Shown here: in pieces, positions 1 through 32,915 of the stretch
Numbering within the stretch: position 1 is the first letter of the stretch
Layout: each line of letters begins with the position of its first letter
From: Bacteroidaceae bacterium
GTDB lineage: Bacteria > Bacteroidota > Bacteroidia > Bacteroidales > Bacteroidaceae
Direction of reading: 5' to 3'
DNA: 32,915 nt
NCBI GenBank assembly: GCA_017448825.1
Contig: JAFSKR010000020.1
Span: 1-32,915, forward strand
Notes under the pieces: model-generated
Database searches by the model: none
Seen by the model: only the letters and a program-made list of their open reading frames with translations
Told to the model about the DNA's origin: nothing
Translations under genes and position numbers: made by a program

Positions 1-25
1 ATGTGTATAGTTGTTGGATTTTTTG

Positions 26-33
26 CAAAGATA
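26..33 (-). promoter_or_regulatory. possible -7 promoter box for a gene left of the window
   Basis: Read on the minus strand this is TATCTTTG, which fits the Bacteroidetes -7 consensus TAnnTTTG. It points out of the left edge. No convincing -33 TTG lies at the right distance, so the call is weak. Confidence 0.3.
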
Positions 34-60
34 GAGATTTTAAGTGAAAAGTGAAAAATT

Positions 61-134
61 AAAAGTGAAAAATTTGCTACCGCATTGGTACATCAACTGT
101 TGGCGGCTGCTGCGGTAGCAAATTTTTCACTTTT
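61..134. repeat. intergenic inverted repeat, family A, copy 1
   Basis: Two perfectly complementary 24-bp arms (61-84 and 111-134, inner end GCTACCGCA / TGCGGTAGC) enclose a 26-bp loop. Extra AAAAGTGA-type units flank both arms. Exactly the same arms, with a loop of the same length, occur at 15371-15444. It is non-coding and lies between a putative leftward gene and the promoter of the U32 gene. It resembles a REP/REPIN-like or small non-autonomous element. Confidence 0.85.
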
Positions 135-159
135 CACTTTTCACTTTTGACTTTTAATT

Positions 160-271
160 CGTACCGTTCGCTCTGCGCAAGGTGCGTGCGCACCTGACAT
201 TGTTTATTTTCTTTTGCGTTCGGAAAAATTCAAATAAATTTGTTTTTTCTCTCACTTAATCGTACCTTTGC
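160..271 (+). repeat. repeated promoter cassette, family C, copy 1
   Basis: About 112 bp that recurs almost unchanged at 9107-9219 and 10337-10449, and in degenerate form at 22927-23045. It opens with CGTACC, contains a hairpin of AGGTGCG/CGCACCT (about 180-195), then a conserved AT-rich stretch, and ends with a complete promoter and CGTACCTTTGC. The block stops just before the start codon of the U32 gene. Confidence 0.85.
239..270 (+). promoter_or_regulatory. Bacteroidetes-type promoter of the U32 gene
   Basis: TTTG at 239-242, a 20-bp gap, then TACCTTTG at 263-270. This fits the primary sigma consensus of Bacteroidetes. The start codon at 276 lies only 6 bp downstream, so the mRNA would be nearly leaderless. 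Confidence 0.8.
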
Positions 272-275
272 ACAC

Positions 276-1538
276 ATGAAACGTTCTGAGTTTGAAATCA
301 TGGCTCCTGTGGGCTGTCGCGAGAGTTTGGCGGCAGCCATCAAGGCGGGGGCTAATTCGGTGTACTTCGGCATCGGAAAACTGAACATGAGGAGCCACAG
401 CGCAAACGACTTCACCATTGAGGACTTGAGGGAGATTGCGGCGATTTGCCATGAGCAGGGGGTGCGGTCGTACCTGACGGTGAACACGATTATCTATGGG
501 GAGGACATGGAGACGATGCACGAGATGGTGGACGCGGCGGTGGAGGCTGGTATTTCAGCGGTGATAGCGAGCGATGTGGCGGTGATGACTTATTGCAACA
601 GGGTGGGGATGGAGGTGCATCTGAGCACGCAGCTGAACATCTCGAATGTGGAGGCTCTGAAGTTTTATGCGCAGTTTGCCGATGTGGTGGTGCTGGCGCG
701 TGAACTGAATATGTGGCAGGTGAGGGACATCTATCGGCAGATTGTGGAGCAGGACATCCGGGGACCGAAGGGGGAACTGATTAGGATTGAGATGTTCTGC
801 CACGGGGCGTTGTGCATGGCGATTAGCGGCAAGTGCTACCTCTCGTTGCAGAATGCGGGCAGGAGTGCGAACCGTGGGGAGTGTGTGCAGATTTGCAGGA
901 GGGGTTATGAGGTGACGGACTTGGAGACGGGCACGCGGTTGGCGATTGAGAACAAGTATATCATGTCGCCTCGCGACTTGAAGACGATACGGTTCATTGA
1001 TGTGATGATGAACGCAGGGGTGAGGGTGATGAAGATAGAGGGGCGTGCCCGAGGACCAGAGTATGTGTGGACGGTGGTGAAGGCATATGATGAGGCTATC
1101 CAATCTGTGCTTGATGACACGTTCACGGAGGAGAAGAAGGACGAGTGGGACAGGCGGCTGGCGACGGTGTTCAACCGTGGCTTTTGGGATGGTTACTATC
1201 AGGGGCAGAGGCTCGGCGAGTGGTGTGAGGTGTATGGCAGCCGTGCGACGGAGAAGAAGGTGTATGTGGGCAAGTGCATGAAGTTTTTTTCCAAGATTGG
1301 CGTGGCGGAGTTCCTGATAGAGAACATCGACCTGCACGTGGGCGACAAAATTCTTGTGACGGGCACTACGACGGGGGCTCTCATTCAGTCTTGCGACGAA
1401 ATCCGCTATGACCTCGAACCTGTGCAGACGGCGACCCGAGGGCAGCACATCAGCATCAAGGTGAATGACCGTGTGAGGGTGAACGACAAGCTTTATGTGC
1501 TTCAGCCTGCCGACCGATTGACACAAATGGGTATGTGA
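276..1538 (+). CDS. U32 family peptidase-like protein (TrhP/YegQ type)
   Basis: A 420-residue protein with the N-terminal 'EIMAPVGCRESLAAAIKAGA' pattern of the U32 family. It carries the family's cysteine cluster: C180 and C187 in 'HGALCMAISGKCYLS', then C203 and C207 in 'SANRGECVQIC'. In studied members these bind an iron-sulfur cluster. The length fits the short members such as TrhP, which take part in 5-hydroxyuridine formation at tRNA position 34, better than the longer RlhA, which acts on 23S rRNA. The tRNA role is inferred from the family. An in-frame ATG at 240 lies upstream of the -7 box at 263-270, so the ATG at 276 was chosen. The gene ends directly against the next one, which suggests co-transcription. 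Its coding strand is strikingly G-rich. Confidence 0.85.
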   Translation: MKRSEFEIMAPVGCRESLAAAIKAGANSVYFGIGKLNMRSHSANDFTIEDLREIAAICHEQGVRSYLTVNTIIYGEDMETMHEMVDAAVEAGISAVIASDVAVMTYCNRVGMEVHLSTQLNISNVEALKFYAQFADVVVLARELNMWQVRDIYRQIVEQDIRGPKGELIRIEMFCHGALCMAISGKCYLSLQNAGRSANRGECVQICRRGYEVTDLETGTRLAIENKYIMSPRDLKTIRFIDVMMNAGVRVMKIEGRARGPEYVWTVVKAYDEAIQSVLDDTFTEEKKDEWDRRLATVFNRGFWDGYYQGQRLGEWCEVYGSRATEKKVYVGKCMKFFSKIGVAEFLIENIDLHVGDKILVTGTTTGALIQSCDEIRYDLEPVQTATRGQHISIKVNDRVRVNDKLYVLQPADRLTQMGM

Positions 1539-4325
1539 ATGATGATTTTTGACTTTAAAAAATTACTGACCCTCTTTCTGTCCGTCATCAGCATCGTGGG
1601 TGTGAATGCTCAGGAGGATGGCGACTCGCAGGCTTTGCTTTCCTACATCAAGCACGCCATGCGCTTCTCCTTGTTCTACCCTCAGGAGAAGGTTTATCTG
1701 CATCTGGACAACACGGGCTACTTCAAGGGGGAGACTATCTGGCTGAAGGCATACGTGACGCGTGTCGATACGCAGTTGGCGACCGACCTGAGCCGTGTCC
1801 TCTATGTGGAGTTGCTCAATCCGAGTGGTGACGTGGTGGAACGTAGGAAACTGCATATTGAGAATGGAATGGCACACGGCGACATCAAGGTGGACAGCAT
1901 CATGGTGACGGGCTTCTACGAGATTCGTGCCTTCACACGCTATATGACGAATTGGGGGACGAATGCCTGTTTCTCTCGGGTCATCCCCATCTTCAAGGCT
2001 CCCGAACTGGAGGGGGACTACAGCAATCCTGTGATAGATAAAATCAGTTATCGGCATCGCCTGAACGACGAGCGTTTGGGTGCGAACGAAGACGGCAACC
2101 GCAACATTGTTGACCTGTCCACCCTTGGCGAGAAGGACAAGAAGGCGAAGGCGGAGAAGGGCAAGGTGAAGGTGCATTTCTATCCCGAGGGGGGACACAG
2201 CGTGAAGGGGTTGCCCACCCGTATTGCCTTCACGGTGACGGATGCTGAGGGGATGCCGATGAAGACGGAAGTCTCTGCCAGCGATGCCAAGGGTGTGGTG
2301 CTCATCACTACCCAAACGGATGCCGACGGACGTGGGGTGTTCGAGCTATCTTCAGCCGATGCTGCCACTCAACTGGTGGTGGAGCAAGCGGAGGGGGGAG
2401 AGAAGTCTTTCCCTCTGCCCACGGCGGAAGACGAGGGCTGCACGATGCTGGTGGATGTGATGGATGCTGACCTGCTTCATGCCGATGTCAGCGTTTCCTC
2501 CTCGCTGCAAGGCAGAAAGCTGGGGTATGTGCTGATGAATAGTGGAAACATCGTGCGTTGCGATACGTTGACTGCTCAGCCCCACCAACGTATCTCGTTC
2601 GAACGTGTCCGACTGCCAGAGGGGGTGAATCAGCTCACGCTCTTCGGCAGCGATGGGCGCATTTTGGCAGAACGTCAGTTCTTCATCTACCCAACCTCAC
2701 AACAGGACAATGACGTGAAGGTGACCCCTGCAGCAGGAAGTATCAAGCCTTGTGGCAAGGTGGCTTTCACCCTGAAGACAGCCCCCAACGCTTCTTTGTC
2801 TTTCTCGGCTGTGGATGCCAAGGGTTACCTCAATGGCGCTTCGGGAAACATCCGTACATGGATGCTGCTGGCAAGCGACCTGCGTGGCTACATCGCCCAT
2901 CCCGAGTATTATCTGGAAAGTGATGACGAGGCTCACCGCCGTGCCACCGACTTGCTGATGATGGTGCAAGGTTGGCGACGCTATGACTGGCGACTGATGA
3001 CGGGGCAGAGCCTCTTCGAGAAGTATCAGACCATCGAGTCCCAACTTTTCCTCTTCGGAAGGCTCGGTAATAAGCTGTCGAAGAAGAAAGGGGTGGATAA
3101 TGTGTGGATAGAAGCCAAGTTGTTCAATCATGCAGGACAGGTGGTGGAAGGCACCACGAAGACGGACTCTCTGGGCAACTATGTGTTCTCCTTGCCTGAC
3201 ATCTCGGGCGAGTGGAACCTGTCCATCAACACGGGCGTGGCCGACAAGAAAGGCTATTGGAAGGATGTGGATTACTTTGTGGGCATCGACCGCCACTTCT
3301 CGCCCGAAGCGAAATACGTGTCGCCCGTGGAGGCAGACTACATCCCCGTTGACGAGAAGAAAGCCTTCAAGTGGACGATGACCGACGAAGACGAGCAGTG
3401 GGTGAGCATCACCCACAAGAACCACGTGCTGAAAAATGTGACCGTGAAAGCCAAGGGTCGCGTGTGGGACAGAACGGGATGGGGCAACGAGACAAGTGCA
3501 CGCATGAAGTCCAACATCTATTACAACTGTGACGAGGCTGCCGACCGCATAGCCGATGAAGGTCAGGGGCTGCCAGGATTCTGCCAATGGCTGAAAGAGA
3601 AGAACAGCCTCTTTGCAGGAGAGACCTCCCCCACAGCGCTGATGATTGCCATCCCCGACTCCACAGACCCCTCGTCGGAGAACTCCGCCACAGGCAGGAA
3701 AATCGTCAAGCAGTTCAACGACTTCGACCCCCAGTTCAAGACTCACTACGACCTTGACCCTCCTGTAGGCTATCTGCTCTTCTACGAAGACGGACTCACC
3801 TACAAGAACCGTCCCATCGTGTGGGTGGTTGATAACCAGTTCTGCACCATCACCAGTCATCGCAAACGAGGAGACATCAACATCGTGCAGAACGACAACA
3901 GCACCAATGCCGCCTTCACCCTGCCCATCGGGTTGGATGAAGTGAAGTCCGTCTATATCTCCGAAGAGATAGAGGGCATACACAACCATCTCCTGTGCGG
4001 CGAGATAGACCAGATGAACCCCGTGGTGCTGTATGTCTATACCCACCGCAAGCTGCCTTACCATCAGACAGGCCTCCGCAACACTCACTTCCAGGGCTAC
4101 AATGAACCCTCCACCTTCCAGATGGAGGACTACACCAAGATACCTCCGATGGAGGACTACCGTCGCACCCTCTTCTGGACTCCAGATGTGAAAACCGACG
4201 AGCGCGGCAGAGCCACCATTGAGTTCTTCAACAACTCCTCCTGCAACGAAATGTATATCTCTTGCGAAGGCATGACAGAAGAAGGAGTGTTTGTGGCAGC
4301 GGATTCGGCGGCTTCGCCTAAATGA
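1539..4325 (+). CDS. large secreted protein with MG2-like (macroglobulin) domain
   Basis: 928 residues starting with a signal peptide (basic 'DFKK', hydrophobic core, cleavage likely after 'VNA'). After it comes 'QEKVYLHLDNTGYFKGETIWLKAYV' (about residues 50-75, partly shown), the typical opening of the MG2 domain in Bacteroidetes surface proteins. A second beta-domain pattern lies near residues 210-270 ('FYPEGGHSVKGLPTRIAFTV'). The C-terminal part ends with another alpha-2-macroglobulin-like segment ('FWTPDVKTDERGRATIEFF'). There is no TonB-dependent channel domain. The protein is probably periplasmic or outer-membrane associated; its function is unknown. The start codon touches the stop codon of the U32 gene, with a second ATG directly after it, so translation is probably coupled. 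Base use shifts from G-rich at the start to C-rich at the end. Confidence 0.75.
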   Translation: MMIFDFKKLLTLFLSVISIVGVNAQEDGDSQALLSYIKHAMRFSLFYPQEKVYLHLDNTGYFKGETIWLKAYVTRVDTQLATDLSRVLYVELLNPSGDVVERRKLHIENGMAHGDIKVDSIMVTGFYEIRAFTRYMTNWGTNACFSRVIPIFKAPELEGDYSNPVIDKISYRHRLNDERLGANEDGNRNIVDLSTLGEKDKKAKAEKGKVKVHFYPEGGHSVKGLPTRIAFTVTDAEGMPMKTEVSASDAKGVVLITTQTDADGRGVFELSSADAATQLVVEQAEGGEKSFPLPTAEDEGCTMLVDVMDADLLHADVSVSSSLQGRKLGYVLMNSGNIVRCDTLTAQPHQRISFERVRLPEGVNQLTLFGSDGRILAERQFFIYPTSQQDNDVKVTPAAGSIKPCGKVAFTLKTAPNASLSFSAVDAKGYLNGASGNIRTWMLLASDLRGYIAHPEYYLESDDEAHRRATDLLMMVQGWRRYDWRLMTGQSLFEKYQTIESQLFLFGRLGNKLSKKKGVDNVWIEAKLFNHAGQVVEGTTKTDSLGNYVFSLPDISGEWNLSINTGVADKKGYWKDVDYFVGIDRHFSPEAKYVSPVEADYIPVDEKKAFKWTMTDEDEQWVSITHKNHVLKNVTVKAKGRVWDRTGWGNETSARMKSNIYYNCDEAADRIADEGQGLPGFCQWLKEKNSLFAGETSPTALMIAIPDSTDPSSENSATGRKIVKQFNDFDPQFKTHYDLDPPVGYLLFYEDGLTYKNRPIVWVVDNQFCTITSHRKRGDINIVQNDNSTNAAFTLPIGLDEVKSVYISEEIEGIHNHLLCGEIDQMNPVVLYVYTHRKLPYHQTGLRNTHFQGYNEPSTFQMEDYTKIPPMEDYRRTLFWTPDVKTDERGRATIEFFNNSSCNEMYISCEGMTEEGVFVAADSAASPK

Positions 4326-4350
4326 CAAAAGATAAAAAGTTAAAAACTAT

Positions 4351-5619
4351 ATGCGATTTCGTCTCGTTGTGATGAATTTCCTCGAGTTTGCCGCTTGGGG
4401 AGCTTATCTCACATCAATGGGAGCCTATCTGGCCACAGCAGGTTTGGGCACAGACATCGGCAACTACTACGCCATTCAGGGTATGGTGTCCATCTTCATG
4501 CCCGCACTGATGGGCATTGTGGCTGACCGTTGGGTGCAAGCCCAGCGTCTGCTCTCCTTCTGTCACTTCATGGCAGCAGTCTTTATGGGACTGAGCGCAT
4601 GGGTGGGGTTGTCAGCCGTGCAGCAAGGCAGCCCAGTGGACGGCACGCTGCTGTTTTTCTTCTATACCCTCAGTGTCACCTTCTATATGCCTACACTCGC
4701 TTTGTCCAACTCTGTGGCATACACCTCTCTTGACAAAGCAGGACTCGACACCGTCAAGACCTTTCCCTTCATTCGGGTATTTGGCACCATAGGCTTCATC
4801 TGCGCCATGCTCCTCGTCGATTTCACAGGCTATCAGAACACCCCCATTCAGTTCATCGTCTCGGGCATCATCAGCCTTGCCCTGACAATATACGCCTTGA
4901 CACTTCCATCCTGTCCCATCGACCGTAACAGTGCCAGCCAGTCCGTGGTCGAGGCATTCGGACTCAAAGCCTTCACGCTCTTCAAGGACAAGAAAATGGC
5001 CTTCTTCTTCATCTTCTCCTTCCTGCTGGGAGTGTCACTTCAAATCACGAATGGCTATGCCAATCCATACATCCAGTCATTTGGTGGCAACCCCGACTAT
5101 GCAGGGATGTTCTTTGTGAAGCACAGCAACCTACTCGTCTCCCTCTCACAGATGTCCGAGACCCTCTGCATCCTGCTCATCCCCTTCTGCCTTAAACATT
5201 TCGGCATCAAGAAAGTCATGCTCATCGCCATGCTCGCATGGGTCGGTCGCTTTGCCTTCTTCGGGCTTGGCAATCCAGGCGACGGCGTGTGGCTCCTCAT
5301 TCTCAGTTGTATCGTCTATGGCGTAGCCTTCGACTTTTTCAACGTCTCAGGTTCCCTCTTTGTCGATAAAGAGACAGACATCTCCATGCGTTCCAGTGCG
5401 CAGGGACTCTTCATGTTGATGACCAACGGACTTGGTGCCACTCTTGGTTCGCTGGGAGCAAAGATCATCATCAACCGCTTCGTCTATGCCGAAGGTCTCA
5501 CCGTGGCAGAACAAACCCAGGGGTGGCAGACCTCGTGGTACATCTTCGCAGGATATGCCCTTGTGGTAGCCATCGCCTTCTCCATCCTATTTGAATATAA
5601 ACATGAGAGAGGAAGTTAA
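4351..5619 (+). CDS. MFS transporter, nucleoside:H+ symporter (NupG-like)
   Basis: 422 residues with about 12 hydrophobic membrane segments. The N-terminus 'NFLEFAAWGAYLTSMGAYL' resembles the start of NupG/XapB nucleoside permeases, and the first cytoplasmic loop has 'GIVADRW', an MFS motif-A-like turn. The family imports nucleosides with protons across the inner membrane; substrate specificity cannot be read from the sequence. It lies 25 bp after the MG2-type gene in an A-rich spacer and probably belongs to the same transcription unit. The coding strand is C-rich, unlike the first gene of the unit. Confidence 0.8.
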   Translation: MRFRLVVMNFLEFAAWGAYLTSMGAYLATAGLGTDIGNYYAIQGMVSIFMPALMGIVADRWVQAQRLLSFCHFMAAVFMGLSAWVGLSAVQQGSPVDGTLLFFFYTLSVTFYMPTLALSNSVAYTSLDKAGLDTVKTFPFIRVFGTIGFICAMLLVDFTGYQNTPIQFIVSGIISLALTIYALTLPSCPIDRNSASQSVVEAFGLKAFTLFKDKKMAFFFIFSFLLGVSLQITNGYANPYIQSFGGNPDYAGMFFVKHSNLLVSLSQMSETLCILLIPFCLKHFGIKKVMLIAMLAWVGRFAFFGLGNPGDGVWLLILSCIVYGVAFDFFNVSGSLFVDKETDISMRSSAQGLFMLMTNGLGATLGSLGAKIIINRFVYAEGLTVAEQTQGWQTSWYIFAGYALVVAIAFSILFEYKHERGS

Positions 5620-5620
5620 A

Positions 5621-5671
5621 GTTAAAAACTAAAAGTGAGAGAATGTTCTGTTAACAGGAGGCAGAGGTAAC
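5621..5671. repeat. intergenic repeat, family B, copy 1
   Basis: A 51-bp block that recurs at 10266-10316 with two differences. It starts GTTAAAAACTAAAAGTGAGA and ends GAGGTAAC. The left end (AAACTAAAAGT) and the sequence just right of the block (ACTTTTAGTTT) are complementary, so the element can form a hairpin around the AACAGGAGG core. It begins right after the transporter's stop codon and fills the space before ruvB. Confidence 0.75.
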
Positions 5672-5716
5672 TTTAACTTTTAGTTTATAGATTTTAGTTT
5701 ATAGTTTATAACTTTT

Positions 5717-6760
5717 ATGACAGACAACAATTTTGACATACGCGAACAGCGGAACAACAAGGACAAAGACTTCGAGAACGCCCTTCGCCCCCTCCGCTTC
5801 GACGATTTCAGTGGGCAAACCAAAGTAGTGGAAAACCTCAGCGTCTTCGTAGAGGCAGCCCGATTCCGTGGCGAACCCCTCGACCACACCCTTCTGCACG
5901 GTCCTCCAGGACTGGGCAAGACCACCCTCTCCAACATCATCGCCAACGAACTCGGAGTAGGCTTCAAAGTCACCTCAGGACCCGTGCTCGACAAGCCAGG
6001 CGACCTCGCTGGCATCCTCACCTCTTTGGAAGAGAACGACGTGCTTTTCATCGACGAAATCCACCGCCTCTCCCCTGTGGTGGAAGAGTATCTCTACAGC
6101 GCGATGGAAGACTACCGCATCGACATCATGATAGACAAAGGGCCCTCCGCACGCTCCATCCAGATAGACCTCAGCCCCTTCACCCTTGTCGGAGCCACTA
6201 CCCGTAGCGGACTCCTTACAGCCCCCCTCCGTGCCCGCTTCGGCATCAACCTCCACCTGGAGTATTACGATGCCGACGTGCTCACCAAGATAGTGCTACG
6301 TTCCGCCCACCTGTTGGGCGTTCCTTGTGACTTCGATGCAGCTGCCGAGATAGCCTCCCGTTCACGTGGCACACCCCGCATCGCCAACGCCCTGTTGCGC
6401 CGAGTGCGCGACTTTGCCCAAGTGCGCGGCAACGGCACCGTCAACCTCGCCATTGCCCACACCGCCCTCGAAGCCCTCAACATCGACAAGTTTGGCCTTG
6501 ACGAGATAGACAACAAAATCCTCACCACCATCATCGACAAGTTCCGTGGTGGTCCCGTGGGACTGGGCACCATTGCCACCGCCATAGGCGAAGACACCGG
6601 CACCGTCGAAGAAGTCTATGAACCCTTCCTCATCAAGGAAGGATTCATCAAACGCACCCCCCGAGGGCGCGAAGTCACCGAACTCGCCTATCGCCACTTG
6701 GGACGCAATCCGTGGGTCAACCCTCACGACAAGACAGGCATGGGGAGTTTGTTCGAGTGA
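5717..6760 (+). CDS. ruvB: Holliday junction branch migration helicase RuvB
   Basis: 347 residues, normal for RuvB. Walker A 'GPPGLGKTT' is at residues 62-70, Walker B 'DEIH' at 113-116 and the sensor 'GATTRSG' at 159-165. The arginine-rich '[18 protein letters not shown]' and the C-terminal winged helix ('[20 protein letters not shown]') follow. RuvB is the ATP-driven motor of the RuvAB complex that moves Holliday junctions in recombinational repair. The start follows an AT-rich spacer containing repeat B. Its last 37 bp overlap, tail to tail, the end of the sirtuin gene on the other strand. Confidence 0.97.
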
Positions 6761-7629
6761 AAAAAGAGGCTCGGCAAGTCTTCTGTGAAAGCGATGAATT
6801 GTTCGACTTCAGGAGTCATCACCTGTGGATAGTCACGGTTGAAGCGCACCAGCGTCGTGTGAGGGAACTGAGCCACCATCTGTTCAAAAGGAAAGCGGAT
6901 GATGGCAGGGGTGTTGAAGCCAACACCCAGTTCGAGCAGTAGCAGATGTCCAGTGCGTGCATTTTCCACAAACTCGCTGTAACGTTCGGCTTGTCGATGC
7001 CAGTGCTCATCTTCCACAAAGGTGTCGTCGCACCGAAGATTGGGACTCATCAGTTCACCCGTTTCTGGCACGTGAGGCACCAGGTTGGAAGGGATGCGGC
7101 AGTCGTGGATGGCAGGAAGGGCTTTCTCCACCCATTCCTTATTATGAAATAATGTACGGGAATGCCCCGAACGAGGCTGGAAGTAGGCATAGTCACCTTG
7201 CACAGCAAAGAGGCGCTCCGTGTCAAATCCTGCTTTCTCGAATTGTCCATCCACATTGGTGGTGATGACGAAATAGTCCTTCCCCTTCACCCATTTCAGC
7301 AAATCCTTATAGAGCGTCGCCGCCTCGGGACGGTAACGGGCAAACCAGATGTGCTTTGCCCAATATGCCCATCGTTCCTCCTCCGTCTTGAAGGGGTAGA
7401 ACGAGGAGGAATAAAGGTCGGTGATGCCATACCGTTCCATCCACGGACGGAATTCCCGTTCAAATTCCTTCCCGGAATACTCCAGTCCTGCGGCAGCCGA
7501 CAGTCCTGCCCCTGCCCCGATGAGCACATGGTCAGCCTCATGCAGCAGTTGCTGCACCTTGGTGAGCCTTTCCTCCAACGGCAGTGTGGTCGGTTGCGGA
7601 CGGCTATAGAAGTTTTTGATAGATGGCAT
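6724..7629 (-). CDS. class M sirtuin (SirTM-like protein ADP-ribosyltransferase)
   Basis: 301 residues. The NAD-binding '[12 protein letters not shown]' is at 38-49, '[13 protein letters not shown]' at about 123-135 with N125 and D127, and 'FAVQGDY' at about 141-147. Gln144 stands where deacetylating sirtuins have the catalytic His, a mark of the macrodomain-linked SirTM class, which mainly transfers ADP-ribose to protein. '[16 protein letters not shown]' and '[18 protein letters not shown]' are also typical of the class. The zinc-ribbon cysteines that I expect from the family appear to be lost: 'HVPETG' stands where CPxCG is usual. The start overlaps the end of the macrodomain gene by 26 bp, which suggests translational coupling. 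The end overlaps ruvB by 37 bp. The modified target is unknown. Confidence 0.85.
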
Positions 7630-8350
7630 AGTCTTTTTCTAAAAAAACGTTGAAGATGATGGTCTTGAGCGAATGGAGCGGATAGTTGCGAACGGTCTCG
7701 GTGGCGATTTCTGCTGCCCGTTGGTTGGGGAAGTGGAACACCCCTGTAGAGATGCAGCAGAAGGCGATGCTCCGCAGTTGATGCTCCTCGGCGATGGCGA
7801 GACATGAGCGGTAGCACGATGCCAGTTGCTCCTCCTGCTCTGGTGTAGGGATGCCGCCTTCAATGATGGGACCCACCGTGTGAATCACGTATTTGGCGGG
7901 CAGATTATAGCCCTTCGTGATTTTTGCCTTGCCCGTCGGTTCGTCGTGCCCTTGTGCCTTCATCAGTTGGTCGCATTCTGCCCTCAACTGGATGCCCGCA
8001 GCCGAGTGGATGCAGTTATCGATACACGCATGTAGCGGCACCCAGCAACCCAGCATCTGCGTATTGGCGGCATTCACGATGGCATCCACCTTCAGTCGGG
8101 TGATGTCGCCTTGCCACAAAAGCAAGCCCTCATCCTCCAGCACCACCACTCCCTTCTCCTCACGCTGCCGTTGCAATTCCCTGTCCTGTGCCTCTATCAG
8201 TTCTTGGCTGACAGGATGAGGCTGCCACATATTCATCAAGGCACGTAGCAGCCGCTGCCGTTCCGCTAAAGAAGGGGGCATCCGATATTGGACACCTTCG
8301 TCCGCCATCAGATGCTCCACCACCTTGTTGATGTTTGCAAGTCTGTCCAT
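7604..8350 (-). CDS. zinc-type macrodomain protein-ADP-ribose hydrolase
   Basis: 248 residues. A helical N-terminal extension (1-70) precedes the macrodomain core: 'GDITRLKVDAIVNAAN' at 81-96, 'VIHTVGPI' at 155-162 and 'CISTGVFHFP' at 199-208. The segment 'LGCWVPLHACIDNCIH' carries C102, H107 and C109, the spacing of the zinc-binding residues of the zinc-dependent macrodomains that partner SirTM. Such enzymes remove ADP-ribose from proteins, so with the sirtuin this makes an add-and-remove pair. A longer reading to 8440 would run deep into the cupin gene. The ATG at 8350 follows the cupin stop by 2 bp and is preferred. Confidence 0.88.
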   Translation of the reverse strand: MDRLANINKVVEHLMADEGVQYRMPPSLAERQRLLRALMNMWQPHPVSQELIEAQDRELQRQREEKGVVVLEDEGLLLWQGDITRLKVDAIVNAANTQMLGCWVPLHACIDNCIHSAAGIQLRAECDQLMKAQGHDEPTGKAKITKGYNLPAKYVIHTVGPIIEGGIPTPEQEEQLASCYRSCLAIAEEHQLRSIAFCCISTGVFHFPNQRAAEIATETVRNYPLHSLKTIIFNVFLEKDYAIYQKLL

Positions 8351-8352
8351 CG

Positions 8353-8808
8353 TTACCAATTCAGAGGCTCTTGTAGAATCACACCATCGGTCATTGGGCT
8401 GTCTGCTTCGGTGAAAGCATAGGCCTTGTATTGGATGCAAAGCATAGTCAAGTCTTCCTTGCCCGTGTTTTTCAAGGCACGTTTGCCATCGGGCGACACA
8501 CGGATGATGCTGCCTTCCTTCACAGGAAAAATCTCGCCATCCACTTGATACTGACCCTCGCCCTTGAGGATGAAGTACAGTTCTTCATGCGTCTTGTGTG
8601 TATGGAGGAAACCGCTGTCCTGTCCAGACACTAAGGTCTGAAAACTGAACTCGCTGCCAGTGGCACCAACAGCCTGTCCACCGAACACCTTACCACGAAT
8701 CACCACATCAGGTCCCATCGGCAACTCATGCTCGATAATCTCACTCATCTTACCTACGTTTACTGCGGCAAAGTTTTTGCCTGTCTTAATTGTCTCAATT
8801 GCTTTCAT
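8353..8808 (-). CDS. small cupin-domain protein
   Basis: 151 residues, a single cupin barrel. The metal-binding motif is 'HTHKTHEELYFILKGEG' (H69, H71, E75/E76), followed by 'GSIIRVSPDGKRALKNTGKEDL', where the usual second-motif His is not obvious. Small cupins serve as dioxygenases, isomerases or sensors, so the function is open. It is the first gene of the cupin-macrodomain-sirtuin operon and lies divergent to the HxlR regulator, so it should share their regulation. It could be an enzyme acting on the stress compound sensed by HxlR, or a target of ADP-ribosylation; both are inferences. Confidence 0.8.
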   Translation of the reverse strand: MKAIETIKTGKNFAAVNVGKMSEIIEHELPMGPDVVIRGKVFGGQAVGATGSEFSFQTLVSGQDSGFLHTHKTHEELYFILKGEGQYQVDGEIFPVKEGSIIRVSPDGKRALKNTGKEDLTMLCIQYKAYAFTEADSPMTDGVILQEPLNW

Positions 8809-8934
8809 TTTCTTTCTTTTTTAATTTGTTAATACTATGTTTTCTTTATGTTGACTTCGCCTTAATGATGTTAGGACTCGGCATCATCAAACAGAAATTT
8901 GGTTTCTGTACTCGCTCTTTATCTTTTTCTGCTG

Positions 8935-8965
8935 CAAAGTTACGGCTCTTTTTTCACTCCCACAA
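8935..8965 (-). promoter_or_regulatory. promoter of the cupin-macrodomain-sirtuin operon
   Basis: On the minus strand TAACTTTG (8935-8942) is the -7 box and TTG (8963-8965) the -33 box, with a 20-bp gap. The leader to the cupin start is about 120 nt. Confidence 0.65.
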
Positions 8966-8988
8966 GAAGGCACAAAATGGTCTCATAG

Positions 8989-9105
8989 TTACCAAAAGGT
9001 AGGAATTGGGATGGTATGGGGAACTTGGGAAAGGGACTTTAACACAAATTAACGCCCCGTGCTTCTCCAAATGTGTAGGTAACTTTTGGTAATATGGTAA
9101 CTTTT
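8989..9105. promoter_or_regulatory. candidate HxlR operator boxes
   Basis: TACC-AAAA-GGTA at 8990-9001 is an inverted repeat lying just upstream of the cupin -33 box. Three GGTAA boxes follow at 9078, 9088 and 9096, two of them within identical GGTAACTTTT. The 10-mer TTACCAAAAG at 8989 is the exact complement of CTTTTGGTAA at 9083. Repeated symmetrical boxes in the space next to an autoregulating MarR/HxlR-type gene are a usual operator layout. Binding is inferred. Confidence 0.45.
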
Positions 9106-9106
9106 C

Positions 9107-9219
9107 CATACCATTGACTCCGCCGAAGGTGCGTGCGCACCTGACATTGTTTATTTTCTTTTGCGTTCGGAAAAACTCAAATAAAATTTTGTTTTTCTCT
9201 CACTTAATCGTACCTTTGC
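9107..9219 (+). repeat. repeated promoter cassette, family C, copy 2
   Basis: Near-identical to 160-271 and 10337-10449. It has the same AGGTGCG-TG-CGCACCT hairpin, the same AT-rich core and the same promoter end (TTTG 9188-9191, 19-bp gap, TACCTTTG 9211-9218). It drives hxlR, whose ATG is 16 bp past the -7 box. Confidence 0.85.
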
Positions 9220-9234
9220 CCAAAAATCAACACA

Positions 9235-9594
9235 ATGGCAGATATACAAGCGGGATATTTAGCATGTCCCATCCGACAAGTCATCAGCCGTTTTGGCGAC
9301 AAGTGGTCAATGTTGGTGCTTTATTCGCTTCATGCGAGCGACACGGGCGTGCTGCGATTCAACGAACTGCACCGCCTCATGACCGACTGCTCCCAAAAGA
9401 TGCTTTCCGCCACCTTGAAAAATCTGGAGCAACACCATTTGGTCAACCGCCAAGTCTATCCCGTTGTGCCTCCAAGGGTAGAATACTCCCTCACCGACAC
9501 GGGAAAGTCGCTCATGCCTTCCATTACGTCCCTTATCGACTGGGCAAAGATGCACTTCGATGATGTGGCGACGCGACAGTTGAAACAGGACTGA
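9235..9594 (+). CDS. HxlR family transcriptional regulator
   Basis: 119 residues, full length for the family. It has the winged-helix pattern 'CPIRQVISRFGDKWSMLVLYSL' (start of a longer match), then 'RFNELHRLMTDCSQKMLSATLKNLEQHHLV' (recognition helix) and 'VEYSLTDTGKSL' (wing and final helix). Cys11, in the 'CP' just before the first helix, is where redox-sensing HxlR proteins such as YodB and HypR carry their thiol; Cys52 is a second one. It is transcribed away from the cupin operon, so local control of that operon and of itself is the likely role. A hairpin terminator follows. Confidence 0.9.
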   Translation: MADIQAGYLACPIRQVISRFGDKWSMLVLYSLHASDTGVLRFNELHRLMTDCSQKMLSATLKNLEQHHLVNRQVYPVVPPRVEYSLTDTGKSLMPSITSLIDWAKMHFDDVATRQLKQD

Positions 9595-9630
9595 GTCTCT
9601 TGGCACTCCCTGTGCAAGGGAAAGAAATGA

Positions 9631-9672
9631 GGCTCTCTTGAAGGCATCACCACCTTCGGGAGAGGCTTTTTA
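9631..9672 (+). terminator. intrinsic terminator of hxlR
   Basis: CTCTC and GAAGG on the left pair with CCTTC and GAGAG on the right around a short loop, and a run of T (9667-9671) follows. It lies 36 bp after the hxlR stop codon. Confidence 0.75.
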
Positions 9673-9714
9673 TGACTACGTTTTTTCATATTTTTATCCT
9701 ATTTGTCTTATTTT

Positions 9715-9878
9715 AGGGAGTTTGAGGGAGAAAAAAGGGAGGAAAAAGGGAGGTTTGAACCTAAAACTCCCTTTTCTCCCTGACTTTTTTACAATGAATT
9801 GAAAAAGAGTGAGTTACATAAGGGAGTTTTAGGTTCAAACCTCCCTTTTTCCTCCCTTTTTCCTCCCTCAAACTCCCT
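9715..9878. repeat. 59-bp near-perfect inverted repeat
   Basis: Arms at 9715-9773 and 9820-9878 are complementary over 59 bp with one mismatch, around a 46-bp AT-rich loop. Each arm contains an 11-bp direct repeat (GGGAGGAAAAA type) and the word GGTTTGAACC. The left arm is purine-rich and the right arm pyrimidine-rich. There is no coding sequence inside. Confidence 0.9.
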
Positions 9879-9971
9879 TTTTCTCCCGCTTTCTCCCTTT
9901 CTTCTACCCATCAAAGCACCCCGCGCATCTCTGCGACCACTCCTCCGATGTCCCTGTTTCCATTCCCCGCA

Positions 9972-10038
9972 AAGGCTCATGAGCCTTCCCCGCATACCCC
10001 CGCGAGCCTCTGCGGCTGAGGCTCACCAGGGTATGCGG
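9972..10038. repeat. palindrome plus nested hairpin
   Basis: AAGGCTCATGAGCCTT (9972-9987) is a perfect 16-bp palindrome. Immediately after it, CCGCATACCC (9990-9999) pairs with GGGTATGCGG (10029-10038), and inside that GAGCCTC (10004-10010) pairs with GAGGCTC (10018-10024). No T-run follows, so it does not look like a terminator. Confidence 0.75.
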
Positions 10039-10134
10039 CATCAGGGAGGCATCATCGAGGTGCGACCCTCTGCTGATTTGATTAAACAAACGTGAATCCG
10101 ATGAATTTGAATACAAATAAAATTTATGAATAAT

Positions 10135-10196
10135 TCATGGGCATTCATGGTAATTCGTGTTCTTTTTTAACATATAATCCCCATGAATTCCCATGA
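10135..10196. repeat. 16-bp inverted repeat of ATTCATGG words
   Basis: TCATGGGCATTCATGG (10135-10150) and CCATGAATTCCCATGA (10181-10196) are complementary except for one base, with a 30-bp AT-rich loop. Confidence 0.6.
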
Positions 10197-10265
10197 GCCT
10201 TTCAGCTCAGCGAAGCCAATAATCATGAATTTTGTGTTAGATAATTTTCGTCGAACTCACGTTAA

Positions 10266-10316
10266 GTTAAAAACTAAAAGTGAGAGAATGTTCTGTCAAC
10301 AGGAGGCTGAGGTAAC
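10266..10316. repeat. intergenic repeat, family B, copy 2
   Basis: Matches 5621-5671 at 49 of 51 positions. It stands directly upstream of promoter cassette C, copy 3, so two repeat families are stacked before topA. Confidence 0.8.
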
Positions 10317-10336
10317 TATAGTTTTTAGTTTCATTT

Positions 10337-10449
10337 CGTACCGTTGACTCCGTCGAAGGTGCGTACGCACCTGACATTGTTTATTTTCTTTTGCGTTCGG
10401 AAAAACTCAAAATAAATTTTGTTTTTCTCTCACTTAATCGTACCTTTGC
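10337..10449 (+). repeat. repeated promoter cassette, family C, copy 3
   Basis: Near-identical to copies 1 and 2. Its hairpin core AGGTGCGTACGCACCT is a perfect palindrome here. It ends in TTTG (10418-10421), a 19-bp gap and TACCTTTG (10441-10448), which form the promoter of topA; the leader is about 50 nt. Confidence 0.85.
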
Positions 10450-10502
10450 ACCCGATTTTGAATCTTGAGGGGTTGAAGGATTGAAATTTTGAAAACTTTT
10501 AT

Positions 10503-12815
10503 ATGCAAAAGAATTTAGTGATTGTGGAGTCGCCCGCTAAGGCGAAGACTCTGGAGAGGTTCTTGGGTAAGGACTATAAGGTGATGAGTTCGTATGGGCA
10601 CATCCGTGACCTGAAAAAGAGGGAGATGTCTGTCAATCTTGAAGATTTTGAGGCTGAATATGAGATTCCTTCTGATAAGGAGAATGTGGTGAGAGACCTC
10701 AAGAAGGAGGCGAAGGCGGCTGAAACGGTTTGGCTGGCTTCCGATGAAGACCGCGAGGGAGAGGCTATCTCATGGCATCTTTGTCAAGTGTTGGGACTTG
10801 ACCCCAAGGCGGCTAAACGAATTGTTTTTCATGAGATAACGAAGAGTGCCATCCTCAGTGCCATTGAGCACCCACGCAGGATTGACATGGGACTGGTGAA
10901 TGCGCAGCAGGCTCGTCGTGTGCTGGACCGAATTGTGGGCTTCAAGCTTTCGCCCGTGTTGTGGAAAAAGTTGAAACCGAGTCTTTCGGCTGGCAGGGTG
11001 CAGAGTGTGGCAGTGAGGCTGATTGTGGAGCGTGAACGCGAGATAGAGAACTTCAAGAGTGAATCGTCCTACCGTGTGAGTGCTGTCTTCACGGTGGATG
11101 GGCAAGAAATCAAGGCTACGTTGGCTCATGGCTTCAAGACTGAGGAGGAGGCGGAGGCGTTCTTGCTGTCGTGCAAGGATGAGGAGTTTACCATTACCGA
11201 CATCGACAAGAAGCCTGTGAAGCGGAGTCCTGCGCCGCCGTTCACGACTTCTACTCTGCAACAGGAGGCGGCTCGCAAGTTGGGCTTCACGGTGAGTCAG
11301 ACGATGATGGTGGCGCAGCATCTGTATGAGTCGGGGCACATCACGTATATGCGAACCGACTCGGTGAACCTCTCTTCGCTTTGCATCAACACCACGAAGG
11401 AGGAAATCCAGAAGATGCATGGCAAGAAGTACTCGAAGCCTCGTCAATTTCACACCAGTTCGAAGGGTGCGCAGGAGGCTCACGAGGCGATTCGTCCTAC
11501 TTATATTTCGGAACACGAAATCTCGGGGAACTCTCAGGAGAAGCGTCTTTACGACCTTATCTGGAAACGTACGGTGGCATGTCAGATGGCTGATGCAGAG
11601 GCGGAGAAGACGACTATCACGATTTCGCCCCGTAAGGGTGAGAATAGTTTTATTGCGACTGGCGAGATCATCACGTTTGATGGTTTTCTGCGTGTCTATC
11701 GTGAGTCATCTGATGATGATGTGCAGATGGAGGATGCGGAGGCACTGTTGCCTGCTGTGAAGGTGGGCGAGTCGCTGAGCATGAAGGAGATGGTGGCGAC
11801 GGAGCGTTTCACGCAGCATCCGTTGAGATATACGGAGGCGAGCTTGGTGAAGAAGATGGAGGAATTGGGCATAGGCCGTCCTTCGACTTATGCGCCGACC
11901 ATCTCGACGATTCAGCAACGCGAGTATGTGGAGAAGGGTGACAAGAAGGGTGAGGAGCGTATGTATGAGGTCTTGAAGCTGTCGGGCGGCAGGTTGAAGA
12001 AATCGACGAAGAAGGAGGTGTTCGGAAAGGAGAAGGGCAAGCTGATTCCGACTGATATCGGTGTGGTGGTGAATGATTTTCTGATGCAGTATTTCCCAGA
12101 GATTGTGGATTATAATTTCACGGCTCATGTGGAGAAGGATTTTGACGAAATTGCTGAGGGGAAGGAGAACTGGCAGGAGATGATGAGAGACTTCTACGGC
12201 AAGTTGGAACCGCTGATTGAGGCGACTTATCAGGAGAGGAATGAGCATAAGGTAGGTGAACGCCTGTTGGGCGTGGAGCCTGAAACGGGTAAGCCTGTGA
12301 GCGTGAAGATTGGACGTTTTGGTCCGATGGCGCAAATCGGAGTGGCTGATGAGTACGAGAAGCCTCGTTTTGCTCAGTTGAAAAAGGGGCAAAGTATTGC
12401 CACCATCACGCTGGAGGAGGCTTTGGAGTTGTTCAAGCTGCCACGCACTTTGGGTGAGTATGAGGGTGACGCAGTAACGGTGGGGACTGGGCGTTTTGGT
12501 CCCTACGTGCAGCATCAGAAGAAGTATGTGTCCATCCCTAAGGATGTTGACCCGATGGTGATTGACCTAGAGAGTGCCATCCAACTGATAGAGGAGCGTC
12601 GGAAGAGTGACGCATCGGCACACATCAAGTCGTTTGAGGAGGATGCGGAGATGGAGTTGCTGAACGGCAGGTTCGGGCCTTATCTGAAGTATAAGGGTAC
12701 GAACTATAAGATTCCGAAATCGGTGAAGGAACCTGCCCAACTGACTTTTGAGGAGTGTATGGAGTTTGTCAAGGCCCCTAAAACTGAGGGGAAGAGGAAG
12801 AAGGGTAAAAGTTAA
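10503..12815 (+). CDS. topA: DNA topoisomerase I
   Basis: 770 residues. The Toprim domain opens with 'LVIVESPAKAKTLERFLG' and contains 'SDEDREGEAISWHL'. The core follows, with the catalytic Tyr282 in 'TYMRTDSVNLS'. The C-terminal third has three short repeats, each built on 'GRFGP', in place of the zinc fingers of the E. coli enzyme; this is common in Bacteroidetes. The enzyme relaxes negative supercoils by single-strand passage. It is driven by promoter cassette C and probably heads the unit with aroK and speA. The coding strand is very G-rich. Confidence 0.97.
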   Translation: MQKNLVIVESPAKAKTLERFLGKDYKVMSSYGHIRDLKKREMSVNLEDFEAEYEIPSDKENVVRDLKKEAKAAETVWLASDEDREGEAISWHLCQVLGLDPKAAKRIVFHEITKSAILSAIEHPRRIDMGLVNAQQARRVLDRIVGFKLSPVLWKKLKPSLSAGRVQSVAVRLIVEREREIENFKSESSYRVSAVFTVDGQEIKATLAHGFKTEEEAEAFLLSCKDEEFTITDIDKKPVKRSPAPPFTTSTLQQEAARKLGFTVSQTMMVAQHLYESGHITYMRTDSVNLSSLCINTTKEEIQKMHGKKYSKPRQFHTSSKGAQEAHEAIRPTYISEHEISGNSQEKRLYDLIWKRTVACQMADAEAEKTTITISPRKGENSFIATGEIITFDGFLRVYRESSDDDVQMEDAEALLPAVKVGESLSMKEMVATERFTQHPLRYTEASLVKKMEELGIGRPSTYAPTISTIQQREYVEKGDKKGEERMYEVLKLSGGRLKKSTKKEVFGKEKGKLIPTDIGVVVNDFLMQYFPEIVDYNFTAHVEKDFDEIAEGKENWQEMMRDFYGKLEPLIEATYQERNEHKVGERLLGVEPETGKPVSVKIGRFGPMAQIGVADEYEKPRFAQLKKGQSIATITLEEALELFKLPRTLGEYEGDAVTVGTGRFGPYVQHQKKYVSIPKDVDPMVIDLESAIQLIEERRKSDASAHIKSFEEDAEMELLNGRFGPYLKYKGTNYKIPKSVKEPAQLTFEECMEFVKAPKTEGKRKKGKS

Positions 12816-12847
12816 ATTGATGTACAATTTGACAATGTATATTTGTC

Positions 12848-12892
12848 GATAACTTCGTTAACTTCGATAACTTCGAGCGAAGCGATAACTTC
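12848..12892. repeat. short tandem TAACTTCG repeats before aroK
   Basis: Four copies of (A/T)TAACTTC in 45 bp, plus a small CTTCG-AG-CGAAG hairpin. They fill the 108-bp gap between topA and aroK, and no function is evident. Confidence 0.6.
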
Positions 12893-12923
12893 AGGAAGTT
12901 GAGTTAAAGGGTAAAAGTGAAAA

Positions 12924-13448
12924 ATGACACGGATTATCTTGATTGGTTATATGGGTGCGGGTAAGACGACCATTGGAAAGGTGTTGGCTCGCGAGATGGG
13001 ACTGGAGTTTTACGATTTGGATAATTACATTGAGGATCGTTTCCATCAGAAAATTCCTGACATCTTTGCCGAGAAGGGGGAGGCGGGATTTCGCGACATT
13101 GAGCGGAAGATGCTGCATGAGGTGGCTGAGTTTGAGAATATCGTTCTTTCGTGTGGTGGCGGCACTCCTTGTTTCTTCGACAACATGGACTACATGAACA
13201 CGCGTGGTGAGACTATCTTTCTCGATGCGCAGCCTGCCGTGCTGAAGGAGCATCTGATGATGGGCAAGACGGTACGTCCACTGATTCAGGGAAAGTCTTC
13301 TGAGGAACTCATTGCCTACATCGAGGATTCGCTGCAAAAACGTCTGCCTTACTACAGGAAAGCTAAGCATACGTTGAAGATAGGGGTGATGCACACCCGA
13401 GAGGAAATCAAGCATTATGTTGAACTAATTATGGGCGGCTTCGCCTAA
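12924..13448 (+). CDS. aroK: shikimate kinase
   Basis: 174 residues, normal length. The P-loop 'GYMGAGKTT' is at 8-16, 'FYDLDNYIE' at about 29-37 holds the shikimate-binding Asp, and 'GFRDIERKML' and 'SCGGGTPC' follow. It phosphorylates shikimate at O3 in the pathway to chorismate and aromatic amino acids. It starts 108 bp after topA and ends 7 bp before speA. Confidence 0.95.
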   Translation: MTRIILIGYMGAGKTTIGKVLAREMGLEFYDLDNYIEDRFHQKIPDIFAEKGEAGFRDIERKMLHEVAEFENIVLSCGGGTPCFFDNMDYMNTRGETIFLDAQPAVLKEHLMMGKTVRPLIQGKSSEELIAYIEDSLQKRLPYYRKAKHTLKIGVMHTREEIKHYVELIMGGFA

Positions 13449-13455
13449 ATGAGAA

Positions 13456-15351
13456 ATGAGAAAATGGCGCATTGAAGACTCGAATGAGTTGTATGGTATC
13501 AATGGTTGGGGTGTGAACTATTTCCGCATCAACGAGAAGGGCAATGTGGCTGTAACTCCCAAGAAGGATGGTGTGGAGGTTGACTTGAAGGAGGTGATGG
13601 ACGACCTTGCCTTGCGGGATGTGTCGGCACCGGTGCTGGTGCGTTTTCCTGACATCATTGACAACCGCATTGAGAAGACTTCCATCTGTTTCAACAAGGC
13701 GGCAAAGGAGTATGGCTACAATGGTGAGAACTTCATCATCTACCCCATCAAGGTGAATCAAATCAGCCCTGTGGTGGAGGAGGTCATCAAGCATGGCAAG
13801 AAGTTCAATCTGGGGTTGGAGGCTGGTTCCAAGCCAGAACTTCATGCGGTGCTGGCTGTCAACATGAATAGCGATTCGCTCATCATCTGTAATGGCTATA
13901 AAGACCAAGACTATATTGAACTGGCTCTCCTTGCTCAGAAAATGGGCAAGCGTATCTTTATTGTGGTGGAGAAGTTCAACGAGCTGGAAATCATCACTCG
14001 TACGGCTCAAAAACTGGGAGTGCGTCCGAACATGGGTATCCGCATCAAGTTGGCGGCATCAGGCTCTGGCAAGTGGGAAGAGAGTGGGGGAGATGCCAGC
14101 AAGTTCGGTCTTACATCTGGTGAATTGTTGACGGCTCTCCAGTACATTGAGGAGAACGACATGAAGGATTGCCTGAAACTCATCCACTTTCACATCGGCA
14201 GCCAAATCACTAAGATACGTCGTATTCAGAATGCACTTCGCGAAGCCAGTATGTTCTATGTGCAGTTGCGTCAGATGGGCTATGGTGTCGAGTTTGTAGA
14301 TTGTGGTGGAGGACTGGGTGTCGATTATGATGGTAGTCGTTCGAGCAACAGCGAGAGTTCGGTCAACTATTCCATTCAGGAGTATGTGAACAACTGTGTC
14401 TATACTTTTGTGGAGGCCGCCAATGCCAACGACATACCTCATCCTTTCCTCATCACCGAGGGGGGGCGCTCTTTGGCTGCTCATCACTCCGTGCTCATCA
14501 TGGAGGTGCTGGAGACCACCGAGGTGCCAGCCATGCCCGATGAGTTTGAGGTGGGGGAGAACGACCATGCACTGGCAAAAGACCTCTACGACATCTGGTG
14601 CAACATCAATGTAAGGAATATGTTGGAGAACTGGCATGATGCCCAGCAGATACGTGAGGAAGCTCTCGACCTCTTCTCGCATGGGATGCTGGACTTGAAG
14701 ACTCGTGCCGAAATAGAACGGATGTATTGGGCGGTGGCACGCGAAATCAACACACTGGTGCACACCATGAAACATGTGCCCGAGGAGTTCCATTCGCTTG
14801 ACAAACTCTTGGCAGATAAGTACTTCTGTAACTTCTCCCTCTTCCATTCGCTCCCTGATGCATGGGCCATCGACCAAATCTTCCCCATCATGCCCATCCA
14901 GCGACTTAACGAACGCCCTGACCGCAATGCCACCCTTCAGGACATCACCTGCGATTCGGATGGCAAGATAGCCCAGTTTGCCACCGAGACAGGCGTCAGC
15001 CATTTCATTCCACTCCATTCGCTCGACAAGAAGAAGGGCAGTTATTACATCGGTGTCTTCTTGGTAGGTGCCTATCAGGAGATATTGGGTGATATGCACA
15101 ACCTCTTTGGCGACACCAATGCCATTCATGTCACCACTGATAAGGACGGCTACCATATCAAGAACATCATCGACGGAGAGACCGTCGCCGACGTGCTCAG
15201 CTACGTTCAGTATGAACCTAAGAAACTTGTGCGTGGCCTCGAAGTATGGGCAAAGCAAGCCATCAAGGAGGGTAAGATAACCCTTGAAGAGGGCAAGGAG
15301 TTCTTGGACACCTATCGTAGCGGTCTCTACGGATATACGTACTTGGAATAA
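13456..15351 (+). CDS. speA: biosynthetic arginine decarboxylase
   Basis: 631 residues, full length for the alanine-racemase-fold enzyme. The PLP lysine is K99 in 'IIYPIKVNQ'. 'HFHIGSQI' and 'FVDCGGGLGVDYDGS' are further cofactor and substrate motifs. It makes agmatine from arginine, the first step of polyamine synthesis in Bacteroidetes (towards spermidine by the carboxyspermidine route). The chosen ATG at 13456 lies 7 bp after the aroK stop, so the genes are probably co-transcribed. Confidence 0.95.
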   Translation: MRKWRIEDSNELYGINGWGVNYFRINEKGNVAVTPKKDGVEVDLKEVMDDLALRDVSAPVLVRFPDIIDNRIEKTSICFNKAAKEYGYNGENFIIYPIKVNQISPVVEEVIKHGKKFNLGLEAGSKPELHAVLAVNMNSDSLIICNGYKDQDYIELALLAQKMGKRIFIVVEKFNELEIITRTAQKLGVRPNMGIRIKLAASGSGKWEESGGDASKFGLTSGELLTALQYIEENDMKDCLKLIHFHIGSQITKIRRIQNALREASMFYVQLRQMGYGVEFVDCGGGLGVDYDGSRSSNSESSVNYSIQEYVNNCVYTFVEAANANDIPHPFLITEGGRSLAAHHSVLIMEVLETTEVPAMPDEFEVGENDHALAKDLYDIWCNINVRNMLENWHDAQQIREEALDLFSHGMLDLKTRAEIERMYWAVAREINTLVHTMKHVPEEFHSLDKLLADKYFCNFSLFHSLPDAWAIDQIFPIMPIQRLNERPDRNATLQDITCDSDGKIAQFATETGVSHFIPLHSLDKKKGSYYIGVFLVGAYQEILGDMHNLFGDTNAIHVTTDKDGYHIKNIIDGETVADVLSYVQYEPKKLVRGLEVWAKQAIKEGKITLEEGKEFLDTYRSGLYGYTYLE

Positions 15352-15370
15352 AAAGTAAAAGTGAAAAAGT

Positions 15371-15444
15371 AAAAGTGAAAAATTTGCTACCGCACTGGCA
15401 CGAAACTGGTAGCAAACTCTTGCGGTAGCAAATTTTTCACTTTT
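15371..15444. repeat. intergenic inverted repeat, family A, copy 2
   Basis: The 24-bp arms (15371-15394 and 15421-15444) are identical to those at 61-134, and the loop is again 26 bp but different in sequence. AAAAGTGA-type units flank it. It fills the space between speA and the flippase gene. Confidence 0.85.
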
Positions 15445-15470
15445 CACTTATACCTTTAACTTTAAAAATT

Positions 15471-16964
15471 ATGGCAAATCTCAAAGGTTTAGCAAAAGAC
15501 ACTGCCATCTATGGTTTATCAAGCATTGTCGCCCGATTCATCAACTATCTTTTGGTGCCTATTCAGACAGCACGGTTTGCTGCTTCTGGTGGAGAATACG
15601 GTGTCATCACGAATGTCTATGCTTATGTGTCATTGCTCATCATCCTATTGACTTTCGGCATGGAGACCACCTTCTTTCGCTATATGAGCAAAGAGGGTGA
15701 AAACCCAAAGAAGGTCTATTCGACAACCTTGACGATGGTGGGTTTCACCTCACTTCTGTCTTCGCTGGTTGTGTTCCTGTTGATTCATCCGATAGCATCG
15801 GCAGTAGGTTATGCTAATCACCCTGAATATGTAGGGGTGATGTTTTTGACGGTGGCTATTGATGCTTTCATGGCGATACCCTTTGCTTATCTGCGTTATC
15901 TGCATCGCCCCATCAAGTTTGCTTTTCTGAAAGTGCTCAATATCTTGTTGAACATTGCGCTGAACATCTTGTATCTCATCGTTTTGCCATCTCTCAGGCT
16001 GAATCCTTTTGGCATTTATGATGACCAGTTCACCCTTGATGTCGCTTTTGTTTTCTATATCAATCTTGTCTGCACCATAGTGACCCTGCTTTTGCTTTGG
16101 AAAGAGTGGGGGACAGCGGGATTCACTTTTGACGGGAAGGTGTGTCGTCGGATGCTCAGCTACACATGGCCATTGTTGGTCATGGGGTTGGCTGGTCAGT
16201 TGAATCAGGCGGCTTCGCAGATTCTCTTCCCTTACTTCTACGACGGTTCGCAGCAAGAGGCACTTGCTCAACTGGGCATCTATGGTGCCTGTATCAAGAT
16301 TGCCATGATTATGGTGATGATTACCCAAGCCTTCCGATTTGCGTACGAGCCGTTCGTCTTCGGAAAGTCAAAAGATAAAGACAATCGCGAGACCTATGCC
16401 CAAGTGATGAAGTATTACATCATCTTTACGCTGCTGGCATTCTTAGTGGTGATGGGCTATCTCGACATTCTGAAGTATGTCATTGACGAGAGTTATTGGG
16501 AAGGACTTCGGGTAGTGCCCATTGTGATGGTTGCCGAGATTATGTTTGGCGTGTTCTTTAACCTGTCGTTCTGGTATAAACTGACAGACCGTACCATCTG
16601 GGGGGCTTATTTCTCGGGCATCGGTGCGGTCGTGCTGATAGTCGTGGATATTCTGCTGATACCCCAATTCAGTTATATGGCTTGTGCGTGGGCGGGTTTT
16701 GCTGCTTATGCCACGTCAATGCTTTTCTCTTACTTCATCGGACAGCGTTATTACCCCATCTCCTATCCTATCGGGCAGATTACCATCTACGTTGTATTTG
16801 CCACCCTCCTGTTTATGGGTATGTACTATGCCAACAGTTCCCTTCCTGTGTGGGCGGCACTCTCTGTCAACACGCTGCTCATTGCTGCTTTCGTGGTTTA
16901 TATCATTCGTAAGGACATGCCGCTGTCCTCCCTTCCCATCATTGGCAAAAAACTAAAAAAATAA
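15471..16964 (+). CDS. polysaccharide/lipid-linked oligosaccharide flippase (MOP family)
   Basis: 497 residues with about 12-14 membrane segments. 'LAKDTAIYGLSSIVARFINYLLVPIQTARF' (longer match, residues 7-36) is the usual start of the polysaccharide-synthesis flippases (Wzx/RfbX-like, MATE-related fold). The basic C-terminus 'GKKLKK' is probably cytoplasmic. The family flips lipid-linked sugars across the inner membrane; the sugar is unknown. No glycosyltransferases lie nearby, which suggests a stand-alone role rather than part of a capsule locus. The next gene starts 5 bp after the stop. Confidence 0.85.
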   Translation: MANLKGLAKDTAIYGLSSIVARFINYLLVPIQTARFAASGGEYGVITNVYAYVSLLIILLTFGMETTFFRYMSKEGENPKKVYSTTLTMVGFTSLLSSLVVFLLIHPIASAVGYANHPEYVGVMFLTVAIDAFMAIPFAYLRYLHRPIKFAFLKVLNILLNIALNILYLIVLPSLRLNPFGIYDDQFTLDVAFVFYINLVCTIVTLLLLWKEWGTAGFTFDGKVCRRMLSYTWPLLVMGLAGQLNQAASQILFPYFYDGSQQEALAQLGIYGACIKIAMIMVMITQAFRFAYEPFVFGKSKDKDNRETYAQVMKYYIIFTLLAFLVVMGYLDILKYVIDESYWEGLRVVPIVMVAEIMFGVFFNLSFWYKLTDRTIWGAYFSGIGAVVLIVVDILLIPQFSYMACAWAGFAAYATSMLFSYFIGQRYYPISYPIGQITIYVVFATLLFMGMYYANSSLPVWAALSVNTLLIAAFVVYIIRKDMPLSSLPIIGKKLKK

Positions 16965-16969
16965 GAAGC

Positions 16970-19090
16970 ATGAAAAAATTACTCTTTGTACTACTCGCCC
17001 TATGCACCCTCTCTGTACGTGCCGATGAAGGCATGTGGGTGATGGGTAACCTCTCTGCCAAAACCGACTCCATCCTTCGGAGTTTGGGGTTGGAATTGAC
17101 TTCAGAAGAATTGTATAGTACTGAACACCCCTCATTGAATGACGCCATCGTGCAACTGGGTGGTTTCTGTTCGGGTGTGGTCGTCTCCCCTGACGGACTG
17201 CTATTCACCAACCACCATTGTGGTTTTGGTTCCATCCAAGACCACTCCACCACCAAGCACGACTACTTGAAGTATGGCTTCTATGCCAAGACGTTCGAGG
17301 AAGAACTGCCCAACGAGGGGCTTTATGTCCTCTTCCACATCAAGACCGTTGATGTGACCGACCTCCTGCTGGGTTCTGTGCCAGCCGATGCTACCGACGA
17401 GCAGAAAGACTCCATCATGAATGCTGTTTCCCTTCAGCTGATGAACATGGTCGATTACAGCGGCAAGGGCATCCAAAGCGAAGTCAATCCCTTTTACAAA
17501 GGCAGTAAGTACTTCCTCTCCGTCTATCAGCGTTACGACGATGTGCGCCTCGTCTATGCCCCGCCCCAGTGTCTCGGCAAGTACGGTGGCGATACCGACA
17601 ACTGGATGTGGCCTCGTCAGACCTGCGACTTCAGCGTATTCCGCATCTATGCCGACAAGGACAACAACCCTGCCGAATACAACAAGGAAAACGTGCCCTA
17701 CCATCCTCGCCAGTATGCCCATGTGAGCACGCAAGGCTACACCGAAGGTTCCTATGCCATGACCCTTGGCTATCCTGGCAGCACCGACCGCTACCTTTCT
17801 TCTTACGGTGTCGAGAGCACCATGCGTACCGAAAACGATGTGCGCTATCAAGTGCGTGGCGTGAAGCTCGACATCCTCAACGAAGCCATGCGTCAAAGCG
17901 ATGCCCTTCGCATCATGTATGCCTCCAAATACGCCAGTTCGTCCAACTACTGGAAGTTCTCCCTTGGTCAGAACCAAGCGCTCGACAATCTCAAGGTCAT
18001 CGACGAGAAGCGCCAGGTTGAGGCAGAGCTGATGCGCTGGGTGGCAGAAGACACCATTGCCCGCAGTCGCTACATCGGTATCCTCGACTCCCTTCGCGTT
18101 GGCTACGAGCAGAGCTTCCCTTCCCTTTATGGCTACACCCTCTGGGCGGAGAGTGGCAGTGATATCCTCAACTTTGTGATGAGCAACATGATGGGTCGGA
18201 TGTTCGGAAAGCATGGTGACGACTTCCACGCAAAAGTAGAAAAGACCTATCGTGACATCGACGTGTCCACCGACAAGAAAATCTTTCTTGCCCTACTGAA
18301 AAACTACATTGCTCACGCCCCCAACGAACACTTCCAGCTGACCCGTTTGCAGCACGAAGTCGATTCCGTGTGGGGAGGTGACTACGACCTCTACGTCGAA
18401 AATCTCTATGCCAACTCTATCTTCGCTCGTCCCTCCGAATTGAAGGCAGTACATGACTTCGCCGAGGTGGCAGAAGACCCGATGCTTGATGTGGCGATGG
18501 ATGCCCTCACCATATTCTATGGCATCATGCGGTCACACGTCGTCATTGAAGAATATGAGCGTCTCTTGGGCGATGGCATCCGTGAAATGAACCACGACAA
18601 AGAGTATTACCCCGATGCCAACTTTACCATGCGACTCAGCTACGGTTTGTGCAAGCCCATAAACTTCGCTCCTGGCACCACAGGGCTGAAGGAAGAGGCG
18701 ACCGACCTCATCACCTCACCGCGTTCATTCCTCAACAAGCATGAACAGAACCCCGACAACCTCGACTTCGAACTGATTCCTCAAGTCTATAAATGGATGA
18801 AGCGCGGCAAGTTCTCGAAGCAGTACATCGACCCACGCACAGGTCAACTTCCTCTCTGCTTCCTTACCACTAACGATATCACGGGAGGCAATTCTGGTTC
18901 TGGTATGTTCGATGGCAAGGGTCGTCTCATCGGTCTCGCGTTCGATGGCAACTGGGAAGCCATGTCGGGCGACCTCAAATTTGACACCGCCCTTCAGCGT
19001 TGCATCGGTGTAGATATCCGTTGGGTGCTCTCCGTCATGGATGACTACAGTCACGCCAAACGCCTCATCCGAGAACTCACCATCGAGTAA
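16970..19090 (+). CDS. S46 family dipeptidyl-peptidase (DPP7-like)
   Basis: 706 residues with a signal peptide (cleavage near 'VRA'). The serine-protease triad is visible: 'TNHHCG' (H82/H83), 'TCDFSVFRIYAD' (D220) and 'GGNSGSG' (S642). The residue that sets the P1 preference in S46 enzymes is Gly660 in 'FDGNWEAMSGD'. DPP11 enzymes, which prefer Asp or Glu, have Arg there, so a DPP7-like preference for hydrophobic residues is inferred. The enzyme removes dipeptides from oligopeptides in the periplasm and feeds amino-acid fermentation. It starts 5 bp after the flippase gene. The canonical Pro after 'NSGS' is Gly here. Confidence 0.93.
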   Translation: MKKLLFVLLALCTLSVRADEGMWVMGNLSAKTDSILRSLGLELTSEELYSTEHPSLNDAIVQLGGFCSGVVVSPDGLLFTNHHCGFGSIQDHSTTKHDYLKYGFYAKTFEEELPNEGLYVLFHIKTVDVTDLLLGSVPADATDEQKDSIMNAVSLQLMNMVDYSGKGIQSEVNPFYKGSKYFLSVYQRYDDVRLVYAPPQCLGKYGGDTDNWMWPRQTCDFSVFRIYADKDNNPAEYNKENVPYHPRQYAHVSTQGYTEGSYAMTLGYPGSTDRYLSSYGVESTMRTENDVRYQVRGVKLDILNEAMRQSDALRIMYASKYASSSNYWKFSLGQNQALDNLKVIDEKRQVEAELMRWVAEDTIARSRYIGILDSLRVGYEQSFPSLYGYTLWAESGSDILNFVMSNMMGRMFGKHGDDFHAKVEKTYRDIDVSTDKKIFLALLKNYIAHAPNEHFQLTRLQHEVDSVWGGDYDLYVENLYANSIFARPSELKAVHDFAEVAEDPMLDVAMDALTIFYGIMRSHVVIEEYERLLGDGIREMNHDKEYYPDANFTMRLSYGLCKPINFAPGTTGLKEEATDLITSPRSFLNKHEQNPDNLDFELIPQVYKWMKRGKFSKQYIDPRTGQLPLCFLTTNDITGGNSGSGMFDGKGRLIGLAFDGNWEAMSGDLKFDTALQRCIGVDIRWVLSVMDDYSHAKRLIRELTIE

Positions 19091-19098
19091 CTGGGTGC

Positions 19099-19131
19099 AA
19101 CAATCGTCCAATTGCAAAAACAATCGTCCAA
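19099..19131. repeat. 13-bp direct repeat upstream of the 906-residue gene
   Basis: AACAATCGTCCAA occurs at 19099-19111 and 19119-19131, exactly 20 bp apart (about two helical turns). It stands roughly 60-90 bp upstream of the -7 box, a possible regulator site. Confidence 0.5.
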
Positions 19132-19190
19132 AAAGCATGATGCGGCTGAAAAAAATCAGTTTCATCGTGCTTTTTTCATGGAAAAAGGTG

Positions 19191-19198
19191 TACCTTTG
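19191..19198 (+). promoter_or_regulatory. -7 promoter box of the secreted-protein gene
   Basis: TACCTTTG matches the Bacteroidetes consensus and lies 38 bp before the ATG at 19237. No good -33 TTG is seen, only a T-run near 19171, so activation by a factor is possible. Confidence 0.65.
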
Positions 19199-19236
19199 CC
19201 GTACAGATTTACAACTTATTTACTAACAATTGTCCT

Positions 19237-21957
19237 ATGAAGAAAAACTTACTAACTTTTATGTTCTTTGGATGTGTCACTTTAAGTTTTGCTGGCTCAA
19301 AAGTGACATATAACACCAACATCGTGCGAGATGTACAGAAGACATCCGAGCAGCCCACCATCATGCAGGTGAGCACAAACGCCATCGTTGAAGTGCTCAA
19401 TGTTTCGTCTGCCGCAGCATTGGAACGAGCTCTTTCTGCTGGCTCGGTTCAGTTCCTTGCCAAGAAAGGCAGTTCTGACGATACTTACAACACCAAGTCG
19501 TATGGCAGCTATGGTTATTGGTTCACCACAAGCGGTGTGCCATGTTCCTCGACGGCCAGCGGTAGGCGTGTGGCTTGCAAATATGAAAATGGCTATTTCC
19601 ACCTTATTCATAACACTGAGACGAAAAAGAGTGGTGAAGCCTATGTGAATGATGGCGACACCTTCAGATTCGTCGAGATGTTTGTACAGGGTGCAGATAC
19701 TGTACAATATGTGTTTACGGTTACGATGGGAACGAACGATCGTGTTGAGTCCGACCAACCAGCGTACGTGGAAACTCTTGACCACCGCACCGACGAAATC
19801 GACCTTTGGTCGCTCCAACCATTGGTGCGTCAAAACGATGGTGAATGGCTTCAACAAAACTATATCCAAGTGCAGTCAGGCGACAAAATCACATTCAGTG
19901 TGGCTGACAAAGGTGAAAATACTATCTATCGTGTACGTTATCTTAATAGCGAAGAGAAGTCTCTCCGTGGCTACAAGGCCGACCCCGAATACGTGTTGAC
20001 CGAGAGTGCTACCCCCGCTGATGCTGGTTACTACTATTGCAATATCATGTACAAAGAAGCCGACGGCAAGACTGCCACCCAGACAGGACTTCGCCTCTAC
20101 GTTGATGTGCAGACCAAACCTTTCGGCTCCTTCTGGGACTGGACAGGCGAAGTGCCTCAGCTCTCCTACGACTTCCACGACGAATACGGCAACATCCCAG
20201 CTCCTACCAAGGTGCACAACATCAAAAAGAAGAACGGTCAAAAAGCTAATCAAGCCGTAGGCGAATGGTGGTCGGTCTTCTGGGGCGACGACCTCAACTC
20301 CGAAGTGGGAGGTCAAGATAAGGCCAAAGAAGCTGCTCAGAACATGGTGGAGAAGTATGATACCGACTTCAAATACATCTACGACAACATCGGCTGGCCG
20401 CCCAACCTCAGTGCCCGTAACGGCTACCATTCTATGGTTTATATCTTCGGCTCGGGCTTGAACAACGACAACGAGTCGAAAACTACCCAAGGCGGCTACC
20501 AGAGTGCCACGTCTGCCGATGGCGGCTACTATGCCTGTGTGTGGGCAAGTTACTATCCCTTCTCCCGTTTCCGTTCCGATGCTGACAAACTGTGGTCAGA
20601 TGGTAACTATCAGCGCGAGGCCATGATACACGAAGGCATCCACACCCTCTTCGCCGACCTCGATGCGTGTCGAGGTTCCAGCTGGTTCCACGAGGGTGGC
20701 AATGTGTGGTTGCAGCAGGAACTGCACGTGCGTCGCGACAACTCCTACGAAACCACTCCTGGTTATCTCGGTGCAGGCAACGTGCTCTGCCCTTTCATGC
20801 CCATCGAGTGCTATTCGGGTTGGCTGCAAGACGGTTCCTTTGGCGGTCCTGCTGCCGAGGGTGTGAATATGTATGGTGCCAGCGGACAGATCTGCACATG
20901 GCGCAACCTTATCGGAGGCACGCAGTACGGCGATGTTTTCCCTGTCGTCTTCAGTGCCGTCTGTGGACCTAAGTCCGTTGCATGGATATGGCGATACACC
21001 AAGAATCGAGTGCTTGAAACCATTGGCGACTCCATCGGCGACACCGCCATGCGTAACTTCATCACTCAATACCGAGCCCGTCTCGCTCTCTACGACCTCG
21101 GGGGATGGGACAAAGGCTACCGCCAGTTAGCCGACAACCACTTCAAGACCACCGTCAAAGAGGAATGGAGTCCCTATTGGATTAAATGTGAACCCTTCCA
21201 ACTCACCCCCTATCAGTCAGTCACCCGTAACTCCATCGATGGCTGGATGGCACCCGATACCATCACCAACCCTGGATGGTCAGGCTCCAACATCATTCCC
21301 ATCCATGTTAAGACAGGAGCTGACTATGCCGAAGTGGAGTTCCGTCCCGAAGACACCTCCGAACGCGCCCTGCTCTGCTATCGCACCAAGAGTGGCGAGT
21401 GCTACTACAGCCAGCCCGTCAGCTGTGGCACCATGCGCATCGACTTGACCCCAAAACCTGCCAACGGTGTCATTTTCTGCGTTGTTATCAACACCGAATA
21501 CCAGTTCAAGGGCGGTGCTTATGGCGAAGCTCTGCGCAAGCATCATTGGGACTATCGCCTCCGTTTGGGCGACAATGCACTCGCCATTGCCGACACCTAT
21601 CAGAAGTGGTATTTCTACGAGAAGACGGTGACAGACCCCGACTATGACGAACAAGCCATTCTCACGGGCATCAAGAGTGTACGCGCCAACGAGGCGGTGG
21701 CAGAGAGCGATGAGGCACGTGTGAGAATCGTGAGTGGCGTCCTCCGTTCGGGCAATACCGTCCAGTTGCAGCTTGACGGCGTGGAACCCTCTGAGGTGAA
21801 GGTACACATGATAGGTCTCTCGGGCATTGTGATGGATGCCGCCCCCCTCCGTGCCGACGGCACCTACACCCTGCCCACCAACCTCACCCACGGCCTCTAT
21901 TTCGTCAAGTTTGTTTATCGTGGAAAGGTTGATACTTACAAGGTGATGGTGAAATAG
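19237..21957 (+). CDS. large secreted protein, gluzincin-like motif, T9SS-type tail
   Basis: 906 residues; I cannot name the family. A signal peptide is clear (cleavage near 'LSFA'). Residues about 50-300 look like beta-rich/Ig-like domains. A central domain (about 310-700) holds 'HEGIH' at 465-469 and, 16 residues after the second His, Glu486 in 'WFHEGGNVWLQQ'. This HExxH...WxxEG arrangement resembles M1-type gluzincins, where the gap is usually 18. A metallopeptidase is inferred. The last 75 residues ('VKVHMIGLSGIVMDA', 'YTLPTNLTHGLYFVKF', 'YKVMVK') match the beta-sandwich type A sorting domain of the type IX secretion system. It has its own promoter and two terminators behind it. Confidence 0.7.
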   Translation: MKKNLLTFMFFGCVTLSFAGSKVTYNTNIVRDVQKTSEQPTIMQVSTNAIVEVLNVSSAAALERALSAGSVQFLAKKGSSDDTYNTKSYGSYGYWFTTSGVPCSSTASGRRVACKYENGYFHLIHNTETKKSGEAYVNDGDTFRFVEMFVQGADTVQYVFTVTMGTNDRVESDQPAYVETLDHRTDEIDLWSLQPLVRQNDGEWLQQNYIQVQSGDKITFSVADKGENTIYRVRYLNSEEKSLRGYKADPEYVLTESATPADAGYYYCNIMYKEADGKTATQTGLRLYVDVQTKPFGSFWDWTGEVPQLSYDFHDEYGNIPAPTKVHNIKKKNGQKANQAVGEWWSVFWGDDLNSEVGGQDKAKEAAQNMVEKYDTDFKYIYDNIGWPPNLSARNGYHSMVYIFGSGLNNDNESKTTQGGYQSATSADGGYYACVWASYYPFSRFRSDADKLWSDGNYQREAMIHEGIHTLFADLDACRGSSWFHEGGNVWLQQELHVRRDNSYETTPGYLGAGNVLCPFMPIECYSGWLQDGSFGGPAAEGVNMYGASGQICTWRNLIGGTQYGDVFPVVFSAVCGPKSVAWIWRYTKNRVLETIGDSIGDTAMRNFITQYRARLALYDLGGWDKGYRQLADNHFKTTVKEEWSPYWIKCEPFQLTPYQSVTRNSIDGWMAPDTITNPGWSGSNIIPIHVKTGADYAEVEFRPEDTSERALLCYRTKSGECYYSQPVSCGTMRIDLTPKPANGVIFCVVINTEYQFKGGAYGEALRKHHWDYRLRLGDNALAIADTYQKWYFYEKTVTDPDYDEQAILTGIKSVRANEAVAESDEARVRIVSGVLRSGNTVQLQLDGVEPSEVKVHMIGLSGIVMDAAPLRADGTYTLPTNLTHGLYFVKFVYRGKVDTYKVMVK

Positions 21958-22037
21958 CCTACTCGCTTCAAGCAACAACAATAGCCGGACAAAAGGCTTG
22001 ACGGCTAAACGAACTACTCACATTTTCCAATAGATGA

Positions 22038-22070
22038 AAACCCCTGATACCATCACGGCATCAGGGGTTT
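22038..22070 (+). terminator. hairpin terminator after the secreted-protein gene
   Basis: AAACCCCTGAT pairs with ATCAGGGGTTT over 11 bp around an 11-nt loop. The T-run is short (TTTCTTC), so it may stop transcription or only protect the 3' end. Confidence 0.65.
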
Positions 22071-22115
22071 CTTCATAACTAACTAAACAATATCTAACCT
22101 AAATCTATGTTGTAT

Positions 22116-22147
22116 GCCTGCTCCGTCTATGGGGTAGGCTCTTTTTG
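22116..22147 (+). terminator. second intrinsic terminator
   Basis: GCCTGCTCC pairs with GGGGTAGGC (two G-U pairs) around GTCTAT, followed by TCTTTTT. Confidence 0.6.
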
Positions 22148-22164
22148 TGCTTTGTTGTTTATAT

Positions 22165-22236
22165 CCTTAAAATTAAACTTGAATTTTGTCAGTCAACTTG
22201 GATTTTCCTTTTCAAAGTTCAAGCTTAATTTTAAGG
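22165..22236. repeat. 19-bp inverted repeat
   Basis: Arms 22165-22183 and 22218-22236 (CCTTAAAATTAA... type) are complementary with one mismatch around a 34-bp loop. It lies about 135 bp past the stop of the small lipoprotein gene on the minus strand and could end that transcript. Confidence 0.55.
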
Positions 22237-22371
22237 AAGTTGGGAGCCAAAGGGTGTCTTAGCCGCTCTGAACAGGGAAAGTTACAAACCTGTAAGAGGG
22301 TCTTTCCAGCCACGGATGATGAAAGTTACAAAGTTTACCGTGCAGGGTGTTACCACCCCAAGGCTGTAGGT

Positions 22372-22527
22372 TCACCAAGCGTAGTGCCTGTGAGGAGGCG
22401 GTGGAGGAGGAGCACCATATCCGTGGTAGTGTCCGTAACCAGGGCCATAGAAGTCGTGCTCGCAGAAGCAAGATTGGAACATGAGAGAACCAATAATCAC
22501 AGAGAGGATAAAAATAATCTTTTTCAT
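22372..22527 (-). CDS. small lipoprotein, 51 residues, Gly/Tyr/His/Pro-rich
   Basis: This short gene starts with 'MKKIIFILSVIIGSLMFQSC', a signal peptide with a Bacteroidetes lipobox at Cys20. The mature part begins with two more acidic residues and is rich in aromatic, Gly and His residues ('YGPGYGHYHGYG'), followed by six prolines and 'HRHYAW'. A -7 promoter box lies 52 bp upstream on the same strand. The histidines might bind metal, but that is a guess and the family is unknown. A TTG-started frame on the other strand covers it but shows no protein-like pattern. Confidence 0.75.
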   Translation of the reverse strand: MKKIIFILSVIIGSLMFQSCFCEHDFYGPGYGHYHGYGAPPPPPPHRHYAW

Positions 22528-22578
22528 AAGTCAACCTATTTTTTAAGTGAATGAATCGTTTGCTTTTTGTTTCTGATG

Positions 22579-22586
22579 CAAAGTTA
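22579..22586 (-). promoter_or_regulatory. -7 promoter box of the small lipoprotein gene
   Basis: Minus-strand TAACTTTG fits TAnnTTTG. A -33 TTG at the proper distance is not clear. Confidence 0.55.
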
Positions 22587-22746
22587 TGGCGTTTTCATCT
22601 TTGGGAAAATGTTAATTCTCCTAATTGAACACGTAAATTCCCTAAACCATGGAGGTTTTTCCTCTGAATCATGGAAGAGTGGTGATTTTATTTCGGAGAA
22701 GCGTCAAAATGGGCAGCACATTTGGCGGTGTATCCCTTCTTTCACA

Positions 22747-22829
22747 ACCTCGAAAGAGGTATGACTCACACCTCCATAGGGGTGTGACTCATACCGATGA
22801 TAGGGTGTGACTCATACCACTTTCGAGGT
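22747..22829. repeat. inverted repeat with three 15-bp GGTRTGACTCAYACC units
   Basis: Outer 18-bp arms (22747-22764 and 22812-22829, ACCTCGAAAG type) are complementary with one mismatch. Inside them lie three 15-bp units at 22758-22772, 22781-22795 and 22804-22818. Each is an imperfect palindrome around GACTC. Confidence 0.75.
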
Positions 22830-22926
22830 GCTGGAAGACATCATTTTGCTACAGCTTCGTGCGTTGAGTTATCGCTTGCGCTTTCGGGGAAGAGTTACTG
22901 TTTTTTAAGTTTTTAAGTTCTATTTT

Positions 22927-23045
22927 CGTACTGTTCGGCTCCGCGCAAGGTGCGTGTGTACCGTCTTTTTTATGATTGTGTTCGACGATAAACGTAAAAA
23001 AATACTTTTTTCCTTTGTACTGTGCTCACTTATCCGTACCTTTGC
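22927..23045 (+). repeat. repeated promoter cassette, family C, degenerate copy 4
   Basis: Both ends match the other copies (CGTACTGTTCGGCTCCGCGC at the start, then AAGGTGCGTG; CTCACTTATCCGTACCTTTG at the end) and the length is similar. The middle has diverged and the hairpin is broken. Confidence 0.6.
23014..23044 (+). promoter_or_regulatory. metK promoter
   Basis: TTTG at 23014-23017, a 19-bp gap, TACCTTTG at 23037-23044. Transcription would begin just before the riboswitch candidate, giving a leader of about 170 nt. Confidence 0.75.
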
Positions 23046-23054
23046 AGCCGAAAT

Positions 23055-23107
23055 CATGTGGACAGATTTGGGCTGCTTGCAACCACAGTAAAAAAATGCT
23101 AAAAGGA
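23055..23107 (+). ncRNA. SAM-II riboswitch candidate in the metK leader
   Basis: P1 would be TGTGG (23057-23061) with CCACA (23083-23087). The loop has GATTT (23065-23069), nine bases, then GCAA (23079-23082). After P1 comes GTAAAAAAATGCTAAAAGGA. The order and spacing (GAUUU, nine bases, GCAA, P1 partner, A-rich stretch, GCUAAAAAGG) agree with the SAM-II/SAM-alpha riboswitch as I know it. Its place before the gene for SAM synthetase supports feedback control by SAM. The pseudoknot was not modelled. Confidence 0.75.
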
Positions 23108-23110
23108 CAA

Positions 23111-23194
23111 ATGGGTGCCTCGTCGGATGTGGCGTTTCTTTTGTCTGTGCATCTTTCTCCATTTCTCTCCTCATTTCATCTTTTTTATAACTAA
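23111..23194 (+). CDS. possible 27-residue upstream ORF in the metK leader
   Basis: The ATG lies 3 bp after the purine-rich AAAAGGA tail of the riboswitch, a good ribosome-binding distance. The frame codes for a hydrophobic peptide ('FLLSVHLSPFLSSFHLFYN' at its end), stops with tandem TAA TAA, and ends 27 bp before metK in the same frame. It is not rich in Met. It could be a leader peptide that couples the riboswitch to metK translation, or chance. Confidence 0.35.
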   Translation: MGASSDVAFLLSVHLSPFLSSFHLFYN

Positions 23195-23221
23195 TAATTA
23201 TAATGGTTAATTCATAGATAT

Positions 23222-24547
23222 ATGGGTTATTTGTTTACATCGGAGAGTGTGTCGGAAGGACATCCCGACAAGGTGGCTGATCAAATTAGTGACGCGGTTT
23301 TGGATAATTTGCTGGCTTACGACCCCGAGTCGAAGGTGGCATGTGAAACGTTGGTCACAACGGGACAGGTGGTAGTGGCTGGTGAGGTGAAGAGCAACGC
23401 GTACATTGACTTGCAGGAGGTGGCGCGTGAGACCATCAACAGAATTGGTTACACGAAATCTTCCTATCAGTTTGATGGGGAGAGCTGTGGGGTGCTGAAT
23501 GCAATTCATGAGCAGAGTGGCGACATCAACCGTGGCGTGGAGCGTGAAGACCCTGAAGAGCAAGGGGCTGGCGACCAAGGGATGATGTTCGGTTATGCGA
23601 CGAACGAGACGGAGAATTATATGCCGCTGGCACTCGACCTCAGTCACCGCATCCTGCGTGTGTTGGCTGACGTGCGGCGCGAGGGCAGGGTGATGACTTA
23701 TCGGCGTGCGAATGGCAAGGAGGTGACTTATTTGCGTCCGGATGCGAAGTGCCAGGTGACCATCGAATATGGTGATGACAATAAACCTCTGCGTGTGCAC
23801 ACGATTGTGGTGAGCACGCAGCATGACGAGTTTGTGGTGCCTGATGCCTCCAATGGGCTGACGCAGAAGGAGGCTGACGAGCAGATGCTGCAACGCATCA
23901 GGAAAGATGTCATTCATGTGTTGATTCCACGGGTGATAGCAGAAATTGGCGACGAGCGGGTGAGGAGGCTGTTTGGTGAGGACATCACGTATCATGTGAA
24001 TCCGACGGGTAAGTTTGTGATAGGTGGTCCGCACGGCGACACGGGTTTGACAGGACGGAAAATCATTGTTGACACGTATGGGGGTAGAGGTGCCCACGGT
24101 GGGGGCGCGTTTTCAGGGAAAGACCCCAGCAAGGTGGACCGTTCGGCTGCATACGCCGCACGCCATATTGCCAAGAATCTGGTGGTTGCTGGGGTGGCTG
24201 ATGAGATACTGGTGCAGTTGAGTTATGCTATCGGTGTGGCACGACCCGTGAGCATCTACGTGAACACTTACGGCACAAGTCATGTGGCGCTGAAGGATGG
24301 TGAGATTGCCCAGAAGGTGGAGGAACTGTTTGACTTGCGTCCGAAGGCGATTGAACGCCGTTTCGACTTGCGCAAGCCCATCTATCTGGAAACGGCTTCA
24401 TACGGTCATTTTGGCAGGAAGACGGAACGGGTGAGGAAGAGATTCGTGAATCGCTATCAAGGTGATGTGGAGATGGAAGTAACATTGTTTCCTTGGGAGG
24501 AAACTGAGAAGTATCAAGAGAGAATAAAGGAGACATTTGGCTTGTAA
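23222..24547 (+). CDS. metK: S-adenosylmethionine synthetase
   Basis: 441 residues; Bacteroidetes forms are longer than the 384 of E. coli because of insertions. '[20 protein letters not shown]' opens the ATP/methionine site, '[16 protein letters not shown]' is the conserved central motif, and '[19 protein letters not shown]' is the phosphate-binding loop. It joins methionine and ATP to make SAM in the cytoplasm. The SAM-II-type leader suggests product feedback. DUF4271 follows 8 bp later. The coding strand is G-rich. Confidence 0.97.
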
Positions 24548-24555
24548 AATGTGAC

Positions 24556-25362
24556 ATGGCGATCGACTACGACAGCATCTTGACTTCCTCTGACTCCAGC
24601 ATCATTAACCGTACGGAGTTTTATCGGCAAGGTGTCACTTTGCCTGACCGGACGGTGCCGATGTCGGAACGGCCCTACACCTTGTCGAACGATGACTATG
24701 TGGTGGCAGGGATGGCTGTGATGTTCTTTATCTTGGCGGCTGTGTTTTATCGTAGCCGCGAGGTGCTGCGTCATCGTTTGAAGGACTTTTTTGTGAATAA
24801 GCGACAATACAGGGAGGAAGAGGCGAAAAAGAGTTTTGGGGAGGTTGTCAATGTCTTCCTGCTCATTGCCATCAGTGTGCTCAGTATGTCGTTGATATGT
24901 TTCGGCGACTGGATGGAGCAATATACTTTCATGGCGGTGGAAGTGGCTCCCTACTGGTTGTTGGCGGTAGGGTTTGTTGGAGGAGTGTTGGTCATCTATC
25001 TGAAGGCTGGGTTATATGCACTGGTGAATGGAGTGTTCTACGATGGCGAATCCAATGAAAAATGGATGTCGGGATATTTCTTTCTCACCTCGCTCACAGC
25101 CTTTTTGTTGTACCCTCTTGCTTTGATTGATATCTTTTCTGATGAGTTCGATGCGATTGTCTTCTCAAGTACCATTTTGGTAGGAGTTTTGTACGAATTG
25201 CTGTTGTTTTACAAGCTCTGTGTGAACTTTAAGGTGAAAAAATATGGCTATTTGTTCATTTTTTTGTACTTTTGCAGCGTCGAACTGATACCTGCCCTTG
25301 TTGTGTGGCATACGATGGGCTGGATGTACGATAGTTTCATAGTCAAAAATTTGTTATATTGA
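24556..25362 (+). CDS. DUF4271 membrane protein
   Basis: 268 residues with about 6-7 membrane segments after a soluble N-terminus of about 45 residues. The arrangement, with 'KAGLYALVNGVFYDGESNEKW' (slightly longer than shown in the family core) between helices and a gene for uroporphyrinogen-III synthase directly after, is the usual one for DUF4271 in Bacteroidetes. The function is unknown; a link to haem synthesis or to the envelope is only suggested by the neighbours. Confidence 0.8.
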   Translation: MAIDYDSILTSSDSSIINRTEFYRQGVTLPDRTVPMSERPYTLSNDDYVVAGMAVMFFILAAVFYRSREVLRHRLKDFFVNKRQYREEEAKKSFGEVVNVFLLIAISVLSMSLICFGDWMEQYTFMAVEVAPYWLLAVGFVGGVLVIYLKAGLYALVNGVFYDGESNEKWMSGYFFLTSLTAFLLYPLALIDIFSDEFDAIVFSSTILVGVLYELLLFYKLCVNFKVKKYGYLFIFLYFCSVELIPALVVWHTMGWMYDSFIVKNLLY

Positions 25363-25380
25363 TATTGTTATTGTTTATCG

Positions 25381-26118
25381 ATGGCAACAAAGATATTGGT
25401 ATCTCAGCCAAGACCCCAAACGGAGAAATCTCCCTATTTTGAGGTGGCTAAAAAATATGATATAGAATTGGTCTTCCATCCGTTCATCAAGATTGAACCG
25501 ATGTCGGCAAAGGACTTTCGTCAACAAAAGGTCTCCATCCCAGGTCACACAGCAATCGTTTTCACTTCGCGTCATGCCATTGACCACTTCTTTGCTCTCT
25601 GTAAGGAGTTGCGTGTTACTATTCCCGATGATATGAAGTATTTCTGTGTCTCTGAACAGGTGTCGCTTTATATCCAGAAGTATGTGCAGTACCGCAAACG
25701 TAAGAATTTCTTCCCAGAGACGGGACGCCTTCTTGATTTGTTGCCTATTATGGTGAAACACAATACAGAGAAGTATTTTGTTCCCCAATCGTCAGCTCAC
25801 AATGATGACATGAAGAATCTGCTTGACGAGGCAGGCCTGGAGCATGATGAGGCTGTGATGTATTATACCGTAGCTAACGACTTCGCGCCTGATGAAAAGT
25901 TCGATTACAAGATGCTCGTGTTCTTCTCGCCCGAGGGTATCCACTCGCTGGTGAAAAACTTCCCCAAGTTTAAGCAAGGTAAAATAAAGATTGCCTGTCT
26001 GGGAACCAAGACCATCAAGGCCGCGGAAGAGGCTGGTTTGAAGGTGAATTATCAGCCAACCGCTGAACTCCGCTCTGTGCCTGCCATCATCGAAGCGTAT
26101 GCCAAGACTCTGAATTGA
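25381..26118 (+). CDS. hemD: uroporphyrinogen-III synthase
   Basis: 245 residues, normal length. The fold's repeated alpha/beta pattern is visible: 'ILVSQPRP' at the start, 'AIVFTSRHAIDHFFAL' at about 58-73, 'FVPQSSAHNDDMKNLL' in the middle, 'VFFSPEGIHSLV' near 180 and 'KIACLGTKTIKAAEEAGL' near 205. It closes and inverts ring D of hydroxymethylbilane in the haem/sirohaem pathway. Sequence conservation in this family is low, so the call rests on these patterns and on gene order. Its stop codon shares a base with the rnpA start. Confidence 0.9.
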   Translation: MATKILVSQPRPQTEKSPYFEVAKKYDIELVFHPFIKIEPMSAKDFRQQKVSIPGHTAIVFTSRHAIDHFFALCKELRVTIPDDMKYFCVSEQVSLYIQKYVQYRKRKNFFPETGRLLDLLPIMVKHNTEKYFVPQSSAHNDDMKNLLDEAGLEHDEAVMYYTVANDFAPDEKFDYKMLVFFSPEGIHSLVKNFPKFKQGKIKIACLGTKTIKAAEEAGLKVNYQPTAELRSVPAIIEAYAKTLN

Positions 26119-26522
26119 TGCTCAATTGCCAACTTACAAAAGCGGAGCGGCTGAACAGTCGGCTCGCTATAGAAAGACTTTTTGCAGGAGGAAACGCGTC
26201 CATGGCGATGTTTCCCCTGCGACTGGTTTATAGGAGGGAGGCAATGACAGATGCTGACAAGATGGACGAGAAGCCACCCGTTTCCATCCTTGTTTCTGTG
26301 CCGAAGAAGCGGTTTCGTCATGCTGTTGACCGCAACCGTATGAAGCGGCTGGTACGTGAGGCTTATCGCCTCAACAAACATATCCTGTGGAAAGCATTGG
26401 AGGGTAAGAATGAACGGCTTATGCTGGCTTTTGTGTGCATGACAGACACCTTGCCGTCTTATCAGATGGTGAACAAAAGTATGAAGAAGGCCTTGATTCG
26501 CGTTTCGGAGAAATTGAGTTAA
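26118..26522 (+). CDS. rnpA: ribonuclease P protein component
   Basis: 134 residues. 'LTKAERLNSRLAIERLFAGG' is the family's N-terminus and 'RNRMKRLVREAYRLNK' the RNA-binding arginine helix. The protein helps the RNase P RNA to trim the 5' ends of tRNAs. The ATG overlaps the hemD stop (TGATG), so translation is coupled; a TTG one codon upstream is less likely. In many bacteria rnpA follows rpmH, but here hemD takes that place. Confidence 0.95.
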   Translation: MLNCQLTKAERLNSRLAIERLFAGGNASMAMFPLRLVYRREAMTDADKMDEKPPVSILVSVPKKRFRHAVDRNRMKRLVREAYRLNKHILWKALEGKNERLMLAFVCMTDTLPSYQMVNKSMKKALIRVSEKLS

Positions 26523-26564
26523 TCGTTCCACGCCCTTTCTAACAACTACTTGATTCATCTGTCC

Positions 26565-26831
26565 ATGAAACCCTTTTCCGTTCTTGCTTTCTATCTGCAA
26601 TCGGCTCTTTCCTATCTGCTGTTGCTTCCCATCTATTTCTATCGTATGGCGATATCGCCGATGTTGCCGCCGACATGTCGATACACGCCCACGTGTTCTC
26701 GATATGCCATTGATGCCATCAAGAAGCACGGCCCTTTCAAAGGATTCTATTTGGCTTGCAAGCGTCTCCTTCATTGCCACCCGTGGGGAGGAAGCGGATA
26801 CGACCCTGTGCCCGAAACCTTCCACTGGTAA
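26565..26831 (+). CDS. yidD: membrane protein insertion efficiency factor YidD
   Basis: 88 residues. After a hydrophobic helix comes the family core '[19 protein letters not shown]', then '[20 protein letters not shown]' and 'DPVP'. YidD is a small membrane-associated protein that helps YidC insert proteins into the inner membrane. The rnpA-yidD order is conserved in bacteria. The ATG at 26565 is preferred over an upstream TTG. Confidence 0.95.
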
Positions 26832-26852
26832 CTCCCATATTTCCACTCTCCC

Positions 26853-27512
26853 ATGTTCAACTTCCACACATATTGTATAGATGATGTTCCCTGTCTGCTC
26901 AATGCCGACTATCGTCACCTTGAGATGTCCTACCCTGAGAGGGTGCATCTATCTGTGGGTATTCATCCGTGGCAGGTGGAAGACGATTGGAGAGAAAAGA
27001 TGTCTCTCGTTCGTGCTGTGGCATCTGAGAATCGGGTGTGGGCTATTGGTGAGTGTGGTCTTGATAAAGCGCGTGGCGCGGCTCTTTCGGTGCAGCGGGA
27101 GGCATTCTGTGCCCACATTGCCCTTGCTGAAATGGTACAGAAGCCATTGGTGATACACTGTGTGCGGGCTTTCGACGAACTATTGGCACTCCGAAGGGAA
27201 CTGGAAACCATTTGCAAGCGGCAAGGGAGGGAACCGCAGCCGTGGGTTATTCATGGATTCCGTGGTAACCCCGAACAAGCAAAACAAATAATGGCCAAAG
27301 GCTTTCTTCTTTCTTTTGGCCATTACTATAATTTAGAAACACTACGTTTCGTCTTTACTTCTAATCGTCCCTTTTTCCTCGAAACGGACGACCATTCTCT
27401 CTCGGTTTGTCAAATTTACGAACAGGTCGCTCATCATCTCGACGTGGACGTCGCTCATCTGGAAAATCTCTGCGACCCTTGCCAAACGTTTTTTCGCCCG
27501 ATGATTTCTTGA
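26853..27512 (+). CDS. TatD family metal-dependent hydrolase
   Basis: 219 residues. The TIM-barrel metal ligands are mostly present: H5, H38 in 'GIHPW', E67 in 'GECGLD', H102 in 'VIHCVRAFDELL', H134 in 'WVIHGFRG' and D179 in 'FLETDD'. The N-terminal motif, normally HxH, reads 'FHTYC', so the second His is Tyr7. Family members are DNA exonucleases or deacylases; the substrate here is unknown. It probably belongs to the metK-hemD-rnpA-yidD unit. The last 50 codons, including the D179 motif, overlap the end of the minus-strand methyltransferase gene. Confidence 0.85.
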   Translation: MFNFHTYCIDDVPCLLNADYRHLEMSYPERVHLSVGIHPWQVEDDWREKMSLVRAVASENRVWAIGECGLDKARGAALSVQREAFCAHIALAEMVQKPLVIHCVRAFDELLALRRELETICKRQGREPQPWVIHGFRGNPEQAKQIMAKGFLLSFGHYYNLETLRFVFTSNRPFFLETDDHSLSVCQIYEQVAHHLDVDVAHLENLCDPCQTFFRPMIS

Positions 27513-29148
27513 TACTGCCCTGTCCTGCAAAGAACTCCTTGCGGGCTGCCTGACGTTCATCACGGTTCTTGAAGCGGTCGATGGTGTTCTCCTCTCGCCG
27601 ACCTTCCCAGCCCCCATCCTTGCGTTCGCTGCGCCCGTCTCGGCGGTTGTCAAAGTCCTTGTAGCGGTCGCCGTTGGCTTTCTTCTTTTTCCATTCGGGA
27701 CGCACAACCCGGTCGCCCCACTTGCCCAGATGCTTGTTGATGATTTCAGCCTCTTCTTCATCCTCGGCTTCATAGAGCTTCCATCGTTCGTCCTTCTCTC
27801 TGAAGCGTTCGCTTCGGTCACGTTGCCACTCTTCGCCATCTTTCGAGGGACGCTCCTTGAAGGGCTTCGACTTGAAATAGTGGCTCTCGTCTTCCGTCTT
27901 GCGATCATCATCGCCCCACTCGCCATCCTCGTTCTTTTTATGAGGCTTAAACTTCAGGTTGTGCCGACGCTCCTCGTCCGACTTGATGTCCAGGCCCTCT
28001 TCCCGGCGATCTTTCAGCTTGCCGTCGAAGATTTGGTACTTGCGGAACTCGCATTCCAATGAGCCATTGAACAGGGCATATCTCGTTGATGCTCGGAAGC
28101 CAATCTTGTCAAACAGTTCCTCATGGTGGCTGATAATCCAAGCGTCATTTCCCACGAAGTTGTGCTTTAAGTTCGTGCCGATGGTTTCGTAGAGGTCGAA
28201 GATGTCGTCCGTTGTGATGCGGTCGCCATAAGGGGGATTGGTAATGATGATGGCCTTTTCACGCGGTTGCTCGAACTCGTAGAAATCGCGTTGCTCCACA
28301 CTTACAACCTCCTTCACGCCTGCGCTTTGTACGTTGCCCAGTGCCACCTGCACCACCTGCCGGTTGATGTCGTAGCCATATATCTTGTGGTCGAACTCAC
28401 GCTCCTGACTGTCATCATTATAGATGCGGTCGAATAACTCGGAATCAAAGTCCTTCCACTTCTCGAAAGCGTACTCCTTGCGAAAAACACCTGGATAGAC
28501 ATTCAGCGCAATGAGTGCCGCTTCGATGAGGATGGTGCCCGAACCACAGAAGGGGTCAATCAGGTCACACTCGCCATCCCATCCCGTCAGCAGGACAAGA
28601 CCCGCTGCCAGCACCTCGTTCAGCGGTGCGGGCACCGTGGCAGTCTTGTAACCGCGTTGGTGCAGACTCTCTCCCGACGAGTCGAGTGCGATGGTCACGA
28701 GGTCTTCCGCAATGTGTATATGGATGCGGATGTCGGGGTTGCTGATGCCCACGTTGGGGCGGTTGCCTCCTGTCTTCTCCCGCCAATAGTCGGCGATGCC
28801 GTCTTTCACACGGTAAGCCACAAACTTCGAGTGTCGGAAGTTCTCGCTGAAGACAACTGAGTCCACCAGGAATGTGCTGTCCACATCCATGTACTGCTCC
28901 CAGTTCATCTTCTTCACTACCTCATACACCTCATCAGCGTCTGTCGCCTTGAATTCTTTAATAGACTTGAGTACCTTCACCGCTGTCCGAGTACAGAAGT
29001 TTGCTTTGTAAAGCATTTCCTTGTCGCCCGTGAAGGCCACCATGCGACGACCGATTTCCACATTGTTGGCACCCAGATTGATGAGTTCCTTTGCCAAGAC
29101 CTCCTCCAGTCCTTGGAAAGTCTTGGCGATTATCTTAAATTCTTGCAT
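27361..29148 (-). CDS. THUMP-domain RNA methyltransferase (RlmL N-terminal-module type) with long charged tail
   Basis: 595 residues. The N-terminus is a ferredoxin-like/THUMP module ('FKIIAKTFQGLEEVLAKEL', about 4-22). The SAM-binding motif is 'DPFCGSGTILIEAAL' at 198-212 and the catalytic motif is 'NPPYG' at 304-308, typical of guanine-N2 methyltransferases. It probably methylates 23S rRNA, like the first half of E. coli RlmL. Residues about 380-595 are a low-complexity tail rich in Arg, Lys, Asp and Glu, perhaps disordered and RNA-binding. The ATG at 29148, one base after the epsC stop, is preferred over an upstream ATG within epsC. The last 152 bp overlap tatD antisense. Confidence 0.88.
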   Translation of the reverse strand: MQEFKIIAKTFQGLEEVLAKELINLGANNVEIGRRMVAFTGDKEMLYKANFCTRTAVKVLKSIKEFKATDADEVYEVVKKMNWEQYMDVDSTFLVDSVVFSENFRHSKFVAYRVKDGIADYWREKTGGNRPNVGISNPDIRIHIHIAEDLVTIALDSSGESLHQRGYKTATVPAPLNEVLAAGLVLLTGWDGECDLIDPFCGSGTILIEAALIALNVYPGVFRKEYAFEKWKDFDSELFDRIYNDDSQEREFDHKIYGYDINRQVVQVALGNVQSAGVKEVVSVEQRDFYEFEQPREKAIIITNPPYGDRITTDDIFDLYETIGTNLKHNFVGNDAWIISHHEELFDKIGFRASTRYALFNGSLECEFRKYQIFDGKLKDRREEGLDIKSDEERRHNLKFKPHKKNEDGEWGDDDRKTEDESHYFKSKPFKERPSKDGEEWQRDRSERFREKDERWKLYEAEDEEEAEIINKHLGKWGDRVVRPEWKKKKANGDRYKDFDNRRDGRSERKDGGWEGRREENTIDRFKNRDERQAARKEFFAGQGSIKKSSGEKTFGKGRRDFPDERRPRRDDERPVRKFDKPRENGRPFRGKRDD

Positions 29149-29149
29149 A

Positions 29150-30067
29150 TTATCTTTTTTGTGTGATGCTTGCTCCTGCTGGCACATCTTGTGTCACCCA
29201 TATGTTGCCACCAATCACGGCTCCCTTGCCTATCGTGATTCGGCCCAGGATGGAGGCGTTCGAATAGACAATCACGTCATCCTCCAGGATGGGATGGCGA
29301 GGGATGCCCTTGATGGGGTTGCCCTTCTCATCCAGCGGAAAGCTCTTCGCTCCGAGGGTGACACCCTGATAGAGTTTCACGTTCTTGCCGATGATGCTGG
29401 TCTCGCCTATCACCACACCCGTGCCGTGGTCGATGGTGAAGTACTCGCCGATGGTCGCCCCTGGATGGATGTCGATACCTGTCTCCGAGTGCGCCATTTC
29501 TGTCAGCATTCGGGGGATGAGTGGCACCTCCAAGTTCCACAACTCATGCGCGATGCGGTACACCGTCAGTTCCTTGATGACAGGGTAGCAGCTGATGATT
29601 TCCCCGTAGTTTTTTGCAGCAGGGTCGCCATTGAAGGCCGCTACCACGTCGGTGGCCAGCATACGCCGCAGTTCGGGCAGTTTGCTGATGAACCTCTGGG
29701 CGCGTTCTTCCGCCATCCTCCGCATCTCCGTATTGATGGTGCTTTGGTTATAGGCAGCAACCACAGCCATGCTCTCCTCGAAATTCGAGAAGACCAATCC
29801 CGCCTGAATCTGCCTCACCAGCAGCGAATAGATTTGTTCGATGTCCACACCGAGGTGATATTTCAGCGTGTTGGTGTCGATGCACGATTGACCATAATAG
29901 CCCGGAAAGATAATGCCCCGTGCAAGGTCAATAATCTTTTGTAGCACCTCGCTCGAAGGCAATGGTACTCCGTCGCTGTGCTCATGATAAAGGTCTTTGT
30001 ACGACGCTGGGCACGCAAGTTCGTCAACAGTTCTTGTCAGAACGTCAGCGAAAGTCTTTACACTCAT
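29150..30067 (-). CDS. serine O-acetyltransferase (EpsC/CysE type)
   Basis: 305 residues. A long helical N-terminal part (1-190) precedes the left-handed beta helix of hexapeptide repeats: 'GIDIHPGATIGEYFTIDHGT' (H201 and H214, the catalytic region), 'GVVIGETSIIGKNVKLYQGV' and 'ITIGKGAVIGGNIWVTQDVP'. It acetylates serine with acetyl-CoA, the first step of cysteine synthesis. An upstream ATG at 30106 would lie inside the promoter box, so 30067 was chosen. The methyltransferase starts one base after its stop, so the two form an operon. Confidence 0.93.
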   Translation of the reverse strand: MSVKTFADVLTRTVDELACPASYKDLYHEHSDGVPLPSSEVLQKIIDLARGIIFPGYYGQSCIDTNTLKYHLGVDIEQIYSLLVRQIQAGLVFSNFEESMAVVAAYNQSTINTEMRRMAEERAQRFISKLPELRRMLATDVVAAFNGDPAAKNYGEIISCYPVIKELTVYRIAHELWNLEVPLIPRMLTEMAHSETGIDIHPGATIGEYFTIDHGTGVVIGETSIIGKNVKLYQGVTLGAKSFPLDEKGNPIKGIPRHPILEDDVIVYSNASILGRITIGKGAVIGGNIWVTQDVPAGASITQKR

Positions 30068-30103
30068 TGAGTTGTTTACAATTGGAAAAATATAATTTGG
30101 CGG

Positions 30104-30111
30104 CAAAGGTA
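30104..30111 (-). promoter_or_regulatory. -7 promoter box of epsC
   Basis: Minus-strand TACCTTTG, 36 bp before the ATG at 30067. The -33 region falls in the left arm of the adjacent inverted repeat and lacks a clear TTG. Confidence 0.7.
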
Positions 30112-30114
30112 CGG

Positions 30115-30225
30115 AAAATAAGTGAAAAGTGAAGAGTGAAAAGCGAAAAAACTAAGTTACCAACTATTCGGATGAAACGGAAACTTGGATTTTTCACTTT
30201 TCACTCTTCACTTTTCATTTATTTT
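30115..30225. repeat. inverted repeat of GTGAAAA units (family A relative)
   Basis: Arms 30115-30150 and 30190-30225 are complementary over 36 bp with two mismatches around a 39-bp loop. They are built of the same AAAAGTGA-type units that flank family A, but lack the GCTACCGCA core. It lies between the promoter of epsC and the end of the lipoprotein gene. Confidence 0.8.
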
Positions 30226-30310
30226 CCCCCCCCTTTTTCTTTCAATAGGTTTTATGGTTATTGATTCAGTCTTATCTTCGGTAAGGGGCGAGTTGCTTTC
30301 ACCGAGTATG

Positions 30311-31180
30311 CTATTTTTTCGTGGTGACAGACGTAACGCCATAGTCAGGGACATAGTAGTCAAAGCGCACCTTGTCATACTTTTGGCTCATCAGCGTTTC
30401 ACAGATTTCTCCCACTTGCTCTTCCGATAGTTTTTTCAGGTCAACGATCTCCTCAAAACCTTCAGACGTAGGGCGATTCCTTATATTCTTGGGGAAGAAA
30501 AAGGTGATGTAATTCTCTTCTTTCGACACCTTGATTTTGTCCAAAGTCACATCAACATCGCAATCGGCTTTGGCACCGACAGGGTAGGCGATGCAGCCGT
30601 CCAGCAAGACACCCAACTCTATCGATTCGCCCCACAGTTCGTCAAAGTTGTCTGTCAGCACCAAATTCTTGTATTTCCCATCCTTGATGACCATTGTTTG
30701 GTGCCATTTGACCGCCTCAGCCACATCGGCAGTATAAGGCTCCGTACTGATGTCTCTAACAGCAGTTTTTGGCAGGTAGCCAACTTCTATGTCGCCAAAG
30801 TCACCAAGGGTGTTGACCTTATAGAAGTCACCCTCTTCGCTCAACACTGCTAAGATACAGCCTTCCCATACCCCACACTCATTCGAGACATAGCCTTCTG
30901 CTACCGTTTCGCCCGACCAGTGATACTGCACATCAGCCATGTCCGACTCGATGTCTTCTGTCCAGCAATACAGTATAGGGCTGTTTTTGTCAGCCTTCTG
31001 ATAGATGGGCAATTCATGATCCTCAATCACCACTACAAATTTCTCAAAGACAGGCTTGCTGACACCGAGCAGGTTCTCGGTTTCTGTTTCCTCTTGGATA
31101 GCGGTCGTTTTCGTATTTGTACAACTCATAAACAGCATGGGCATCAAGATTCCAGCCAGCCCCAAAGATAGTTTTTTCAT
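30311..31180 (-). CDS. hypothetical lipoprotein
   Basis: 289 residues. The signal peptide ends in the lipobox 'MLFMSC' with Cys20. The segment 'VVIEDHELPIYQKADKNSPI' (about 49-68) looks like an SH3-type beta domain, and 'GYVSNECGVWEGCILAVLSE' and 'FYKVNTLGD' continue a beta-rich fold. The middle and C-terminal parts resemble nothing I can name. The protein is probably anchored in the outer or inner membrane, facing the periplasm. It has its own -7 box and stands alone, divergent from purD. Confidence 0.75.
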   Translation of the reverse strand: MKKLSLGLAGILMPMLFMSCTNTKTTAIQEETETENLLGVSKPVFEKFVVVIEDHELPIYQKADKNSPILYCWTEDIESDMADVQYHWSGETVAEGYVSNECGVWEGCILAVLSEEGDFYKVNTLGDFGDIEVGYLPKTAVRDISTEPYTADVAEAVKWHQTMVIKDGKYKNLVLTDNFDELWGESIELGVLLDGCIAYPVGAKADCDVDVTLDKIKVSKEENYITFFFPKNIRNRPTSEGFEEIVDLKKLSEEQVGEICETLMSQKYDKVRFDYYVPDYGVTSVTTKK

Positions 31181-31236
31181 TATAAAATAGGTATTATAGG
31201 GTTAATAATAAATACTTCGATGAAGTTTATATGATG

Positions 31237-31244
31237 CAAAATTA
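31237..31244 (-). promoter_or_regulatory. -7 promoter box of the lipoprotein gene
   Basis: Minus-strand TAATTTTG fits TAnnTTTG; it is 57 bp before the start codon. No clear -33 box. Confidence 0.5.
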
Positions 31245-31297
31245 CACAAAAATCGTGATTTATCAGTTTTCTGTCATAAAAAACAGAAAATTATCCG

Positions 31298-31305
31298 TAA
31301 TTTTG
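31298..31305 (+). promoter_or_regulatory. possible -7 promoter box of purD
   Basis: TAATTTTG fits TAnnTTTG and would give a leader of about 180 nt. No clear -33 box. Confidence 0.45.
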
Positions 31306-31345
31306 TGCTCAAATTCAGTTGATAGAATGAAAGAGGGAGTCATAA

Positions 31346-31395
31346 GGACAAGTGCCATCAGCGGTATGATGGTGTCAAGTTGACCCTTGTTGTCC
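31346..31395 (+). ncRNA. possible structured leader element of purD
   Basis: GGACAA (31346-31351) pairs with TTGTCC (31390-31395). Inside, GCCATCA pairs with TGATGGT (31354-31373) and GTCA with TGAC (31374-31384), which gives a small three-way junction. It matches no riboswitch class I know, and folding was judged by eye. Confidence 0.3.
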
Positions 31396-31491
31396 AGCAT
31401 GGATAAGCATAGTTATTTGGGCAACGACCCGTCATCAACCCTCCCCGAGGAATCGTTGAACTTGAGATATTTAATTCTTAACTCATAAAAG

Positions 31492-32790
31492 ATGAAGTTA
31501 CTTTTACTTGGAAGTGGCGGCAGAGAGCACGCCTTGGCTTGGAAGATTGCCCAAAGCCCAAAGATTGAGAAGTTGTACATCGCTCCGGGAAATGCGGGCA
31601 CAGCCAATGTGGGCGAAAACGTGCCCCTGAAGGCAGACGATTTCGTGGGCATCAAGGAGTTTGTGTTGACCCACGGTGTGGATATGGTGGTAGTGGGTCC
31701 CGAAGACCCGCTGGTGAAAGGTGTGTACGACTTCTTTCAGCAGGATACCCAGTTGAAGAATATCCCTGTTATCGGTCCCAGTAAGGCTGGTGCCGTGCTG
31801 GAAGGCAGCAAGGATTTTGCCAAGGGATTCATGCAGCGTCATGGCATCCCCACAGCGGCTTATCGTTCCTTCAACGGAACCAACATAGCTGATGGAATCG
31901 CCTTTTTGGAGAGTTTGCAGCCCCCCTACGTGCTCAAGGCCGATGGTCTCTGTGCCGGCAAGGGTGTGTTGATTGTGCCGACGTTGGAAGAAGCCAAGCA
32001 GGAGTTTCGAGGAATGCTCGACGGTATGTTTGGCGAGGCGAGTGCCACGGTGGTGGTTGAAGAGTTCCTCTCAGGCATCGAGTGCTCCGTCTTCGTGCTG
32101 ACCGATGGCAAGCATTATAAGATTCTGCCCGAAGCCAAAGACTACAAACGGATTGGCGAGGGCGACACAGGTTTGAACACAGGCGGCATGGGCAGCGTGT
32201 CTCCCGTTCCCTTTGCCGACAAGGAGTGGATGCAGAAAGTGGAAGACCGCATTGTGCGTCCTACGGTGGAAGGACTTGCTGCTGAGGGCATCGACTACAA
32301 GGGCTTCATCTTCTTCGGACTTATCAAGGTGGATCGCGACTATGCCTATGCCAAAGCCGGCGACCCCGTCGTCATCGAGTACAACGTCCGCATGGGCGAC
32401 CCCGAGACGGAGACGGTCATGCTTCGTATCAAGAGCGACCTCGTTGACCTGTTCGAAGGTGTGGCAGAAGGCAACCTCGACACCAAGCCTCTTGAGTTTG
32501 ACCCCCGTGCCGCCGTCTGCGTCATGATGGTGAGTGGCGGCTACCCACAGGCGTACAAGAAGGGTTTCCCCATTACGGGCATTGACAAGGTGGACGGCTC
32601 GGTGGTTTTCCATGCTGGCACAGCGGAAAAGGAAGGTGACATCGTCACGGCAGGAGGTCGTGTCATCGCTGTTAGTTCCTATGGCACCACCCAGAGCGAA
32701 GCCCTCATCAAGTCTTTTACCGAAGCCGGAAAGATTCACTTCGAAGGCAAGTATTTCCGTCGCGACATCGGACAAGACCTGCTGAAGTAA
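31492..32790 (+). CDS. purD: phosphoribosylamine-glycine ligase (GAR synthetase)
   Basis: 432 residues, full length. '[20 protein letters not shown]' is the N-terminal signature; '[20 protein letters not shown]' and '[15 protein letters not shown]' form the ATP-grasp domain, and '[10 protein letters not shown]' is the metal and active-site motif. It joins phosphoribosylamine and glycine in the second step of purine synthesis. It stands alone among non-purine genes. No terminator is seen before the repeat at the right edge. Confidence 0.97.
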
Positions 32791-32846
32791 GTAAAGGAAC
32801 TTATATTCAAGCGGGGGTGTCTTATTGACATCAGCATAGGGGTAAA

Positions 32847-32911
32847 CCGACGTGCCCCACATCGCCCGACCGACGTGCCCCACGGCGGTGAACCGATGTG
32901 GGGCACGTCGG
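32847..32911. repeat. CCGACGTGCCCCAC repeats, inverted and direct
   Basis: 18-bp perfect inverted arms at 32847-32864 and 32894-32911 enclose a third, direct copy of CCGACGTGCCCCAC (32870-32883). The array may go on past the window edge. It is GC-rich compared with the flanks. Confidence 0.8.
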
Positions 32912-32915
32912 GTTA

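Follow-up and report, generated by a model that had tools for sequence, protein, structure and literature searches.

To our knowledge, GcvH-L is the only target known for class M sirtuins (SirTMs). In the extended operon of Staphylococcus and Streptococcus, a SirTM and a zinc-type macrodomain (Zn-Macro) are encoded together with GcvH-L, the lipoate ligase LplA2, and redox enzymes of the operon's own, the OYE and LLM flavin enzymes. According to the main text of Rack et al. (PMC4518038), the initial description of SirTMs placed them predominantly in pathogens, and lipoylation strongly stimulates the modification of GcvH-L in this system. Lone SirTM/Zn-Macro pairs without GcvH-L are described in the main texts of that 2015 paper and of Ariza et al. 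from 2024 (PMC11490716); the latter text adds that no family other than Zn-Macro is known to cleave cysteine-ADP-ribose, and that the targets of other SirTM/Zn-Macro systems are still elusive. Because such lone pairs have already been published, the absence of GcvH-L by itself is not new. What is new are Bacteroidales operons in which the SirTM pair is linked to an HxlR-family regulator and accompanied by interchangeable partner genes. The main texts of both papers, supplements and figures aside, contain no mention of cupin, Bacteroid, HxlR, pyridoxamine, or Rrf2.

The DNA analyzed here, referred to as the window, comprises positions 1-32,915 (32,915 nucleotides, forward strand) of contig JAFSKR010000020.1 from a Bacteroidaceae bacterium (GCA_017448825.1). 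An earlier note on this DNA had described overlapping genes for a SirTM and a zinc macrodomain behind a cupin gene, with an HxlR gene divergent from them, and all four open reading frames proved intact, with coordinates unchanged (Table 1). The macrodomain gene begins right behind the cupin stop codon and shares 26 nt with the start of the sirtuin gene, and ruvB is convergent with the sirtuin gene and overlaps its 3' end by 37 nt. Like the published lone operons, the window has adjacent writer and eraser genes, Gln in place of the sirtuin His, the Zn-Macro motif, and an operon without GcvH-L or LplA2. In contrast to them, its operon type is linked to HxlR, carries cupin, PNPOx, NmrA, or lipoprotein partners, belongs to Bacteroidales, and has a SirTM without the zinc ribbon. 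With the extended operon it shares the SirTM, the Zn-Macro, and the redox theme, whereas GcvH-L, LplA2, OYE, and LLM are all missing from among its neighbor genes, as had been claimed for GcvH-L and the lipoate ligase.

Table 1. Features of the window; the names of the cupin motifs and the Bacteroidota-type assignment of both -7 elements are ones that we presume.
Feature	Position	Strand	Details
Class M sirtuin (SirTM)	6724..7629	-	301 aa; Q144/N125/R199; without zinc-ribbon cysteines
Zinc-type macrodomain, protein-ADP-ribose hydrolase family	7604..8350	-	248 aa; C102/H107/C109 and D111/H115
Cupin	8353..8808	-	151 aa; first motif HxH..EE retained; second motif region (PDGKR) without His
-7 element GTAACTTTGCA of the cupin operon, presumably Bacteroidota-type	8933..8943	-	from intergenic-region alignment
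Operator-like footprint TACCTTTTGGTAACTATGAGACCATTTTGTGCCTTCTTG, imperfect inverted repeat	8963..9001	-	its CTTCTTG at the expected place of the -33 element
TACCTTTGC, likely -7 element of hxlR, presumably Bacteroidota-type	9211..9219	+	read from sequence
HxlR-family regulator	9235..9594	+	119 aa; conserved C11 and C52

The nearest solved structure to the window sirtuin is 5a3a, the SirTM of S. pyogenes (E 4e-44). Its residues Asn118, Gln137, and Arg192, which are required for ADP-ribose transfer according to the main text of PMC4518038, align with N125, Q144, and R199 of the window protein, and the reported substitution of Gln144 for the catalytic His is thereby borne out. These three residues are invariant across a 36-row sirtuin alignment, and Gln occupies position 144 in 87 of 87 rows of the sirtuin tree. 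The window SirTM is predicted to transfer ADP-ribose to protein. The macrodomain matches NCBIfam NF003163 at 334 bits (cut-off 272), and 8rsi, 5kiv, 8rsl, and 8rsm are its nearest solved structures. Both the Cys/His/Cys ligands, exactly the residues that the earlier note had named, and the Dx3H element of the Zn-Macro signature are present, and C102, H107, C109, and D111 are found in every one of the 83 rows, including a small number that duplicate another row's locus. The protein is predicted to remove ADP-ribose from the target.

The divergent regulator matches the winged-helix family PF01638 (E 2e-30), and its claimed N-terminal Cys was found as C11, conserved in 32 of 33 type-1 rows, the remaining row being a gap. 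Both features are common to the HxlR/DUF24 thiol-based regulators HxlR of Bacillus, YodB, and HypR. However, the Cys11-Lys13 pair with which Bacillus HxlR senses formaldehyde, according to the available text of PMC7835342, is missing from the window protein, in which residue 13 is Ile, and formaldehyde sensing by that mechanism was rejected. BmoR of B. fragilis was likewise set aside as a related regulon; its paper makes no mention of cupin, HxlR, NmrA, pyridoxamine, or flavodoxin.

Across 26 intergenic regions, identity per column is 92% in the -7 box and 77% in the footprint compared with 57% in other columns, a selected comparison in that the footprint was chosen for being conserved; L101, with its long intergenic region, was left out of this statistic. 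Both CTTCTTG and TAnnTTTGC were found in 24 places, with a spacing of 20 nt in every one, and this fixed distance between footprint and -7 box recurs ahead of operons of differing composition. In 12 genomes, the footprint pattern gave 16 sites (1-2 per genome), against one for the reversed control; most are the sites from which the pattern was read, and three additional sites are located at genes of the module. This phylogenetic footprint points to control of the operon by HxlR, but it could serve a different regulator. The footprint is also retained in L065 and L066, whose contigs carry the HxlR orthologues (89%) at distances of about 6.5 and 9 kb.

We propose, with a probability of roughly 0.65, that this HxlR-switched operon provides stress-induced, lipoate-independent, reversible ADP-ribosylation. 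Electrophile or oxidant stress, the presumed inducer, would act through the thiol-bearing HxlR and its putative operator to switch on the transcript for cupin, Zn-macrodomain, and SirTM. The SirTM would then modify a protein with ADP-ribose taken from NAD+, a modification that the Zn-macrodomain would reverse. The cupin and its alternatives elsewhere (PNPOx, NmrA-like, and lipoprotein, and more distantly flavodoxin and aldo/keto reductase) may be co-regulated detoxification partners.

Bacteroidales loci were compared, on tblastn-based gene arrangements, for the best 80 of 387 relatives as ranked on similarity to the window's sirtuin; rumen MAGs are for the most part their source. As some gene absences among these 80 loci are due to contig ends, a well-flanked subset of 48, with no less than 4 kb of upstream and 1 kb of downstream sequence, was also used, leaving out 32. 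The same gene families co-occur in many Bacteroidales, so that the four-gene association stands above chance. Among the best 80 of 387, the macrodomain shares the locus of the SirTM in 76, and in 35 all three of macrodomain, cupin, and HxlR are found no more than about 6 kb from the sirtuin. HxlR is present in 40 of the 48 well-flanked loci and absent from 8. The partners in HxlR-linked SirTM operons are interchangeable: 45 of these 48 loci have at least one of the cupin, PNPOx-family, NmrA-like, and ~292-aa lipoprotein genes encoded on the same strand with an identity of at least 45%, and 3 have none by this criterion, which excludes the only match of L086, a 30%-identical PNPOx on the opposite strand. 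For the lipoprotein family, a scan of one member gave no Pfam match, and no solved relative was found. The minimum numbers of state changes on the sirtuin tree are 7 for cupin, 7 for PNPOx, 4 for NmrA, and 9 for the lipoprotein, lower bounds from a quick tree without a shuffled control, with the weak L086 match counted for PNPOx. Some loci carry the SirTM pair while NmrA-like, PNPOx, or lipoprotein genes take the place of the cupin, and other loci in the same genus have the divergent HxlR-cupin arrangement but not the pair. The idea of a conserved four-gene set in Bacteroidetes therefore holds for a recurring HxlR-linked module, but not for a fixed unit. Since none of the neighbor genes is shared by all relatives, a gene outside the operon most likely encodes the target.

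That the cupin itself is the ADP-ribosylated target, as the earlier note had suggested, is unlikely. This protein (Cupin_2, E 2e-13) is the commonest neighbor after the macrodomain and HxlR, in 29 of the 48 well-flanked loci from the best 80 of 387, and its identity to the window's cupin is 75-97% in 42 of 44 loci compared with 54-88% for the sirtuins of the best 80, both of which would suit a target. However, a nearby cupin is missing from 36 of the SirTM loci in the best 80 of 387; the 36 genomes concerned have a strong match elsewhere in 14 cases, only a weak one in 2, and none in 20, Prevotella micans among the last, and cupin and HxlR are retained at the same-genus loci without the pair. 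With 22 of the 80 SirTM genomes lacking a strong cupin match anywhere, the cupin was rejected as a universal target and is weakened as a constant partner.

A toxin-antitoxin-like pair, for which DarT/DarG is the comparison system, would mean that the SirTM is harmful as an NAD-consuming modifier and that the macrodomain serves as the antidote to it. The overlapping or abutting genes are consistent with such a pair, as is the patchy spread, with a SirTM match at any level in 15 of 301 genomes of the family searched and, at E 1e-30, in no genome of 395 Bacteroidota other than that of the window. Nevertheless we consider it improbable: in 4 of the best 80 of 387 loci the SirTM has no macrodomain in the locus, three of these SirTM matches being stop-free, in L143 the macrodomain lies about 5 kb away on the opposite strand, and characterized SirTMs are substrate-specific according to the main text of PMC4518038. 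A phage or viral origin was also rejected; viral contigs gave 28 pattern matches and no relatives, and phage records gave three matches, one with 93% coverage at 29.5% identity and two partial. The same-genus loci with HxlR and cupin alone could also suggest that the pair is a passive hitchhiker, carried behind an HxlR-cupin promoter without a functional link. This is rather improbable, as we find the association repeatedly: in distinct clades of the sirtuin tree, and with either of two HxlR types that have separate upstream consensus sequences.

The proposed independence from lipoate draws on the genomes themselves. Differing from the extended operon in this respect as well, the window genome (a MAG, 86% complete) gave no GCV_H match and no LplA/LipB catalytic domain, which extends the lack of GcvH-L and LplA2 beyond the locus, and a lipoyl-dependent target is very unlikely for it. 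Within the best 80 of 387, the LplA-B_cat search covered 6 SirTM genomes and the GCV_H search 26; the former domain is absent from 5 of the 6, and the latter profile has no match in 8 and is over the cut-off in 16. The same five genomes lack both GcvH and the lipoate ligase/transferase domain, namely the window genome and others that include KHT7, whose record is not marked as a MAG, and Segatella albensis DSM 11370, with stop-free sirtuin and macrodomain matches. In control genomes, the lipoate ligase/lipoyltransferase profile found a match in 13 of 14, a Bacteroides included. Because neither GcvH nor a lipoate-attaching enzyme was found, the target in such genomes is most likely not lipoyl-GcvH-L; with GcvH over the cut-off in 16 of 26, a lipoyl target may apply in some others. 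Action on a lipoylated protein other than GcvH-L, which the stimulation by lipoylation in the known system and the presence of both GcvH and an LplA-type domain in P. micans would favor, is very unlikely in view of the five genomes without the catalytic domain.

With a candidate regulator, a candidate operator, and a handful of partner genes in hand, and with named genomes in which no lipoate-attaching enzyme was found (Segatella albensis DSM 11370 and KHT7), the target question becomes directly testable. SirTM/Zn-macrodomain operons, putatively stress-responsive, occur in rumen and gut Bacteroidales, some without the detectable lipoate machinery that their staphylococcal relatives need. A more speculative and doubtful proposal is a lipoate-free, thiol-directed circuit, in which the SirTM would cap a reactive Cys, either in the HxlR sensor or in a redox protein induced along with it, to be freed again by the Zn-macrodomain. 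If true, the electrophile response would be under a reversible brake that depends on NAD, and the Firmicutes and Treponema versions (Rrf2 or HxlR neighbor, NmrA/PNPOx) would represent this circuit with a different sensor.

A four-Cys zinc ribbon in the small domain is usual in sirtuins generally, though not class-defining. More than one of these Cys is found in none of 82 Bacteroidales rows of the sirtuin tree, and all four are found in 5 of 5 outgroup rows; because the ribbon is lost throughout those 82 rows, the activity of Bacteroidales SirTMs may differ. The SirTMs without the ribbon represent a clade among the loci compared, which come mostly from rumen MAGs, and L027 and L028, family members outside the sirtuin tree, retain all four Cys.

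A thiol-bearing HxlR regulator would, on a presumed inducer, switch a stress operon that supplies a class M sirtuin (SirTM) as writer and a zinc-type macrodomain (Zn-Macro) as eraser, both acting on one protein, probably a non-lipoyl one, with detoxification partners produced alongside them. We put the probability of this reading at roughly two in three. It draws on gene content, catalytic residues, a recurring gene association, an operator-like footprint and unmatched lipoate genes.

The sirtuin, macrodomain, cupin and HxlR genes that the earlier note had read in the window were all confirmed in place, the first three closely packed. The nearest solved protein to the sirtuin is Streptococcus pyogenes SirTM (5a3a, E 4e-44), to whose Asn118, Gln137 and Arg192 its residues N125, Q144 and R199 align; mutating these three is described in PMC4518038 as strongly reducing ADP-ribosylation by the S. 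pyogenes enzyme. The window sirtuin has no Pfam match at E 0.1. The macrodomain passes the NCBIfam protein-ADP-ribose hydrolase model NF003163 (334 bits against a cut-off of 272) and does carry C102, H107 and C109, as had been read.

Features of the window that form the putative operon
Feature	Position	Strand	Remark
sirtuin (SirTM)	6724-7629	minus	
macrodomain	7604-8350	minus	
cupin	8353-8808	minus	
operator-like footprint	8963-9001		
HxlR	9235-9594	plus	divergent; 426 bp in between

Such sirtuins are sparsely distributed. Any match was found in 15 of the 301 genomes of the window's family, and a long match of at least 51% identity in eight, the window's own genome counted; within these eight, the macrodomain gene is broken in genome G196 and partial, close to a contig end, in G242. 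The SirTM frame stays open in both loci (L028 and L027, respectively). Sirtuin fragments remain in genomes G192 and G031, and at E 1e-30 the only match among 395 sampled Bacteroidota genomes was the window's own. A scan of named genomes gave 387 relatives. The best 80 of these all bear the title of Bacteroidetes, of Bacteroidales or of a family or genus below it, and most are MAGs from the rumen or elsewhere in the ruminant gut; named strains among them include Segatella albensis DSM 11370, Prevotella micans DSM 21469 and Bacteroidales bacterium KHT7.

Across these best 80 of 387 loci, the four-gene set recurs whole in 35, with macrodomain, cupin and HxlR together beside SirTM, but its partners vary: 22 have the macrodomain with HxlR, 14 only the macrodomain, 5 the macrodomain with the cupin, and 4 the cupin with HxlR. 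The macrodomain is missing from the locus in L099, L118, L129 and L133, which have the latter combination. Clustering of neighbour genes identified three further partners. One belongs to the PNPOx family (PF01243) and has a NimC/NimA family protein as its nearest solved relative; the second is an NmrA-like NAD(P)-binding protein (PF13460); the third, lipoprotein-like and about 292 aa long, has no Pfam match. In the 48 loci among the best 80 that are flanked by 4 kb of upstream and 1 kb of downstream sequence, HxlR is found in 40, the macrodomain in 44, the cupin in 29, PNPOx in 15, the lipoprotein in 14 and NmrA in 4; a partner counts only if it lies on the same strand and is at least 45% identical. 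At least one partner is present in 45, all but L086, L092 and L105, and HxlR, cupin and macrodomain occur jointly in 23. The minimum number of state changes on the sirtuin tree is 7 for cupin, 7 for PNPOx, 9 for lipoprotein and 4 for NmrA, and at least 8 for HxlR type, counted without a shuffled control on a quickly built tree of 87 rows with 24 of 84 inner branches weakly supported. These repeated changes indicate an association that was reshuffled yet kept. In one locus (L085/L024), consecutive genes for SnoaL-like, flavodoxin, aldo/keto reductase and SDR proteins lie upstream of the lipoprotein, macrodomain and SirTM genes.

The cupin occurs in 13 of the 45 genomes of the window's genus. 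G308 and G309, taken as the genomes of L065 and L066, have cupin, macrodomain and sirtuin with HxlR not adjoining; others have a divergent HxlR-cupin, often followed by PNPOx, and no pair at the locus. Thus the pair was either gained by or lost from an HxlR-cupin-PNPOx unit. Genome-wide sirtuin searches of four such genomes (G262, G197, G063 and G098) gave zero matches. Loci L054, L055, L056 and L058 show the genus's HxlR-cupin-PNPOx unit with neither sirtuin nor macrodomain.

In divergent HxlR operons the intergenic regions have a footprint in common, TACTTTTTGGTAACTATnnnACCAAAAAGTGCCTTCTTG; after a further 20 nt comes TAnnTTTGCA. This holds with cupin, NmrA or lipoprotein as first gene, with parts of the pattern differing in L059, L107, L026 and the L074/L080/L077/L068 group. 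Over 26 intergenic regions the mean column identity is 77% in the footprint, 92% in the -7 element and 57% in other columns, a contrast that is only descriptive because the stretch was chosen for its conservation. The 20-nt spacing holds in all 24 places with both ends found. L065 and L066 retain the footprint despite a non-adjacent HxlR, whose orthologues (89%) lie on the same contig about 6.5 and 9 kb off. Allowing up to 3 mismatches, 12 genomes hold 16 sites, 1-2 each (reversed control, 1). Extra sites stand by an NmrA gene, by a cupin-PNPOx unit and by an HxlR-cupin unit; one site, in L169 (3 mismatches), has no module gene. Where an operon has a second type of HxlR, co-directional with it, the consensus is related yet distinct and ends in GGGTACCTTCTTGC; a variant of the TACCTTCTTG core of this consensus occurs in 28 of 34 upstream regions. 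The footprint supports control of the operon by HxlR, independent of gene order, through predicted binding.

SirTM/Zn-Macro pairs have been described as standing by themselves, as fusions, and as part of an extended operon that also holds GcvH-L and LplA2 (2015, PMC4518038; 2024, PMC11490716), so an operon without GcvH-L is not new; both papers give targets beyond the extended operon as unknown, and their main texts lack the terms cupin, Bacteroid, HxlR, pyridoxamine and Rrf2. GCV_H had zero matches in 8 of the 26 SirTM genomes searched and was above cut-off in 16. The LplA/LipB catalytic domain, searched in six, was found in P. micans and unmatched in the window's own genome, G325, G326, KHT7 and S. 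albensis, where GcvH is likewise unmatched; the earlier note's proposed check elsewhere in the own genome returned neither. As both are unmatched, lipoyl-GcvH-L can hardly be the target in these five genomes, barring assembly gaps hiding both gene kinds in all five. The cupin, once proposed as candidate target or partner, proved inconstant: among the best 80 of 387, 36 SirTM genomes lack a nearby cupin, with a strong match elsewhere in 14, a weak one in 2 and none in 20, leaving it present in 58 and without a strong match in 22, some perhaps incomplete. P. micans combines SirTM with the macrodomain, HxlR and PNPOx and gives no cupin match, and the own genome has the cupin with no PNPOx match. 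That all partners are inconstant favours a target encoded outside the operon.

For other phyla, 28 plasmid records gave a match, and six of them were inspected. The pair stands with Rrf2, NmrA-like and PNPOx genes in Enterococcus casseliflavus (Rrf2, NmrA-like, macrodomain, SirTM, PNPOx) and Treponema saccharophilum (NmrA-like, PNPOx, Rrf2, SirTM, macrodomain), with Rrf2, a flavodoxin-fold oxidoreductase and NmrA-like before SirTM and macrodomain in Niallia taxi, after a nitroreductase and PNPOx-4Fe4S (macrodomain, SirTM) in Roseburia, and after a flavodoxin-fold oxidoreductase (macrodomain, SirTM) in Vibrio; no such redox gene was found in the Subdoligranulum stretch with SirTM and macrodomain. 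In the Enterococcus, Roseburia and Subdoligranulum stretches, HxlR-family matches are found no more than about 3 kb from the pair, not adjoining it. Lone pairs may generally lie among redox genes, though six records are a small sample.

The small domain of S. pyogenes SirTM is described as coordinating zinc (PMC4518038). At most one of the four zinc-ribbon Cys is kept in all 82 Bacteroidales tree rows, and all four in 5 of 5 outgroup SirTMs. All four are also present in L027 and L028, family members outside the tree, so the loss is a trait of one clade, not of all Bacteroidales.

Five loci (L029, L030, L032, L033 and L031, from G140, G112, G224, G261 and G069, respectively) hold two sirtuin-like genes close together, the first with Gln (QGD) and the zinc-ribbon Cys kept, the second with Glu (EG) at the position of that Gln. 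An AraC-type regulator (Pfam) lies upstream in L029, with similar proteins in L030, L031 and L032. Behind the sirtuin-like genes, L029 has a Fic protein and L030 and L032 have similar ones; L033 holds a cupin and a weak GNAT-like gene. This looks like another sirtuin system. In the window, an open frame at 19237-21957 (906 aa) has zero Pfam matches at E 0.001. Between hxlR and topA, positions 9715-9878 form an inverted repeat whose arms of 81 nt are 90% complementary and leave a 2-nt gap; the RNA fold of 9700-9910 is -118.8 kcal/mol (z -15).
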